DNA of 64,000 nucleotides. It comes from Halopiger aswanensis. GTDB taxonomy: Archaea; Halobacteriota; Halobacteria; Halobacteriales; Natrialbaceae. A program made the position numbers and the translations under genes. Positions 1 to 64,000 of the stretch are shown here, in pieces. Location: NCBI RefSeq assembly GCF_003610195.1, contig NZ_RAPO01000004.1, positions 248,001 to 312,000 of the forward strand, written 5' to 3'. The notes under the pieces are model-generated. The model worked only from the letters and a program-made list of their open reading frames with translations. It made no database searches and was not told the origin of the DNA. The stretch's first letter is position 1; the number at the start of each line of letters is the position of its first letter.

Positions 1-32
1 TCCCGGAAGACGACGAAACCGACGCGGCCTAA
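1..32 (+). CDS. 3' end of an unidentified gene
   Basis: The first bases read in one frame as PEDDETDAA followed by a TAA stop at 30-32. A short acidic tail is typical of haloarchaeal proteins, so this is probably the C-terminus of a gene that begins outside the window. Nothing about its function can be said. Confidence 0.45.
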   Translation, partial: PEDDETDAA

Positions 33-445
33 CTCGAGTTCCCCTCGAACCGTTCGATCGGTCTCGCGTGGATTCTCAACGGACTGCTCCGAATGTGGGG
101 TCCTGACTAGACGGAGGCGGCGATGCGTCGATCACCCCTCCAGACGAGCCGCCCAGACAGCCGTCGGCCGCCGACCGAATCCGGTGATACGCGTCTTCGT
201 GTGGGCGTGCGATCGCTTCTCGAGGCGGCTCACCGCTGCACTCGAGAGGGAACGCCGATCCGGTACGCGATTCGACCGTCGGTTTCGTACTCGAGTCTCC
301 TGTCTCGAGGGTGTCGCCAAGGCGACAGCGCCAAAAAATTACAGCGCCCCCGCCCGTATCCGCGCGAAAAATCTCCAGTTGAAGCTCACGAAACAGGGGA
401 GGTAGACCGGACGAATAATGAAAATAATCTATCTATGAATATTCA
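33..445. other. Intergenic stretch without a supported gene
   Basis: About 410 bases. GC-rich up to about 400, then an abrupt change to AT-rich sequence that continues through the next gene. No start with a plausible acidic haloarchaeal product was seen on either strand. Confidence 0.5.
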
Positions 446-471
446 ATAAATATATCTGATTTGAATAGGAG
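446..471 (+). promoter_or_regulatory. TATA element and Shine-Dalgarno for the DUF4145-like gene
   Basis: An AT-rich ATAAATATA element lies at 446-454, and an AGGAG ribosome-binding sequence at 467-471, 10 nt before the ATG at 482. The ribosome-binding site supports that ATG over the in-frame TTG at 461, which lies upstream of it. Confidence 0.5.
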
Positions 472-481
472 ATACTGGATA

Positions 482-1714
482 ATGTCTATTGATGCTAACC
501 AAGCACTTATTGCACAGTTTTCCGGATTCATTTCTTCTAAACAGATATCGAAAGAAGAATGGGAGACTATCTCAATGGAGTTTGGTGTTTACGATATTGC
601 CAAAAACACGGATAGATTTTTCAGAAGTTGGTATTTTGGCGATGAAGATAAAGCAAATAGGACGGCGAAGTTTTTGAAAAGTGTCCATGACGAAGATAAG
701 GATTTGGCGATAGCGATCATGAATCGAGTTTATCAAAAAGTCGATGGAGCAGCTCAAGATGAACTCGATGAGTACCCCATGGTCCAACAGATTGAGGAGG
801 GCGTTGACGAGGGATCACTAACAACTCCAAATATCGCATATCATTCAGACCCATTCATTAATGTGAGTAACTCACCCGAATCATTTTATCCTGGCCTAAT
901 AAGCGAAATAAACACTTGCTATCAAGCAGAAGCCTATAATGCTACTTTGGTTTTATCTCGTAAGTTACTAGAAAATGCTTTGATAGAAACATTACGTTCG
1001 AGATTTGCCATGGAAGAAGGTATGCACTTATTCTTCAATGAAGATCGTAAACAGTTCGTACAATTCGGAGGGTTGATTGATAATTTTAAGGAGGAAATAG
1101 ACCATTTCAAACCGTTGTCTGATGCGGTCGATATGGAATTAATCAATAAACTTCACGAGATTCGCTATCAAGGAAATGCAGGCGCTCATTCGATCGAAAA
1201 GAAGGTGACAAAAAGTGATGTAGATGAATATTCGGAAATGATAGAAGAGACCGCAACGGTATTATTTAGCCTTCGAAGGAAATCTTTTGATGAAGATAAC
1301 GTAACACCTTCATCAGCTACTGATGAAGCTCAGTCTAATAATACAGAGTTAGACAAAGAACTTTTCCAGACATCAGATTCTGAGATTTTATCAGAGTATT
1401 CAACGGATGTTGATGATTTGTTCCGTTTCTCGAATGAAGGAGAATTATATATAACCGATAGCGAGAAGTACTCCCTAAAACAAAAGATAAGAATATACTT
1501 TTTAGCTCATCAATATGGAGCAGAAACGGAATTAGTTGACTCTCCAACAGTAACTGTCAATGAGCTCATAGAAGAGTACAATCTAGATATGGCAACTGTA
1601 TGGCAAATAATCGGAGAATTAGATTGTCTTCGGGATATAAATCGGAAAGATGGTGAGTTTGAGTTTGATGTTCAAAAACTTCCAGAAATCCTCCCAGAAA
1701 TCACCGATACATGA
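482..1714 (+). CDS. DUF4145/HEPN-like protein, AT-rich, probably acquired
   Basis: A 410-residue protein. Residues about 130-270 carry a helical block (EINTCYQAEAYNATLVLSRK ... NKLHEIRYQGNAGAH) that resembles DUF4145/HEPN-type domains, in which an R/N-x-x-G/N-x-x-H element is typical; such domains are common in restriction and abortive-infection proteins. The C-terminal third, after an Asp/Ser/Asn-rich linker, ends in a short segment that could be a winged-helix-like region. Base composition and codon use (AAT, ATA, AGA, TTA) differ sharply from all neighbouring genes, a sign of recent horizontal transfer. No partner nuclease or methylase is nearby, so a defence role is only inference. The start is the ATG preceded by a ribosome-binding site rather than the upstream TTG. 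Confidence 0.7.
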   Translation: MSIDANQALIAQFSGFISSKQISKEEWETISMEFGVYDIAKNTDRFFRSWYFGDEDKANRTAKFLKSVHDEDKDLAIAIMNRVYQKVDGAAQDELDEYPMVQQIEEGVDEGSLTTPNIAYHSDPFINVSNSPESFYPGLISEINTCYQAEAYNATLVLSRKLLENALIETLRSRFAMEEGMHLFFNEDRKQFVQFGGLIDNFKEEIDHFKPLSDAVDMELINKLHEIRYQGNAGAHSIEKKVTKSDVDEYSEMIEETATVLFSLRRKSFDEDNVTPSSATDEAQSNNTELDKELFQTSDSEILSEYSTDVDDLFRFSNEGELYITDSEKYSLKQKIRIYFLAHQYGAETELVDSPTVTVNELIEEYNLDMATVWQIIGELDCLRDINRKDGEFEFDVQKLPEILPEITDT

Positions 1715-1812
1715 GTTAGATATTTAACCTATACACTAGCTGTTCCACACAACTTTTTGCGATCATACGCCGCGGTATTATAGGTACTAACGGGGATTTT
1801 CTACCCTGATGC

Positions 1813-1820
1813 TTATAAAT
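1813..1820 (+). promoter_or_regulatory. TATA box for the small membrane protein
   Basis: TTATAAAT lies 21-28 nt before the ATG at 1842, the spacing expected for a leaderless or near-leaderless archaeal transcript. Confidence 0.55.
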
Positions 1821-1841
1821 AATAAAGTCAAAGACAAAGTT

Positions 1842-1952
1842 ATGGAAATAGATATAGATCCGCTCATATTGATCGTATTAGGTTTCATCTTGATTGGTGC
1901 AAGCGGATTAGCAGTACTGCTTCTGAATATTTTCTTCAGTCCGTTATTTTGA
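1842..1952 (+). CDS. 36-residue single-span membrane protein
   Basis: The frame ATG-to-TGA encodes an acidic start (MEIDIDP) followed by one long hydrophobic segment (about residues 8-32) ending in SPLF. One predicted membrane helix fills almost the whole protein. A TATA box at leaderless spacing supports expression. It is AT-rich like the gene before it and may belong to the same acquired segment. No homologue is recognised; function unknown. Confidence 0.5.
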   Translation: MEIDIDPLILIVLGFILIGASGLAVLLLNIFFSPLF

Positions 1953-2029
1953 TTATATTATCCGATCCCCCTGTGGTCGTACATCGACAGAATTAGTTTC
2001 CCGAATATGTACACGAGTATCGACTTGTC

Positions 2030-2161
2030 GTGGTCACAATCAAAATAGACCGTGTGAGCGACTACAGCGACAACTCAGAACATCTTCCAGAGATCTGTGA
2101 CACAATATCCAGACACTACTCTACGAAAAATAGGGGGCCCGTGTTCACAAACGGCTACTGA
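2030..2161 (+). CDS. Possible 43-residue hypothetical protein
   Basis: A GTG-started frame reads MVTIKIDRVSDYSDNSEHLP and continues with a haloarchaeal-looking acidic composition to a TGA. The residue pattern looks more like protein than chance, but it is short, lacks a convincing promoter and could be a fragment of a longer lost gene. The rest of 1953-2313 holds nothing recognisable. Confidence 0.25.
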   Translation: MVTIKIDRVSDYSDNSEHLPEICDTISRHYSTKNRGPVFTNGY

Positions 2162-2313
2162 CGGCATCATTCTGTGAACCAAACGGATCCGACCACGGGC
2201 GCAAGAAATAGCATTTCGAACAGACTCGAGCGTCGGTTCGGTCACCAGCTACTGCATCAGTATACAGTGACAGCCTATTCACCACGGAACTAACGTAAAA
2301 TCACAGCGGCAGC

Positions 2314-2964
2314 TCACAGACGCTGGGGCAGGGTAAACGAGAATATCGTCCCATCGCCGGGTTCAGAGTCGACCCAGATGTCCCCACCGTGGCGGTCGAT
2401 GATACGGTCACACAACGAGAGCCCAATTCCAGTCCCCGAATGCTCGTCGCGGCTATGGAGTCGCTCAAACACGCGGAAGATACGCTCAGCGTCATCGGAC
2501 TCGATACCGATTCCGTTATTCTGAACCGATACAACCCACTCTGAACCATCGCGTTCGGCGGACACACGGATTCGCGGTGGCCCCTCGCCGCTGTACTCGA
2601 GCGCGTTCTCGAGCAGATTCTGGAAGACCTGGCGGAGTTGGTTCGTATCGCCTTCGATCTGAGGGAGTTCCTCGACGGTAATAGCTGCATCAGCGTCGTC
2701 GATTTTCACCTGCAGATCCTGTTGTGCCTCTGCAAGAACGTCGTTGAGATTGACTGCCTCGAACGAATCGCCCTGCGTTTGGACTCGAGAGGACGCGAGC
2801 AGGCCGTCGATCATCGCGCGCATCCGTTCAGCACCGTCGACCGCAAAGTCCAGAAATTCGCGACCCTCCTCGTCGAGGTCGTCGGCGTACCGGTTCTCGA
2901 TCAGTGGCAGGTAACTCGAGACCATCCGCAGCGGTTCCTGTAAGTTATGAGAGAGGCTTACAGG
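2314..2964 (-). pseudogene. 5'-truncated histidine kinase (HisKA plus HATPase_c)
   Basis: The reading frame contains the phospho-acceptor region SLSHNLQEPLRMVSSY, the N box (FQNLLENALEYSGE), the G1 box NNGIGI and the G2 box GTGIGLSL, that is, an intact HisKA and ATPase core. Immediately before the H box the frame meets a stop (TGA, complement of 2965-2967) and all sensor domains are missing. The first ATG in frame (2925) lies after the histidine, so any product from it would lack the phospho-acceptor. The core closely resembles the complete kinase at 6119-8206 (HDLQEPLRMVSSYLQLL), so this may be the remnant of a paralogue. A minimal ATPase protein from 2925 cannot be ruled out. Confidence 0.7.
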
Positions 2965-2967
2965 TCA

Positions 2968-3482
2968 GCGACCCCAACTATGCGTTCGGCCGAGTAAGTA
3001 GATACTGGCGAGGGGGGTGGGGGACATACTGTCGTTGCCTGCCAGTCTTGGCCCGAAGACAGCCCCTCCTCGTCTATTGTACCGATATCTTGAGGGGTCG
3101 TGCACTCGATTGAGGCTCAAAGTGGTTTCTGTGGAGTCGCAAGTCACGAGAGGAGGAGTACCTCGGCTGAACTGAGACGGGCCTGGATCGGACTCCAGAC
3201 CCGGTGATGATGCCAACGAATAGCTGATTCGCTGTCGACGAAGGGGACGGGGTGGGCCGACGGAATATCGGGCAGCGCCCCGTCCTCCTCGCGTTTAACT
3301 GTTTGGTCAGTCAGTGTTGTAGATCTGTTGGTTGGCAACTAGATTGCCTGTACCGCTCCGCCAAGACAGTCTACTCTAACCATCAAAGACACGAATACAC
3401 GTATCCGGGGCCCACCTACTGCAGTCACGAGCCGCTATCGAGGAAAGCTTGAAGAGCAGAAGTGTGGTTGACATCATCTGTC
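2968..3482. other. Intergenic stretch, no supported gene
   Basis: About 515 bases between the truncated kinase and the next operon. Short frames occur on both strands but their products are rich in Arg, Ser and Pro, unlike real genes here. Probably contains decayed 5' sequence of the kinase and the promoter of the operon that follows. Confidence 0.45.
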
Positions 3483-4316
3483 ATGGAATTTGCACACGAC
3501 GAATCGAGACGGCGACTCGAGGAGACGGTTGCGAACGGCGAGCCGATCATCGGCGCGGGTGCCGGGACGGGCATGTCGGCGAAGTTCGCCGAGCGCGGCG
3601 GCGTCGACCTGCTGATCATCTACAACTCCGGTCGGTATCGGATGAACGGGCGGGGCTCGCTGGCCGGCTTGCTTCCGTACGGCGACGCCAACGAGATCGT
3701 CCTCGACATGGGACGACAGGTACTGCCGGTCGTGGAGGACACACCCGTACTAGCGGGGGTCAACGGAACCGATCCGTTCCGGCAGATGGACGTCTTCATC
3801 GAGGATCTCAAGCGGCGCGGATTTGCCGGCGTCCAGAACTTCCCGACCGTCGGGCTCATCGACGAAGACAGCCAGTTCCGCCAAAACCTCGAGGAGACGG
3901 GGATGGGCTACGACAAGGAAGTCGAGATGATCCGGGAGGCCGCCGCCCAGGACATGCTGACGTGTCCGTACGTCTTCACCGAGGAGCAGGCCCGCGAGAT
4001 GGCTGAAGCTGGCGCGGACGTGATCGTCTCGCACATGGGACTGACGACGTCGGGCGACATCGGCGCCGAAACGGCGCTCGATCTCGACGCGGCCGCCGAA
4101 CGGGTACAGGCCCACCACGACGCGGCCACGGCCGTCAACGACGATGTACTGGTCATCTGCCACGGCGGGCCGATCGCCTGGCCGGACGACGCCGAATACG
4201 TCCTGAACGAGACGGAGGGCGTCGTCGGCTTCTTCGGGGCGTCCAGCCTCGAGCGATTGCCGACGGAGGAGGCCATCGAGAACCAGGCCCGCGAGTTCAA
4301 ATCGATCGAGGTCTGA
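3483..4316 (+). CDS. TIM-barrel protein, phosphoenolpyruvate hydrolase-like family
   Basis: The 277-residue protein matches the PEP_hydrolase-like TIM-barrel family (PF09370): [19 protein letters not shown] near the start, [18 protein letters not shown], later [19 protein letters not shown] and [17 protein letters not shown]. The family's reaction is not well established despite the name; cytoplasmic. The ATG at 3483 fits the family N-terminus ([12 protein letters not shown]); a GTG at 3462 would add seven residues. The stop is two bases before the ATG of the cupin gene, and the cupin overlaps the UPF0261 gene, so the three form one operon. In plants the UPF0261 and TIM-barrel parts are one protein (tomato Tm-1), which suggests that these two work together. 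Confidence 0.85.
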
Positions 4317-4318
4317 CC

Positions 4319-4768
4319 ATGACGGAGACGGACACGCACTTCGTCGAACCGGACGACGTCGAAAGCTTGGCGTTCGACTGGGGCGTCCTCAAGTGGCTCC
4401 ATACGCCCGAGGTCACCGGCGGCGATCGATTCAGTGCAGGCGTCGTTCGACTCGAGCCGGGAAAGGGACACGAGCGTCATACCCACCCCGAAAGCAACGA
4501 AATCCTCTACGTCCTACGGGGAGAGGGGAGACAGGAAGTCGGCGGCGAGACGCGCGATATCGCAGCCGGCGAGTTGGTGTTCATTCCCGAAGGCGTCGAA
4601 CACGGGACGGAAAACACCGGCTGGGAGCCGCTGCTCCTGCTGGCCGTCTACGCGCCGCCGGGCCCGGAGACACAGCTGCGTCAGCAGCCGGACTGTGAGA
4701 TCGTTCCCGCGGGAGAACTGCCGACTGAGGACCGCGATACCGCCGTCTCGAGCGAGGCAGAACAATGA
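4319..4768 (+). CDS. Cupin domain protein
   Basis: A 149-residue single-domain cupin. Motif 1 is visible at about residues 47-68 (GKGHERHTHPESNEILYVLR, with His54, His56 and Glu61 as likely metal ligands) and motif 2 at about 83-96 (GELVFIPEGVEHG, His95). The fold usually binds a divalent metal and acts as a small isomerase, dioxygenase or sensor; the substrate is unknown. It is the middle gene of the operon and its stop overlaps the UPF0261 start by four bases, implying translational coupling. Confidence 0.85.
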   Translation: MTETDTHFVEPDDVESLAFDWGVLKWLHTPEVTGGDRFSAGVVRLEPGKGHERHTHPESNEILYVLRGEGRQEVGGETRDIAAGELVFIPEGVEHGTENTGWEPLLLLAVYAPPGPETQLRQQPDCEIVPAGELPTEDRDTAVSSEAEQ

Positions 4769-5991
4769 GCGTCGTCATCATCGGAACGCTGGACACGAAG
4801 GCCGAAGAGATCGGCTTCGCTAAGGACGTTCTCGAGGCCCAGGGTGTCGACGTTCACGTGGTCGACGCCGGCGTGATGGGCGAACCGGGACCGGCGGTCG
4901 AACCGGCAACGACAGCGGCGGAGGTCGCGGATGCAGCGGGAACGACGCTCGAGCACCTTCGCGAGGAGGGCGACCGCGGCGAGGCGATAGCGGCGATGGG
5001 GGAGGGCGCGACCGAAATCGCCCAGCGGCTCTACGATGCGGGCACCCTCGACGGCATCCTCGGCTTGGGCGGATCGGGAAACACCTCGATCGCGACGGCG
5101 GCCATGCGGGCGCTGCCCGTCGGCGTGCCGAAGGTCATGGTGTCGACGATGGCGTCGGGCGATACGGAGCCCTACGTCGGGGCCCGGGACGTCACGATGA
5201 TGTACTCGGTCGCGGACATCGAGGGGTTGAACCAACTTTCGCGACGGATCATTGCTAACGCCGCTCTGGCGATAGTCGGGATGGTCGCGAACGACCCCGA
5301 CGTCGACGCTGAAGAACGACCCACGGTCGCCATGACGATGTTCGGCGTCACGACGCCCTGCGTGCAGGCGGCCCGCGAGCGACTCGAGGACATGGGCTAC
5401 GAGGTCATCGTCTTCCACGCGACCGGAACGGGCGGCCGCGCGATGGAATCGCTCGTCGAGGAGGGTATCGTCGACGGTGTCCTCGACGTCACGACGACCG
5501 AGTGGGCCGACGAACTGGTCGGCGGCGTCTTGAGCGCCGGGCCGGAGCGACTCGAGGCGGCCGGCGACGAGGGCATCCCGCAGGTCGTGTCGACGGGGGC
5601 ACTCGACATGGTCAACTTCGGACCGCGCGATTCGGTCCCCGAGGAGTTCGAGGGACGAGAGTTCCACATCCACAACCCGCAGGTGACGCTCATGCGGACG
5701 ACGCCCGAAGAGAACGCCGAACTCGGGGAGATCATCGCCGAGAAACTCAACGCAGCAACCGGCCCAACTGCGCTTGCACTCCCGCTCGAGGGCGTCTCGG
5801 CGATCGACGTCGAGGGAGAGGACTTCCACGATCCGGAGGCCGACGAGGCGCTGTTCGACGCGCTGCGGTCGACGCTCCAGGACGATATCGAACTGTTCGA
5901 ACTCGAGACCGACATCAACGACGAAGCCTTCGCTGCGGCGCTCGCGGAGACGCTCGACGAATACATGCGAGACGCTGGTCGAGCCCCGTGA
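4765..5991 (+). CDS. UPF0261 / Tm-1-like ATP-binding protein
   Basis: The 408-residue product starts with IIGTLDTKAEEIGFAKDVLE, the hallmark N-terminus of UPF0261 (PF06792), and continues with GILGLGGSGNTSIATAAMRA and VNFGPRDSVPEEFEGREFH. The family is related to the N-terminal domain of the tomato Tm-1 resistance protein, which binds ATP; the metabolic role in microbes is unclear. Full length for the family. It is the last gene of a three-gene operon with the TIM-barrel and cupin proteins. Cytoplasmic. Confidence 0.88.
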   Translation: MSVVIIGTLDTKAEEIGFAKDVLEAQGVDVHVVDAGVMGEPGPAVEPATTAAEVADAAGTTLEHLREEGDRGEAIAAMGEGATEIAQRLYDAGTLDGILGLGGSGNTSIATAAMRALPVGVPKVMVSTMASGDTEPYVGARDVTMMYSVADIEGLNQLSRRIIANAALAIVGMVANDPDVDAEERPTVAMTMFGVTTPCVQAARERLEDMGYEVIVFHATGTGGRAMESLVEEGIVDGVLDVTTTEWADELVGGVLSAGPERLEAAGDEGIPQVVSTGALDMVNFGPRDSVPEEFEGREFHIHNPQVTLMRTTPEENAELGEIIAEKLNAATGPTALALPLEGVSAIDVEGEDFHDPEADEALFDALRSTLQDDIELFELETDINDEAFAAALAETLDEYMRDAGRAP

Positions 5992-6118
5992 CGGGGGTTC
6001 GACGTCGAAAACGGTCGATAGAATGCAGACCGAGCCGGGGTCGATGATGTGGATAGTACCCGACTCGGTACCGTCCCTTCGTCGGCAGCGAGAATAGCGC
6101 TATCGTCAGGAATTTCGA

Positions 6119-8206
6119 CTATTGGCTGGCTGCCCGGCCATCCGCTGGCCCGGAACCGGCACCCTCACCGTTTTCGGCGGGGACCGTGAAGAAGAACGTC
6201 GTCCCTTCCTCGGACTCGGATTCGGCCCAGATACGGCCATTGTGTGCCGTCACGATGCGTTTGCAGATAGCGAGACCGATACCGGTTCCGGGGTACTCAT
6301 CACGGGCGTGGAGGCGATTGAACACCTCGAAGATGTCGTCGGTCAGCTCCGGGTCGATTCCGATCCCGTTGTCGCGGATCGAAAATTTCCACTCGTCGTC
6401 TCGTCGATCGGCGGAGACGTGAATGTCCGGTGGATCGTCGCCCGCATACGTGATGGCGTTATCGATGAGGTTCTGGAAGAGGAGAACGAGTTGCCGCTCA
6501 TCCCCGCTCACAGTGGGGAGGTCGTCCGACGTGATGGTCGCCTCATGGTCATCGATCGCTACCTGAAGATTCTCGCGTACCTCCTCGAGGACTGTCTCGC
6601 AGTCAACCGGTTCAAAGTCCTCGTCGTACGTATTCACCTGAGAATACTCGAGCAACGCATCGACCATCTTCCGCATCCTGTCGGCGCCATCGACGGCGTA
6701 CTCGATGAACTCCTGTGCCTCAGTATCGAGGTCATCGCCGTAGCGATTGTCGAGCAACTGGAGATAGCTCGAGACCATCCGTAATGGTTCTTGCAGGTCG
6801 TGAGAGGCGGCGTGGGCGAATCGTCTGAGCTCCTTATTTGAGCGTTTCAGTTGCGCGTTGGTCTGTTCGAGCTTGCGCTCGTACTCCTTCCGATCGGTAA
6901 TGTCGCTCGCCATCCCGATCCACTCGACGATGGTCCCGTCGTCATCTAGCATCGGGACCGCACGCGAGAACGTCCAGCCGAGGCTCCCATCGACCTGCTC
7001 TACCCGGTGTTCCAACTCGAAGGTGCTCTTAGTTCGGATCGCGTCGTCGATCGCCTTCTTAACACGCTCCTGATCATCCGGATGAATGTATTTATCGAGC
7101 CAATCGCTGGTCGATTCGTGTGTATCGGCGATGAAATCCTTCCCCTCGAGCTGGTGCATTTCACTCCAATCCGGGCTCATGCGATACACGACATCCGAGC
7201 TCGCGTTGACCAGTGCTCGAAACCGCTCTTCGCTTTTCTGCAGGGCCTCCTCAGCCTCTTTGCGCTCAGTGATATCGCGCGTCGTCCCGGCGATAGCTTC
7301 GACGTCCCCCTCAGCATCGAATACGGGTGCAAAAATGTAGTCGTAGATTCGACGCCCGCGCTCAGCGTGTTCGAACGCTACTTCGCCACGGATCGGCTCT
7401 TTCGTCGCGACGACCTGGTCGATCTCGCGTTCGTGCATTTCCGCGTGCCACGGCTCGTAGCCGTTTTCTCGCAAGGTGTTTCCGATGGACTCCTCGTAGG
7501 TTTGCCCCCACATCTCCAGCAGCGCGTCGTTGGCGAATATGAATCGGTAATCGAGGTCGAACGCGTAGACGAGGTCGGGAGTACTGGAGATGATTGTCTC
7601 GTAGAGGCGCCGTTCCTGCTCGGCCTCGATCGGCAATGCCGTCGTCTCGGTCTCCGTTTCCGGTCGGTCGGGACTAGCGGTCCTCGTGGTGGACTCCGCA
7701 TTTTCGAGTTCGAGGGCGTACGCGATCGTTTCCCCTACCTCTGCGAGTAATTCTCGTTCAACTGCGCCAAATCCGTGCGGACGGTCGGTGGCAAGTTGCA
7801 AGACGCCGTACAGCGATTCTTCGTAAACGAGAGGGATGACCGCCCAGGGGCGGTCGTTCTGTTCTGGATTCCGGCGGCGCTCCTCGCAACGCGAGTCGTC
7901 AACGAGATCCTGCCCGATCGTGATCTCCCGTGTACGCACTGCCTCCTGCATCAGCGCTGCTCGAGGCGAGTCCGCGGTAAGCGCGATTTCATCGACCGTC
8001 TGCTCCGGGAGTCCGGCGGACGCCGTTGGAACCACCGCCTCTTTTGCCGAATCATAGCGACCGATCCACGCAAACGAGTACAACGCCGAGGCTGCGAACG
8101 TCTCACAAACGCGTTGTTGGAGGTCGTCTGTAGTGCTGCTCGGAAGCAAGGCGCGGGTGACTTCTCCTGTCACCTCGGTTATGGAGTGGCGCCCGGCGGA
8201 ACTCAT
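6119..8206 (-). CDS. Hybrid-sensor-type histidine kinase (GAF-PAS-PAS-HisKA-HATPase_c)
   Basis: A 695-residue soluble sensor kinase. Residues about 20-170 form a GAF-like domain (FAWIGRYD..., AVIPLVYEESLYGVLQLATD), about 200-318 a PAS/PAC unit ending GTTRDITERKEAEEAL, about 325-442 a second PAS/PAC ending MASDITDRKEYERKL, then HisKA with His469 in SHDLQEPLRMVSS, N box around Asn579-Asn583, G1 DNGIGI (612-617) and G2 GTGIGL (640-645). No membrane segment, so it should sense an internal signal through GAF and PAS domains. No response regulator is adjacent, as is common for haloarchaeal orphan kinases. It has no receiver domain. The truncated kinase at 2314-2964 is a close relative of its C-terminal half. 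Confidence 0.92.
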   Translation of the reverse strand: MSSAGRHSITEVTGEVTRALLPSSTTDDLQQRVCETFAASALYSFAWIGRYDSAKEAVVPTASAGLPEQTVDEIALTADSPRAALMQEAVRTREITIGQDLVDDSRCEERRRNPEQNDRPWAVIPLVYEESLYGVLQLATDRPHGFGAVERELLAEVGETIAYALELENAESTTRTASPDRPETETETTALPIEAEQERRLYETIISSTPDLVYAFDLDYRFIFANDALLEMWGQTYEESIGNTLRENGYEPWHAEMHEREIDQVVATKEPIRGEVAFEHAERGRRIYDYIFAPVFDAEGDVEAIAGTTRDITERKEAEEALQKSEERFRALVNASSDVVYRMSPDWSEMHQLEGKDFIADTHESTSDWLDKYIHPDDQERVKKAIDDAIRTKSTFELEHRVEQVDGSLGWTFSRAVPMLDDDGTIVEWIGMASDITDRKEYERKLEQTNAQLKRSNKELRRFAHAASHDLQEPLRMVSSYLQLLDNRYGDDLDTEAQEFIEYAVDGADRMRKMVDALLEYSQVNTYDEDFEPVDCETVLEEVRENLQVAIDDHEATITSDDLPTVSGDERQLVLLFQNLIDNAITYAGDDPPDIHVSADRRDDEWKFSIRDNGIGIDPELTDDIFEVFNRLHARDEYPGTGIGLAICKRIVTAHNGRIWAESESEEGTTFFFTVPAENGEGAGSGPADGRAASQ

Positions 8207-8355
8207 TGAATGGGTTCTCTCGCTAGAGGGGGTTTATCCTATCGGTTCTGACAACAGCAAATAGCCCGCAAGCGGTTGGCGGACAGCCAATTGTCACAGA
8301 CCCCCATAATTACCCATCAGCGATGACAGGACACGGTCGATCCGAAACTGTCACC

Positions 8356-9543
8356 CTAACACTCGAGCGCGCGACCGATCTCGAGGGCGCGTTGCCGACT
8401 GTCGGAGAGTCCGTCGCTGACGAAGATCGAATAGTACAGGTCGCCGTCGGCAGTGGCGCCGCCACACGACCGCTCGAGTTCCGTTCCCTCGTCAGTGTCG
8501 GCGATCGTCCCCGTCGCATCGCCGATGGAGACGGTCTCACCGCCGCGAGCGAACAGTCGCGGTCCGTCGCTGGTCGTCACCGTAATCGTTTCGCCGTCGC
8601 CGCGGTAGGACAGCGTGACCTGTTGGCGCTTTTCGTCGGGGAACTCGTAGCTGGTGACCTTCTCCAGCGCGAATGCGTCCGGGACCGTTGCAGCCGGTGG
8701 CTGCCCGACGGCGAACGGAACAGCATCGTCAGCAGCGTCGACGGTTTCGTGGCTCTCGATCGACGGTAGCACGATTTCATCGACGCTCTCGCTTCCGTTC
8801 TCGTCCGTCGGCGGCTCGAACTCGAAGCGATCGTCGTCGAACCCCGGATCGACCGTGAGGTTTCGATAGGTCGTCTCGAGCGAGACGCCGTCGCCTGCGA
8901 CGCGGTGCTTGACGGGAAACAGGTGTTCCTGATCGAACCACACGTCGACGGTTTCCGCCGATCGATCCGCGCCGTCGAAGTCGCCGTCGTCCCGCTCCAG
9001 CGGAATCACGTACTCGGAGTTACCCACGAGGATAGAGACGGACCGGCCGACCGACTCGTTCGCGGCCGGCTCGAACGCGACCCGATACGCATCTCTCCCG
9101 TCGATCGTCGTTTCGTCGATCGACTCGATTTCGTACCGTTCGACGTATCGCTGTTGCTGGGCGTACACTCCCTCGAGGAACGACGACGCGTTCGGATCGA
9201 TCTCGAGTCGCTGAGCGGAGTCGGCATCCCGATCGTACTGCCATCGCGTGGTGCCGTTGCTGACGATCACCGTGCCGTCGGCGGTCTCGATACGGCTGGC
9301 ACCGTCGGCGCGGAACTGGACGTCCTCGCGGACGGTCGTCGTCTCACCGTCGATCGTCTGGTTGATTTCGACGGTTGCGGCGAGTTCCGACGGCGGCGTT
9401 GCCTCGGTTATCTGCGTCTCGAGGGCCGTGTCGGAGACACCGGTACCGGTACTCGGGACGGCGACACACCCCGCGAGGAGCATCACGAACAGGACGGCGA
9501 TCGCCGCGGGTATCGCTCGCGTTCCCGCGAATTTGGGGACCAT
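8356..9543 (-). CDS. LolA-like haloarchaeal lipoprotein
   Basis: A 395-residue exported lipoprotein. Residues 9-26 are a hydrophobic leader ending in the lipobox LLAGC with Cys26 as lipidation site. What follows is a beta-rich region with the pattern of LolA/LolB-like proteins (VEINQTIDGETTTVREDVQF, WQYDRD, GRDAYRVAFEP, VDVWFDQEHLFPVKHRV). The role of archaeal members is unknown; they are cell-surface anchored and may bind lipids or hydrophobic ligands. A C-terminal region of about 130 residues with a lone Cys pair (Cys near CGGATADG and the terminal Cys) follows. Single gene, no operon partner evident. Confidence 0.8.
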   Translation of the reverse strand: MVPKFAGTRAIPAAIAVLFVMLLAGCVAVPSTGTGVSDTALETQITEATPPSELAATVEINQTIDGETTTVREDVQFRADGASRIETADGTVIVSNGTTRWQYDRDADSAQRLEIDPNASSFLEGVYAQQQRYVERYEIESIDETTIDGRDAYRVAFEPAANESVGRSVSILVGNSEYVIPLERDDGDFDGADRSAETVDVWFDQEHLFPVKHRVAGDGVSLETTYRNLTVDPGFDDDRFEFEPPTDENGSESVDEIVLPSIESHETVDAADDAVPFAVGQPPAATVPDAFALEKVTSYEFPDEKRQQVTLSYRGDGETITVTTSDGPRLFARGGETVSIGDATGTIADTDEGTELERSCGGATADGDLYYSIFVSDGLSDSRQRALEIGRALEC

Positions 9544-9748
9544 GTTGCATACGTGTTAATCGAGAAACATTACATCTCTGATGATCGATTCGAACGACAG
9601 GTCGGAGAGTGCCGTCCACACGGGGACTGTATCGGCACGGCGCGCTCCCTTCTACTGGAAACCCCGATCGTCTCCGTAGCGTATGTCACAGCGTGACCGG
9701 GACGGGAAACGGAGAGAAGTGCACCGAACCAGCTACGTTGTTACCGGC

Positions 9749-11170
9749 TCACGCGTCGTCCGGATCGACGTTGACGTTGCGGTGAAAGACGTTGTCGGGA
9801 TCGTACGCAGCTTTCACCTCGGCGAGCCGGTCGTAGTTATCGCCGTAGACCTGTTTCGTCCAGTCTTCCCAGTTGCGTTCGTCAACCCCAGTAAAGCCCG
9901 CGTACGCTCCCTCCGCACCGGCACGGCGCAGTTCGCGCTCGGTTTCGGCCGCCCAATCGAGGGTCGGCTGGTTCCGGAACTCCTCCCAGTTGCCTTCGAT
10001 GGTGATCATGTACTCCTTGTCATCCCACGCGTAGGCAGCATCGGTACCGTGGCCGATGTTGCCGCCGAGCGACCAGACACCGACGGCCGACATCGGCGAC
10101 GGCGCCGCCTCAGTCTGCTCGAGGATGATGTCGCGGATGTCGTCGGTAACCTCGTCGACGAAGACCGACCGGTGGGTGTATTTCCGGCCCCACGGGTACA
10201 TCTGCGTCCCGAGATCGTGTAATGCCTCGTACGGCATTACGTCGCTCATGTCGAGAAGCGGCTCGGCGATATCGCGAAGCGGCTCGATGACTGCTGCGCC
10301 GTCTTCGGGGTCGCCGGCGTAGCAGCCCATGATGGCGACGGCATCCTCGCCGATCAGGTCGTCGGGCATCGGCGGCAAGCCGGGAACGTGTCCGGCGAGG
10401 ACTATCGTCGTCAGTTCAGCAGGCGCATCGCTCATCACCTGCTGGTGCGTCTCGAGGACCGCTGTCGCAGCATCGTACGGATAGAACACGCCGAGGGCCT
10501 GCACCATCGGACCGACCTCGTACAGGTCGAACTCGAAATGAGTGACGACGCCGAAGTTACCTCCGCCGCCGCGGACAGCCCAGAACAGGTCTTCGTTATG
10601 GTCGGGCGAGGCCGTCACCAGGTCGCCGTCGGCGGTGACGAGTTCGATACGGCGGAGCGCATCGATGCCGAGGCCGTGCTTCCGGCGGATCCAACCGATG
10701 CCGCCGGCAAGCGTGCTCCCGGGGATCCCCACGTCGCCCGCACTGCCGGTCGGGACGGCGAGACCGTGCTTCTGGGTCTCGGCGAGAACATCCTCGGCGC
10801 GGGTGCCGGGCTGGACGTGAGCGACCTGTTCCTCGGGGTCGACGCGGACGGCATCCATGTCTTCGAGATCGACGACGAGCCCGTTCTCGACGACGGCGCT
10901 CCCGGCCTGATGGTGGGCGCCGCCCCGGATCGAAAGCTCGAGATCCTGCTCGCGGGCAAACCGGATCGCGCGGGCGACGTCGGTCGCCCCCTTCACGCGA
11001 GCGACGATCGCGGGGTGCTTCTCGATGAGACCGTTCCAGACGTTCCGGGCGTCTTCGTACTCGTCGCCATCAGGAAGAATAAGATCGCCGCGGAGTTCCT
11101 CCCCGAAGTCCTCGAGTGCCCCCTCATCCACCGATGCGATGATACCGAGCGGATGCTCGTGAACTGTCAT
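9749..11170 (-). CDS. FAD-linked oxidase, berberine-bridge-enzyme type
   Basis: The product (473 residues from the ATG at 11170) has the PCMH/VAO FAD-binding domain (AIRFAREQDLELSIRGGAHH, the His being the usual site of covalent flavin attachment in this family, then GSAGDVGIPGSTLAGGIGW and WAVRGGGGNFGVVTHFEFDL) and the C-terminal BBE tail (KQVYGDNYDRLAEVKAAYDP). Such enzymes oxidise carbohydrates, alcohols or secondary metabolites with oxygen; the substrate is unknown. An in-frame ATG at 11218 would add 16 residues; the later start gives an N-terminus (MTVHEHPLG) more like its relatives. Next to a FilR1-like regulator on the same strand, 129 bases upstream. Confidence 0.88.
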   Translation of the reverse strand: MTVHEHPLGIIASVDEGALEDFGEELRGDLILPDGDEYEDARNVWNGLIEKHPAIVARVKGATDVARAIRFAREQDLELSIRGGAHHQAGSAVVENGLVVDLEDMDAVRVDPEEQVAHVQPGTRAEDVLAETQKHGLAVPTGSAGDVGIPGSTLAGGIGWIRRKHGLGIDALRRIELVTADGDLVTASPDHNEDLFWAVRGGGGNFGVVTHFEFDLYEVGPMVQALGVFYPYDAATAVLETHQQVMSDAPAELTTIVLAGHVPGLPPMPDDLIGEDAVAIMGCYAGDPEDGAAVIEPLRDIAEPLLDMSDVMPYEALHDLGTQMYPWGRKYTHRSVFVDEVTDDIRDIILEQTEAAPSPMSAVGVWSLGGNIGHGTDAAYAWDDKEYMITIEGNWEEFRNQPTLDWAAETERELRRAGAEGAYAGFTGVDERNWEDWTKQVYGDNYDRLAEVKAAYDPDNVFHRNVNVDPDDA

Positions 11171-11299
11171 CGGTATCCACATCACGGTGATCACGTTCAT
11201 ATGCACCGGGTGGGCCACTGTGTCACCCGCTGAACAAGGGAACGAACTACCGAATAGCGGGCAACTGTACTGGGTGAGACCGCCTGCGTTGAGATCTAC

Positions 11300-12112
11300 T
11301 CACGACGGATCGACAACGACCGAATCACGCTCTCGAAGCGACGCGTCGACGGGGTCGGCGTCAGTTCGAATTCGATCGAACAGTCCGCGAACCCACTCGT
11401 GCAGTTCCGCAGATCGGTTCACGATGACGCCTTCAACGCCGCCCGCAGCGTAAATAACGACGAGAACGGTAAACTGGTCACCAGCGTCGATACAAACGAG
11501 CCCGAACGACGGACCATCCCCGACATACAACGCGGCGTCGGACTGCGAAGCGATCGCAGTGAGTTCGTCCTCGTACCGCGTTCTGAGGCAGTCGTACGTT
11601 TCCCCCTCGAGGATGATCGTCAGGTCGGTATCGGACTCGCCCGCGGTCCGCTCCCAGACTCGAGGAAGGTTCGGATTGACAACGGTGGGAAAGTACGCGA
11701 TCGCCGCTCCGCTCGCCGTTCGAAACGTCTCTTCGACGATCTCGAGCGGTCGAAACGCGCCATCGTGACGCTGCAGGACGATGTCAGCGCCTTCGAGAAG
11801 TTCGATCGGCGGCGGATCAGCCGTCGGAAATGCCTGGGTAAGCGGCTTGATAGAGACGAGCGTTTCGATCTCCGTAGAGTACCGTTCGAAACGCTCGATA
11901 GCGATCTCCCCGAATCGAGTGGCGACGTAGCGTCCGTCTCGCTTCGCGACGAGGTCCGCGTCTTCGAGGTCCCCCAGTGCCCTCGTGACCGTCGATCGGG
12001 AAACCGCCAACCGATCGACGAGTTCTCGCGGTTGTAACGGTTCTTCCGCGAGTTCAGCGAGCACGTCCGAGCGCTTTCTGATCGTATCGATTACGTCGGA
12101 TACATCCCCCAT
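11300..12112 (-). CDS. Winged-helix regulator with FilR1/DUF1724-like domain
   Basis: The 270-residue protein begins with a winged helix (DVLAELAEEPLQPRELVDRL, then AVSRSTVTRALGDLEDADLV) followed by about 150 residues matching the DUF1724/FilR1-middle region common in archaeal regulators (LEGADIVLQRHDGAFRPLEI, VVNPNLPRVWERTAGESD, ...VIYAAGGVEGVIVNRSAELHEW). These are DNA-binding regulators with an effector-binding second domain of unknown ligand. It lies directly upstream of the FAD oxidase in the same direction and may control it; that is inference. Confidence 0.85.
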   Translation of the reverse strand: MGDVSDVIDTIRKRSDVLAELAEEPLQPRELVDRLAVSRSTVTRALGDLEDADLVAKRDGRYVATRFGEIAIERFERYSTEIETLVSIKPLTQAFPTADPPPIELLEGADIVLQRHDGAFRPLEIVEETFRTASGAAIAYFPTVVNPNLPRVWERTAGESDTDLTIILEGETYDCLRTRYEDELTAIASQSDAALYVGDGPSFGLVCIDAGDQFTVLVVIYAAGGVEGVIVNRSAELHEWVRGLFDRIRTDADPVDASLRERDSVVVDPS

Positions 12113-12511
12113 CTTCGCTCATCCCCAGCAGACAAAATTGGTCACTCGAGACGATATTGAAAGTTTCGTTAGAAATAATATCCATATTTAGACGTATTGG
12201 TTTACGAGGATAGGCAGAAACATGAATTCTAATTTGTTTAAGTAGAAATAGATGTCGATAGCGCCAGCCTCTCAACCTGTATTGCTGGTTCTGCTTTCGG
12301 CTGATGGCTGCTCCCGATCGTAGAGATGTCCGTCTACTGGCTACTGATCAACGATGTGGCCAGCAGACTGTGGGATCCCCGGATATCCCACAGGAAATAT
12401 TCAGTTAATAGTGTTGAAATCCTCGGTCAGTAGCATCTCTCGCGGCCCTGTTAGTATTTGTATCCGACTGGCAGCGGGTTTAATAGCCTGCTCAGTCCCT
12501 TTATCGGTAGT
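12113..12511. other. Intergenic region with promoters for the flanking genes
   Basis: About 400 bases. The part at 12160-12250 is AT-rich and probably carries the promoter of the regulator on the minus strand. TTTAATA at 12479-12485 sits about 27 nt before the ATG at 12512 and is a good TATA box for the rightward gene. No gene seen inside. Confidence 0.5.
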
Positions 12512-12963
12512 ATGGGCGACGATACCGAACAACACGACGATGTCGATGCTAACTCCGAGAGTCCACCAGCCGGTGGAAGGCCCCGCCGCAAGCGATACTG
12601 GAGTTAGACCACGTCTACGAGGCACTGGGTCATCCGCGGCGTCGCTACCTCTGCTATACGCTTCTCGAGGACACAGAGTGGACGCTGACCGATCTGGCGA
12701 CGAAAATCGCCGCGTGGGAGAACGACAGCCCCGATCACGAGGTCACGGCACAGCAGCGAGAACGGGTGTACGTCTCGCTCTATCACGCCCACGTGCCCAA
12801 GTTAGTCGATGAGGGCGTCATCACCTTCGATGACGCAACCGAGACCATTACGGCCGCTGAGAACGCTGCTCAAGTTCTGACCGCACTCGAGGGAATGGGA
12901 GCGAGTGTCAACAATACCCAAGAAACACACGCCCGGAGTGAAATGGATGACGACGAACAATAA
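12512..12963 (+). pseudogene. DUF7344-type haloarchaeal regulator with an apparent frameshift
   Basis: The ATG at 12512 opens a frame (MGDDTEQHDDVDANSESPPA) that soon stops, while the body of the protein is in another frame from about 12580 (PPQAILELDHVYEALGHPRR, then YLCYTLLEDTEWTLTDLATK and YVSLYHAHVPKLVDEGVITF). Restoring one C in the CCCC run at 12581-12584 joins the two into one normal-looking protein of about 150 residues. The body is the winged-helix domain often seen next to HalOD1 proteins in haloarchaea. TATA box at leaderless spacing precedes the ATG, so the gene was functional recently, or the base is a sequencing error. The stop overlaps the next gene by 17 bases. Confidence 0.75.
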
Positions 12964-13309
12964 CGGCGGAACGGACAGCGAGGACGATCCGACCCTCAAC
13001 CAGAAGAGCCACTGGCAGCAAACCGCACAGTGGTTATACGAGCCCGATCGTGACGGCGGGCTGACGACCGCGATCGTGTTTGCGATCGCGGAAGCGAAAG
13101 ACGCCTCCCCGAGTGAGGTGAAGTCCCCGCCACTGTACGAGAGCGTCGATGTCGCCGGTATCGAAGCTGCGTTCTTCGGTCCTCATACGGAGAATGCGTC
13201 TCGACAGGGGACCGGAACTGTCGAATTTCGCTACACGAATCAGCTCATCAAGGTACGGAGCGACGGCTGGGTACAGGTCTACGAACGGACCGAAACCGAA
13301 CTGTCGTGA
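12947..13309 (+). CDS. HalOD1 output-domain protein
   Basis: 120 residues from the ATG at 12947 (a GTG at 12905 is an alternative). The C-terminal 80 residues match HalOD1, a haloarchaeal output domain (SHWQQTAQWLYEPDRDGGLT, TAIVFAIAEAKDASPSEVKS, PPLYESVDVAGIEAAF and a final beta hairpin ending in VRSDGWVQVYE). The domain is found alone or attached to receiver and sensor domains; its target is unknown. It overlaps the preceding winged-helix gene, a pairing seen repeatedly in this group, so the two are probably co-transcribed. Confidence 0.85.
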   Translation: MTTNNNGGTDSEDDPTLNQKSHWQQTAQWLYEPDRDGGLTTAIVFAIAEAKDASPSEVKSPPLYESVDVAGIEAAFFGPHTENASRQGTGTVEFRYTNQLIKVRSDGWVQVYERTETELS

Positions 13310-13377
13310 GCGTTCACCCCGTCTTCGTTTCGAAGTGATATTCTCTCGCGTCCCGCGTCGTTAGGCGCTGGCAGCTG

Positions 13378-14055
13378 TCACTTCCCATCCTCATCTCGAG
13401 TCCGATCGATGCCGTCGATCACGTCGATCGAGACGCTATCGTCCCGCCCGACCTCAGAACCGTTCCCGAATCCGCCGCTGATCACGCGACCGAGCGCCCG
13501 CTCGAACGGTTCGTCGAGTTGCTCAACCTCGTCGGGATCGGCCTCGACGAGGAAACCGCTCGTCACGTTCGGCGACGTCGGAACGAAGTACAGCCCTTGT
13601 CCGTCGTCCGCCGAGCGGCCGGTTTTGAACGCCGTCATCCAAACGTCGTCCCAGACCTCGAGTTTGACCGGCTGGCGGAGTTCCGTCTGCTCGTTGACCG
13701 CGGTTTCGGCGGCCGTCTTCGAGGCGTTGTAGACGACGCGGACGCCGGGAAGCGCGTTGGCACTGGTATCGATCGCTCGTTCGACGACGGCACCGAGTGC
13801 CGTCCGCGCTACCAAGCCGGTTGCATAGAGCAGCCCCAACAGCAGACTGCCCGAGACGGCGACCCGAAGCAGCGCCGTCAGTCTGGTACGGACCATCTCA
13901 TTCGCGATGAGCGTCTCGAGAAACCACTCGGGAACCAGCAGATCGGGCGTGAATCCGTCGACGAACCCGTACAGGACGTAGCAAAGGTAGCCGATGACGA
14001 GGATCGGCGCGAGGACGATCAGGCCGCGGGAGAAATCTCGTTTCCAGGAAGCCAT
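13378..14055 (-). CDS. DUF502 membrane protein
   Basis: 225 residues with two membrane segments (about 10-32 LIVLAPILVIGYLCYVLYGF and 61-86) and the DUF502 core: GVRVVYNASKTAAETAVNE, VKLEVWDDVWMTAFKTG, YFVPTSPNVTSGFLVEADPD and a conserved Gly-rich end. Family function unknown; in plants related proteins associate with membrane traffic. Single gene on the minus strand, convergent with the HalOD1 gene. Confidence 0.88.
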   Translation of the reverse strand: MASWKRDFSRGLIVLAPILVIGYLCYVLYGFVDGFTPDLLVPEWFLETLIANEMVRTRLTALLRVAVSGSLLLGLLYATGLVARTALGAVVERAIDTSANALPGVRVVYNASKTAAETAVNEQTELRQPVKLEVWDDVWMTAFKTGRSADDGQGLYFVPTSPNVTSGFLVEADPDEVEQLDEPFERALGRVISGGFGNGSEVGRDDSVSIDVIDGIDRTRDEDGK

Positions 14056-14221
14056 GTAATGACGAGCGGTGGTAGCTATCTAAGCTCGGGCAGCCGTCGG
14101 GTTCAACGTTTCGACACTCGAGCGACTAGTGGGTCCCACCGTTCCCGGTGAGGTCGATATACAGGACGGCGACGTGACGACGGCCCACACTGCAGTCCAC
14201 GATAATCGGTGATTAGATCGT

Positions 14222-14539
14222 AGTAGAAGGCGACACTACGGAGCCAGGGGTTCGTCAGAGGACGCGATCGCCTCCGCGCTACAGGATAATCCCGACGGCG
14301 GGACTGTCACGATCACCCTGACCGCCGACCGCAAGACGGGACGCGTACTCGGCGCGAGCCTGGTCAGCGAGTACGGCGAGGGCGCTGTCCATCGCAGCCA
14401 CGCGGTCGTCGGAGCCCTCGAGGAGGGGGCGACCGTGTTCGATCTGGAGAACTACGACCTCCCCTACGCCCCGCCGTTCAACACTACGTGGGATCCCGTA
14501 CTCGTTGCGGCGAAGGTACTCTCCGGGAAATTGCGATAA
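14222..14539 (+). pseudogene. 3' remnant of an NADH-oxidase-like pyridine nucleotide-disulfide oxidoreductase
   Basis: The frame ending in TAA at 14537-14539 reads TVTITLTADRKTGRVLGASL, VSEYGEGAVHRSHAVVGALE, ATVFDLENYDLPYAPPFNTT and WDPVLVAAKVL. This is the C-terminal dimerisation domain of NADH oxidase / CoA-disulfide reductase-type flavoproteins, including the diagnostic APPF-x-x-x-WDP element. There is no start codon, an in-frame stop lies at 14210-14212, and the FAD- and NAD-binding domains are absent, so only about the last 105 codons survive. The neighbour downstream is a peroxiredoxin-like gene, a plausible former partner. Confidence 0.75.
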
Positions 14540-14654
14540 CCCGTTTCAGTCGAGGGTTCCGTCCCTCCGGAAGACTACTCGTTCACTGCGGGACGACTGT
14601 GTCCAATCACTCCCTCTCCCACAGCCATATTCCCGTGTGGACCTTCGATGGGAT

Positions 14655-15137
14655 ATGGGATTAGAAGGCGAGCGAGCGCCCGAGTTCACGCTTCCGAGCA
14701 CCGCCGGCGACGAGGTGTCGCTTTCGGACCGACTCGAGGACGGTCCAGCCGTCGTCATCATCAACCGGGGCCACTGGTGTAGCTTCTGTGCGGAACAGCT
14801 CCAGACGTTCAGCGAGGTTTCCTACGACCTCTGGTTCAACGAGAACGTGGATATCCTGCCGGTCGTGACCGATCCACTGGCGCGCGTCACTGAAATGCGC
14901 GATCGGTACGACCTCGAGATCCAACTGCAGGCTGATCCCGACGGCGAAGTCGCTGAGCAGTACAGCGGAACGGAAGAAACGAGCCACGGTCTCACCGGCA
15001 TCTCGGGCGTGTACGTTATCGACGAGGAGGGGACGGTTCGGTTTGAACAGGTCGCAGACCACCCCGCCGATCGCACCTACGGCAACTGGGTCCGGTACTT
15101 CATCCGGAACGACTACGAGGATCCGTTCAGCGAGTAG
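14655..15137 (+). CDS. Peroxiredoxin / redoxin-domain protein
   Basis: 160 residues with a thioredoxin fold of the AhpC/TSA group: GERAPEFTLPSTAGDEVSLS, VVIINRGHWCSFCAEQLQTF (Cys42 and Cys45), a long middle with PVVTDPLARVTEMRDRY, and VYVIDEEGTVRFEQVADHP. It should reduce peroxides or act as a thiol oxidoreductase in the cytoplasm. The CSFC pair is closer to the peroxiredoxin-like redoxins than to classic two-Cys enzymes. The ATG at 14655 gives the conserved family start; a much earlier start would add a basic, unlikely leader. Confidence 0.85.
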   Translation: MGLEGERAPEFTLPSTAGDEVSLSDRLEDGPAVVIINRGHWCSFCAEQLQTFSEVSYDLWFNENVDILPVVTDPLARVTEMRDRYDLEIQLQADPDGEVAEQYSGTEETSHGLTGISGVYVIDEEGTVRFEQVADHPADRTYGNWVRYFIRNDYEDPFSE

Positions 15138-15285
15138 CTGGTAGTTTCGGCTTCTACCGCCAGTTCGGGAAACGGTCGGAATCCGGTCGGCTCAGCTCCC
15201 TGGCCGCCGTCGCGGCCGGACAGGGGTAGCGAACTCGTTGCGACTACGGGGTCTGCTCAGCAGCGGGAGAGACGCGTCCCGCCGG

Positions 15286-15591
15286 TTACAGTTCGACTGG
15301 GGATGCCGACTCGACGTCGAATCGGGTGACTTCGGGGTCGCCCGAGAGCAAATCCGGGAGCGCCTCCTCGAACGCTTCGAAGTGGTCGGTTTCCGCGTGC
15401 GCTCCGAAGGCGGCCTCATCCTCGTATCGCTCAAAGATTCGGAACACGTTCGGATCTTCGACGTCCGTTGTGACTCGATAGTCGACGACGCCGTCTTCCT
15501 CACGGGAGCGTTCGGCCAGGTCCGCTACGAGCTCGAGGGCGTCGTCGCGTCGATCCGGATCGATCGGAAACGTCGCGTGGATGACGAGCAT
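15286..15591 (-). CDS. Antibiotic biosynthesis monooxygenase-domain protein
   Basis: 101 residues from the ATG at 15591 (MLVIHATFPIDPDRRDDALE, LVADLAERSREEDGVVDYRV, FRIFERYEDEAAFGAHAETD, HFEAFEEALPDLL). This is the small ABM ferredoxin-like dimeric fold found in YgiN-type quinol monooxygenases and in heme- or quinone-handling proteins. Substrate unknown. Acidic, cytoplasmic, single gene. Confidence 0.85.
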   Translation of the reverse strand: MLVIHATFPIDPDRRDDALELVADLAERSREEDGVVDYRVTTDVEDPNVFRIFERYEDEAAFGAHAETDHFEAFEEALPDLLSGDPEVTRFDVESASPVEL

Positions 15592-15939
15592 CGCACTCAC
15601 ATGGACCGACGAGCCACAAAGTTCTATCCCGATTGTGCACCGGCCGCACATGACGCGATTTATGTGGAGTATCCGCTCCGTCTGCCGCAGCGTTGCCGCC
15701 TTCCGGAAGGACCGGGCGGTTGTTCGAGCCTGATCGCAGCAGCGAACGCACGACGGAGGTCGATGGGCCGTCGCGGAACGCGCCAAGCTATCCGACGAGA
15801 ACGCGGATCACAGGGACGGTTACCCACCGGTGAACAGCCCACTCTACGAAGCCGAAGCGAAGCTCGCCGACGAGTCGACACCCCGCAGTTCGGAGAGAAC
15901 GGTCGACAGAGGTCTGGAACCAGACGGGACGATTATCGA

Positions 15940-16971
15940 TCAATCGTCCGCCGTCGAAGCGTGTTCGGTTGCTCGACTTCGTAACTCGGCCGCCATCGCG
16001 GGAACATCGTCCGTCGAGACGGAGCCGTCGGTCTCGAGTTCCGCGAGTGACTTCGGGAACTCGCGACGTTCCTTGTGAATCGCGAGTCCGGCCTTCGCTC
16101 CCTGTCCCATCGCGACGGGGATCTGGTTATGTCCGGGCGTCAAATCGCCGACCGCGTACAGGCCGTCGACCGACGTTCGGCCGTGATCGTCGACAGCAAC
16201 TGTGCCGTCATCGTTGATATCCGCGCCGAGCGACGCGGCGAGCCCGTTGTTGTACTCGGAGCCGTACATCGCGAAGCCGCCCCGGTACTCGCGGACCGCT
16301 CCGTCGGCGAATTCGAGGGCCTCGAGCCAGCCATCGTCACCGTTCCGGACGCCAGTCACATCCTCGCGAACGATATCGACAGGGTGGTGCTCGAGCATCG
16401 TCGCCGTCTCGTCGCTCCAAGTCGGCTCGTCGCCGCGGAGCAGCAGATCGACGTCGTCGGTGAAATTGAGCATGATCATCGCGACGTAGGCGGCGCTGTC
16501 GCCGCGGCCCATCACGTAGACCGGCTCGTCGACGAACGCGTATGCGTCGCAGTGGAGACAGTAGTGCAGTCCGCGTCCAGTTCGGGGCAGCGGCGGGTCG
16601 GGTCGCCCGTCCGAAAAACCGGTCGCCAAAACGACGCTATCCGCGGTGGCCGATCCATCCGTCGTCTCGAGCACGAACGAATCGTCGACCCGCTCGATGT
16701 CCGTGACGAACTCCTGGCGGTAGTCGGCACCGTACGAGCGGAGCTGCTCGACGGCCGTCTCGAGGAGTTTGTTACCCGACACGGATTCGGGAACGCCGAT
16801 GACGTTGTGCGTCTCCTGCATCATCGCGGCTCGACCGCCGCCCCGGTCGAAGACTGCGGTTTCGTGGCCGAGCCGCGTCGTGTAGAGGGCTGTCGTCAGG
16901 CCGGCGGGACCGCCGCCGACGACGGCGACTTCGTATCGAGATTCGGTCGGGGAATCGGTGGATATCGTCAT
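15940..16971 (-). CDS. Thioredoxin-reductase-like FAD oxidoreductase
   Basis: 343 residues. An FAD dinucleotide-binding motif VVGGGPAGLTTALYTTRLGH lies at residues 17-36, a CLHC redox pair at Cys138/Cys141 (GRGLHYCLHCDAYAF), a second nucleotide-binding segment VYVMGRGDSAAYVAMIM and the C-terminal GLYAVGDLTPGHNQIPVAMG. This is the architecture of TrxB; the partner is not obvious here. The second dinucleotide motif is GRGDSA rather than the usual GGGDSA. The gene is transcribed away from the HxlR regulator gene, and the palindromes between them make HxlR-type redox control likely. Confidence 0.88.
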   Translation of the reverse strand: MTISTDSPTESRYEVAVVGGGPAGLTTALYTTRLGHETAVFDRGGGRAAMMQETHNVIGVPESVSGNKLLETAVEQLRSYGADYRQEFVTDIERVDDSFVLETTDGSATADSVVLATGFSDGRPDPPLPRTGRGLHYCLHCDAYAFVDEPVYVMGRGDSAAYVAMIMLNFTDDVDLLLRGDEPTWSDETATMLEHHPVDIVREDVTGVRNGDDGWLEALEFADGAVREYRGGFAMYGSEYNNGLAASLGADINDDGTVAVDDHGRTSVDGLYAVGDLTPGHNQIPVAMGQGAKAGLAIHKERREFPKSLAELETDGSVSTDDVPAMAAELRSRATEHASTADD

Positions 16972-17039
16972 CTTGGGTAACCTACAGTAATCCAGTTACG
17001 CTTAGTTAGCAATAAGTGTCAGCTAACCTGTCGATCATT

Positions 17040-17059
17040 CGGTTACCGGCCGGTAACCG
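17040..17059. promoter_or_regulatory. 20-bp perfect palindrome, candidate operator
   Basis: CGGTTACCGGCCGGTAACCG is its own reverse complement. It lies between the divergent TrxB-like and HxlR genes and shares the word GGTTAC/GTAACC with a second inverted repeat closer to the HxlR gene. Confidence 0.55.
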
Positions 17060-17092
17060 TCCTCAGTGGAGCGGACGCAGAAGCGATCGTAA

Positions 17093-17121
17093 CGTAACCA
17101 ACTACTAGTAACTAGGTTACG
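17093..17121. promoter_or_regulatory. Inverted repeat CGTAACC-N15-GGTTACG, candidate operator
   Basis: Seven-base arms at 17093-17099 and 17115-17121, just before the TATA box of the HxlR-type gene. The same half-site as in the palindrome at 17040-17059, suggesting autoregulation by the adjacent winged-helix dimer. Confidence 0.5.
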
Positions 17122-17130
17122 ATGCGTAAC

Positions 17131-17136
17131 TATATA
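17131..17136 (+). promoter_or_regulatory. TATA box of the HxlR-type gene
   Basis: TATATA at 17131-17136 lies 24 nt before the ATG at 17161, consistent with a leaderless transcript. Confidence 0.6.
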
Positions 17137-17160
17137 CCGATCTGAGACGAAGCGACTCGT

Positions 17161-17535
17161 ATGGGCGACTCAACGCAGCAACTGGAAGTGTGGTGCGCGG
17201 GCGAAGACTGGTGTCCGATTACGTCAACTGCGACGCTAATCGGAAAGAAGTGGCACACTGTGGTCGTTCATCGGCTGCTCGAAAACGGTCCGCTCGGGTT
17301 CAATGCACTCAAAGAAGAAGTCGGAGGGATATCCAGTAAGGTGCTCTCGGACGTCCTCGAGGATCTCGAACAAAAGCAACTGGTCAACAGGGAGATCGTC
17401 AACGAAAAACCGGTCCGGGTCGAGTACTCGTTGACGGAGCTGGGCGAATCGCTCGAGCCAGTGATCAGGGAAATGGCAGAATGGGGAAAAGAGCACTTGA
17501 CGACTGCACCGGACGAAAACAGTTCAGTCGCATAG
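17161..17535 (+). CDS. HxlR-family transcriptional regulator
   Basis: 124 residues with the HxlR/MarR-like winged helix: CPITSTATLIGKKWHTVVVH, RLLENGPLGFNALKEEVGGI, SSKVLSDVLEDLEQKQLVNR and EYSLTELGESLEPVIREMAE. Cys12 and Cys18 flank the start of the domain; family members with a Cys there can sense electrophiles or redox state, so this one may too (inference). Divergent from a thioredoxin-reductase-like gene with shared palindromes in between. Confidence 0.92.
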   Translation: MGDSTQQLEVWCAGEDWCPITSTATLIGKKWHTVVVHRLLENGPLGFNALKEEVGGISSKVLSDVLEDLEQKQLVNREIVNEKPVRVEYSLTELGESLEPVIREMAEWGKEHLTTAPDENSSVA

Positions 17536-17623
17536 GTCATCGAAATGTGATGGGCTCAAACGACGTTGATACGGTATCGTAGAGAGAATGGGGTCTCGAA
17601 ACCACTGAGCCCCACTCTCAAGT

Positions 17624-19012
17624 ATGAGCACGTGGTCGGCGGAGGTAGTGGAACGACGTAATATCCTTCGAATGCTGCTGCTGGCCGTCTTAGTCGTATC
17701 TGGCGGGTATCTTGCGATTGCGTGGGTCAACGCACCGACTAACGCGACCGCTGCCGCGGCGAATCAGACGCAGTTACCGCTCGAGGATCGGACGCCGGTC
17801 GTCGAGGACCGTGGTGGGGCGACCGTCATTACGACCGATCCGCCGGCGGGAAGCGACGGCCTCGGGGCTATCGTCGCGTTCAGTGCCGACGGACGGCCGC
17901 TCTACCACAACGATACGTACGGGAACTACTTCGATGTCGATCCCGATCCACCCGGCTCGAAGACCGTTCTGTACGTCGCGGGAAGCCGGTACGACTCGTG
18001 TCCAGACAGGCTCCAAGCAGAGAGAGACAGCGCCGGTGACGACGGCTGTGCTGAAGTCGCGGTCGAACGCGTCAACCTCACGACGGGGACGACCGAGCGG
18101 CTACACACTGCCGTCACCGGCTGGGACATCTGGCACGACGTCGACCGGATCGACGACCACCGACTCCTCGTGGCCGACATCGCTCGAGATCGCGTGTTCA
18201 CGCTGAACACCACCACCGACGAGGTAACCTGGGAGTGGCGCGCCGAGGAAGACCTCGATCCGGACAGCGGCGGACAGCCCGGCGATTGGACCCACGTCAA
18301 CGACGTCGAACTGCTCGAGGACGGTCGGGTGATGGTGAGTCTCCGGAATCAGGACCGAGTCGCCTTTCTCGAACCGGGTGACGGACTCCAGCGTGACTGG
18401 ACGCTCGGTGCCGAGGACGCGTACGGGATCCTCTACGAGCAGCACAATCCGGACTACATCCCGTCCGCCCGCGGCGGCCCGGCGGTGATCGTCTCCGATT
18501 CGGAGAACAATCGCGTCGTCGAGTATCAGCGCCAAAATGAAACGTGGATGCGAACCTGGGAGTGGCAAGACGAGCGACTGCAGTGGCCACGCGACGCCGA
18601 CCGACTCCCCGGTAGCCATACGCTCGTGACGGATTCCAAGGGTGATCGGGTGCTCGAACTCTCGGAAACCGGTGACGTCGTCTGGAGCGTGGATATCGCG
18701 ACACCCTACGAAGCGGAGCGTCTCGGAACCGGCGATGAGAGTACAACCGGGCGGAGTACGGCTGCGCTTGCGAACGGGTCCGTCGACGCAACGGCCGCTG
18801 AAACGGATCGAACCTCGAAGACCGGACTTTCCTGGCTCGTCGCCTTCATCACCGGCCCGGTAGTCAACGGCGTCCTTCATGCAGCCCCGACGTGGATGAC
18901 GATTGGAGATCTGCTGGTCGCCGGAGTATTCGGTATCACAGCCGTGACGGGCGGCATCGCAGAGGTATACTGGTCGGGAGTCGGCCGACGACTACTGGAA
19001 CGGTTGCGATGA
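17624..19012 (+). CDS. Arylsulfotransferase-like membrane-anchored protein
   Basis: 462 residues. An N-terminal membrane helix (about 16-34) and a C-terminal one (about 420-450) bracket a large outside domain with repeated beta-propeller-like blades: GWDIWHDVDRIDDHRLLVAD, TWEWRAEEDLDPDSGGQPGD, WTHVNDVELLEDGRVMVSLR, VIVSDSENNRVVEYQRQ and WPRDADRLPGSHTLVTDSKG. This pattern matches the arylsulfotransferase (ASST) family, where paired His act in sulfate transfer. Whether the archaeal members are enzymes or structural propeller proteins is not known. Confidence 0.78.
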   Translation: MSTWSAEVVERRNILRMLLLAVLVVSGGYLAIAWVNAPTNATAAAANQTQLPLEDRTPVVEDRGGATVITTDPPAGSDGLGAIVAFSADGRPLYHNDTYGNYFDVDPDPPGSKTVLYVAGSRYDSCPDRLQAERDSAGDDGCAEVAVERVNLTTGTTERLHTAVTGWDIWHDVDRIDDHRLLVADIARDRVFTLNTTTDEVTWEWRAEEDLDPDSGGQPGDWTHVNDVELLEDGRVMVSLRNQDRVAFLEPGDGLQRDWTLGAEDAYGILYEQHNPDYIPSARGGPAVIVSDSENNRVVEYQRQNETWMRTWEWQDERLQWPRDADRLPGSHTLVTDSKGDRVLELSETGDVVWSVDIATPYEAERLGTGDESTTGRSTAALANGSVDATAAETDRTSKTGLSWLVAFITGPVVNGVLHAAPTWMTIGDLLVAGVFGITAVTGGIAEVYWSGVGRRLLERLR

Positions 19013-19125
19013 AAGACGAAATTTCACTCGTGGTCAACCCCTCGTAACGGATCGCCGGGCGAATCGGATCTCGTACCGGCTTCGATATCGAAAGTCATAG
19101 CTCGAGCGCGGCAGAATCTCGGGCG

Positions 19126-19449
19126 ATGTCGTGGCTCATCCTGTTCATCGCTGGCCTCTTCGAAATCGCGTGGGCGATCGGGCTCGCCTACTCTGATGGC
19201 CTCTCGAAGCCGCTGCCGACGGTTGGGACGGGTATCGCGCTCGTCATCAGTATGGTGTTGCTCGCGAAAGCGGTCCAAGACCTCCCGATCGGGACCGCCT
19301 ACGCCGTCTGGACGGGGATCGGTGCCGTGGGAACCGCAACGCTCGGGATCCTGCTCTTCGACGAGCCGGCGACGGCCGCGCGCCTCCTCTTTATTTCCGT
19401 GATCGTCGTCGGAATCGTCGGCCTCAACCTCGTTTCCGGCGGCCATTAG
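19126..19449 (+). CDS. SMR-family exporter, Gdx/SugE-like
   Basis: 107 residues with four membrane helices. The N-terminus has the invariant SMR Glu (Glu13 in AGLFEIAWAIGLAYSDGLSK); the W-A-x-G-L-x-Y-S-x-G signature is nearer to guanidinium exporters (Gdx, formerly SugE) than to multidrug EmrE. It should work as an antiparallel dimer that exchanges protons for small cations. Substrate assignment is inference. Confidence 0.85.
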   Translation: MSWLILFIAGLFEIAWAIGLAYSDGLSKPLPTVGTGIALVISMVLLAKAVQDLPIGTAYAVWTGIGAVGTATLGILLFDEPATAARLLFISVIVVGIVGLNLVSGGH

Positions 19450-19611
19450 CGGTGTATTCGGTTCTCGGCTGTGAGAACCGACTGGCGCCGTCGTTGATCA
19501 CTCACACCGCTCGACGGCAGCCCCGTGCTCGAGCAATACCCAGCCGGAACCGCCGTATCTGAAAGCGTCCCGTAGGCATATGTAGCGAGTCAGTGTAGTC
19601 CGACGAGAATT

Positions 19612-20358
19612 ATGTCAGACGCAGCTGACGGGCTGTTTCATCAGTCGACCGACCTCGAGGCCGAGTCGCCGACGCTGATCGAAGGGTTGCCGGGCCACGG
19701 ACTGGTCGCGTCGATCGCCGTCGATCAGCTCACCGACCAGCTCGGGCTCGAGGAGTACGGCTCGATCCGATCCGACGCCTTTCCGCCCGTCGCCTCGTTC
19801 ACGGACGGGCTCGTGCAGGATACGGTCCGCGTCTACGGCGGCACGGAGCCGGAGATCATGACGCTCCAGAGCGACGTTCCGATCCCGGAAGACGCGTTCG
19901 ACGACTTGAGTCAGTGTGTCCTGGAGGAACTGGTCGACGATTTCAGCCGAGCCATTTTCCTCGCCGGGGCGCCGGCCCAGTCCGAGGACCAGCAGGGCGA
20001 AGTCGTCGGCGTCGCGACGACCGAGGAACTGAAGACGGAACTCGAGGATGCTGGAATCGATCTGGCGGAGGACTCCGGTGCCGTAAGCGGTGTGACCGGG
20101 GCACTCATCAACGCGTGCTATCAGGCCGACGTACCGGCAGCGCTGCTGCTCGTCCGTGCGGATCCTCGGCTCCCGGATCCGGCCGCGGCGCGGTCCGTCA
20201 TCGAGACGGCGCTCGAGCCCCTCGTCGAGTTCGACATCGATACGACCGAACTTCGCGAGCAGGCGGAGGAGATTCAACGCCAGAAACAGCAGGTTGCACA
20301 GCAGTTACAGCAGGCACAGGGCCAACAGGACGAACCGATTCGAGGAATGTTTCGGTAG
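19612..20358 (+). CDS. PAC2-family protein (proteasome assembly chaperone-like)
   Basis: 248 residues. The PAC2 domain spans about 18-205 (SPTLIEGLPGHGLVASIAVD, SDAFPPVASFTDGLVQDTVR, AIFLAGAPAQSEDQQGEVVG, SGVTGALINACYQADVPAAL) and a Gln-rich predicted coiled coil follows (EEIQRQKQQVAQQLQQAQGQ). Archaeal PAC2 proteins include ones that bind the 20S proteasome through a C-terminal tail; the family here is widespread in haloarchaea. Cytoplasmic. A single gene, upstream of the ectoine cluster with a 290-base gap. Confidence 0.88.
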   Translation: MSDAADGLFHQSTDLEAESPTLIEGLPGHGLVASIAVDQLTDQLGLEEYGSIRSDAFPPVASFTDGLVQDTVRVYGGTEPEIMTLQSDVPIPEDAFDDLSQCVLEELVDDFSRAIFLAGAPAQSEDQQGEVVGVATTEELKTELEDAGIDLAEDSGAVSGVTGALINACYQADVPAALLLVRADPRLPDPAAARSVIETALEPLVEFDIDTTELREQAEEIQRQKQQVAQQLQQAQGQQDEPIRGMFR

Positions 20359-20583
20359 GACAGGCTCGACGGTCGCCAGTCGCAGACGACAGTCGACAGC
20401 CGACGGCCGACAGTTGAACAAGGGAGTCGGCTCGAGCGTGAGACACTGCTTCCGCAGACAGCGCGTCGTAGCCGGTCGGAGCTAGCTGGTACCTCGGACT
20501 CGAGGCAGACTCACACTTGGCTCGACAATCGGTAGTTCTCGGAGTGATATTAGGACGCCCCGCAGAGCTGTGTAAACAGAATC

Positions 20584-20600
20584 TGTATCTATAATACACG
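20584..20600 (+). promoter_or_regulatory. Promoter/operator candidate of doeA
   Basis: TGTATCTATAATACACG contains TGTAT and ATACA half-sites separated by five bases and a TATA-like core (CTATAATAC). Related words occur before other genes of the ectoine cluster. About 50 nt before the ATG at 20649. Confidence 0.4.
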
Positions 20601-20648
20601 AAAAGCTTTTGATGATAGTAGATGACCCTCTCCACAGGATCTGTTACC

Positions 20649-21827
20649 ATGTCCCGCAACGTTTTCGACGCGAGCGAATACGAACGCCGGGTCGATCGGA
20701 CGAAAGAGCGGTTGCGCGAGGAGAACCTCGACGCGATCGTCGTCGCCGATCCGGCCAATATGAACTATCTCACGGGCTACGACGGCTGGTCGTTCTACGT
20801 TCACCAGGCGGTTATCGTGACGGCCGAGCGCGACGACCCCGTCTGGGTCGGCCGGGAGATGGACGCGAACGGTGCGCGGGCGACGACCGTCCTCCCGGAG
20901 GACAGCATCCGGTCGTACAGCGACGACCACGTCCACTCCCCGTACGACCTCCACCCGATGGATTACGTCGCGGGCGTCCTCGAGGAACTCGAGGTCGCGG
21001 ACGGGCGGATCGGCCTCGAGATGGACGCGTCGTACTTCACCGCCAAGTCCTACACGCGACTGCAGGAGAACTTTCCGGAGGCGGACTTCGAGGACGCGAC
21101 GCTGCTGGTCGGCTGGGTTCGGATCAAGAAATCCGAGCGGGAACTCGAGTACATGCGCGAGGCTGCACGGATCTCCGAGAACGCCATGCAGGCGGGCCTC
21201 GACGCGATCGAGGCCGGCGTGCCGGAGTACGAGGCGGCGGCCGCGATCTACGAGCAACTCGTCAGGGGGACCGAGGAGTACGGCGGCGACTACCCCTCGA
21301 TCGTGCCGCTGATGCCCTCGGGCGATCACACGGGGACGCCGCACCTGACCTGGACCGACCGCGAGTTCGAGGACGGCGACCCGGTCATCATCGAACTCTC
21401 GGGCTGTCGGCACCGCTATCACTCGCCGCTGGCCCGGACGACCTTCGTCGGCGACCCGCCCGCGGAACTCGAGGAGACCGCGGACATCGTCGTCGAAGGG
21501 ATCGAAGCCGCCCTCGACGCGGTCGAACCGGGCGTCACCTGCGAGGCCGTCGAGGCTGCCTGGCGCGAGACGATCGCCCAGTACGGCCTCGAGAAGGAGG
21601 ATCGCATCGGCTACTCGATGGGGCTTGGCTACCCGCCGGACTGGGGCGAACACACCGCCAGTATTCGTCCGGGAGACGAGACCGAACTCGAGGAGAACAT
21701 GACCTTTCACATGATCCCCGGCATCTGGACCGACGAGATCGGCATGGAGATCAGCGAGACGTTTCGCGTCACGGGTAGCGGCGCGGAGCCGCTGGCGGAC
21801 TTCCCGCGACGGCTGTTCACGGCGTAA
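20649..21827 (+). CDS. doeA: Ectoine hydrolase (M24-fold)
   Basis: 392 residues. It opens the ectoine ring to N-acetyl-2,4-diaminobutyrate, the first step of ectoine and hydroxyectoine catabolism; cytoplasmic. Diagnostic DoeA/EutD stretches are NMNYLTGYDGWSFYVHQ (38-54), GGDYPSIVPLMPSG (212-225), PHLTWTDREF, GLGYPPDWGEHTASIRPGD (325-343) and MTFHMIPGIWTDEIGMEISE. The usual M24 metal-binding Asp region is replaced by ELSGCRHRYHSPLARTTF, which agrees with the DoeA group, whose members lack the canonical metal site. The length and ends (PRRLF plus two residues) fit the family. The ATG at 20649 was chosen over an ATG 27 bases earlier because MSRNVFDASEYERRV fits relatives. It heads the catabolic cluster that follows. 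Confidence 0.9.
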   Translation: MSRNVFDASEYERRVDRTKERLREENLDAIVVADPANMNYLTGYDGWSFYVHQAVIVTAERDDPVWVGREMDANGARATTVLPEDSIRSYSDDHVHSPYDLHPMDYVAGVLEELEVADGRIGLEMDASYFTAKSYTRLQENFPEADFEDATLLVGWVRIKKSERELEYMREAARISENAMQAGLDAIEAGVPEYEAAAAIYEQLVRGTEEYGGDYPSIVPLMPSGDHTGTPHLTWTDREFEDGDPVIIELSGCRHRYHSPLARTTFVGDPPAELEETADIVVEGIEAALDAVEPGVTCEAVEAAWRETIAQYGLEKEDRIGYSMGLGYPPDWGEHTASIRPGDETELEENMTFHMIPGIWTDEIGMEISETFRVTGSGAEPLADFPRRLFTA

Positions 21828-21880
21828 CCGCACTACCCCGGCCCACCACCTGCTCACGACACCAGGGTCGAAGGCGCTAA

Positions 21881-22261
21881 CGGCTCGACGACGTCCGTCC
21901 CGGCCTGGAGCGGTTGCACGACGCCGAATACGAGCTGTACGTCGTTTCGAACGGGAGCGAGGAGATGGTCGACCGCGGGGATCTCGACGACCTCCTCGAG
22001 GAGACGATCAGCGCCGACGAACTCTCCCAGTTCAAGCCGGGGTCGGAGCTGTATCGCCACGCCGCCGATCGAATCGGCACGCCCGTCGAGGAGATCGCGT
22101 TCGTCGCGGCGGGCTGGTGGGACGTGCCGGGCGGGATCAACGCCGGGATACAGGATGTCTGGGTCGACCGACAGGATACGCTGTGGGGACCCTACGAGAC
22201 GGAACCCGACCTCACGATCGAGAGCTTCCACGAGCTCGCCGGCGAACTGGAGACCGAGTGA
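21881..22261 (+). pseudogene. C-terminal remnant of a HAD-superfamily (haloacid dehalogenase type II-like) gene
   Basis: The frame reads RPGLERLHDAEYELYVVSNG, SQFKPGSELYRHAADRIGT, EEIAFVAAGWWDVPGGINAG and IQDVWVDRQ. These are motifs II to IV of type II haloacid dehalogenases (SNGS, KP, and the W-D-V-x-G region). The N-terminal part with the nucleophile Asp is missing and the frame opens after a TAA at 21878-21880, with only a TTG as internal start. A decayed gene is the best reading. Confidence 0.7.
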
Positions 22262-22361
22262 TTTGCCGTTGGACACCGTACATGATTCGGGCAGCTCCCC
22301 GAGATACTGCATAGTGTGCGGCCACACTAGGTTTTTCAAATCGAATCCCGTACCGACGAGT

Positions 22362-22613
22362 ATGAGCAGTGAACGGGTCGATGCCGAGAGCAAAGTTTCG
22401 GGAAATCAGGCGAACATTCCGTCCAGAATTCGTCGCGAACTCGATATCGACGACGGCGATCAGCTTCGCTGGCGCCTCGAGGACGACGGGAGCGTCCGCG
22501 TCGAGGTCGTCCGGCAGAAAAGCGGAACGTTCGCCGAGTTCGACGGCTACGACGGGACGGAAGCGACCGACGTGACGACCGACCACGACGCCTGGGGCGT
22601 CGACGGCGAGTAA
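22362..22613 (+). CDS. AbrB/SpoVT-type antitoxin
   Basis: 83 residues with a swapped-hairpin AbrB domain: VDAESKVSGNQANIPSRIRR, ELDIDDGDQLRWRLEDDGSV. The Asp/Glu-rich tail should cover the toxin. The stop codon is directly followed by the ATG of the PIN gene, so the pair is one toxin-antitoxin operon. It would bind its own promoter; a TTTTTCAAAT element at 22332-22341 is the likely TATA region. Confidence 0.85.
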   Translation: MSSERVDAESKVSGNQANIPSRIRRELDIDDGDQLRWRLEDDGSVRVEVVRQKSGTFAEFDGYDGTEATDVTTDHDAWGVDGE

Positions 22614-23048
22614 ATGCCTCGCGCACTCGTCGATACGTCGGTCCTCTTCGCAGCCGCCTACAGACGGGATAGCGCGCACGAGACTGCGCTTCCGGTGCTC
22701 CGCGGTATCGACGACGGATCCCTCCCGGAAGCGGTCGTCCTCGACTACGTACTCGCGGAAACGCTCAGCGGGCTCACGACGCACGCCGGACACGGTGCTG
22801 CCGTCGATCTGCTCGATCGCATCGAGGAAAACGCGCGCTTCCACATCGATTCGCTCTCTGCGGACGCCCTCGCGACGGGAAAAGCGCTGTTCCGGCAGCA
22901 CGAACCCCTCTCGTTCGTCGACGCTTGCATCGTCGCGTACATGAAAACCGAAGGACTCGGTTACCTCTACGCTCTCGACGACGATTTCGACGTCGCTGAC
23001 GACGTCTATCGACTCGAGACGGCGACGAACCCGTACGACCCGAGTTAA
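22614..23048 (+). CDS. PIN-domain toxin (VapC-like)
   Basis: 144 residues. The PIN RNase core is complete: Asp7 (ALVDTSVLFA), Glu49 (YVLAETLSGL), Asp103 (SFVDACIVAYM) and Asp122/Asp124 (YALDDDFD). Such toxins cleave tRNA or rRNA and are neutralised by the adjacent AbrB-type antitoxin. Located between doeA and the rest of the ectoine cluster, as if inserted with or after the neighbouring HAD fragment. Confidence 0.9.
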   Translation: MPRALVDTSVLFAAAYRRDSAHETALPVLRGIDDGSLPEAVVLDYVLAETLSGLTTHAGHGAAVDLLDRIEENARFHIDSLSADALATGKALFRQHEPLSFVDACIVAYMKTEGLGYLYALDDDFDVADDVYRLETATNPYDPS

Positions 23049-23127
23049 TCCGGTACTCTCGAGCGGGACCATCCGACCCGTTCACGGTGAAGAAAACGAG
23101 ACGCCGCCCGAGCGCCGCCCTCGAGAC

Positions 23128-26100
23128 TTACTGCGAGAGCGCGGCCGCAACCGATTCGATCGGATGCGGCGGGTCGTCGCAACCGTCGTACGCCGATAGC
23201 TGGGTCCGGCAGGACGCGCCGGGCGCGACGACCCGGTCGCCGTCGCTCGCGGCGATCTGATCGAACAGGATCTCGCCGATAGCTCGACTGAGCGAGTAGT
23301 GTTCGGCCTCGTAGCCGAACGAGCCGGCCATCCCGCAACAGCCCGAATCGAGGGCGTCGACCTCGTAGCCGACCGCCTCGAGGACCGCCGCCGCGTGGCC
23401 GTCCTTCTTCGTGGCCTTCTGGTGGCAGTGGCCGTGGTAGGTCAGGGTCTCGGCCGGATCGGCGCGGTCCGTCGGCAACGCCGCGGCGAGGTCGAACCGG
23501 TCGAGGTACTCGCAGACGCCGTAGGTGTTCGCGGCGAGCCGTTCAACGTCGGGACCCGAGAGCAAGTCCAGGTAGTCCGACTGGAACATGACGGCGTCGG
23601 AGGGCTCGACGAGGACGACCTCCCAGCCGTCCTCAACGAACGGCGCCAGCACGTCGACGGTCGTCCGCGCCCGCTCGCGGGAGACGTCGAGGAGCCCTTT
23701 CGAGTGGGCCGGCCGGCCCGTCGACGAGACGCCGTCCGGAATCCGGACGTGGACGCCCGCCGTCTCGAGAACCTGAACGGCCGCTTTCCCGGCCCGCGGG
23801 TGGTTGTAGTTCGTGTACGTGTCGGGGAACAGTAGCACCTTCCGGTCGGCCTCCGCGAGGGGGACGCGAGGGCCGCGGTCGGCGAACCACGCCTCGAAGC
23901 TCTCGCTCGCGAAACTCGGCAGGTCGCGCTCGCGGGCGATCCCGAGGGTTTTCTCGGCGAGCAGGTCGGCGCCGGGAAGCGACGCGGCCAAGTTCGACAG
24001 CGGGGCGAGCGCGCTTCCGACCGCGTTCAGTCGGTCGACGTTCGCGAAGAGCCGATCGCGCAGACCCACACCGTGTTTCCGGTGGGCCGCGTGCTCGACT
24101 TCGGCCTTGAGCTTCGCCATATCGACCTCGCTCGGGCAGTCCCGCGCACAGCCCTTGCAGCCGATACAGAGATCCATCACCTCCGCCAGGAACTCCTCGT
24201 CGGTGGCGTCGGTCTCGAGGTCGCCGCTCATCGCGGCCCGCAGCATGTTCGCCCGGCCGCGCGTGCTGAGCCCCTCCTCCTCGGCCGCGCGGTAGGTCGG
24301 GCACATCACGCCGCCGGTGGTCTCCTGCTCGCCGCGACAGCCGGCGCAGCCGTGGCAGAGTTCGACCATGCCCTGAAAGCCGTTGTCGGTGTCCCACTCG
24401 AGGGTCGGCACGAGCGCCGGATCGAACTCGTAGTCGGGGTCGAACCGCAGGTGCTCGGTCATGTCGTGGTCGCCGCAGACGGTGCCCGGATTGAGCAGCC
24501 AGTCCGGGTCGAAGGCCGTCTTCAGCTCCCGGAACAGGCCCCAGACGTCGTCGCCGTAGAGCTTGCGGTTCCACTGGGTGCGCGCCCGGCCGTCACCGTG
24601 TTCACCAGACACCGACCCGCCGTAGCGGACGACGAGGTCGGTCACGTCGTCGGCGAGCGACTCGAAGTCCTCGAGGCCCGCGTCGGTTTTCGTGTTCACG
24701 AGCGGCCGCATGTGCATACAGCCCGGGCCGGCGTGGGCGTAGAAGCTCGCGAACGTGTCGTAGTCCTCGAGCACCGCGCGGAAGTCGGCGACGTAGTCCG
24801 CGAGGTGCTCGGTGGGAACGGCGGTGTCCTCGATGAAGGAGATGTGCTTCTCGTCCGACGTTCGCGAGAGGAGAATGGGCGCCGCGCTCTTGCGGAGCTT
24901 CCAGAGTTCGGCGATTCCCTCGGAGTCGTGGGCCTCGAGGGCGTCGAAGGCCCGGACCGGCGCTTCGCTGTCGGCGCCGCCGTCATCGAGATCCTGATCG
25001 GCGTCCCTGGGCAGCCGGTCGGCCAATAGGTCGGCGACTTGCTCGCGGCCGTGGTCGTCGTCTTCGGCGTAAAACTCGACGAGTAGCGCCGTCTCGGTAC
25101 CCGCGGGAAGCCGTTCGACGAGGTCGGCGAACTCCTCCGTTCGCCGAGCGAGATCGATTAGGACGTCGTCGATCGCCTCGACGGCGGCCGGATCGTGATT
25201 TCGCACGATTGTGTCGACGTCGGCCATCGCCTCGAGCAGATCGCGGTAGGTCAACAGCGCCACCGACGTCGTCTCGGGGACGGACTCGAGCGAGACGGTC
25301 GCCTCCGTCACCACGCCGAGGGTGCCCTCGCTACCGGCGAAGACGCGGGCGAGGTTGACGGTGGCGTCGGGATCAGGGTCAGGGCCAAGAGCGGCCTCGG
25401 ATTCGCCCTCGGCGTTCCCGATCTCGAGCGATCCCTCCCGGCGCTCGTCGAACGCATCGGGCTCGCCGTAGGCTTCGGCGACTAGCCGGTCGAGGTTGTA
25501 CCCCGACACGTTGCGCTTTAGCTGCGGGAAGGCGTCGGCGATCGTACCGGCGTCCTCGTCGATCACGCGGACCAGCGCGGCGTAGATCCGCTCGAGGCGG
25601 TCGCCGTCCGGATCGGCCCGCTCGCGGAGTTCGCGGACCGTCACCTCGCCGAACCGTTCGACCGAGCCGTCGGCGAGGACGACCTCGCAGGCCTCGACGT
25701 AGGCGTCAGTTTTCCCGTACTGCAGCGAGTGGGCGCCCGTGGAGTTGTTCCCGATGGCACCGCCGACGGTGCTGCGGTTCCCGGCGGCGGGATCCGGCGC
25801 GAACTTCAGGCCGTGGGACTCGAGTTCGCCGTTGAGGTCGGCCAGCACCGCGCCCCCCTGAACGGTCGCTCGCCGGGTTTCGGGGTCGATCTCGAGGACG
25901 TCGCCCATGTGGGTCGTGAAATCGAGGACGACGGCCTCGTTGACCGCCTGGCCGGCGAGGCTGGTGCCGCCGCCGCGGGGGAGCACGGGAATCCCCTCGT
26001 CGGCGCAGTAGGCGACGACGCTCGCGACGTCGGCCGTCGACCGCGGGAAGACGACGCCGACGGGCATCTGCTCGTAGGCGCTGGCGTCGGTCGCGTACAG

Positions 26101-26352
26101 TTGTCGGGAGTAGTCGTCGAACCGCACCTCGCCGTCGATGCGCTCGCGCAGCGCCGCGACGAGGTCGGACTGGTCGACGTCGCCGCCGACGTAGTCGTAG
26201 TCGGCTCGCGGATCCGCGGCCGGATCGTCGGCGCGCGGATCGGCGGGCGGTCCGAGGGTCGTCTCGTCGAGCGTCGACGTCTGATCGCTGTGGTCGGTCG
26301 TCGACGAGCCGTCGACCCGATCGGTCGTCGAATCCGGGTGTTCCGTAGCCAT
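23128..26352 (-). CDS. FAD-linked oxidase fused to Fe-S (GlpC/GlcF-like) domain
   Basis: 1074 residues. After an acidic head, an FAD-binding type 4 domain (FPRSTADVASVVAYCADEGI, LPRGGGTSLAGQAVNEAVVL) and its oxidase C-terminal cap (HAGPGCMHMRPLVN, GSVSGEHGDGRARTQWNRKL) are followed by a ferredoxin-like region with CHGCAGCRGEQET and CIGCKGCARDCPSEVDM, then two CCG repeats (YHGHCHQKATKKDG and LDSGCCGMAGSFGYE). This is the GlcD-GlcF fusion, acting on D-2-hydroxyacids such as glycolate, D-lactate or D-2-hydroxyglutarate and passing electrons to the membrane. It is 9 bases downstream of a D-2-hydroxyacid dehydrogenase gene in the same direction, so the two form an operon and probably share a substrate. 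Confidence 0.9.
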   Translation of the reverse strand: MATEHPDSTTDRVDGSSTTDHSDQTSTLDETTLGPPADPRADDPAADPRADYDYVGGDVDQSDLVAALRERIDGEVRFDDYSRQLYATDASAYEQMPVGVVFPRSTADVASVVAYCADEGIPVLPRGGGTSLAGQAVNEAVVLDFTTHMGDVLEIDPETRRATVQGGAVLADLNGELESHGLKFAPDPAAGNRSTVGGAIGNNSTGAHSLQYGKTDAYVEACEVVLADGSVERFGEVTVRELRERADPDGDRLERIYAALVRVIDEDAGTIADAFPQLKRNVSGYNLDRLVAEAYGEPDAFDERREGSLEIGNAEGESEAALGPDPDPDATVNLARVFAGSEGTLGVVTEATVSLESVPETTSVALLTYRDLLEAMADVDTIVRNHDPAAVEAIDDVLIDLARRTEEFADLVERLPAGTETALLVEFYAEDDDHGREQVADLLADRLPRDADQDLDDGGADSEAPVRAFDALEAHDSEGIAELWKLRKSAAPILLSRTSDEKHISFIEDTAVPTEHLADYVADFRAVLEDYDTFASFYAHAGPGCMHMRPLVNTKTDAGLEDFESLADDVTDLVVRYGGSVSGEHGDGRARTQWNRKLYGDDVWGLFRELKTAFDPDWLLNPGTVCGDHDMTEHLRFDPDYEFDPALVPTLEWDTDNGFQGMVELCHGCAGCRGEQETTGGVMCPTYRAAEEEGLSTRGRANMLRAAMSGDLETDATDEEFLAEVMDLCIGCKGCARDCPSEVDMAKLKAEVEHAAHRKHGVGLRDRLFANVDRLNAVGSALAPLSNLAASLPGADLLAEKTLGIARERDLPSFASESFEAWFADRGPRVPLAEADRKVLLFPDTYTNYNHPRAGKAAVQVLETAGVHVRIPDGVSSTGRPAHSKGLLDVSRERARTTVDVLAPFVEDGWEVVLVEPSDAVMFQSDYLDLLSGPDVERLAANTYGVCEYLDRFDLAAALPTDRADPAETLTYHGHCHQKATKKDGHAAAVLEAVGYEVDALDSGCCGMAGSFGYEAEHYSLSRAIGEILFDQIAASDGDRVVAPGASCRTQLSAYDGCDDPPHPIESVAAALSQ

Positions 26353-26361
26353 CGTGACTCG

Positions 26362-27360
26362 TCACTCGTCAGTCGACTCCGGTCGGTAGACGACGTTCTC
26401 GAGCGCGTCCCCCTCGCCTTCGTCGCCCTCGTCGGCCTCGAGCGCGGCCACGTTGGTCGCGACGATGTCGGCCAGCCGGTCCCAGTGTTTCGGCGTGTGG
26501 CCGCCGGTGTGGGGCGTGAGCAGGCAGTTCTCGAGATCCCAGAGCTCGTGGTCGTTGGGCAGGGGTTCGGGATCGGTGACGTCCAGCGCGGCGCCGCGGA
26601 TGCCGTTGTGCTGCAGCGCCGAGACCAGCGCGTCGGTGTCGACGAGGCCGCCGCGGGCCGCGTTGACGAGGACGGCGTTCGGCGGCAGCGTCGCGAGTTC
26701 GTCCTCGCCGACGAGCCCGCGGGTGAGATCGTTCAGCGGGCAGGCCAACACGACGTAGTCGCTGCGGGAGAACGCCGCGTGGATATCGGCGTCCTCGAAG
26801 CCGAGCACCTCGTCGGTCGGCCCGCCCTTCGAAGGCGTATAGCGGATGCCGATCGTCTCGACTTCGAACCCCTCGAGGCGCTTGACGACCTCCTGGCCGA
26901 TAGAGCCGAGACCGACGATCGTGACCGTGCTGTCGGTGAACTCGTGCGACTGGAAGTGGCGCCACTCGCCGTTTCGCTTGCGGCGCCACCCCTCGTGGAG
27001 ATTGCGAGCGAAGACGAGCATGTTGGCGATCGTCTGCTCGGCGATGCCGGGTGCGTGGATCCCGCCCGCGTTCGTCACGGCGACCCCGCGCTCGGCCAGC
27101 GCGTCCATCGGGACGTGGTCGGTGCCGGCGAACGTGCAGGCGAACAGTTCGAGCCGATCGGCCGCCTCGAGCAGCGACTCGTCGATCGTAATGCCGGTTA
27201 CCACCTGCGCCTGCGGGACGAGTTCGCGCTCCGCCGTCGGCGTCCGTGCGAGCGCGACGGTGTGCTCGGGCAATCGTTCGCGGAGCGTCTCGGCGTACGA
27301 TTCCATCGACAGTCCTTCCGTCCCCTCTCGTAGAACGACGATGTCCGGGTTCGTGCTCAT
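26362..27360 (-). CDS. D-2-hydroxyacid dehydrogenase
   Basis: 332 residues of the NAD-dependent D-isomer 2-hydroxyacid dehydrogenase family. Rossmann motif GLGSIGQEVVKRLEGFEVET, then LPPNAVLVNAARGGLVDTDA (catalytic Arg), DVTDPEPLPNDHELW (Glu) and NCLLTPHTGGHTPKHW (His). It interconverts a 2-ketoacid and a D-2-hydroxyacid in the cytoplasm. First gene of an operon with the FAD/Fe-S oxidase and divergent from the first amidohydrolase; the shared 124-base spacer holds two TGTGTAT words. Confidence 0.88.
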   Translation of the reverse strand: MSTNPDIVVLREGTEGLSMESYAETLRERLPEHTVALARTPTAERELVPQAQVVTGITIDESLLEAADRLELFACTFAGTDHVPMDALAERGVAVTNAGGIHAPGIAEQTIANMLVFARNLHEGWRRKRNGEWRHFQSHEFTDSTVTIVGLGSIGQEVVKRLEGFEVETIGIRYTPSKGGPTDEVLGFEDADIHAAFSRSDYVVLACPLNDLTRGLVGEDELATLPPNAVLVNAARGGLVDTDALVSALQHNGIRGAALDVTDPEPLPNDHELWDLENCLLTPHTGGHTPKHWDRLADIVATNVAALEADEGDEGEGDALENVVYRPESTDE

Positions 27361-27421
27361 TGGTGAACAGCGTCGAAGCGACGCGTTACCCTACGGTTGT
27401 CACCAGTTCTCTTATCCTTTT

Positions 27422-27453
27422 TGTGTATCTGGCGTTAACACTGATTGTGTATA
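27422..27453. promoter_or_regulatory. Paired TGTGTAT words in a divergent promoter
   Basis: TGTGTAT at 27422-27428 and TGTGTATA at 27446-27453, starts 24 bases apart. The second runs into TATAATTAA, the likely TATA box of the amidohydrolase gene at 27485. The same word is found before the aminotransferase at 30114-31478. Confidence 0.45.
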
Positions 27454-27484
27454 ATTAAGTCACTGGGCCGCGTCAGCGTCTCGC

Positions 27485-28809
27485 ATGAACGAGCCGATAC
27501 GGGACCGCCTCGTCTCCCTCAGACGGAGCCTGCACCGCCACCCCGAGCCCGCGTGGCGCGAGTTCTACACGACCGCACGACTCGTCGAGGAGATCCGAGC
27601 GATCGGCGTCGACGAGTTGGCCGTCGGCCCCGACGCGTACGATCCCGCGGATCGGATGGCCGTCCCCGACGACGAGGAAATCCAGCCGTGGATCGAACGC
27701 GCCCGCGAGCGCGGCGCGGACGAGGTCCTCTTGGAGCGGATGACCGGCGGCAACACCGGGGCCGTCGCCGTTCTCGAGACGGGCGAGGGTCCCGCGATCG
27801 GGCTACGGGTCGACATCGACGGCCTGTTCATCGAGGAGTCGACCGACGACGAGCACGATCCGGCCGCGGAGGGCTTTCGATCGGCGATCGACGGCACGAT
27901 GCACGCCTGCGGCCACGACGTCCACATGACGTGGGGGCTGGCCGTCCTCGAGGCGATCGCCGAGAGCGACTTTTCCGGACGGCTGGTCGTCTTCTTCCAG
28001 CCGGCCGAAGAGACAAGCGGCGGCGGCTGTCCCATGGCCGAAAGCGAGTTCGCGGACGGGTTAGACTACCTGCTGGCCGTCCACGTCGGCCTCGACCACC
28101 CGACCGGCGAGGTCGTGGCGGGAATCGAGAAACCCCTGGCGATGTGCCACGTCGATCTGACCATCGAGGGGACCTCCGCACACGCGGGGAAGGCGCCCAA
28201 CGAGGGCGACAACGCGATGCACGCCATGGGAACGGCGATCGAGAACGCCTACGGGATCCCCCGCCACAGCGACGGCATGACCCGCGTGAACATCGGTCGG
28301 GCGGAGGCCGGCACGACGAGCAACGTCATCGCCGAACGCGCTCACATGGAGGCCGAAGCGCGCGGCGAGACGACCGAGCTGATGGAGTACGTGAAGGACC
28401 GTCTCGAGCGGACAGTAACAAACGCGGCTCGAATGCACGGCTGTCGGGCCGAGTTCGACGTCGTCAGCGAGTCGCCGCGAGCCGACAGCGACCCGGAACT
28501 GCAGACGCTGGTCGGCGAGGTCGCCCGCGAGGTTCGGGGGGTCGATCACGTACTCGAGGCCGCCGACTTCGGCGCCAGCGAGGACGCTACCTTCCTGATG
28601 GACCGCGTCCAGCGCGACGGCGGGCTGGCGACGTACCTCATCGTCGGGACCGACCACCCCACGAGCCACCACACGCCGACGTTCGACGTCGACGAACGCA
28701 GCCTCGAGCACGGTGTCGACGTTCTGCTCGGGGCGATCCGGGAACTCGAGCGACGGCACCCCGTTTCGCGGGTCGACCGCGGGGGAGAGGGTGCGAGCGA
28801 GGTCGTAGA

Positions 28810-28813
<4 letters not shown>
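27485..28813 (+). CDS. M20 family amidohydrolase, candidate N-acetyl-diaminobutyrate deacetylase
   Basis: 442 residues of the M20D amidohydrolase group. Metal-site motifs are MHACGHDVH (Cys142, His144), the Glu175-Glu176 pair in FFQPAEETSGGG, LLAVHVGLDHP (His200) and the final SHHTPTFD. The N-terminus SLRRSLHRHPEPAWREF is typical. In an ectoine cluster the expected second step is removal of the acetyl group of N-acetyl-2,4-diaminobutyrate; bacteria mostly use an AstE/aspartoacylase-type DoeB, but M20-type replacements are known from such clusters, so this role is inferred from context. It is closely similar throughout to the protein at 34486-35766. Its stop overlaps the next ATG (ATGA), implying coupling to the dehydratase gene. 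Confidence 0.85.
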
Positions 28814-30063
<1,250 letters not shown>

Positions 30064-30113
30064 TCGAGCGGGGCGGAATCGAACAGAAACGGAAACGAAA
30101 ACCGAAATCCACG

Positions 30114-31478
30114 TCAGTCGGCCACCGTCGCGCTCGGGCCGACGGCCTCGATCGCATCGCAGAAGAGCCCGACCCCCAGCTCGATCTCGCGCTCAGTCGA
30201 GTCCAGCGGCGGGAGCAGCCGAATCGTCTTCTTCCCGCAGCCCAGCGTCAGGAGCCCGCGCTCGAGCGCGGCCGTCACGACCGCATTTCGGCGCTCTGCG
30301 GTGTCGAACTCGACGGCCAACATCAGCCCCTTCCCGCGGATGTCTGCAACGTAGTCCGGCGCGTCGTCTCGAAGCAATTCTTTGGCCTGCCGACCGCGTT
30401 CGGTCGCATTGTCGAGGAGGTCGTACTCCTGAATGGCCTCGAGCGTGAACGTCCCCATCATCGCGCCGAGGATATCGCCGCCGCCGAACGTCGAGCCGAG
30501 CCGGTTCTTCTCGTCGGGGAAGATTTCCGACCGAGAAATCGTCGCGCCGACGCGCAGCGCCTTCGCGCTCGCGATGACGTCGGGTTCGATCGGGTAGTGA
30601 TCCGAAGCCCAGATCTCGCCGGTACGGCCGATTCCCGACTGGATCTCGTCGACGACCAGCGGAATGTCGTACTCGTCGGTGACGGCCGCGACCTCCCGCA
30701 TGAACGCCTCGCTGGGAAACCGGTAGCCGCCGACGCCCTGAATCGGCTCGAGGGTGAGGAACGTGATCTCGTCGGGATCGATGTGGCCGCCCTCGGGTGC
30801 GAGCATGCTGCGCAGTTGCGAGTCGCCGCCGGCGAAGAAGCCGCAGTCGCAGGTGTCGGCGTCGCAGCCCCGGTCCGCACAGAACGGCACCGTTTCGATA
30901 CCGCTGAGTTGCGGATAGCGGCGCGTGTAGACGTCCTTGGATTTCGTGATCGAGAGCGTGCCGAGGGTCCGGCCGTGGAAGCTCCCGGAAAAGGTGACGC
31001 CGTACGTCGAGGGCGCGCGGTAGTCGTGGGTGATCTTCATCGCGTTCTCCATCGCCTCCGCGCCGGAGTTCGAGAGGAAGACCGTGTCCATCCCGTACTG
31101 GCTCGAGACCTCGGTGAGTTCGTCCATGAGGTGGCTCGAGCCCGGAACCGAGGACGCCTCGGGGGTGGGGCCGGCGCCGAAGTACATGTCCTGGCCGGCG
31201 ATCTTCATCGGCTCGACGAGGTCGAACGCCTCGAACTTGTCGGTGAGCTTCGGGTTGTTGTAGCCGAGCGGCGCCGCGCCGATGTGACAGGTGAAATCCA
31301 ACAGGACGTTCCCGTCGACGTCGGTGACGAACGGCCCGTCGGCCTCCCGGGTGATGTCCCAGACGAACTCGTGGGAGTACTCGCTGGGCGCCGAGTTCGA
31401 CTGGTGGAACTCGACCCACCGCTTCGCGTTGGGACCCGGGAAGGCGTCCACGTCCGGTTCGGCTGCGTCCCTATCCAT
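30114..31478 (-). CDS. Class III aminotransferase with a Cys-rich insert
   Basis: 454 residues of the 4-aminobutyrate/acetylornithine-type PLP aminotransferases: FLSNSGAEAMENAMKITHDY, FHGRTLGTLSITKSK, PLVVDEIQSGIGRTGEIWAS (Asp277) and SAKALRVGATISR with PLP Lys306, then GSTFGGGD. An unusual loop (residues 200-212, CADRGCDADTCDC) packs four Cys; some archaeal relatives carry Cys in this loop, but its purpose is unclear. It probably handles an omega-amino group; in this cluster a diaminobutyrate, lysine or GABA-type substrate is plausible. Convergent with the EutB candidate and followed by the BCCT transporter behind it on the same strand. Confidence 0.88.
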   Translation of the reverse strand: MDRDAAEPDVDAFPGPNAKRWVEFHQSNSAPSEYSHEFVWDITREADGPFVTDVDGNVLLDFTCHIGAAPLGYNNPKLTDKFEAFDLVEPMKIAGQDMYFGAGPTPEASSVPGSSHLMDELTEVSSQYGMDTVFLSNSGAEAMENAMKITHDYRAPSTYGVTFSGSFHGRTLGTLSITKSKDVYTRRYPQLSGIETVPFCADRGCDADTCDCGFFAGGDSQLRSMLAPEGGHIDPDEITFLTLEPIQGVGGYRFPSEAFMREVAAVTDEYDIPLVVDEIQSGIGRTGEIWASDHYPIEPDVIASAKALRVGATISRSEIFPDEKNRLGSTFGGGDILGAMMGTFTLEAIQEYDLLDNATERGRQAKELLRDDAPDYVADIRGKGLMLAVEFDTAERRNAVVTAALERGLLTLGCGKKTIRLLPPLDSTEREIELGVGLFCDAIEAVGPSATVAD

Positions 31479-31508
31479 ACACAGATTATGTATACACCAT
31501 ACATTAAA
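31477..31508 (-). promoter_or_regulatory. Promoter/operator region of the aminotransferase gene
   Basis: On the plus strand ATACACA (31477-31483) overlaps the start codon and TATACACC lies at 31491-31498; on the gene's own strand these are TGTGTAT and GGTGTATA. Upstream (31500-31507) is a TTAATGTA element that could serve as TATA box, placing the words around the transcription start as expected for a repressor site. Confidence 0.4.
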
Positions 31509-31615
31509 ACTTGTTATAGATTGGCGAGGGTATCAGTCGAAAACGGCAGCGACGGGGTGGTGCCGCCAGCGAGCAAAAACGGATGCCAGCCAACGAGGTG
31601 GAGGGCTGGGACGGC

Positions 31616-33331
31616 TCAGTCGTCGTCCGATTCGACGGGACCGCCGGGTCCGGTCGGCGGGGATTCGGCGTCGCTCGTTCTGCTCGAGCCGATGAGGACG
31701 GTCTCGTCCTGCAGGAGCACGCGGCCGTACGACGAGCCGAAGTCCTTGATGAGCGCGAGCATCGCGGCGAAGCAGACGAACGCGAACGGCGTCCCGGTGA
31801 TGATCGCCGCCTGCTGGAGCGTGTTCGCGCTGCCGGTCCCGCCGAGGATCATCAGGATCGCCGCGGTCATCCCGAGGACGACGCCCCAGAAGATCCGGTT
31901 GATGTTCGACGGGCGCGCCTTCCCGCCGGTCGTCATCATCGAGACGGCCAGCGTCGAGGAGTCCGCCGACGTGATGAAGAACGTCGTCACGAGGAGCAGG
32001 AACACGTACACGAGGACGCCCCCGACCGGAAGGGAGTACGTCCCGAGACCGATCGCGCTCAAGTCCATCGTGAACCGGAGGGCCTCGAAGAGGATGAACC
32101 CGGAAACCTCCGCACCGGCTTCGCCGGAGATCACCGCACCGAAGTCCGCGATGCCGTTGTGTTCGGCCCACACGGCCGTGCCGCCGACGAACGTGAACCA
32201 CGGAATGGTGGCCGCGGAGGTCGCGATGATGCCGGTGAAGGCGACCTCGCGAACGGTGCGGCCCTTGGAGATGCGGGCGATGAACAGGCCCGCGAACGGC
32301 GACCACGAGAGCGCCCACGCCCAGTAGAAGACGGTCCAGGCGTTCATCCACTCGGTGGCTGCCGGGTCACCCGCGCCCATCGGTCCGGCGCCGGTAAAGA
32401 GGCTCATCGAGACGAAGTCCGAGAGCATGCCGCCGAGGGCCTGCGTCCCGATCAACACCAGGAACAGCGTCGGTCCGACGACGAACGTCGCGAACATGAG
32501 GAGGACGAACGCCACCATGTTGAAGTTCGAGAGTCGACGGATCCCCTTGTCGACTCCCAGTACCATCGAGGTCGTAAACAGCAGCGTCATCATCGTCACG
32601 ACCGCGAGGATGCCGATATTGCCCATGCTGATCCCCCACTGGTAGTCCAGGCCGGTGACGAACTGGCTCCCGATGAAGCCCAGCGAGGTGGCCACGCCGC
32701 CGATCGTCGCGAAGACGGCGAGAATGTCGATGATCTTCGCCGCCGGGCCGTCGAGGTTCTCCTTCCCGAGAATCGGCGTCAGCGCCGAGGACACCCGCAG
32801 CGGGACCGACTCGTAGTTGTACGCGAAGTAGCCGATCGCGATCCCCATGATCGTAAACACCGCCAGTTGCGGGAGCGCCCAGTGGAACAGCGTCTGCTGG
32901 ATGGCTATCGGCATCGCTTCGGCGGTGCCACCCTCCACGCCGCCGAACAGCGGCGAGGGGCTGTCGTAATAGAACAGCGCCTCGGTCGGCCCCCAGAACA
33001 CGACGCCCGCCGCGAACCCCGCCGAGTACAGCATCGCGAAGAACGACAGGAAGCTGTACTCCGGCGACTCGTCGCCGAGCCTGATCGATCCCCACGGGCC
33101 GACGATCAGGAACAGCAGGAAGACGACGATCAGGAACACGATCAGCAGCAGCGCCCAGTTGAACGCGCCGAGCATCTGATTGTTCAGCGACTCGATTCCG
33201 CTCTCGACCGTATCAGGACTGACGAAGAACGCCCCGATCACGCCGAGGGTCAACAGCGCGCCGAACGCGAAGACGATCGGATCGATCTCCTCGAAGAACG
33301 TATCGATCGCCCCCTTTTCGGCGTCGCTCAT
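31616..33331 (-). CDS. BCCT-family transporter
   Basis: 571 residues with about 12 membrane helices and acidic tails. The BCCT signature region is clear: WTVFYWAWALSWSPFAGLFI followed by ARISKGRTVREV; also GPWGSIRLGDESPEYSFLSF and GVVFWGPTEALFYY. BCCT carriers import quaternary amines and other compatible solutes, including betaine and ectoines, driven by Na+ or H+. Its position between catabolic genes makes ectoine/hydroxyectoine uptake for use as food the natural guess. In the signature helix the second Trp of the WAWW found in betaine carriers is Ala, which may alter the aromatic box. Confidence 0.92.
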   Translation of the reverse strand: MSDAEKGAIDTFFEEIDPIVFAFGALLTLGVIGAFFVSPDTVESGIESLNNQMLGAFNWALLLIVFLIVVFLLFLIVGPWGSIRLGDESPEYSFLSFFAMLYSAGFAAGVVFWGPTEALFYYDSPSPLFGGVEGGTAEAMPIAIQQTLFHWALPQLAVFTIMGIAIGYFAYNYESVPLRVSSALTPILGKENLDGPAAKIIDILAVFATIGGVATSLGFIGSQFVTGLDYQWGISMGNIGILAVVTMMTLLFTTSMVLGVDKGIRRLSNFNMVAFVLLMFATFVVGPTLFLVLIGTQALGGMLSDFVSMSLFTGAGPMGAGDPAATEWMNAWTVFYWAWALSWSPFAGLFIARISKGRTVREVAFTGIIATSAATIPWFTFVGGTAVWAEHNGIADFGAVISGEAGAEVSGFILFEALRFTMDLSAIGLGTYSLPVGGVLVYVFLLLVTTFFITSADSSTLAVSMMTTGGKARPSNINRIFWGVVLGMTAAILMILGGTGSANTLQQAAIITGTPFAFVCFAAMLALIKDFGSSYGRVLLQDETVLIGSSRTSDAESPPTGPGGPVESDDD

Positions 33332-33715
33332 CCGGTATCACCCCGACTCGAGCGACCGCTCGCCGGTTGGCCGTGCCTCCACCTACCGTTTGCCATGATT
33401 GGCGATGGCATACCACATCCATTTACGCCGTATACAATAAGCGTTTCTCACTCTCGAGTCTAATACACGAATTGCGTTTACTTCCGGTTCGATCAGCTAT
33501 ACCGGACTATCGCGTAATATCTGAATGTCTATGGCCGATTGACGAGGAGTAAGATAGCCATACATCGCATACTCGAATGCAGACCGGCAATAGGAACGGC
33601 ACCTCGAGCGTTCAATAACTGACTACGGACGAAAGGCAGTTCGGGAAAGACGTCGCTACGAGCGGTGACTCGAGATCGAGAACACGGAAAGTGAAACCGG
33701 ATTCGGTGGCGGCCG
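33332..33715. other. Intergenic region with the BCCT promoter
   Basis: About 380 bases. GTATACAATAA at 33430-33440 (TTATTGTATAC on the BCCT strand) is the only copy here of the TGTAT-type word shared across the cluster. The rest shows no gene. Confidence 0.45.
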
Positions 33716-34363
33716 TTAGTTCGTCAGGTCCTCGAGTTTCTCGTCGCGGACCGCGGCGCTCTCGGCGACTCGATCGGAAAACTCGTCGACGCGATCCTTG
33801 ATCTCCTCGCGGGTGTCTTCGGGCGAGAACGCGTCGGACATCGTCAGCAGGCGGACGAACGCACGGAGTTCCTCGTCGGTGAGCTGGGCGAACTCCTCGT
33901 TCTCGAGTTTTGCGATGACTTCGTCGACGTCGATCTGGCCGACCGGATCGACGTTGAACTCGACGTTGACCATTCGGTAGTTCGACCCTGCGAGGCGTTG
34001 TTCTGCCTTGCCGACGCCTTCCGAGAGCATGTCCTTGAACGGGGTGTGGTAGCCCATCGTCCCCAGGTGGAGGAAAGCGAGCATATCGGTGATCCCCTGG
34101 GTGTAGGCGTCGCGATCTTCATCGTCGGGATCGAATACCGTTTCGCGGTCGCGTTCCTCCATGTACTCGAACAGAATACTGAAATCGAGAATCGCGTTTC
34201 GAACCCGCCGTCGGATGCGATTTCGCTTCTGTTTCTTCGAGTGGTCCTTGTAGTCGGTTTTCCGCCCGAGCAAGAAGTCACGGTCCGACGGCGTAAGAAT
34301 ACCTCGCGGCCGATCCGAGTCCGCCGCCGTCTGCAGCGACTCCGGAACGTCGTCCTGACTCAT
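33716..34363 (-). CDS. Conserved haloarchaeal hypothetical protein
   Basis: 215 residues, soluble and mostly helical. A basic segment near residues 32-55 (GRKTDYKDHSKKQKRNRIRR) is followed by an acidic body (ILDFSILFEYMEERDRETVF, DAYTQGITDMLAFLHLGTMG, LTDEELRAFVRLLTMSD). The type is familiar from many haloarchaeal genomes, but no function or named domain is recognised. Unlike its neighbours it has no evident link with ectoine breakdown; it may have been trapped in the cluster or may be a phage- or regulation-related protein. Confidence 0.75.
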   Translation of the reverse strand: MSQDDVPESLQTAADSDRPRGILTPSDRDFLLGRKTDYKDHSKKQKRNRIRRRVRNAILDFSILFEYMEERDRETVFDPDDEDRDAYTQGITDMLAFLHLGTMGYHTPFKDMLSEGVGKAEQRLAGSNYRMVNVEFNVDPVGQIDVDEVIAKLENEEFAQLTDEELRAFVRLLTMSDAFSPEDTREEIKDRVDEFSDRVAESAAVRDEKLEDLTN

Positions 34364-34485
34364 ACATCACACACAGATGGCTCGCGAATTAACGTTTCTG
34401 TTCGACAGGATTTGATTCTATAATGATGCTAATTCCCCGTAAGGAAAGCGAGTTCTAACGCCCGAGGCCCGCGGGATTGGACGAT

Positions 34486-35766
34486 TCAGACCGGCCGTTT
34501 CGAGAGTTCGACCGCGGTTTCGGTGAGGACGTCGACGCCGATCTCGAGACTCTGCTCGTCGATGTCGAACGTCGGCGTGTGGTGGTTCGTCGGATGATCC
34601 GTTCCGACGAGGAGATACGAGGCGAGGCCGCCGCCGTCCTGGACGCGGTTCATCAGGTAGGTGACGTCCTCGCTGACGCCGAACTCCGTCGTCGGCACGA
34701 CGCGTTCGACGCCGTCGACCCCTCGAGCAGTCCGTTCGATGAGATCGCGCAACGCCGGGTGACTGTCCGCTCGGGGCGACTCGCTGGTAACCCGCAGCGT
34801 GACGTCGCAGTCGTGCATCTCGGCCGCGGCGTAGCAGACGCGCTCGAGTTCCGTCCGCATGTACTCCATGAGGCCGGTCGTCTCGCCCCGGACTTCCGCC
34901 TCCATCGCGATCTCCTCCGCGATAACGTTGCTCGCCGTACCGCCTTCGATGTACCCGACGTTGACGCGGGTCATGCCGTCGCTGTGGCGGGGGATCCCGT
35001 AGGCGTTCTGGATCGCCGTCGCGGCGGCCTGCATCGCGTTCCCGCCCTCGTTCGGCGCCTTTCCCGCGTGCGCGCTGGCACCCTCGAACGTCGCCGTTAC
35101 GTGGGCCATCGCCAGCGGTTTCTCGGCGCCGGCGACGATCTCACCCGTCGGATGGTCGAGGCCGACGTGCAACGCGAGCAGATAATCGACGTCGTCGAGG
35201 TACCCGCCCTCGGCCATGGCCTTCCCGCCGCCGGAGATCTCCTCGGCGGGCTGGAAGAACACCTTCAGCGTCCCCGCAAAGTCGCTCTCCTGGACCGCCT
35301 CGATGGTCCCGAGCGCCATCGCGATGTGGGCGTCGTGGCCGCAGGCGTGCATGTAGCCGTCGTGTTCCGAGCGAAACCCCTCCGCGGCCGGCCGGTGATC
35401 GTCGGCCGTCGACTCCGCCATCGAGATCGCGTCGAGATCCACCCGTAGCCCAACGGTCGGCCCGTCGCCCTGTTCGACGACCGCCACGACGCCCGTGTGC
35501 CCGCCGCGAGTTCGCTCGAGGACGTCCTCGCTAACGCCGGCCTCGCGCGCCCGCTCGAGCCACGGCTCGAGTTCGTCGGCGTCGGGAACGGCCATCCGCG
35601 CGTCGGTCGCCATCGCCTCCCGCCCGACGGCGATCTCGTCGACCCCGAGCCGCTCGAGTTCCTCGACGACGCGGGCCGTCGTCTTGAACTCCCGCCACCC
35701 GGGTTCGGGATGCCGGTGAAACGCGCGCCGTAATTCGCGCAACCTGTTTCGAACCTCGTATGCCAT
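34486..35766 (-). CDS. Second M20 family amidohydrolase, candidate deacetylase
   Basis: 426 residues, a close paralogue of the protein at 27485-28813: same LRRAFHRHPEPGWREFKTTA start, YMHACGHDAHIAMALG metal site, FFQPAEEISGGGKAMAEGG, LLALHVGLDHPTGEIVAGAE and the NHHTPTFDIDEQ end. All metal ligands are retained. Two such enzymes in one cluster suggest that one acts on N-acetyl-diaminobutyrate and the other on the hydroxylated form or on the gamma-acetyl isomer; which is which cannot be told. It stands alone, 139 bases upstream (in its own direction) of no close partner, with a promoter region at 35767-35905. Confidence 0.85.
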   Translation of the reverse strand: MAYEVRNRLRELRRAFHRHPEPGWREFKTTARVVEELERLGVDEIAVGREAMATDARMAVPDADELEPWLERAREAGVSEDVLERTRGGHTGVVAVVEQGDGPTVGLRVDLDAISMAESTADDHRPAAEGFRSEHDGYMHACGHDAHIAMALGTIEAVQESDFAGTLKVFFQPAEEISGGGKAMAEGGYLDDVDYLLALHVGLDHPTGEIVAGAEKPLAMAHVTATFEGASAHAGKAPNEGGNAMQAAATAIQNAYGIPRHSDGMTRVNVGYIEGGTASNVIAEEIAMEAEVRGETTGLMEYMRTELERVCYAAAEMHDCDVTLRVTSESPRADSHPALRDLIERTARGVDGVERVVPTTEFGVSEDVTYLMNRVQDGGGLASYLLVGTDHPTNHHTPTFDIDEQSLEIGVDVLTETAVELSKRPV

Positions 35767-35905
35767 TGTCTCCCAACATTACCAGCGGGATCTACTTAAT
35801 GATGGTCGATAATCGTATCCAGACTACGAATGTTCAGTATCGGACCGTTCACTGGCTGGAAATTCGATCAGCCGTCTGGACGCTGACCGTCGAACCGACC
35901 GGCGG

Positions 35906-36295
35906 TTAGCCCAGGTACGCCGTCGCGTCCATCTCCACGCGGACGTCCTCGGGCAGCCGCGAGACCTCAACGCAGACGCGAGCCGGCGGTTCGCCGCCGA
36001 ACTTCGCTCCGTACGCTTCGTTGATCCGGTCGTAGTCCTCGAGGTCGGTCAGGTAGACCGTGACTTTGACGACGTCCGCGAGGCCGTCGCCGCCGGCTTC
36101 GTCGACGACGGCGGCGATGTTCTCGAGGATGCGCCGGGTCTGGGTTTGGACGTCGCCTTTCACGGCTTCGCCGGTCTCGGGATCGACGGGGCCGTAGCCG
36201 GAGACGTACAGGGTATCGCCGGCGCGGACGCCCTGGGAGTAGGGGTTGTCGTTGCTCGGTGCGCCGTCAGTTTCGATGGGGGTGGTGTCTGCCAT
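35906..36295 (-). CDS. Rid-family reactive-intermediate deaminase
   Basis: 129 residues matching RidA/YjgF: NPYSQGVRAGDTLYVSGYGP, GDVQTQTRRILENIAAVVDE, VVKVTVYLTDLEDYDRINEA and PARVCVEVSRLPEDVRVEMD with the conserved Arg and Glu at the active site. Rid proteins hydrolyse reactive enamines and imines such as 2-aminoacrylate made by PLP dehydratases. Here it follows a diaminobutyrate-type aminotransferase gene by 22 bases and shares the cluster with the EutB-like dehydratase, so it likely protects against or completes their chemistry. Confidence 0.9.
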   Translation of the reverse strand: MADTTPIETDGAPSNDNPYSQGVRAGDTLYVSGYGPVDPETGEAVKGDVQTQTRRILENIAAVVDEAGGDGLADVVKVTVYLTDLEDYDRINEAYGAKFGGEPPARVCVEVSRLPEDVRVEMDATAYLG

Positions 36296-36317
36296 AGCTG
36301 GGGCTCGAGCGGCGACG

Positions 36318-37700
36318 TCAGGCGGCCCGCTTGGCTTCCGCCGTCTCGTGTTCGATCGCCTCGACGACGACGTCGAGCGCCGTCTCCGCCAGATCGTGGG
36401 TAAGCACGAGGGGCGGAAGGAATCGGAGCACGTTGCCGTGGCGGCCGGCCGTCCAGACGAGGACGCCGCGTTCGAAGCAGTACTGCTGGATCGCGTCGAC
36501 GACGTCGCCGTCGGGCCGACCGTCCGCGTCGACGAATTCGGCCCCGATGAACAGGCCCTTGCCGCGGACGTCGGCCAGCCGTTCCGTGCCGTCGGCGGCC
36601 TCGCGGAGTCGATCCCGAATGTACTCGCCGAGTTCGCGGGCGTGAGCGAGCAGGTCGTGTTCCTGAATGTACTCGATGGCGCGGGTGCCGGCGCGCATGC
36701 CGACGACGTGGCCGCGGTAGGTCCCGGCGTGATCGCCCGACCCCCACGTGTCGAGTTCTTCCTTGTACATCGTCGCGGAGAGGGGGAAGCCGACGCCGCC
36801 CAGCGCCTTCGCGGAGGTCATCGCGTCCGGCGCGACGCCCGCCCAGTCGCTGGCCCACCACTCGCCGGTCCGGCCGAGCCCGCTCTGAATCTCGTCGAAG
36901 ACGAGCACGACGTCGTTGTCGTCGGCGATTTCGCGCAACCCTTGCAGGAAGCCCTCCGGCGGGGTGACGATCCCGCCCTCGCCCTGGATGGGTTCGACGA
37001 TGATCCCCGCCGGGTTCGCCAGTCCGCCGTAGGGGTCCTCGACGATCGCCTGGACCTCCTCGAGCGCGTGATCGACCGCTTCCTGGGGCGTCTTATCCTG
37101 GCGGAACGGGTGCGGGTACGGCGCGTGGACGACGTCCGAGAGCAGCGGCGTGTAGTGGCCCTTGAACTTCTTGTTCGAGGTGACGCTCATCGCGCCGGTC
37201 GTCGCGCCGTGGTAGGCGCCGCGAAAGGCGATGAGGCCGTCGCCGCCGGTGTTGTACTTGGCCAGCTTGATCGAGGCCTCGATCGCGTCGCTGCCCGTCG
37301 GCCCGCCGAAGACGACGCGGTTGTTGCCCTGCAGTCCGTCCGGCGCGATCTCGTCTAATTTCTCGATCAGCTCGAGGCGCGCTTCGGTCGGGAAGTCGAC
37401 GGTGTGGACGAACTTGTCGGCCTGCTCGTGGACGGCCTCGAGCACGTAGGGGTTCGCGTGGCCGACGTTGAGCACGCCGATCCCCGCGAAGAGGTCGATG
37501 TAGGTGTTGCCGTCGGCGTCGCGCACCGTTGCCCCCTTCCCCTCCTCGAACGCGATCGGGATGTCGTTCGGGTACGCGACCGCGCTGCTGTCGATTTCGC
37601 GCTGTTTCTCGAGCAGCGACCGGGTCTTCGGCCCAGGGACGGAGTCGACGTTCGGTGCCTCGTCGAAGTGGAGTTCGTCGATCGGCGGTCCTGCCGTCAT
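36318..37700 (-). CDS. Diaminobutyrate aminotransferase-like class III enzyme, DoeD candidate
   Basis: 460 residues. PLP aminotransferase fold with [55 protein letters not shown] (Asp269) and [15 protein letters not shown] with Lys298. The FGGPTGSDA and Y-H-G-x-T-x-G motifs and overall length are those of diaminobutyrate-2-oxoglutarate transaminases (EctB/Dat type). In ectoine catabolism DoeD removes the terminal amino group of 2,4-diaminobutyrate to give aspartate semialdehyde. No ectA or ectC is near, so a catabolic rather than biosynthetic role is likely. First gene of a two-gene operon with ridA-type gene. Confidence 0.87.
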
Positions 37701-38010
37701 ACGTCACTCCAAGTGAAACAGGTATTAATAATTTGTCCACACTAACCATACAGACCATCTACAGATACCGGTTACAGATCGCGAAATAAGTAAATGAGAT
37801 TTGACCATAATAAAGGGCGCATTTCAAACACATATGAGAAGAAATGGTTATATCAAACAGTGAAATTCGGGTAGAAGATTTCAAGTCCCGTTTAGCGCCC
37901 TTTTTCACAGTGTGATTAGAGAGCCCCCTAATTTTAAATCCGATATATCTGTATTCGGACTCGATCCCTCGATGGACAAAGCCTAATAGCGGTCCCGGAA
38001 ATGACGAAGT
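37701..38010. other. Divergent intergenic region with a long-range inverted repeat
   Basis: 310 bases between the DoeD candidate and the AOR gene. It is AT-rich (about 37790-37950) and contains AAAGGGCGC at 37812-37820 and its reverse complement GCGCCCTTT at 37895-37903. It must hold the two divergent promoters. No coding frame seen. Confidence 0.5.
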
Positions 38011-39681
38011 ATGCTACACAGTCGCGGACCCCTATTGACGATCGACGTAGGGGCGAGGACGACGGACGAAACGGATATCGAGGCGGTCCATCGCGAGTAT
38101 ATCGGCGGCCGCGGCGTCGCGACGCGGCTCGCCCACGAGCGCATCCCCTTCGACGTCGATCCGTTCGCCCCGGATAACCGACTGTTCTTCACCACCGGGC
38201 CGATGCAGGCCTCGAGAATGAGCTTTACGGGGCGGATGAACTGCACCGGCGTCTCGCCGCTGACCGACGGCCTCCTCTCGAGCAACGCCGGCGGTTTCAT
38301 GTCCCGAAACTTCACCGCCACCGGCTACGGCGCCGTCGAACTCACCGGCGCGAGCGACGAACTGGTCGTCGTCCACGTCCGCGACGACGGCGTCAGGTTC
38401 GAGTCCGTCCCGGACCTCGAGGATGCGACCGTCCCCGAAACGGTCGCGTACCTCGAAGACGAACGCGGGATCACGGCGGACCAGACCGCCGTCATCGGAC
38501 CGGCCGGCGAACGCGAAGTTCGGTTCGCGTCGATCATGACCTCGGAGGAGCGGGCGTTCGGCCGCGGCGGCCTCGGCGCGGTGCTCGGCTCGAAGAACGT
38601 CAAGGCGATCACCTTCGACGGCGATTCCGCGCCCGACATCGAGATTCCCGCGACGCAAAACGAGATCCACAGCGAGGCGGCGACGGACGACCACATCATG
38701 AAACGCCAGGGGACCGTCGCGGTGATGGACCTGGCGAACGAGATCGACGGCCTGCCGTCGTACTACTTCTCCGAGCGGTCCTTCGAGGGCGTCGAGGGGA
38801 TCAACGGCGCGGCCGTCGAGGAGAAGAAGTACAAGAAAGGCACCTGTTCGGCCTGCGCTTTCGCCTGTAAGCTCCCGACGAAGGACGACGAACGCGGCGT
38901 CGAAACCGAAGGTCCGGAGTTCGAGGTCGCGATGGCCTTCGGCTCCAACTCCGGCGTCGACGATATCGTTGACGTGATGAAATCCAACGAACTCTGCGAT
39001 CGGTACGGTCTCGACGCGATCTCCGCCGGGAACACCGTCGCGGCGTACCTCGCCGCCGAGGACGAGTTCGGCAACGACGACCTGATCCACGAACTCGTCG
39101 AGCAGATCGCGTTCCGGGACGGCGTCGGCGACACCCTCGCGGAGGGGATCGACCGCGTCCACGAGGAACTGGGCGTCGACAACTGGACGGTGAAAGGGAT
39201 GGACTTCGCCGCCCACGAGGGCCGCGTCCTTCACGGTCAGGGTCTCTCGTACGCGGTCGCCAACCGCGGTGCCGACCACATGTACTCGGTCTTCTACTCG
39301 GTCGAATACCCGCTCGTCCCCGACGAGCAGGCCCTCGACCCGACCGGTACCGTCGGCAAGGCCGACCGACTCGTCCGGCGGGAAAACCTGATGGCGCTCA
39401 ACGACTCCGGGGTCGTCTGCAAGTTCTCCCGCGACTACATGAGTCCCGACCGGTACGAGGCCCTGTTCGGCGCCGACTTCGAGGAGTTGCTCGCGGTCGG
39501 CGATCGAGTCGTCACCCTCGAGCGTCACTTCAACAACCAGCGCGGGTTCGACGCGTCGGACGACGACCTGCCGTACGAGATTCCGGACTTCGAACAGGCG
39601 CTCGAGGAGTACTACGACGCTCGCGGGTGGGAAGACGGCGTCGTTCCCGACGACGCAGTTCCCGCGGGTATCTCCGTCTAA
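38011..39681 (+). CDS. Tungsten-type aldehyde:ferredoxin oxidoreductase
   Basis: 556 residues. AOR N-terminal domain IGGRGVATRLAHERIPFDVD, the pterin-binding stretch FTGRMNCTGVSPLTDGLL, GGLGAVLGSKNVKAITFDG, and the Fe4S4 ligands Cys279, Cys282, Cys286 (CSACAFACK) plus Cys470 (SGVVCKF). It oxidises an aldehyde to the acid and reduces ferredoxin, using a tungsten bis-pterin cofactor in the cytoplasm. Bacterial ectoine clusters need an aldehyde dehydrogenase (DoeC) to turn aspartate semialdehyde into aspartate; no ALDH-family gene is in this window, so the AOR, divergent from the DoeD candidate, may fill that step (inference). Divergently paired with the aminotransferase gene. Confidence 0.9.
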   Translation: MLHSRGPLLTIDVGARTTDETDIEAVHREYIGGRGVATRLAHERIPFDVDPFAPDNRLFFTTGPMQASRMSFTGRMNCTGVSPLTDGLLSSNAGGFMSRNFTATGYGAVELTGASDELVVVHVRDDGVRFESVPDLEDATVPETVAYLEDERGITADQTAVIGPAGEREVRFASIMTSEERAFGRGGLGAVLGSKNVKAITFDGDSAPDIEIPATQNEIHSEAATDDHIMKRQGTVAVMDLANEIDGLPSYYFSERSFEGVEGINGAAVEEKKYKKGTCSACAFACKLPTKDDERGVETEGPEFEVAMAFGSNSGVDDIVDVMKSNELCDRYGLDAISAGNTVAAYLAAEDEFGNDDLIHELVEQIAFRDGVGDTLAEGIDRVHEELGVDNWTVKGMDFAAHEGRVLHGQGLSYAVANRGADHMYSVFYSVEYPLVPDEQALDPTGTVGKADRLVRRENLMALNDSGVVCKFSRDYMSPDRYEALFGADFEELLAVGDRVVTLERHFNNQRGFDASDDDLPYEIPDFEQALEEYYDARGWEDGVVPDDAVPAGISV

Positions 39682-39835
39682 CCGACGATATCGACTTCGG
39701 TCCGAACCGTGTCCAGTAGTTAGCTGTGGCCACACGATGAGCAGAAGCGCCCATCCTCGCGAGCGTCGACGTTCGGGATCGAATCGAAACTAGTCGGTCG
39801 ACAGGCTTTACCACCTGGTTAACTAGGCCACGCGT

Positions 39836-40816
39836 ATGAGCCAGTTCGACCGGACGGTCGGATCCGACGCGGAATCGGGACAAGGGGCCGATCGAGATAC
39901 CGGACCGGAGGGGGACGCAGATACGGAACCGGGTGCCATCGCACAGACCGAATCCCAATTGCTCCCAGCGGACGTGTTCGCCACACTGGGCAACGAAACG
40001 CGCGTCGACATTCTTCGGTCGCTGCTCGAGCTCGACGCTGACGAGTCCCCGGTCAGCTTCACCGAACTCTTCGAGGCGGTCGATATCGAGGACAGCGCGA
40101 ACTTCAACTACCACCTCCAGCAGCTCACCGACCACTTCATCGCACAGACCGACGACGGCTACGAGTTCCGTTACCCCGGCCGGAAGGTCGTCAGTTCGAT
40201 CTTCAGCGGAACCTTCACCGAACGCGCGAAGCTCGGCTTTTTCCCGGTCGACGGCTCGTGTTACGACTGCGACGGGGCGCTGCAGGGCTGGTACGTCGAC
40301 GATACGCTCACGATCGGTTGTACCGACTGCGGCGCGATTCAGGTGAGCTACCCGTTCCCGACCGGCGGCCTCGACGATCGCTCGACCGAGGAACTCCTGC
40401 AGGCGTTTCACCACTACGTTCGCCATCACTACTGTCTCGCCGCCGACGGCGTCTGTCCGGAGTGTACGGGTACCGTCGAAAGCGATCTCGTCCGCGATCC
40501 CGACGCCGACGATCAGACCGTCGCCGTCGAACACGTCTGCCAACGGTGTGGCTACCAGCTGCAGTCGACGGTCGGCCTTACCCTGCTTGACAACGCCGAC
40601 GTTCTCGTCTTCCACTCCAAGCGCGGCGTCGACCTGAACACGGCCCCGTTCTGGCGCTTCGACTGGTGCGTCAGCGATACTCGGACGACGATTATCGAGG
40701 AAGAGCCACTCCGCGTACAGCTCACGCTTCCGTGCGAGGGTGACGAGCTGCAGGTGCTACTCGACGAAACCGGATCGGTCCTCGAGACGGCGGTCGTCGA
40801 ACACCTGCCCCAATAG
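39836..40816 (+). CDS. ArsR-type winged-helix regulator with zinc-ribbon C-terminal domains
   Basis: 326 residues. A disordered acidic head, a winged helix at about 46-115 (DVFATLGNETRVDILRSLLE, NFNYHLQQLTDHFIAQTDDG), then four Cys pairs: Cys142/145, Cys162/165, Cys207/210 and Cys235/238 (CYDC, CTDC, CPEC, CQRC), which fit two zinc ribbons. Helices between them end in a beta-rich C-terminal domain that may bind an effector. This is a common haloarchaeal regulator type. Following the AOR gene in the same direction after a 154-base gap, it is the best candidate controller of the ectoine cluster, though nothing in the sequence proves it. Confidence 0.82.
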   Translation: MSQFDRTVGSDAESGQGADRDTGPEGDADTEPGAIAQTESQLLPADVFATLGNETRVDILRSLLELDADESPVSFTELFEAVDIEDSANFNYHLQQLTDHFIAQTDDGYEFRYPGRKVVSSIFSGTFTERAKLGFFPVDGSCYDCDGALQGWYVDDTLTIGCTDCGAIQVSYPFPTGGLDDRSTEELLQAFHHYVRHHYCLAADGVCPECTGTVESDLVRDPDADDQTVAVEHVCQRCGYQLQSTVGLTLLDNADVLVFHSKRGVDLNTAPFWRFDWCVSDTRTTIIEEEPLRVQLTLPCEGDELQVLLDETGSVLETAVVEHLPQ

Positions 40817-40963
40817 ACGGCTGTAGTAGCGCTCGAGTTCGGATCGGACAGCAGGCAACAATAGCGTGGTTTCGTGAACCACCGCGATCGCATAAAACAG
40901 AACGCAGCCGATACCGAAAACGGAGATCGGCTGCCGTGATGCCAACGGTACGGCGAACGTCTC

Positions 40964-41566
40964 TTACTCGAAGAGTTCGACGGCCTGCTCGTAGCGCGAC
41001 GACGGCTCGTCCCAGTCGACGACCTCGAAGAAGGCGTCGACGAAGTCGCCGCGGGCCGGGCCGTAGTCGTGGTAATAGGAGTGTTCCCAGACGTCCAGCG
41101 CGAGGATCGGGTGGCTGCCCCAGAGTGCGCCCTGGTCGTGCTTGTCGACGACGACGTTGCGCAGCTGGTTGCTAAAGGAGTCGTAGACGAGCAGCGCCCA
41201 GCCACCGGCGTTGGATGCGGCGGCCTCGAATTCGCCCTTCCAGGCGTCGTAGGATCCGAAGTCCTCCTCGATGCGGTCCGCGAGGTCGCCCTCGGGCTCG
41301 TCGCCGCCCTCGGGGCTCATGGACTGCCAGAAGAGGTCGTGCAGGATGTGTCCCGAGCCGTTGTGGGTGACGTTTCGGATGGCACCCGCCGAGCCGGCAA
41401 AGTCGCCCTCTTCGCGGTTCTCGGCGAGGGTCTCCTCGGCGCTGTTCCAGCCGTTGACGTAGCCCTGGTGATGGGTGTCGTGATGCCAGGTGAGGACCTG
41501 TTCGCTGATGTGCGGTTCGAGTGCGTCGTAGTCGTACGGAAGCGGCGGCAGTTCGTAGTCGCTCAT
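40964..41566 (-). CDS. sod: Superoxide dismutase, Mn/Fe type
   Basis: 200 residues of the Mn/Fe SOD family. Metal ligands align as His28 (TWHHDTHHQGYVNGW), His76 (GHILHDLFWQSM), Asp158 and His162 (ALDVWEHSYYHDYG). It disproportionates superoxide in the cytoplasm; halophilic enzymes of this kind usually use Mn. The start MSDYELPPLPYDYDALEPHI is the standard family N-terminus. Single gene, convergent with the winged-helix regulator. Confidence 0.95.
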   Translation of the reverse strand: MSDYELPPLPYDYDALEPHISEQVLTWHHDTHHQGYVNGWNSAEETLAENREEGDFAGSAGAIRNVTHNGSGHILHDLFWQSMSPEGGDEPEGDLADRIEEDFGSYDAWKGEFEAAASNAGGWALLVYDSFSNQLRNVVVDKHDQGALWGSHPILALDVWEHSYYHDYGPARGDFVDAFFEVVDWDEPSSRYEQAVELFE

Positions 41567-41765
41567 GTCCAGTCTCGAATAGCAACGGGACGGATATGAA
41601 GATTTTCTGTATCCCGTTCAAGTAACATCGGTTAGATATTGGGTATTGGATTTTCACGCCGTTCCATCCGTTGTGGCCAGGATCGAGAGAAACCATATCT
41701 GTTTCTCGACTAGTCCGCGTTTCCGGCTACGCGACCCTTATCAGGAGTGAGGAACGAGGTCAGGT

Positions 41766-42521
41766 ATGTCATCGAACGAAACGCCGACCGACCGAGACGG
41801 ACCGCTCTCGGGCGGGTTGGTTCGGCACGGGGCCGGAGTCACCGCGAACCGCGCGTTCCCCACCGAGAACTACCCCGTAAACCTCGACCCGTTCGTCCTC
41901 TTCGAGCGGTTCTACATCGATCCCGAGAAGGGGTTTCCGATGCACCCCCACAAGGGGTTCGAGATCGTCACCTACATGCTCGAGGGCGGAATGGACCACG
42001 AGGACACCCTCGACGTGAGCTACACGGCTCGAGCGGGCGAAGCGATGCGGATCACGACCGGCAGCGGGATCCGACACTCGGAGTTCGCCGCCGACGGGGA
42101 GGCCTGTAACGGGCTCCAGCTCTGGGTGAACCTCCCGGACGCAGACAAAGACGCTGAGCCGGACTACGCCGACGCGACGGCCGACGAACTGCCGACCGAG
42201 GACCAGAAGGGCGCAACCGTGACGACTGTCGTCGGCGACGGGTCGCCGATCGACCTTCACACCGAGATGGAGTATTACGACAGCCGCGTCACCGATACCT
42301 GGACGTGGTCGCTGCCTAACGACTGGGCCGGCTTCCTCTACGGCGTTGCAGGAGAGGGTACGGTCGACGGGAGTCCTTTTGCCGAAGGTGACGTCTTCCC
42401 GATCCAGGCGGATCGGAACGAGGACATCGTTCTCGAAGCCGAGGAGCCGTTCCGCGTCGTCGCCGTCTCCGGACGCCCACACGGCGATCCGATCCGCCAG
42501 CGAGGGCCGTTCGTCCTCTAA
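41766..42521 (+). CDS. Pirin-family protein
   Basis: 251 residues with the bicupin pirin fold. Metal ligands: His60 and His62 in PMHPHKGFEIVTYMLEGGM, His104 and Glu106 in GSGIRHSEFAAD; the C-terminal domain carries WAGFLYGVAGEGTVDG and a closing GRPHGDPIRQRGPFV. Pirins include quercetin dioxygenases and redox-responsive cofactors; the role here is unknown. Divergent from sod with 199 bases between, so a link to oxidative stress is possible. Confidence 0.92.
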   Translation: MSSNETPTDRDGPLSGGLVRHGAGVTANRAFPTENYPVNLDPFVLFERFYIDPEKGFPMHPHKGFEIVTYMLEGGMDHEDTLDVSYTARAGEAMRITTGSGIRHSEFAADGEACNGLQLWVNLPDADKDAEPDYADATADELPTEDQKGATVTTVVGDGSPIDLHTEMEYYDSRVTDTWTWSLPNDWAGFLYGVAGEGTVDGSPFAEGDVFPIQADRNEDIVLEAEEPFRVVAVSGRPHGDPIRQRGPFVL

Positions 42522-42737
42522 CTTCGCGTGCGCGAATATCGTCGCCGCCGATGAGATGCACGAGCCCTCTCGGCTTTCTTCTTAGCGAGTGACCGTCTTC
42601 TCTCGAGTTCTCCGGTATTTTGACGCGGTAACTGTATCGACCTACAGGAAGGACTTACTATTTTGCTCGCCGGCGAATAGCGGAATCACAGACCGATCCG
42701 TCCGTCCCTCCCATTCGATCGAGATCTGAAGGCATAC

Positions 42738-42911
42738 CTACCGATATGTCTGAGTCATTCCCCAAATCATCAGGCCCGCAACAACGGCGAATAGAACCAA
42801 CCCAGTGATAAACAACAACTTCGGTAGAATCGGCCACAGCAATATTGCAATGACGACAACCAGCAGGCCGATGATTAGATTGAGCCGCTGAACGACAGCA
42901 TCATCGTTCAT
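42738..42911 (-). CDS. Small two-span membrane protein
   Basis: 57 residues from the ATG at 42911 (MNDDAVVQRLNLIIG). Two hydrophobic helices (about 10-26 and 30-50) with a Pro-rich turn between them, ending WGMTQTYR. Longer frames upstream would add a Cys- and His-containing leader unlike a real N-terminus. No family recognised. Confidence 0.6.
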   Translation of the reverse strand: MNDDAVVQRLNLIIGLLVVVIAILLWPILPKLLFITGLVLFAVVAGLMIWGMTQTYR

Positions 42912-43032
42912 GTGTATGATGTGACCCCAGCCACACATATTTCTTCTTACGTGACAATTGATTCCGTGCTGAGTGGAATTTTCTGAACGAAGAAGCCGTA
43001 CTACCATCTACCGGTCGTACTCGGAGCAATCG

Positions 43033-43040
43033 TTATATAC
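43033..43040 (+). promoter_or_regulatory. TATA box of the TetR-type gene
   Basis: TTATATAC lies 23-30 nt before the ATG at 43063, which supports that start for a leaderless transcript over the ATG at 43054. Confidence 0.55.
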
Positions 43041-43062
43041 GGGACGCCGCTGAATGCGGTAT

Positions 43063-43677
43063 ATGAGCGAGCCCCAGGGGGAGGCTTCTTCTAAAGACAC
43101 GCAGGAGGTGATCATGGAGGCGACGTTCCGTGCTATCAGCGAGCACGGGTACAAGGACCTCAGAATGCGCGATATCGGCGAGGAAATGGACATGACCCGG
43201 CAGGTCATCCACTACCACTTCGACGGGAAGTACGATCTCATGGCCTCGTTTCTCGAGTACGTCATCGAACAGTACGAGGGGAGCGTCACCGTCGATAGCG
43301 AGGCGGATCCGAAAGACCAACTCGACGCACGGATCGATCAGTGTCTGTTCGGGCCCGAATTCGACGAGTTCACCCACTGGGACCGCATGAAGGTGTATCA
43401 CGAACTGTTCGCACACGCTCAAAACGACGAGCGACACCGCGAGATTTTCAACGCCCACTACACGCGACTCCGCGAGAGCATCGTCGAAGTCATCGAAGCG
43501 GGCATCGAGCAAGGCGTGTTCCGCGACGTCGACGCCGCACAGATGGGACAACTGCTGACCGACGTGATCCACGCCGCTCGAGAGCGCCGGATTTCGCTCG
43601 GCGATGATGACGCTCCCGAAGACGCGCGTCGGGCTATTGACGAGTTCGTTCTCGACTCGCTATACGCGGACGAGTGA
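43063..43677 (+). CDS. TetR/AcrR-family transcriptional regulator
   Basis: 204 residues. TetR-type HTH at the N-terminus (EVIMEATFRAISEHGYKDLR, MRDIGEEMDMTRQVIHYHFD, GKYDLMASFLEYVIEQY) and an all-helical ligand-binding domain with HWDRMKVYHELFAHAQNDE. The C-terminus resembles TetR_C-type domains of the BetI/YcdC groups. Target unknown; the neighbouring genes give no clear partner. Confidence 0.92.
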   Translation: MSEPQGEASSKDTQEVIMEATFRAISEHGYKDLRMRDIGEEMDMTRQVIHYHFDGKYDLMASFLEYVIEQYEGSVTVDSEADPKDQLDARIDQCLFGPEFDEFTHWDRMKVYHELFAHAQNDERHREIFNAHYTRLRESIVEVIEAGIEQGVFRDVDAAQMGQLLTDVIHAARERRISLGDDDAPEDARRAIDEFVLDSLYADE

Positions 43678-43755
43678 ACTACCCCACAGACGAGGATCGG
43701 CCGTCCGACTAGCGACAATATCTCTTTACGCGATACCGCGTGTTGGACGGACACC

Positions 43756-43845
43756 GATAGGGAGAGTAGGGATACTAGCTGGAATAGGTCCAATAGGAGC
43801 AATAGGTGCAATAGTCACAATAGATCAGACAGGTATAATAGGCGA
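43756..43845. repeat. 9-bp period tandem repeat, about 10 degenerate units
   Basis: The word AATAGG recurs every nine bases: clear at 43783, 43792, 43801, 43810, 43819 and 43837, with weaker units (GATAGG, AGTAGG, ACTAGC) from 43756. In one plus-strand frame it would encode Gly-Ile-x steps, but no credible gene covers it. It lies between the TetR gene and the MetE-like gene. Confidence 0.7.
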
Positions 43846-43888
43846 AACAACCGAATCGAAGACGGAACTCGGCCGTTCGAGGTAGTAC

Positions 43889-45043
43889 TTAGTAGAGCCG
43901 CTCGGTAGCGATTTCAGCGCCCTCGACGAGCGCCTCGAGTTTGGCCCACGCGATCTCGGGATCGACCATGCCGAGACCGGCCTGCGTGCCGAACCCACAG
44001 TCGGGGGCGGCTACGATCGGCGTCGAGTCGTCGACCGCGTCGGCGACGCGCTCGAGGCGATCCGCGATGGTCTCCGGGTGGTCGATGATGTTCGTTTTCA
44101 CGTCGACGACGCCCGGGATCAGCGTCCACCCGTCGGGAACCGGATGCTCCGCGAACGCACGGTACTCGTGCTGGTGGCGGGGGTTGGCCTGTTCGATGCT
44201 GAGTCCGGTGATGTCGGCCTCGTAGATCACCGGCAGGAGATCGGTGAGGTCCGTATCGAGGTGGTGGGGACCCTCGTAGCTCCCCCAGCAGGTGTGGAGT
44301 CGGACCTGATCCGCCGGGACGTTCTCGAGGGCCTCGTTGAGCGCCTCGACGTGGAGCTGCGTGATCTCCTTGATCTCGTCGAGCGGCGCGTCTGCGTACG
44401 CCGCCGTCTGGCCGGTCGTGAGGAACTCGGGAGCGTCGATCTGGATCGTCAGACCGGCGTCGGCGATGCGTTCGTACTCCTCGGCCATGGCGTCCGCGAC
44501 GTCGAAGAGGAACTCCGCGTAGTCGTCGTAGTGGTCGTTGACGTGCGTCGCCGTGACGATGCTCGGCGACGCCGAGGTCATGAAGGTGTCCTCGAAGTCG
44601 GCGTCGACATCCTCGAGGGCCTCGAAGAACCCGTCGATCTCGGCGTCCGCCTCCTCGTGACCGGTGTATTCGATCCGGTCGGCGACGACGGGTTGCATCG
44701 AGAGATCGATGACGTCCGTTTTGAACGTCTCCTCGGCGTACTCCGGGAACTCCTGGAGATCGGCCCAGAGTTCCTGCTCGCGTTCGCCGTCGATTCCGCT
44801 CAGTCGGTCCTCGACGTACCAGTTGAACGAAACGCGGGACTGCTCGCCGTTGTTGGCGATGTCGAGCCCCACCTCGTCCTGGCGTTCGACGACGGCTCGC
44901 GTGGCGTCTGCGACGGTGGACTCCCACTCGTCCTGATCGACCTCCTCGCCGTCCTGGCGCCGCGTGAGAAGCTCGAGAAGCTCCGGTGGCCGCGGAAGGC
45001 TCCCGATGTGCGTCGTGCGGATCCGATCTTCGGTATCTGTCAT
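43889..45043 (-). CDS. MetE-like cobalamin-independent methionine synthase catalytic domain
   Basis: 384 residues corresponding only to the C-terminal catalytic half of bacterial MetE. Family motifs: RTTHIGSLPRPPELLELLTR, DEVGLDIANNGEQSR, IQIDAPEF, and zinc ligands His250/Cys252 (QVRLHTCWGSYEG) and Cys349 (IVAAPDCGFGTQAGLG), with LSIEQANPRHQHEYR before. Archaeal core-MetE proteins transfer a methyl group to homocysteine or other thiols, in some cases from methylcobamide; donor unknown here. The ATG at 45043 follows a TTATATTAT promoter element (45075-45083); a start 33 bases earlier would add MACIYYSGEYS. Confidence 0.88.
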   Translation of the reverse strand: MTDTEDRIRTTHIGSLPRPPELLELLTRRQDGEEVDQDEWESTVADATRAVVERQDEVGLDIANNGEQSRVSFNWYVEDRLSGIDGEREQELWADLQEFPEYAEETFKTDVIDLSMQPVVADRIEYTGHEEADAEIDGFFEALEDVDADFEDTFMTSASPSIVTATHVNDHYDDYAEFLFDVADAMAEEYERIADAGLTIQIDAPEFLTTGQTAAYADAPLDEIKEITQLHVEALNEALENVPADQVRLHTCWGSYEGPHHLDTDLTDLLPVIYEADITGLSIEQANPRHQHEYRAFAEHPVPDGWTLIPGVVDVKTNIIDHPETIADRLERVADAVDDSTPIVAAPDCGFGTQAGLGMVDPEIAWAKLEALVEGAEIATERLY

Positions 45044-45074
45044 TGAGTACTCACCCGAGTAATAAATGCACGCC

Positions 45075-45083
45075 ATAATATAA
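45075..45083 (-). promoter_or_regulatory. TATA box of the MetE-like gene
   Basis: ATAATATAA on the plus strand, TTATATTAT on the gene's strand, 31-40 nt before the chosen ATG. Confidence 0.5.
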
Positions 45084-45323
45084 CCAACGGTATTTGGCCG
45101 GCCCTACTTCCAGACTCTCATCGTCGTCACCACCGAGGATGATCGAAGCCGGTTTTGTCGTGAGAGACGGTCGCGTGTAACCCGCTCACACACATGTAGA
45201 AGATTAGTGAATTGTATTCTATTTCTGTCCTAATCATCGATACCAGCACCCATAGCGGACAAACGACCGTTACATACAGCTGATATATGAAGCGTTTTAC
45301 GCCTGAGACACGGACCGACTATC

Positions 45324-46793
45324 GTGGCTTCTCGAGTGCCGAATCCGTTCCGATGGCTGCTGCTCTCGATCGGGTACCTCCTCGCTCGAGCGGACGTCGT
45401 CGACCCGCGCCGCGTCGAGCGAACGACCGATCTCGCCTGGCCGCGGATCGTGACCGGGATCGCCCGGATGTCGAAATCCGCGGCCGACGTGGCGATGGTC
45501 GGGATAGCGCTGGGACCAGCAGCGATCGCTGGCGTCGGATTCGCGACCCCATTCTGGGGACTCGCGTTCGCGTTCGGCGGCGGCGTCGCCGGGGCGACGA
45601 TCAGTCTCGTCTCCCAGCGGTACAGCGCCAACGCGGACGACGAGCTATCGCTGGCCGTAACGACGAGCGCGTTCGTGGTCGTCGCGATTACCGTTCCGCT
45701 CGCGGCCCTGTTCTGGACGCTCCCCGAGGGACTGATCGGGCTCGTCGGGGACGACGCCGCGTCGATCGACTACGGTGCGGACTACCTCCACATCGTCGCG
45801 CTGGGTGTCCCCTTCGCGGGTCTGAACCTGATCGGGAGCCGCACGCTCGTCGGCGCCGACGACGCGTGGACGCCGATGATGCTGCGAGCGGGCGGTGCAG
45901 TCGTCAACGTCGTCATCAACGCCGTCCTGCTGTTCGTCCTCGAGCTCGGCGTCGTCGGCGCGGCGATCGGGACCGTCGCGGCGAACGTGCTCGTGTTGGC
46001 GGCCTTCATCACCGGATTCACCGTCGGCTGGCTACCGCTAATCGGCGAATTCCCCGTTACCGTGCGTCTCCGTCGACCCTACACGACCCTCGCCGACGTT
46101 CGGGACGTGATCGACATCGGAACCCCACTCGTGTTCACGAACGTGGCCCGGCGCGCCGCGCAGTTCCCGATGCTCGCGATCGTCGCACTGTTCGGCCCGA
46201 ACGTCGTCGCCGCCTACGTCGTCGCCCGCCGCGTGCGAGACCTGATGGACACGCCCGGCTGGGGCTTCTCGCTTGCCTCCTCGAGTCTGGTCGGCCAGGA
46301 GCTCGGCACCGGCGACGAACGGGGTGCAGACAGGTACGGACAGGAAGTACTCCGATTCGGGACCGCCGTCTACCTCTTCAGCGCAGCGGGCGTCTTCCTC
46401 TTCGCTGAACAGGTCGGCCGGCTCTTCGTCGACGATCCGTCGATCCTGCCGCTGGTAACGACGTTCATCGTCGTCGCCTGCATCAGCGTCATCTTCCGCG
46501 GCGTCAGCGGCGGTGCAACCGGCCCGCTCCGCGCGAGCGGCGACACCCGCTGGCCGTTCTACGGGCAACTGCTGGGACTATATGTCTTCGCGCTCCCGTT
46601 GGCCGCCCTCGGTGCGATCTCGCTACCGGTGCCCCTTCTTGATGCCGTCACGCCGCTGGGCATCGAAGCGCTGTACGCGGCGCTGATACTCGAGACGCTC
46701 GTCCCCGCCGTGATCACCTACTACCGGTTTACCACCGGCCACTGGAAGGTCGTCAGTCGCAGCTACCGACCGCAGTCGTCGCACAGCGACTGA
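45324..46793 (+). CDS. MATE-family efflux transporter
   Basis: 489 residues, about 12 membrane helices in two MatE domains (RMSKSAADVAMVGIALGPAA, GVGFATPFWGLAFAFGGGVA; then TPLVFTNVARRAAQFPMLAI, VAAYVVARRVRDLMDTPGWG). Exports drugs or metabolites in exchange for Na+ or H+; the substrate is unknown. Start codon is a GTG at 45324 or 45336; the first has a TTTTA-containing element about 27 nt before it. Confidence 0.9.
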   Translation: MASRVPNPFRWLLLSIGYLLARADVVDPRRVERTTDLAWPRIVTGIARMSKSAADVAMVGIALGPAAIAGVGFATPFWGLAFAFGGGVAGATISLVSQRYSANADDELSLAVTTSAFVVVAITVPLAALFWTLPEGLIGLVGDDAASIDYGADYLHIVALGVPFAGLNLIGSRTLVGADDAWTPMMLRAGGAVVNVVINAVLLFVLELGVVGAAIGTVAANVLVLAAFITGFTVGWLPLIGEFPVTVRLRRPYTTLADVRDVIDIGTPLVFTNVARRAAQFPMLAIVALFGPNVVAAYVVARRVRDLMDTPGWGFSLASSSLVGQELGTGDERGADRYGQEVLRFGTAVYLFSAAGVFLFAEQVGRLFVDDPSILPLVTTFIVVACISVIFRGVSGGATGPLRASGDTRWPFYGQLLGLYVFALPLAALGAISLPVPLLDAVTPLGIEALYAALILETLVPAVITYYRFTTGHWKVVSRSYRPQSSHSD

Positions 46794-46922
46794 ACTGATC
46801 GAACGGTCCCGTCGTGACCCCCGAGGAATCCTCCGAGTGGAGTACGGGCACTTCAGCCCACAACGTACTGCAGCCACCCGGGAGTTCGGTACCGATATTC
46901 TGGATGGACGAAACGCGTGTCG

Positions 46923-47105
46923 TCACTCACCAGCGTACACTCGAGTGTATTCTAGAACTAAGCGTCCATCGTCGTCTTCCGCAGCTTCGATAGCGAATAC
47001 GTCCCCCTGATCGATATCGTACTCTCGTGAGATTGCTGCGGGAATCGTCAGGTCCATCGTTGCAGTGCCAGTTCTCCCACGCACCTTCACCGTTTTCTTC
47101 GTCAT
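46923..47105 (-). CDS. AbrB/MazE-like small DNA-binding protein
   Basis: 60 residues: KKTVKVRGRTGTATMDLTIP, AAISREYDIDQGDVFAIEAA. A single swapped-hairpin AbrB domain of the kind found in antitoxins and haloarchaeal regulators. No toxin gene is adjacent (the neighbour to the left is the MATE exporter), so it is an orphan regulator or a leftover antitoxin. Confidence 0.8.
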   Translation of the reverse strand: MTKKTVKVRGRTGTATMDLTIPAAISREYDIDQGDVFAIEAAEDDDGRLVLEYTRVYAGE

Positions 47106-47242
47106 CCCCGTTCCACATTCAGTAATATGGTTTGAAACACTTTTTCGAATTCGGGTGTTATGCGTAGAATGTACATATACCCTAATACCGCTGATCTATT
47201 CGCCAGCGTTAATATACTCGATATGGAACGCTCGTCGCGGGG

Positions 47243-47258
47243 ATGGGGGTACCCCCAT
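47243..47258. promoter_or_regulatory. 16-bp perfect palindrome before the HalOD1 gene
   Basis: ATGGGGGTACCCCCAT is self-complementary and ends 12 nt before the ATG at 47271. It can be an operator or a strong 5' hairpin that hides the start codon. Confidence 0.5.
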
Positions 47259-47270
47259 TACTAGAGAGCC

Positions 47271-47516
47271 ATGGAATACGAGATTGATACCGACGAGTCT
47301 GCTAGTATCGCGGTCGTGCGAGCGATCGCTGCGTATACTGAGAGGCGACCGGAAGAACTCGAGCCACTGTACGAAGTGATCGATCCAGAGGCGTTAACGA
47401 AGGTGATCGCTAACTCGAATGCTGGCGTTCGCGTCGAATTCGAGTACAGCGGATTTGCTGTCTCTATCGATGCAGAGAGCGTAACCATAGACGAACCCAA
47501 CGAGGGGAACAATTAG
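47271..47516 (+). CDS. HalOD1 domain protein
   Basis: 81 residues made of one HalOD1 domain (SASIAVVRAIAAYTERRPEE, LEPLYEVIDPEALTKVIANS, VRVEFEYSGFAVSIDAESVT). Stand-alone members are abundant in haloarchaea; function unknown. A palindrome lies just before the start codon. Confidence 0.85.
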   Translation: MEYEIDTDESASIAVVRAIAAYTERRPEELEPLYEVIDPEALTKVIANSNAGVRVEFEYSGFAVSIDAESVTIDEPNEGNN

Positions 47517-47760
47517 CTGCTCTTCTGGCTCCCTCGAGACGGATGGCAGCTTTGTACTGCGTTCGGCAAGGCCGTCTGGATGGATCTCTGTGCTACTGAG
47601 ATCGACAGAGTTGCATCTCCATTTTAGATTGGTGTCAGTCGTATCATAGAAACCTCTAGAACTGATCGCGTCCAATCGCTACTGGAAAATAACGCTCCGA
47701 GCGGGTGTCAGCGATGCCTTGCCTTTGGGATGGTGTTATGAGAATGAGACTGATCCTCGG

Positions 47761-48027
47761 TTAGCGGCCACGAGACCACCAATTCGAATCAACCCGTTCG
47801 AGAATGTGGAAGGTCGCCCAGATGTCCCAGACAAGTACGGCAGCTGTAATGGTGAGTACCTCGAGGCGAACGAAGACCGCTTGGGTAATCGCGAATTCGA
47901 GCGCGATTAGTCCGATCAGACAGAGATTCACGATGAGGAGATCGTAGAAACCGTGGGGATCCCGAAGATGCGGCAGTCTACCGCCGCTGTGCTGGGCTTC
48001 GTTACTGTTTCGAGGTGTTTGAACCAT
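47761..48027 (-). CDS. Small hypothetical membrane protein
   Basis: 88 residues with two hydrophobic segments (about 27-48 and 56-72) after a polar head, ending in charged residues. Composition is reasonable for a haloarchaeal membrane protein. No family recognised and no clear promoter; an overlapping plus-strand frame at 47719-47910 is less convincing. Confidence 0.45.
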   Translation of the reverse strand: MVQTPRNSNEAQHSGGRLPHLRDPHGFYDLLIVNLCLIGLIALEFAITQAVFVRLEVLTITAAVLVWDIWATFHILERVDSNWWSRGR

Positions 48028-48298
48028 CGTTATCCCCTATCTTCTAGTAGCAGCCGTGCGACAATACGTCTTTCGTTGGTTTCAAAGATTCAAGAGGGAA
48101 TCTCCGAGCGATGGACGAGCAATCCAGGGTTTCCAAGCGATATGGACGATAGAAGGAGTCTATGATAGAGAGGGTCTGTTGAGGTCAGACACGAGATGAG
48201 GTGGGTGAAAGAGACACGGTAGCTTTCGTTCCAGAGAGTCGCCGGTGACGCCGGTGACTGTTCATGTAGTTCGATAGCATACCCCAGAACGCAGAGAC

Positions 48299-48318
48299 AC
48301 ACCGGGTTTCCGGTGAAA
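48299..48318 (-). repeat. Origin recognition box
   Basis: ACACCGGGTTTCCGGTGAAA, reverse complement of the box TTTCACCGGAAACnnGGTGT. Confidence 0.8.
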
Positions 48319-48379
48319 GCCGGTGAAAGGGACACGGGGTGGGGTTGATACGGAACGTCGATTGCTCTCATTTCGACTG

Positions 48380-48460
48380 GGACCTAAAGAGAATACCGTA
48401 CTATTTATTAACATAGAACGAGTAAAGTCCATTGGGTGGGTCGTGTTTAATTAGGTGAGG
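48380..48460. other. Candidate duplex-unwinding element, left
   Basis: The AT-richest tract of the left arm, lying between origin boxes of opposite orientation (48299 reverse, 48606 forward). Confidence 0.6.
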
Positions 48461-48605
48461 CGAAGTCGCAACGTGTGAGCAGCCGAAATCGGGCTCATCG
48501 CTCGGTCCACTCCCGTTCTCTCGTTTACCGTGTTGGCTGTCAATGTGCCTTTCCAGTGAATCCTAGCCTCCATTTCTTTTAGACACCACCCCCTGCTTCG
48601 ACGTG

Positions 48606-48626
48606 TTTCACCGGAAACGTGGTGTG
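48606..48626 (+). repeat. Origin recognition box
   Basis: TTTCACCGGAAACGTGGTGT followed by G; 55 bases before the orc1 start. Confidence 0.8.
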
Positions 48627-48652
48627 TGTGTCTCGGCGAAACGTTGAAGAGA

Positions 48653-48672
48653 TTTCACCGGAAACACGGTGT
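48653..48672 (+). repeat. Origin recognition box beside the orc1 start
   Basis: TTTCACCGGAAACACGGTGT ends 8 bases before the ATG at 48681, so binding of Orc1 here should also repress its own gene. Confidence 0.8.
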
Positions 48673-48680
48673 CCAAGTAA

Positions 48681-49895
48681 ATGTCCGACTCCGACGATCT
48701 GTTTGTCCGCACGGATCCGATCTTCGTCAATAAGGAACTCCTCGAGATCAGTCACGTCCCTGACGAAGGTCGTATCGTCGGGCGCGACGACGAAATCAGC
48801 CAATTAGCGAGTGCGGTCAACCCCGCTATCTTCGGCCAGAGTCCGAGTAACGTTCTTATCTACGGCAAAACCGGCACCGGGAAATCGTTGTGTGCCAAGT
48901 ACGTCTCGAGCCGGCTCGTCGATACCGCCGAGGAAGAGGGAACTGACGCGACGTACGTCTACGTCGATTGTGCGCAGGATAGCACCGAAACCCAGACCGT
49001 CCAGACGATCGCCAGTTCGGTCAACACGGACGAGACGGGGATCTACATTCCTGATAAAGGAATCAGCACGGCGACGTACTACAAACGCCTCTGGCGAATT
49101 CTCGACGAGAAGTACGACGTCGTGTTGATCATCCTCGACGAGATCGACAAACTCGAGGACGATGCGATTCTTATGCAGTTGTCTCGAGCCGGGGAAGCCG
49201 GCAAACTCACTAACTGTAAGGTCGGCGTCGTCGGTATCAGCAACAAGATCCAGTACAAGGATCGCATGGACGAACGCGTGAAATCGAGTCTGTGTGAGCG
49301 CGAATTCGTCTTCCCGCCCTACAACGCCACACAACTCAACGATATTATGGAGGCCCGAAGCGACGCGTTCCGATCGGGCGTCCTCGAGGAGGGCGTTATT
49401 CCTCGCGCTGCGGCACTCGCCGCTCGAGAGCACGGTGATGCGCGGAAGGCGATCGACATTCTTCGCTACGCGGGCGAAATCGCACAATCGACCGGTGCTG
49501 ACACCGTTCGCGAGGACTTCGTGGTGCAGGCCCGGGAACGAGCCGAGGTCGACCGGTTCAGGGAACTCATCCGCGGCTCGACGCCGCACTCGAAGTACGT
49601 CCTGCAAGCGCTGACCGTCCTCTCGCTCGAACAGAAATCGGACGATTCAGTTACGCCTGAACAGGGCTTCCGGACGACTCGTATCTACGAGGTTTACGAA
49701 CAGATCTGTCGTCAGGAAGGCGTCGATACGCTCTCGCTGCGTCGCGTTCGCGATCTCCTCAAGGAACACGCCTTTCTGGACGTGATCGAACAGTCACGAC
49801 ACAGCGGGGGAAGCGCCGAAGGGAGCTACACCGAGCACATGCTCTTGGAGGATCCCGAAGTCGTCAAAAACGTCCTCGCTGACTCGATCGACTGA
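48681..49895 (+). CDS. orc1/cdc6: Orc1/Cdc6 replication initiator
   Basis: 404 residues of the archaeal Orc1/Cdc6 family. AAA+ core: Walker A IYGKTGTGKSLCAKYVSSRL (Gly62-Ser69), Walker B VVLIILDEIDKLEDDAI (Asp154-Glu155), sensor-2 region HGDARKAIDILRYAGEIAQS, and a C-terminal winged helix (IYEVYEQICRQEGVDTLSLR) for origin-box binding. It recognises the boxes on both sides of the gene, melts the adjacent AT-rich tract and loads MCM. Haloarchaea carry several such genes, each with its own origin; the near identity of the boxes around it marks this gene as the initiator of this origin. A box just before the start codon suggests autoregulation. Confidence 0.95.
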   Translation: MSDSDDLFVRTDPIFVNKELLEISHVPDEGRIVGRDDEISQLASAVNPAIFGQSPSNVLIYGKTGTGKSLCAKYVSSRLVDTAEEEGTDATYVYVDCAQDSTETQTVQTIASSVNTDETGIYIPDKGISTATYYKRLWRILDEKYDVVLIILDEIDKLEDDAILMQLSRAGEAGKLTNCKVGVVGISNKIQYKDRMDERVKSSLCEREFVFPPYNATQLNDIMEARSDAFRSGVLEEGVIPRAAALAAREHGDARKAIDILRYAGEIAQSTGADTVREDFVVQARERAEVDRFRELIRGSTPHSKYVLQALTVLSLEQKSDDSVTPEQGFRTTRIYEVYEQICRQEGVDTLSLRRVRDLLKEHAFLDVIEQSRHSGGSAEGSYTEHMLLEDPEVVKNVLADSID

Positions 49896-49899
49896 ATCG

Positions 49900-49920
49900 T
49901 TTCACCGGAAATCTGGTGTG
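49900..49920 (+). repeat. Origin recognition box
   Basis: TTTCACCGGAAATCTGGTGT plus G, five bases after the orc1 stop codon. Confidence 0.8.
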
Positions 49921-49940
49921 GTTCACTGGAAACGCGGTGT
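49921..49940 (+). repeat. Origin recognition box, variant
   Basis: GTTCACTGGAAACGCGGTGT, with T for C in the core CACCGG. Confidence 0.7.
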
Positions 49941-49941
49941 C

Positions 49942-49962
49942 GTTCACCGGAAACCCGGTGTG
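49942..49962 (+). repeat. Origin recognition box
   Basis: GTTCACCGGAAACCCGGTGT plus G; follows the variant box with the same orientation and a 21-base period. Confidence 0.8.
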
Positions 49963-49992
49963 TGACTACTGAGAGTACCGATCCGTCCAACT

Positions 49993-50013
49993 CACACCGG
50001 ATTTCCGGTGAAA
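49993..50013 (-). repeat. Origin recognition box
   Basis: CACACCGGATTTCCGGTGAA plus A, reverse orientation, at the left edge of an AT-rich tract. Confidence 0.8.
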
Positions 50014-50062
50014 CTGTAGATAACTACATATAATTTATCCTGTTTAACACGTTCTGAGATCG
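50014..50062. other. Candidate duplex-unwinding element, right
   Basis: AT-rich tract (ACTACATATAATTTATCC and TTTAACACG) between a reverse box at 49993 and a forward box at 50069. Confidence 0.6.
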
Positions 50063-50068
50063 GTGCTG

Positions 50069-50088
50069 ATTCACCGGAAACTCGGTGT
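50069..50088 (+). repeat. Origin recognition box
   Basis: ATTCACCGGAAACTCGGTGT, right edge of the AT-rich tract. Confidence 0.8.
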
Positions 50089-50125
50089 CCGCAGTACTCG
50101 TCGCCTCATTCGTCGCTACCGTCGG

Positions 50126-50145
50126 ACACTCGGTTTCCGGTGAAA
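50126..50145 (-). repeat. Origin recognition box
   Basis: ACACTCGGTTTCCGGTGAAA, reverse orientation. Confidence 0.75.
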
Positions 50146-50286
50146 CCCTCTCTTCGTCGTATTCTATACACATACTGTTAGTAGTCGATCAACGCTCTCG
50201 AAGATCCCCTCTATCACGCGATCGAGTTACGTGTCGCGATTTACGTATCGTATAAAGCAGTACGAACACGATTTCTATCTACGTAT

Positions 50287-50306
50287 TACACCGGAAACCC
50301 GGTGTG
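50287..50306 (+). repeat. Origin recognition box, right-most
   Basis: TACACCGGAAACCCGGTGTG-type box; the 5' T-rich part is changed (ATTACACCGG), the rest matches. Confidence 0.7.
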
Positions 50307-50400
50307 AGATATTCATCGAACGCGCGGCCGGCTCGACTCGAGGGCTATCGATTACAGCGGTCTCGAGGCGGAAGCCCACGGCGGTAGCTGTGGGATGAAG

Positions 50401-50688
50401 TCACTCGCTAAGTGGTGTGGTTACGCGGAGTTCACCGTTGACCTCGTAGAAATAGCCGCGCTCGAGTAGGCGCGTCAATGCGTGGTCGATGTCTCCTCGG
50501 TCGAAGTGTCGCTCGTCGGTAGACAACAGGACGTCAATCGCATCGTCACGGTTGATTGCCGGGACCTGGCGGTCGTGCTCACCGGGTCCGTGCTCCGTAA
50601 TGGCGTCGGTGAGCACATCGTATGCGTCCAACACCCAGTCGGGAAGCGGTGGACGAGGATCAGCGGCCAGGGGCATCTGTGAGATCAC
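50401..50688 (-). CDS. Hypothetical protein next to the origin
   Basis: 95 residues, acidic and helical (PPLPDWVLDAYDVLTDAITE, RDDAIDVLLSTDERHFDRGD, IDHALTRLLERGYFYEVNGE). The second half looks like a small winged-helix fold (helices followed by a hairpin with GYFYEVNGELRVT). An ATG at 50676 is an equally good start. Genes of this type are common beside haloarchaeal orc1 origins, but their role is not known. Confidence 0.7.
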   Translation of the reverse strand: MISQMPLAADPRPPLPDWVLDAYDVLTDAITEHGPGEHDRQVPAINRDDAIDVLLSTDERHFDRGDIDHALTRLLERGYFYEVNGELRVTTPLSE

Positions 50689-51330
50689 CTGTCAGATGCT
50701 CGTTCCATACGCTACCGCTTAACTGTAACCCCCGATTCGAGTGCCAGCGCGGATCTGTTTCAGTGAGCGTAGCGAGAGCGGATCCCGTCTTATTCGGTTT
50801 CGTGTTACCTGCTGTACCGTCGAAAATTGGCCACCGGAGAGACGCTGAAACGGTGCTACTGGTGGCTACTGACGCTGCACTGACGCTGGCTGGTGGCGAG
50901 ATGCGTGTGTGGATATCGATCCGTGGATAAGAATGCTGGTACGTCTGGAGTGTCCACACACGACCTCGAGAGATCGGCCATCGAAGTCCGCTCGAACGGC
51001 CGCTCGGATTCGACTCCCCCTCACCTTTTCTCGGCAGCGAGTAGTAGCGTTCACAGTCGCAGTATTCGGTAGCGCTGCTTCGGTAGCCCCCGCCGGCAGC
51101 ACACTGAGAGTCGGTCGGGAAACGAGAGCTCAGATACGCAGAGTCGTTTGCATCGTCGAACGGTCCGTCAGTTGTCGTTGGCACAACTGTTGTTAATCGC
51201 GAACAGTTCAAACGAAAGATACTTACTGGGGATGCACGAACGACGGAAAATCGGGCGGAGATCGAATCCTCCTGTTACATTCGCCCAGCGGTCGAATACT
51301 ATTGTGCCGAGATGATGGAACCGAAGTCGC
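50689..51330. other. Intergenic stretch, no supported gene
   Basis: About 640 bases. A long minus-strand frame crosses it, but its product is Ser/Arg-rich and lacks the acidic bias of real genes here. No RNA gene or repeat was recognised. Confidence 0.5.
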
Positions 51331-52287
51331 ATGACGGATACGCATGCTGAGCGGACAACGGACGAGTCGACGAACGAGGGCACCACCCGGACGACCGCGG
51401 ACGAATTGAGCCGTCGTCGCACGCTCCGTCTCGGCGGGGTCGCGGGCGTCACTGGACTGCTCGGCGTGGTCGACAGCCGAACCGGGAGCGCAAGCGAGTC
51501 CGGCGGCGGTTGCAACAGACCGACCGACGTGGTCCACCTCAACTACGACGAGTACGACGATTGGGAGGACGTGTACTGGGCCTCGAACGGCGATCCGGAC
51601 AACGCGACGCTCGTCTCGAGTCCCACGTACGCCGGCGACACCGCCCTGCAGATGCAGATCGACGAGGGAGAGCACTGGGGCGTGAGTACCCACTACGAGT
51701 TCGACGACGGGTTGTTCGAACTCAACGGCCGCGTCCGCTTCGCGCTCGACACCGACTGGGATATGTCCGGCCGCCAGCCGGCCAACTGTCGGCTCTGGAA
51801 CTGCGCAATGGCCCTGGGCGAAGGCAGCGCCGGCGGCGACCGACCCGACGGGACGAACGGGTGGAGCAACCGGCTCTACGTCAGCACCAAGGACGCGGAT
51901 CCGGACGGCCCGTACAACCTCCTCTCCTTTACGTATCACATGGACCAAGAGCAGGATCACGACTACCTCATCGAGGGTGAGGAGTACACGGTTCAGGAGC
52001 CCGAAATCGTCCCCGGTCGGTGGTACGAATTCGAGTACTACGTGTGCGTGAACACGGTCTCGAACGGCGTCGCGAACGATGACGGAATCGTTCAGTACTG
52101 GCTCGACGGCGATCAAATCTACGACCGGCGGGACCTTCGGTTCACCGCCGATCTCGAGGACAATATTATCGAGACGAGCGGGCCCGTCGGTCACTACGGC
52201 GGCAGGTACGTCGCACCCCGGAATCTCTACACCTACTACGACCAACACTCGATGGCGCTCGACGGGACGTTCGGCAGGGGGTGTTAA
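51331..52287 (+). CDS. Tat-exported protein with polysaccharide-lyase-like (ConA-type) fold
   Basis: 318 residues. A twin-arginine leader (ELSRRRTLRLGGVAGVTGLL, about residues 25-45) is followed by a beta-rich domain with many aromatics: YAGDTALQMQIDEGEHWGVS, THYEFDDGLFELNGRVRF, VPGRWYEFEYYVCVNTVSNG, DGIVQYWLDGDQIYDRRDLR and HYGGRYVAPRNLYTYYDQHS. This resembles the jelly-roll polysaccharide lyases (PL14/PL20-like) and related glycan-binding proteins; the exact family is uncertain. It should act outside the cell on a polymer. Confidence 0.65.
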   Translation: MTDTHAERTTDESTNEGTTRTTADELSRRRTLRLGGVAGVTGLLGVVDSRTGSASESGGGCNRPTDVVHLNYDEYDDWEDVYWASNGDPDNATLVSSPTYAGDTALQMQIDEGEHWGVSTHYEFDDGLFELNGRVRFALDTDWDMSGRQPANCRLWNCAMALGEGSAGGDRPDGTNGWSNRLYVSTKDADPDGPYNLLSFTYHMDQEQDHDYLIEGEEYTVQEPEIVPGRWYEFEYYVCVNTVSNGVANDDGIVQYWLDGDQIYDRRDLRFTADLEDNIIETSGPVGHYGGRYVAPRNLYTYYDQHSMALDGTFGRGC

Positions 52288-52658
52288 TTCGACGTCGGTC
52301 CCGTCGATCGTTCTCGATTCGACCGAGTGACTCGAGTAGCTGTCGGGCTCGATCCGACCGTGGAATCTGAGGTCAGTATCGGGTCGTCCTGGCGCAGGGA
52401 CGGTCTTAACAACCGTATAGTGAACTACCGTTGCGGGAAACGGTTCTCATAATGCAATTACTTTGGAGGCAGAGACGCAGACGTGAACGGAGAGGGAGCG
52501 TCGCCGAGACGCTAAAAGACACCACGAACAGCCGGTGTCGGCAGCCGTTCGACGGATTCGGATGGGCAGCATTAGCGGACGCCGGCTCGACGGGCTCGAC
52601 GGAATCGACTTCGAACGACCGTCACGACGGGTAACCGTCATCGATTGAATACGTAACT
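52288..52658. other. Intergenic stretch with a small inverted repeat
   Basis: 370 bases without a supported gene. ACCGTT-GCGGGA-AACGGT at 52427-52444 forms a six-base-arm hairpin that could be an operator or part of a terminator for the exported protein. Confidence 0.4.
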
Positions 52659-53675
52659 ATGAGCCGTAATGCCCGCAGCGAGAACGCGAAGATGCGATCG
52701 ATTCAGCGAAGCGTACAGGTCTTCCTGATCGTCGCTGGAATCGGACTGCTCGTCGCCGGATTGGCCCTCGCGGCGAGCGGCGCATCCGTCGGCGACGCGG
52801 TCGACACTATCTCCGAGAAGTGGAGCGATCAGACGAGCACGGAGACTGGAACGGACACGACCGCTGACGGAGGCGGCGCGACCGACGACGAAGACGGGAA
52901 CAACGAAAGCGACGAAAGCGACGCTGACGGGAGCGATTCGACGAGCGGTGAGAGCGACGCCGGCAACGAAACCGACGACGCCGATGAGGGAGCCGCCGAC
53001 GGCACTGACGACACCGATAGCAGCGCCGGCGGCGACGAATCCGACGTCGAAGACAACGAAAGCGCCGTTGGCGGCGAGACCAACGAATCCGCGGACACGC
53101 ACACGTTGACCGTCACGGCCGACAACGAGAGCGGCGACCCGGTCGAGAACGCGACCGTCGCCGTCGACGCGATGGACGCCGGGAACTCGCTCCACAACGA
53201 AACCACGACGGGCGGCAACGGCGAAGCCGAGTTCGACCTCGAGGACGGCGAGTACAACGTGACCGTCTCCGCGGACGGCTACGAAGACGCCCAGGAAACC
53301 GTCGAAATCAGCGGTGAGGACGAAGACGTAGCGCTAACGCTCGCGAGCGACCAAGAGCAGGACGAAAGCGATACTGACGGTACTGACGGCACTGACGATG
53401 ACGCCGCCGACAACGAGTCGAGCACGCTGACAGTGTTCGTCGTCGACGGGGACGGTAATCCCGTCGAGAACGCTACCGTGGAGGCTACCGAGTCGGGGCT
53501 CTTCGGCGACAGTCACGATAACGAGACGAACGCCGACGGTGAAGCCGAGTTCGACCTCGAGGACGGCGAGTACGACCTGACCGTCTCCGCCGACGGCTAC
53601 GATGACGCTCAGGACACCGTCGAAATCAACGGCGAGGACGAGGAGGTCTTGCTGATGCTCGAGGAGTCGGGCTAA
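52659..53675 (+). CDS. Membrane-anchored surface protein with Asp/Ser-rich stalk and two PEGA-like domains
   Basis: 338 residues. One membrane helix near the N-terminus (about 20-42, VFLIVAGIGLLVAGLALAAS), then about 100 residues of Asp, Glu, Ser, Thr, Gly and Asn, then two copies of a carboxypeptidase-regulatory/PEGA-like beta domain (about 147-230 and 253-335). The copies share GDPVENATVAV / GNPVENATVEA, EAEFDLEDGEYNVTVSADGY / EAEFDLEDGEYDLTVSADGY and a DVALTL / EVLLML end. Many N-x-T/S sites in both suggest N-glycosylation. A surface stalk protein; partner unknown. The domain repeats look like a fairly recent duplication. Confidence 0.75.
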   Translation: MSRNARSENAKMRSIQRSVQVFLIVAGIGLLVAGLALAASGASVGDAVDTISEKWSDQTSTETGTDTTADGGGATDDEDGNNESDESDADGSDSTSGESDAGNETDDADEGAADGTDDTDSSAGGDESDVEDNESAVGGETNESADTHTLTVTADNESGDPVENATVAVDAMDAGNSLHNETTTGGNGEAEFDLEDGEYNVTVSADGYEDAQETVEISGEDEDVALTLASDQEQDESDTDGTDGTDDDAADNESSTLTVFVVDGDGNPVENATVEATESGLFGDSHDNETNADGEAEFDLEDGEYDLTVSADGYDDAQDTVEINGEDEEVLLMLEESG

Positions 53676-54716
53676 CTGCCCACCTCGTCGCACTCGTTGC
53701 GACGATTCGGATCGTCTCCGACTTCCCGCGTTCGCCGCCGACCGTCGCGCACTCTTCTGTCGCCGCTCCGCGAAGCATTCCGTCCATTCAACCCTGTTTA
53801 TCGAATCCCACCCCTCGTCTCCGTTTGTCGACTTTCACTCCTCGCCTTCGAAAGCGAGCCCGGACACTCTCGGGGGCGGGCGTGACGTTATTACGCCGGA
53901 TCCGCGATCCGTTCTCGGTGTAACTCTCGGGTTACCGCCGTTGCGGATAGCCACTGCCTCGCTTTCCTGCGATTCCTCTTCGCACACTCGCTCGTGCCCG
54001 CGGAGGTGCCGGGATGAGCGTCGCGATGGGCGGACGGACACGGTACCGGCATCGACGGCCCCGGCGGTTCAGCAGTCGAGTCGCGCTCGAGCGACGGAAC
54101 CATCGGATCGGGGACGATGCGATCGGAATCCCGGTCACGAGGTCTCGAGTACGAGCGCCGGTCGTTCGACACGTCTCGTGTACCGGTCCGCGGACAGCGA
54201 TTCAAACCCCGGCTCGGCGGCGAATCGCGTTCGAAGTGGTAGGTGCCTCCCGACGAAGCCGTCCACCTCGAGTGGCATCCTCACCAGTAGCCACCTCGAG
54301 TGAGATCCTCACCGGCACAGTTCTAGCGCAGCCTCGGCAATTCGACGTAGCGGAGACGGAACGAGGAACCGAAGCCTCGAGGAGCGTCTACGCGAACTCG
54401 AGCCACGATCTCGACCGATACGTGGTAGATACAACGCGAAACGCCCGTCCCGTCGTTCGAACTGGACGGTCATGTGGATGGGCGTGGGATACGCAGAGGA
54501 ATAGCGTTTGAATGTCACAGCGCGTCTCGAGAGACCGTGAATCGTGCTCGAACCGCTCACCGAACTCCACTATACGATCCGACGGCCGATCGCGCGCAGC
54601 TGTGCGTCGTACCAGTGTGAGCCGGGAGTGAATCGACGAAGACGACGAAAACGGAGCGGAACGATACTACGGGGGAACTGGAACGTGTGCAGGAGCGACG
54701 TCAGTCTCTCCGAGGA
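53676..54716. other. Intergenic stretch, about 1 kb, no supported gene
   Basis: No frame here has a credible product: all are Arg/Ser-rich shadows. The only structure found is a 23-base imperfect direct repeat (54262-54284 and 54291-54313). It may hold decayed genes. Confidence 0.5.
54262..54313. repeat. 23-base imperfect direct repeat, 29-base period
   Basis: CCACCTCGAGTGgcATCCTC and CCACCTCGAGTGagATCCTC, each followed by ACC; two mismatches. Confidence 0.55.
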
Positions 54717-56525
54717 TTACTCGACCGTGACGCTTTTCGCGAGGTTCCGCGGCTTGTCGATCGGCCGATCGAGCAGTTTCGCAGCGTAGTACGACAGCAA
54801 CTGGAGCTGAACGTTCGCGAGCAGGCCCGCCCAGACGGGGTGGGTCTCGGGGACCCACAGGTGGGCGTCGGCGACGTCGACCAGCGGGTGGTCGTCGGGC
54901 CCGACGGCGACGATCGGCGCGCCGCGGGACTGCGCCTCGATCGCGTTGGTTTTCGTTTTCTCGTCGTCGCCGCCCGTGTAGACCGCGAAGATCGGCGACG
55001 CCGAGGTGACGAGCGCGAGCGGCCCGTGCTTGAGTTGCCCCGACGCGAACCCCTCCGCGTGCTCGTAGGTGATCTCCTTGAACTTCAGCGCGCCCTCGAG
55101 CGCTACCGAGTGGCCGAAGCCGTTCCCGATGAAAAAGTACGACTCGCTGTCCATGAACTCCCGGGCGAGCGCCCTGGCTCGCGACGTCTCCAGGACGGTC
55201 TCGACGTGTCGGGGGAGGTCCGCGAGCGCGTTCAGCATCGCCTCGCGGTCGTCGGCCGGCGTCGCGTCCGGGACGTCGTCGGCGAGGCGCTGGGTCAACA
55301 GCGCGAGCGTCACCGCCTGCGAGGAGTAGGTCTTCGTCGCGGCGACGCCGACCTCCGGGCCGGCCCGGATGTATATCGCGTCGTCGGCCTCGCGGGCGGC
55401 CGTGGAGCCGACGACGTTCGTCACCGCGAGCGTTCGCGCACCGCGGCCGGCCGCCGTTCGGACCGCGTCCAGCGTGTCGGCCGTCTCGCCGCTTTGGGTG
55501 ACCGCAACGACGAGCGTGTTCTCGTCGACCGGCCCTGCGGCCGTGTCGTACTCGCTCGCGCGGAGGACCTCGGCGGGGATGCCGGCCGTCCGTAGCAACT
55601 GACCGCCGTACATCGCCGCGTGGTAGGACGTGCCGCATGCGACGAACTGGACGGAGTCGACGTCCGCGAACGCGCCGGCCTCGAGGTCGTCGAACGCGAC
55701 CGTTCCGTCCTCGATGCGACCCTCGATCGTGTTCGAGAGCGCCGTCGGCTGGGAGTGGATCTCCTTCTCCATGTAGTGGTCGTACTCGCCCTTGCCGGCG
55801 TCTTCCGGATCCCAGTCGACGGTGTCGACCGATCGATCGACCGGACTCCCCGCGAGGTCCGTGATCCGGTAGTCGTCGGGCTCCAGAACGACGAGGTCGC
55901 CGTCCTCGAGGTAGATCACCTCGTCGGTGTGGTCGAGGAAGGCCGGCACGTCGCTGGCGAGGAACCACTCCTCGTCGGCCAGTCCCAGCACGAGGGGCGA
56001 TCCCTTCCGTGCGGCGTAGACGCGCTCCTCGCCGTCGACGATCGCGGCGATAGCGTAGCTGCCTTCGAGCGTGTCGACGGCCTTCCGGACCGCCAGCTCG
56101 GTGTCGTCGGTCTCTCGGCGGTACTCGTCGATGAGGTGCGGAATGACCTCGGTATCGGTGTCGCTCTCGAACTCGTGGCCCTTCTCGCGGAGCTCGGCCC
56201 TGAGTTCGTCGTAGTTGTCGATGACGCCGTTGTGAACGACGGCGACGTCACCCGCGGTGTCCGTGTGCGGGTGCGCGTTCTCGTCGGTCGGGGGCCCGTG
56301 GGTACTCCATCGGGTGTGGCCGATCCCGATGTTCCCGCTCGGCCGCGCGTCGAGCGTCGATTTCAGGTCGTCGACCTCGCCCGACGTCTTGTGAACCTTC
56401 ACGCCGGACCCGTTCTGTACGGCGATTCCCGCCGAGTCGTACCCGCGGTACTCGAGGTTCTCGAGTCCCGACAGCAGCGTCTCCGTCGCGTCACCGCGAC
56501 CGATGTGGGCGATGATGCCGCACAT
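54717..56525 (-). CDS. glmS: Glutamine-fructose-6-phosphate aminotransferase (isomerizing)
   Basis: 602 residues. N-terminal glutaminase domain with catalytic Cys2 (MCGIIAHIGRGDATETLLSG), GIGHTRWSTHGPP and VVHNGVIDNYDELR; C-terminal pair of SIS domains with FVACGTSYHAAMYGGQLL, VVAVTQSGETADTLDAVRTA, FFIGNGFGHSVALEGALKFK and the standard end DKPRNLAKSVTVE. It makes glucosamine-6-phosphate, the entry to UDP-GlcNAc for the surface glycans that the operon 3 kb to the right assembles. Alone on the minus strand. Confidence 0.96.
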   Translation of the reverse strand: MCGIIAHIGRGDATETLLSGLENLEYRGYDSAGIAVQNGSGVKVHKTSGEVDDLKSTLDARPSGNIGIGHTRWSTHGPPTDENAHPHTDTAGDVAVVHNGVIDNYDELRAELREKGHEFESDTDTEVIPHLIDEYRRETDDTELAVRKAVDTLEGSYAIAAIVDGEERVYAARKGSPLVLGLADEEWFLASDVPAFLDHTDEVIYLEDGDLVVLEPDDYRITDLAGSPVDRSVDTVDWDPEDAGKGEYDHYMEKEIHSQPTALSNTIEGRIEDGTVAFDDLEAGAFADVDSVQFVACGTSYHAAMYGGQLLRTAGIPAEVLRASEYDTAAGPVDENTLVVAVTQSGETADTLDAVRTAAGRGARTLAVTNVVGSTAAREADDAIYIRAGPEVGVAATKTYSSQAVTLALLTQRLADDVPDATPADDREAMLNALADLPRHVETVLETSRARALAREFMDSESYFFIGNGFGHSVALEGALKFKEITYEHAEGFASGQLKHGPLALVTSASPIFAVYTGGDDEKTKTNAIEAQSRGAPIVAVGPDDHPLVDVADAHLWVPETHPVWAGLLANVQLQLLSYYAAKLLDRPIDKPRNLAKSVTVE

Positions 56526-57340
56526 CAGACGATCACCTCTCGGGAGACGACTGCGTTGATCGTATCGACGCGGTTCGAGACCGGTGCCCGAAGTACACTA
56601 CTGTATCGTGTCATAGCTGTCACCTGCCCGCGTCCGTCGTTCACTGTGAGACGGGCGGGTCTCTACGCTCACCGTGTCTCGAAGCGCCCATTACTATAGG
56701 ACGGATAAGCCGGCCGCTATCGACCGCCGAAGACGGTTTCAGCTGGCGCAAATTTCGTACGGTCGACTCGGTATCGGCGGCGCCTCGGTCGAGCCGCTCA
56801 ATTCGAACGGGACGCTCGCCGGACGCTCGAGGCGACCGAGACGTCTGTCGAGCAGCCGGTCGCCGCTCACGGTCTCGATCACGACGACCGCGTTTCGGGC
56901 CGCTCGAGGACGACGGCTGGCCACCGCCGCATCGTGACCGTCGTTCGACAGCCGGTCATCTGATAGCCGGTCGTTCGACAGCTGGTCGCCCGCCGCTCGC
57001 AGTATTCCGACGCGTCGGCGGTCGGTACCGTCCGATAGCCGATCCTGTGAGCGAAACGCATTGAGGTAGCTGTATCCACCGCAAGCGATGCCTTCCGTTC
57101 GGATCCGATCGAACGCGATCGGACTCGAGGAGCGACGTTCGGTCGTTCCTCGTTCTCTCACGTAGCGACCGGAAGAGTCACGTAGCGACGAGAAGGGACG
57201 GCCGCCGCGGACGGTCGGTGAGCCGATTACCGCTAGCGGCTGCTGATGATGGTGTGCCGGGGGATACTGGTGATGGTGTGCCGGGGGATACTGGTGACGG
57301 TAGGCGGCGGACGAGCGAAAGGAAGAGCGGTCCGAGACGC
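56526..57340. other. Intergenic stretch with short repeats, no supported gene
   Basis: About 815 bases. A minus-strand frame covers most of it but encodes a basic, His/Pro/Arg-rich product. Short direct repeats occur at 56940-56990 (GTCGTTCGACAGC and TGATAGCCGG) and a 24-bp tandem duplication at 57247-57294. Confidence 0.5.
57247..57294. repeat. 24-bp perfect tandem duplication
   Basis: The unit starting TGATGGTGTGCCGGGGGATA and ending CTGG is present twice in a row; just beyond the 3' end of the membrane-anchored regulator gene. Confidence 0.8.
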
Positions 57341-58018
57341 TTACGGGATGGGATTCTCGACGTCTCCCGCCGTTCCCGGATCGTCGCAATCGTCGGTACC
57401 GGTCGACTCGGTTGCGGACAGGGTGATAACGTTCTCCCGGCCGACCGATTCTTTTTCGACGACGCCGTCAGCGTGCATCTGCGAGCAGATCCGGCTGACT
57501 TTCGACTTCGACCAACCGGTTTCCTCCGTGATCCGGTGCTGACGGATTTCACCGCCGTTCGCGACCAACAGTCTGACGACTTTGCCTTCGTCGCTCAGGA
57601 GTTCCGGCGGCGTCTCGGGCGAGAGGTACCGTTCGTACCCTCGGTGATCGGTGGTGGGTGAACTGCGTTCTTCGTGTGTGTGACGCGTGTCCCCTGACTG
57701 GTCTCTCTCGTCCGAGCCGCCGTCGGGTCCCGAGAACAACGGGCCGAACGCCGCTTCGAGATCACGGTCCAACGCCTCCACGAGGCGAAGCGCGATGAGC
57801 CCGCTGATCAGCAGAAACAGAACCGCGAGCAGGGCCTGTTCCCAGACCGTCGGCAGCTCGAGCGGCCGTAGCCAAGAGACCGGGACGCCGAACTGATCGG
57901 CTGGTCTCGATACGGCCGCGTGGACGTCATTCCGGCGTATCGTCGCCCGGGTCGCGTCGGTCGGCTGGCTAGCCGAACCGTGTGCGATCCGAGCCCGGAG
58001 TTTGACGGTGGATGCCAT
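57341..58018 (-). CDS. Membrane-anchored winged-helix protein
   Basis: 225 residues: a short N-terminal region, one membrane helix at about 60-80 (ALLAVLFLLISGLIALRLVE), an acidic/His-rich linker and a C-terminal winged helix at about 143-205 (LSDEGKVVRLLVANGGEIRQ, HRITEETGWSKSKVSRICSQ, VEKESVGRENVITL). This DUF7343-like arrangement with a membrane tether is common in haloarchaea; such proteins may sense the envelope state. Divergent from the glycan operon; a 12-base word occurs before both genes. Confidence 0.82.
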   Translation of the reverse strand: MASTVKLRARIAHGSASQPTDATRATIRRNDVHAAVSRPADQFGVPVSWLRPLELPTVWEQALLAVLFLLISGLIALRLVEALDRDLEAAFGPLFSGPDGGSDERDQSGDTRHTHEERSSPTTDHRGYERYLSPETPPELLSDEGKVVRLLVANGGEIRQHRITEETGWSKSKVSRICSQMHADGVVEKESVGRENVITLSATESTGTDDCDDPGTAGDVENPIP

Positions 58019-58398
58019 GGGTTATCGCGGTTCTGTTGCGGTCGGCTGGTCTCGGGTAGGGGTGATTGTGAGCGCCGACCGCATCCGAGACGAGGAGATC
58101 TTGCCTCTTCATTATAGAGCGCTACAGCCGGCTTAACAACGGTTTAAACGGTTCCGTCGCCGGTCGGTCTTCGTTCCGCAAATCCCGGCAAAAGCGCGTC
58201 CCGAACGCGAGATCGCGGTTCGGTCTCATCGCTGCAACGGTTTATTCGAGCTATAGTAAACCGCCCCGCCGATAGAGCGCTACTCGAGGCACGCCCCGCG
58301 GTTGCGGGTGTTCCGGAATTCGGACAGTCACCGCCGCACGCGGCCGTGTGGCGGCTACGCAACGCGACAACGATACCGACAACGTCGACAGCATACCC
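58019..58398. promoter_or_regulatory. Divergent control region with a repeated 12-mer
   Basis: 380 bases between the membrane-anchored winged-helix gene and the glycan operon. ATAGAGCGCTAC occurs at 58114-58125 and again at 58272-58283, with a palindromic AGCGCT core; one copy lies near each promoter. No gene inside. Confidence 0.5.
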
Positions 58399-59799
58399 AT
58401 GACCACGACACTCACCGATACGGAGAACCAATCGGACGACGGAAAGCGCGACCAAGACCCACAGGACCCGACGTCCGGCGGAACGACGTTCGAACACATC
58501 TCGAAGTCGGCGCCGAAGAACGCGACGATCTGTATCGTCGGCCTCGGCTACGTCGGCCTCCCGCTCGCGGTCGGGTTCGCACAGTCTGACTACCGCGTGA
58601 TCGGGTACGACGTCGACGACGAGACCGTCGACCGACTGCGAGCGGGCGTCGACACGACCGGCGAACTGTCGGCCGAGGGGATTCGCGACGACAATATCTC
58701 GTACACGACCTCCGCGGCCGAAATTAGCGAGGCCGACTACGTCATCATCACCGTTCCGACGCCAGTCGACGACGACGATCGACCGGATCTCACGTACGTC
58801 GAGCAAGCCGGCCGAACCGTCGGCTCGCGGATGGATCCCGGAACAACGGTGATCCTCGAGTCGACCGTCTACCCCGGGACGACCCGCGAGGTCCTCGTGC
58901 CGGCGCTCGAGGAGGCGTCCGAGCTGACCGCAGGCGAGGACTTCTTCGTCGGTTATTCGCCCGAACGCGCGACCCCGGGCGATCCTGACCACGGCCTCGC
59001 GGACGTCGTCAAGGTCGTCAGCGGCCAGAACGAGAAGGTCCTCGAGGACGTGGCGACGCTGTACGAGTCGGTCGTCGACGCGGGTGTCCACCGCGCGCCG
59101 TCGATCGAGGTCGCCGAAGCCTGCAAGGTCGTCGAGAACGCGCAGCGGGACCTCAACATCGCGTTCGTCAACGAACTCTCGATGGTCTTCGAGCGGCTGG
59201 ACGTCGACACGCAGGCCGTCCTCGAGGCCGCGGGCACGAAGTGGAACTTCCACGATTACCGCCCGGGGCTGGTCGGCGGCCACTGCATTCCGGTGGATCC
59301 GTACTTCCTCGCGCACCGATCGGCCCGAGAAGGGTTCGATCCCGAACTCGTGCACACGGGCCGGAAGGTCAACGAGTCGGTTCCGGACCACGTCGCGGAG
59401 CTGACGATCAAGGCGTTGAACGAGTGCCACAAGACGCTGCGCGAGAGCCGCGTCCTCGTCCTGGGGCTCTCGTACAAACCGGGCGTCGGAGACATCCGCA
59501 GCTCGAAGGTCGCCGACGTCGTCGACGCGCTCGCGGAGTACGACGTCGACATCGAGGGCTTCGACCCGTTCGCGGACGACGACGCGGTTCGAGAGGCGTT
59601 CGACCTCGAGGTTCAGGAGACGCTCTCCTTCGAGGGCGTCGACGCAATCGTGCTCGCCACGCCGCACGCGGAGTTCGAGCAACTGGACCTCGAGGCCGTC
59701 GCCGACGAACTCGCGGAGCGCCCCGCACTGGTCGACGTGACGGGGACGCTCGAGAAGGACGCGGCCGTCGAGGCCGGCTTCGTCTATCGGAGGTTGTGA
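58399..59799 (+). CDS. Nucleotide-sugar (UDP-N-acetylhexosamine-type) dehydrogenase
   Basis: 466 residues from the ATG at 58399 (a GTG at 58348 is an alternative). UDP-Glc/GDP-Man dehydrogenase family: NAD-binding GLGYVGLPLAVGFAQS (48-63), EVAEACKVVENAQRDLNIAF with the structural Lys and Asn, catalytic Cys296 in LVGGHCIPVDPYFLAHRS, and a C-terminal domain LVLGLSYKPGVGDIRSSK. The GGHCIPVDPYFL form is that of WbpO/VipA-type dehydrogenases that make UDP-N-acetylhexosaminuronic acids. First gene of a surface-glycan operon. Confidence 0.92.
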   Translation: MTTTLTDTENQSDDGKRDQDPQDPTSGGTTFEHISKSAPKNATICIVGLGYVGLPLAVGFAQSDYRVIGYDVDDETVDRLRAGVDTTGELSAEGIRDDNISYTTSAAEISEADYVIITVPTPVDDDDRPDLTYVEQAGRTVGSRMDPGTTVILESTVYPGTTREVLVPALEEASELTAGEDFFVGYSPERATPGDPDHGLADVVKVVSGQNEKVLEDVATLYESVVDAGVHRAPSIEVAEACKVVENAQRDLNIAFVNELSMVFERLDVDTQAVLEAAGTKWNFHDYRPGLVGGHCIPVDPYFLAHRSAREGFDPELVHTGRKVNESVPDHVAELTIKALNECHKTLRESRVLVLGLSYKPGVGDIRSSKVADVVDALAEYDVDIEGFDPFADDDAVREAFDLEVQETLSFEGVDAIVLATPHAEFEQLDLEAVADELAERPALVDVTGTLEKDAAVEAGFVYRRL

Positions 59800-59898
59800 G
59801 CCGATGCAAGTGCCGATACCGCCGACGGCGATGCGGACGCCGACCGGCGACTCGCGACGCTCCCTCGCCGCCACCAGCGACCGCGGAGGTGACGCGCG

Positions 59899-60966
59899 AT
59901 GCGCGTGATGATTACGATCCAGCATCCCGGCCACGTCCACTTCTTTCGGCACCCGATCGCCGAACTCCGGGAGCGCGGCCACGAGGTCCACGTCTTCGCT
60001 CGCGAGAACGACGTGGCGATCGAACTCCTCGAGGCGTACGACATCGACCACGAGGTGCTGGCCGGCGAATCGGGATCGCTGGTCTCGCTGGCCGCGGTGC
60101 AGGCGACCTACGAGACGCGGCTGCTTCGACGGGCCCGCCGGATCGACCCGGACGTGATCACCGCGATCGGCGGCGTCGCCGCCGCCCACGTGTCCTCGGT
60201 GTTGCGGACGAAGAGCCTCGTCTTCTACGACACCGAGCACGCGACGCTCATCACGAAGCTGGGCTACCCGTTCGCGGACGTGATCTGTACGCCCTCGTGC
60301 TACCGGGAGGAGATCGGCGCGAAGCAGGTGACCTACCCGGGCTACCACGAACTCGCCTACCTCCACCCCGACCGGTTCGAACCCGATCCGGCCGTCCTCG
60401 AGTCGGTCGGCCTCGAGTCCGAGGAGTCGTTCGCCGTCGTTCGACTCAGCAGTTGGGAGGCGTCCCACGACGTCGGCCACGGCGGCTTCGACGAGCCGCG
60501 CGAGATCGTCGACCGACTCGAGGACGCCGGCCTGACGGTGCTGCTCTCGGCCGAGGGCGAGCCGCCGGCCGACCTCGAGGCCTACCGGTTCTCGACGGCG
60601 CCCGAGCGGATGCACGACCTGCTCGCGTTCGCCGACGTGGTACTGAGCGAGGGCGCGACGACCGCGGCGGAAGCGGCCGTCCTCGGTACGCCGGCGGTCT
60701 ACGTGAACCCGCTCTCGCTCGGGTACACTCGGGAACTCGACGCGGAGTACGGACTCCTGTTCGAGTACAACGGCGAGAACCGCCACGTCCGCGGGCTCGA
60801 ACGGGCCGTCTCGACCGTCGAACGGCCGGCCGAGGAGTGGGCGGATCGCCGCGAGCGATTGCTGGACGACCGCGTCGACGTGACGAACGTCGTCGTCCGA
60901 CAACTCGAATCGCTCGCACGGCCGCGAGCGACGACCGAATCGACCCCGGCGACGAACGCGGGGTGA
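59899..60966 (+). CDS. DUF354 protein, GT-B-like fold
   Basis: 355 residues of the DUF354 family: MITIQHPGHVHFFRHPIAEL at the start, then DVITAIGGVAAAHVSSVL, VFYDTEHATLITKLGYPFAD, VICTPSCYREEIGAKQVTYP, GYHELAYLHPDRFEPDP and DLLAFADVVLSEGATTAAEA. The fold resembles UDP-GlcNAc 2-epimerase and GT-B glycosyltransferases. It probably processes or transfers a nucleotide sugar in glycan synthesis. Its stop overlaps the next GTG start. Confidence 0.88.
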   Translation: MRVMITIQHPGHVHFFRHPIAELRERGHEVHVFARENDVAIELLEAYDIDHEVLAGESGSLVSLAAVQATYETRLLRRARRIDPDVITAIGGVAAAHVSSVLRTKSLVFYDTEHATLITKLGYPFADVICTPSCYREEIGAKQVTYPGYHELAYLHPDRFEPDPAVLESVGLESEESFAVVRLSSWEASHDVGHGGFDEPREIVDRLEDAGLTVLLSAEGEPPADLEAYRFSTAPERMHDLLAFADVVLSEGATTAAEAAVLGTPAVYVNPLSLGYTRELDAEYGLLFEYNGENRHVRGLERAVSTVERPAEEWADRRERLLDDRVDVTNVVVRQLESLARPRATTESTPATNAG

Positions 60967-61949
60967 TCCGGACGGTGACGACGACGCTGAAGGTACTGCA
61001 GTTGGTCACGTCGCCGCGGCCGTTCTTCGATCAGCAGATCGCCGCGCTCGAGGACCGCGGCGTCGACTGCACGGTCCTCTCAGTCCCCGGCGCACACGAG
61101 GGCGACTCCTCGCGATCGCCGACGGCGTACGCGCGGTACTACGCCGAGGTTCTTTCCGAGCTCCGGTCGACCGAGTACGATTTGGTGCACGCCAACTACG
61201 GGCTCGTCGCGCCGGTCGCGCTCGCACAACCGATCCGCCCGGTCGTCACGACCCTGTGGGGGACGGATCTGATGAGCGACCGCGGCTGGCTCCGGTCGAT
61301 AAGCCGGCTAAGCGCGCGCCGCGCGGACGCCGCGATCGTGCCGAGTCCGGCCATGTCCCGGGAACTCGAGGCCGACCACGAGCTGATCCCGTTCGGCGTC
61401 GACACCGACCTGTTCCGGCCGATCCCGCGCGAAGCGGCCCGCGAGCGCGTCGGCTGGGAGACCGATCGCCCGGTCGCGCTGTTCCCGTACGATCGGACGC
61501 GATCGGTGAAGGACTTCCCGCGGGCGCGCCGACTCGTCGAGCGAGCGGACGCGGACCTCGAGTTGCGCACGGTCTCCGGCGTCGACCACGAGGAGATACC
61601 CTACTACATGAACGCCAGCGACGTGCTGCTGGTTACCTCGAGCCGGGAGAGCGGCCCGATGGTCGTCAAAGAGGCCGCAGCGTGCAACCTGCCGGTCGTC
61701 TCGACCGACGTCGGCTTCGTCCGCGAGACCCTCGAGGGGGTGGCCAACTGCGTCGTCAGCGACGCCGACTCCGAACTGGTCGACGGCCTCGAGCGAATCG
61801 CCACGGACGGCTCCCGTGCGAACGGTCGCGAAACGATCGACGATCTCGGCGTCGACGCCCTCGGAGATCGGCTTCTCGACGTCTACCGTCGGGCGATCGG
61901 TCGTCGCGGCGTCGACGATCGGAAAGCGGGGGTGAGCTATGGCGTATAG
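60963..61949 (+). CDS. Glycosyltransferase, GT4-like
   Basis: 328 residues from a GTG at 60963 that overlaps the previous stop (a GTG at 60975 is also possible). GT-B glycosyltransferase features: KVLQLVTSPRPFFDQQIAAL, DLVHANYGLVAPVALAQPIR, TTLWGTDLMSDRGW, VIPFGVDTDLFRP-type hinge (LIPFGVDTDLFRPIPREAAR), YYMNASDVLLVTSSRESGPM, VVKEAAACNLPVVSTDVGFV. The E-x7-E element near the end (ESGPMVVKEA) is the retaining catalytic motif. Adds a sugar to a lipid- or protein-linked glycan at the inner membrane face. Overlaps the next gene by 11 bases. Confidence 0.88.
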   Translation: MIRTVTTTLKVLQLVTSPRPFFDQQIAALEDRGVDCTVLSVPGAHEGDSSRSPTAYARYYAEVLSELRSTEYDLVHANYGLVAPVALAQPIRPVVTTLWGTDLMSDRGWLRSISRLSARRADAAIVPSPAMSRELEADHELIPFGVDTDLFRPIPREAARERVGWETDRPVALFPYDRTRSVKDFPRARRLVERADADLELRTVSGVDHEEIPYYMNASDVLLVTSSRESGPMVVKEAAACNLPVVSTDVGFVRETLEGVANCVVSDADSELVDGLERIATDGSRANGRETIDDLGVDALGDRLLDVYRRAIGRRGVDDRKAGVSYGV

Positions 61950-63924
61950 CAGACTGTCGGACCTGCGGCCGTTCCGTCTCGACACGGTCGCGGCGATCGG
62001 CGGGCTCGCGATCGCGTTGGCGCTACTTCCGCTTCGCCTGTTCGCGTCGCAGGTTTACCTCGACACGGTGCCGATCGTCCTCGGCACTGCGTGTGCGTTG
62101 TATCTCGTCTCGCTGTACCAGGAAGACGACGCGCGAACGTTGCCGACGTTGCCGTCGGGCGTGACGATGGCGCTGCCGAGCGTCGTGCTCGTCGGACTCG
62201 CGGCGCTCGTGGCGCTCGTGGTCGTCCAGGGGACGCGAACGCCGGTCTTTTTCGGCGCGGCGAGCGTCGTCGGGACGCTGCTGGTCGGCCAGATCCTCTT
62301 CGCGAGCGATCGCGATCTCCATCCGGGACTGCTGGTTCTCCAGATCGTCCTGTTCGCGGTCGTCTTCCGGTTTACCGCGCTGTACGCCACGCCGGGATTC
62401 GTCGGGATCGACATCTGGACGCACGCGGAGCTCACGCGCTCGATTCTCGCCGAACAGTCCCTCAGCGGTATCGCCGACGACAAACACTACGCCGCGCCGT
62501 TCTACCACCTGCTGGTCGCGGCGTCGGCGCTGCTGTACGACGTGCCGGTCAAACTCGCGATCTACCTCTCCGTCGGGCTCGTGATGCCGCTGTCGATCCT
62601 GTTGGTCTACGCGGCCACGAACCTGCTCGCCGAGGCGCGGTGGGCGACGCTCGCGACGGCGTTCTACGCGTTCGCCAGCCACGTCTCCATGTGGGGAATC
62701 CACCTCATTCCGACGAGTCTGGGGCTGCTTTTCTTCCTCGGCATGCTGTACGCGCTGATCCGCGTGATGCGCATCGAGTACACGATGCGCGACTTCGCCC
62801 TCCTGCTGGTGCTGAGCATCGCCGTCGTTCTCACACACCAGGTGTCGACGTTCATCATGCTCGTGTTGTTGCTGGCGGCGTTCGTCGCACAACTCGTGTT
62901 CGTCGTCGGCCCGCTCGGGCTCACGCGAGTCGACGCGAGCGTCTTCCGGGCGAAGAAACCGGTCAACCTCGTCGGGCTCGTCGTCTTCAACTTCGGGCTG
63001 ACGATCTTCGCCTGGTCGCTGACGCCCTACCGGCAGGACTCGTTCCTCGAAACCGTCCTGAGTTACTTCACGCAGACGCTCGAGGAGAGCGCCGGCTTCC
63101 TCAACATCGCCAGCGGGTCGACGGGCGAGGAGACCGATGCCGCGGCGACGACCTCGACGACGCTGCTCGATCAGGTCGTCCCCTACGTGGACACACTCGG
63201 GTTCCTGCTCCTGCTGGGTGCGACGTTCGTCGGCTGTCTGTACGTCGTCCACAGACGCCGCGCGGAGCAATCGGTGTTCACGCTGTTGCTCGCCTCCGCG
63301 TTCATGCTCGTGTTCGTCCTCGGGTTCCCGATGTTCGGCATCCACAACTTCATCCCGACACGCTGGTTCGCGTTCCTCTACGCGCCGATGGCGGTGCTGG
63401 GGGCGATCGGACTCCGAACCTTCAGCGAGAAACTGAACCCCACGATCGTCGTCTCGGTCCTGCTGCTGTTCGTCCTCGTCTATCCGGGAGCGATGCTGCT
63501 CGCCCCCGAGAGCAACATCGACAACCCGGTCTTCCCGGGTCAACACGAACGGCTCGCGTACGACGAGTCCGAACTCGCGGCGGCCGAATCGATCGCCGAA
63601 CTGACCGGCTCGCCCGACGGGAGCGAGATCCGGCCCGACCAGCGGCTCTACACGGATCACCCGTACCAGACGGTGATGAGTCGAACCGGGGCCTATCCGT
63701 CGACGACGACCGCGACGGTCCCCGACGGCGGAACCGCGGGCCACGAGTACACGGTCTACCGGTCGGCGCAGTCGGCCGACGACACTGGCGTCTACTTCGT
63801 CGGCGAAAACGGCGAGGCCCGCATCCGGCAGATCGATCGAGCGCAACTGTGCCGACCGGATCAGGCGACGGTCTACACGAACGGCGAGGTCACGATGTGT
63901 ACCCCCTCTCCGGCATCGAACTGA
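61939..63924 (+). CDS. Polytopic membrane protein, GT-C / oligosaccharyltransferase-like
   Basis: 661 residues with roughly 12-14 membrane helices and an exterior C-terminal domain of about 110 residues. An acidic loop after the fourth or fifth helix (FVGIDIWTHAELTRSILAEQ) has the D-x-W-x-H pattern that GT-C enzymes use near the catalytic Asp, and FYHLLVAASALLYDVPVKLA follows. It may transfer a sugar from a dolichol-phosphate donor or be a surface-polymer ligase or polymerase. Fourth gene of the glycan operon, translationally coupled to the glycosyltransferase before it. Confidence 0.75.
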   Translation: MAYSRLSDLRPFRLDTVAAIGGLAIALALLPLRLFASQVYLDTVPIVLGTACALYLVSLYQEDDARTLPTLPSGVTMALPSVVLVGLAALVALVVVQGTRTPVFFGAASVVGTLLVGQILFASDRDLHPGLLVLQIVLFAVVFRFTALYATPGFVGIDIWTHAELTRSILAEQSLSGIADDKHYAAPFYHLLVAASALLYDVPVKLAIYLSVGLVMPLSILLVYAATNLLAEARWATLATAFYAFASHVSMWGIHLIPTSLGLLFFLGMLYALIRVMRIEYTMRDFALLLVLSIAVVLTHQVSTFIMLVLLLAAFVAQLVFVVGPLGLTRVDASVFRAKKPVNLVGLVVFNFGLTIFAWSLTPYRQDSFLETVLSYFTQTLEESAGFLNIASGSTGEETDAAATTSTTLLDQVVPYVDTLGFLLLLGATFVGCLYVVHRRRAEQSVFTLLLASAFMLVFVLGFPMFGIHNFIPTRWFAFLYAPMAVLGAIGLRTFSEKLNPTIVVSVLLLFVLVYPGAMLLAPESNIDNPVFPGQHERLAYDESELAAAESIAELTGSPDGSEIRPDQRLYTDHPYQTVMSRTGAYPSTTTATVPDGGTAGHEYTVYRSAQSADDTGVYFVGENGEARIRQIDRAQLCRPDQATVYTNGEVTMCTPSPASN

Positions 63925-64000
63925 CCGATTCTGCGCCGCTCCCGTCTTCCGTCGTCGACCGTTCGAACGGGAACGAGAACGAAAACGAGTCCACATCGAT
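63925..64000. other. Window end, no gene seen
   Basis: The 76 bases after the last stop codon show no start of another gene. Confidence 0.4.

Follow-up and report, generated by a model that had tools for sequence, protein, structure and literature searches.

The window, a 64,000-nucleotide stretch of the Halopiger aswanensis genome, carries an orc1/cdc6 gene with repeated boxes and an AT-rich tract on either side, and the question it raises is which side serves as the origin of replication, or whether both do. An earlier note proposed a replication origin at this site and considered that it might be double or composite, or that one of the two tracts might be primary. The sequence and its comparison with relatives suggest that the locus is probably the Orc1/Cdc6-dependent origin of a Halopiger-type megaplasmid of ~582 kb, in which the upstream tract would be opened and the downstream array would limit initiation.

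A search of the window with the 19-bp pattern TTCACCGGAAACNCGGTGT, a check that the earlier note had proposed, found ten boxes at 48299-50305 with at most two mismatches each, three upstream and seven downstream of orc1 (Table 1), compared with an expectation of 0.03 chance matches over the whole window at three mismatches. The count of about ten boxes, three to the left and seven to the right, thus stands. The claim that all of them share one sequence stands for the seven that carry CACCGGAAAC exactly, but the boxes at 49901, 49922 and 49994 each deviate from it by a single change. The entire 4.87-Mb genome holds 23 matches to TTCACCGGAAACNCGGTGT, 10 of them at the orc1 locus, while a reversed control pattern gave no match genome-wide. 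The box is a near-palindrome with arms CACCG/CGGTG, and its consensus, TTCACCGGAAACncGGTGT, is common to Natrialbaceae and Haloferacales loci. Haloarchaeal ORBs are usually described as including a G run; none follows the boxes in any group compared, which sets them apart from the classical G-string ORB. As in other haloarchaeal orc/cdc6 origins, the boxes lie in intergenic sequence directly beside the orc1/cdc6 gene, and at least two inverted boxes surround an AT-rich element. The gene's paralogues in the same genome (L024, L026 and L028) are adjoined by different repeats. An eleventh match to the whole pattern in the window (24068-24086, two mismatches) was considered as an outlying origin site and rejected. 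It lies inside a long conserved gene for a FAD-binding/Fe-S oxidoreductase, whose orthologue on the Halopiger xanaduensis megaplasmid pHALXA01 also carries a box-like match; coding constraint therefore explains it, and it is not part of the origin.

Table 1. Features of the orc1 locus, in window coordinates.
Feature	Position	Strand	Remarks
Distal upstream Orc1 box	48299..48317	-	Perfect match; position conserved in pHALXA01
Conserved core of upstream AT-rich tract, ATACCGTACTATTTATTAACATAGAACGAGTAAAGTCCATTG	48393..48434	.	Likely primary duplex-unwinding element
Decayed box, TTTCCAGTGAA half kept	48542..48560	-	65 bp before plus box; recognised from repeat pair and alignment
Accessory element ACCCCCGTTTCnTnTGGA	48566..48583	-	41 bp before first plus box; degenerate in Halopiger aswanensis
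Orc1 box, first of plus pair	48607..48625	+	1 mismatch; 47-bp pair spacing kept across families
Orc1 box, second of plus pair	48654..48672	+	Perfect; 8 nt before orc1 ATG
orc1/cdc6 initiator gene, 404 aa	48681..49895	+	AAA+, Cdc6 lid, winged helix
Downstream box 1	49901..49919	+	2 mismatches
Downstream box 2	49922..49940	+	1 mismatch
Downstream box 3	49943..49961	+	Perfect
Downstream box 4	49994..50012	-	1 mismatch
57-bp AT-rich interval between minus and plus boxes	50013..50069	.	Length and AT content, not sequence, common to pHALXA01
Downstream box 5	50070..50088	+	Perfect
Downstream box 6	50126..50144	-	2 mismatches
Downstream box 7	50287..50305	+	1 mismatch

The product of orc1 contains the AAA+, Cdc6 lid and Cdc6 winged-helix domains, scores far above the TIGR02928 cut-off and has intact ATPase motifs (GKTGTGKS and ILDEIDK). 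Its contig, C4, is 581,759 bp long, and since its first and last 95 bases are identical, it is taken as circular; C4 is thus apparently a replicon of ~582 kb (~581.7 kb once the overlap is joined). Only 1 of the 17 Orc1/Cdc6-like matches in the genome, the orc1 at 48681-49895, is on C4. The closest relative of this Orc1 is the lone Orc1 of pHALXA01 (436,718 bp), with 98.8% identity, followed by that of pNMAG01 (84.8%) and by Haloferax orthologues (80-81%). The two Halopiger genes are 91.3% identical as DNA and 70% identical at four-fold sites. The left flank is syntenic with pHALXA01 (sod, pirin, a TetR regulator, methionine synthase, MATE and HalOD1), and the right flank differs. In all seven complete plasmids compared, exactly one TIGR02928 match is above the cut-off; in five (pHALXA01, pAArc1-02, pNMAG01, the Natronococcus sp. 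CG52 plasmid and a Halomarina plasmid) the orc1 orthologue is the only match of any strength, and on pAArc-Mg-01 and a Halostagnicola plasmid the further matches are weak and all below the cut-off. An origin of this kind therefore seems to be enough for a replicon. Together with the ten boxes and the intact Orc1, the lack of any other Orc1/Cdc6 on the replicon supports the proposed haloarchaeal Orc1-dependent origin. At the left end of the window, positions 1-2000 have a GC content of 42% compared with ~62% for the replicon, and this drop suggests an inserted element. The window has no Rfam match, and archaeal SSU rRNA was not found in the genome searched.

The use of the site as an origin has modest support from nucleotide skew, which was computed on the whole replicon, the window alone being uninformative. 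On C4, the maximum of the cumulative GC skew is 9.4 kb from orc1 and the minimum of the cumulative T-A skew 6.0 kb. Support is only modest because the skew has a low amplitude (block-shuffle p 0.11 for GC and 0.046 for T-A). Haloarchaea have been reported to show this inverted polarity, with the GC maximum located at the origin (PMC2841640). Across six replicons with the same origin type, whichever of four kinds of extremum fits best is nearer to orc1 than under random rotation (p = 0.028; p = 0.027 without pHALXA01), and on pAArc1-02 the skew extrema show no agreement with the position of orc1. The earlier note had proposed skew as a check for dormancy; both cumulative curves have an extremum less than 10 kb away, with a weak signal, and dormancy is not indicated. 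A dormant or relic origin, with the replicon starting elsewhere, seems highly improbable. Some haloarchaeal origins are dormant although their boxes are intact (PMC4595724), and one proximal box at the locus has decayed (48542..48560), at the place where Haloferax, Haloarcula argentinensis and others have their proximal minus box; however, this is the only Orc1/Cdc6 on C4, as on the complete plasmid pHALXA01, the boxes and the gene are under strong constraint, and the skew extrema are close.

If the locus is an origin, the AT-rich tracts are the candidate sites of unwinding. The tracts noted at 48380-48460 and 50014-50062 between boxes of opposite orientation are both real: the best 40-bp windows of the upstream interval (48318-48606) and of the downstream interval (50013-50069) are 72-75% AT, and the 50-bp windows of both belong to the least stable 0.14% of the replicon (0.24% for the downstream window when confined strictly between boxes). 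The least stable upstream stretch is 48384-48433. Their number is, however, not special, since a third interval, 50145-50286, also runs from a minus to a plus box and reaches 68% AT in its best 40 bp, which makes one such AT-rich interval upstream and two downstream. Moreover, tracts of the same grade are found in ~21-26% of the replicon's longer intergenic regions, as delimited by a crude gene call, and because they are so common between genes, AT content alone is no mark of a second origin.

Conservation distinguishes the two sides more clearly. Altogether 85 loci were compared, drawn from GTDB genomes (80 related loci) and from complete plasmids. At least one upstream box is present in all 85, and three or more in the majority. 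The plus boxes before the ATG are usually 47 bp apart, with the second ~8 nt from the start codon; minus boxes lie farther upstream, and the AT-rich tract falls between them and the plus pair. Almost all loci share this arrangement of minus box, AT-rich tract with a conserved core, and plus pair ahead of the ATG. When the upstream tracts are aligned, they share a core around TTTATTA...AGTCCATTGA, with partial conservation across families, and the upstream spacer, from the distal minus box to the plus pair, is 73% identical to that of pHALXA01 compared with 55% for shuffled sequence (z 9.6). In ~2/3 of 50 loci compared, across families, an element ACCCC(C/T)GTTTCnTCTGGA lies 41 bp before the first plus box; it is intact in pHALXA01 and degenerate in the window. 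Its complement, GAAACGGGGGT, is similar to a classical ORB that has a G run, so that the element may be bound by another Orc1. In two Haloferacales loci that were checked, one from Haloferax and one from Halorubrum (L066 and L093), the orthologous origin is followed 1.4-2.4 kb further on by an rRNA operon, whose proximity may be the reason why many draft contigs break off just downstream of orc1.

The downstream array has a different history. Of the 27 loci in the branch to which the plasmids belong, 22 have at least two downstream boxes, compared with none of the 58 Haloferacales loci, and the array's presence changes five times on the Orc1 tree, for which paralogues served as the outgroup. 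On the single-orc plasmid pAArc1-02, seven upstream boxes are accompanied by one downstream. Between the window and pHALXA01, six paired downstream boxes are 89% identical and their spacings are kept to within 2 bp (2/2, 32/34, 57/57, 37/38 and 142/143 bp, respectively), whereas the spacers are no more similar than shuffled sequence. The region thus appears to be selected for its boxes, and possibly for their spacing, rather than for the tract between them. A length of 57 bp and an AT content of 0.65 are common to the downstream tracts of the window and pHALXA01, and the counterpart on the CG52 plasmid measures 56 bp with an AT content of 0.62. Several Natronococcus loci have a gap of this length that is not AT-rich (0.38-0.47); for A-GB1, A-GB7 and amylolyticus the values are 0.38-0.45. 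The minus-plus pair with a gap of 55-59 bp is kept in several Natrialbaceae.

These observations bear on the proposal of a double origin, in which both tracts would unwind and either could fire. The minus-tract-plus geometry on both sides, the position of both tracts among the least stable parts of the replicon, and the AT content and length that the downstream tract has in common with pHALXA01 and approximately with CG52 would agree with it. Nevertheless, it appears very improbable: the downstream tract shows no sequence conservation, not even with pHALXA01, the corresponding gap lacks AT-richness in the three Natronococcus loci, the array is lineage-restricted, being absent from Haloferacales, the single-orc plasmid pAArc1-02 persists with one downstream box, AT-rich tracts of this grade are common between genes, and the comparable downstream region of Haloarcula hispanica, oriC2D, has no ARS activity. 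The double or composite origin is therefore disfavoured, and the suggestion that one tract is primary is upheld, as the upstream tract alone has a conserved sequence core, found throughout the family. Since that core is conserved and the downstream spacers are as random sequence, the upstream tract is likely the unwinding site.

According to the mechanism proposed here, Orc1 would bind the single upstream minus box as well as the plus pair, whose members lie 47 bp apart and directly precede the orc1 start codon, and would melt the AT-rich tract at ~48384-48434, where the MCM helicase would then be loaded. The seven-box downstream array would bind the same Orc1 and restrain initiation, either by titrating the protein or by forming a bridge to the boxes upstream of the gene. 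Because the plus pair immediately precedes the gene, orc1 may also be autorepressed by its product. A control site bound by Orc1 is a better reading of the downstream array than a second origin, and the array's negative role is suggested by the precedent of oriC2D together with its dispensability in relatives. In H. hispanica, the oriC2D region with its 11 ORBs has no ARS activity, could not be deleted by itself and reduces the activity of oriC2 (PMC3936714). This precedent for titration belongs to another origin, that of H. hispanica cdc6E.

Such restraint could be exerted in either of these two ways. Orc1 on the downstream boxes could pair with upstream-bound Orc1 and block firing, as in the handcuffing of iterons, with the geometry under selection; this is possible but doubtful. 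The box spacings are held within 2 bp while the spacers are randomised, several Natrialbaceae loci have the same minus-plus gap of 55-59 bp, and the array is found mainly in plasmid-type lineages, but low indel rates alone could preserve spacings, and simple titration accounts for the boxes equally well. A pure titration sponge would, in turn, not need the gap of 55-59 bp that is kept, and the retention of spacings in randomised DNA leans slightly towards a geometric role over plain titration. More speculatively still, the downstream boxes in the plasmid-type branch of this origin family could form a geometry-constrained, sequence-free Orc1 assembly site, with selection on the box spacing and free drift of the intervening DNA, that pairs through its bound Orc1 with the upstream boxes and sets the copy number of the megaplasmid, as an archaeal counterpart of iteron handcuffing.

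Isolated perfect boxes are also found far from the origin on pNMAG01 (301955), pAArc-Mg-01 (90472) and the Natronococcus CG52 plasmid (325844), between annotated genes and with no neighbour in common, and C4 has one at 42976 with one mismatch; they are possibly remote Orc1 sites or relics. Boxes of this kind between genes on other megaplasmids, and the intergenic location of the downstream boxes, would fit a role of the array in transcription, antisense to orc1 or of the downstream genes, instead of replication. This role is very improbable, as the genes on the right differ from those of pHALXA01 though the array is kept.

By Orc1 identity, box sequence and agreement with one of its two known genomic types, the locus belongs to the plasmid type of the oriCb family described by Wu et al. 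2012 (PMC3528665). Identity exceeds the 80% used in that study with pHALXA01 and pNMAG01 and is 80-81% with the Haloferax loci, one of which was checked to be rRNA-linked; the box is that of the members as judged from the loci compared here, not from the published logo. The family has an rRNA-linked chromosomal type and an extrachromosomal type with variable flanks, the latter including N. magadii Nma_3611, H. xanaduensis, H. turkmenica and H. jeotgali (PMC3528665). The locus thus provides a well-resolved case in which a core origin and an auxiliary array of initiator boxes can be separated by comparison alone, over 85 relatives. The contrast between the plasmid type, with the array, and Haloferacales, without it and rRNA-linked where checked, predicts that removal of the array would raise megaplasmid copy number and that the array grafted onto a Haloferax origin would lower that origin's activity.

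Compared with other plasmid-type oriCb members, the locus has the same boxes on an extrachromosomal replicon with non-syntenic flanks, and downstream boxes are mentioned for N. magadii (PMC3528665); it differs in its larger replicon (~582 kb), in a right flank non-syntenic with pHALXA01 and in one extra tandem box near the gene. The chromosomal type corresponds to Haloferax volcanii oriC2-orc5, an active origin (PMC3528665), whose description the chromosomal branch seems to match through the synteny and identity of the Haloferax loci rather than through the H. volcanii sequence itself. Haloferax orthologues share the boxes and the upstream layout, and an rRNA operon adjoins as described, but this type is chromosomal, has more minus boxes far upstream and has no downstream boxes. 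Boxes that flank an orc/cdc6 gene on both sides are nothing exceptional: they occur in several haloarchaea (PMC3528665), downstream ORB clusters are common in the group (PMC3936714; also a review), and that of H. hispanica has no origin activity but acts as a negative control site (PMC3936714). An upstream origin with a downstream box cluster is thus a known haloarchaeal layout, and the locus is ordinary in kind. A parallel in layout is H. hispanica oriC2-cdc6E with oriC2D (PMC3936714), since at both loci the initiator gene is immediately followed by a cluster of boxes for that same initiator, here the seven at 49901-50305; oriC2D has 11 boxes in 722 bp compared with 7 in 405 bp here, and its regulatory effect was demonstrated experimentally, whereas a similar effect is proposed here by analogy. 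Hla_3512 and HQ2959A, each with two candidate origins and one orc/cdc6 (PMC3528665), also combine two modules of ORBs and an AT-rich tract beside a single gene, but the box types differ between their modules, whereas the Halopiger aswanensis locus has one type on both sides.
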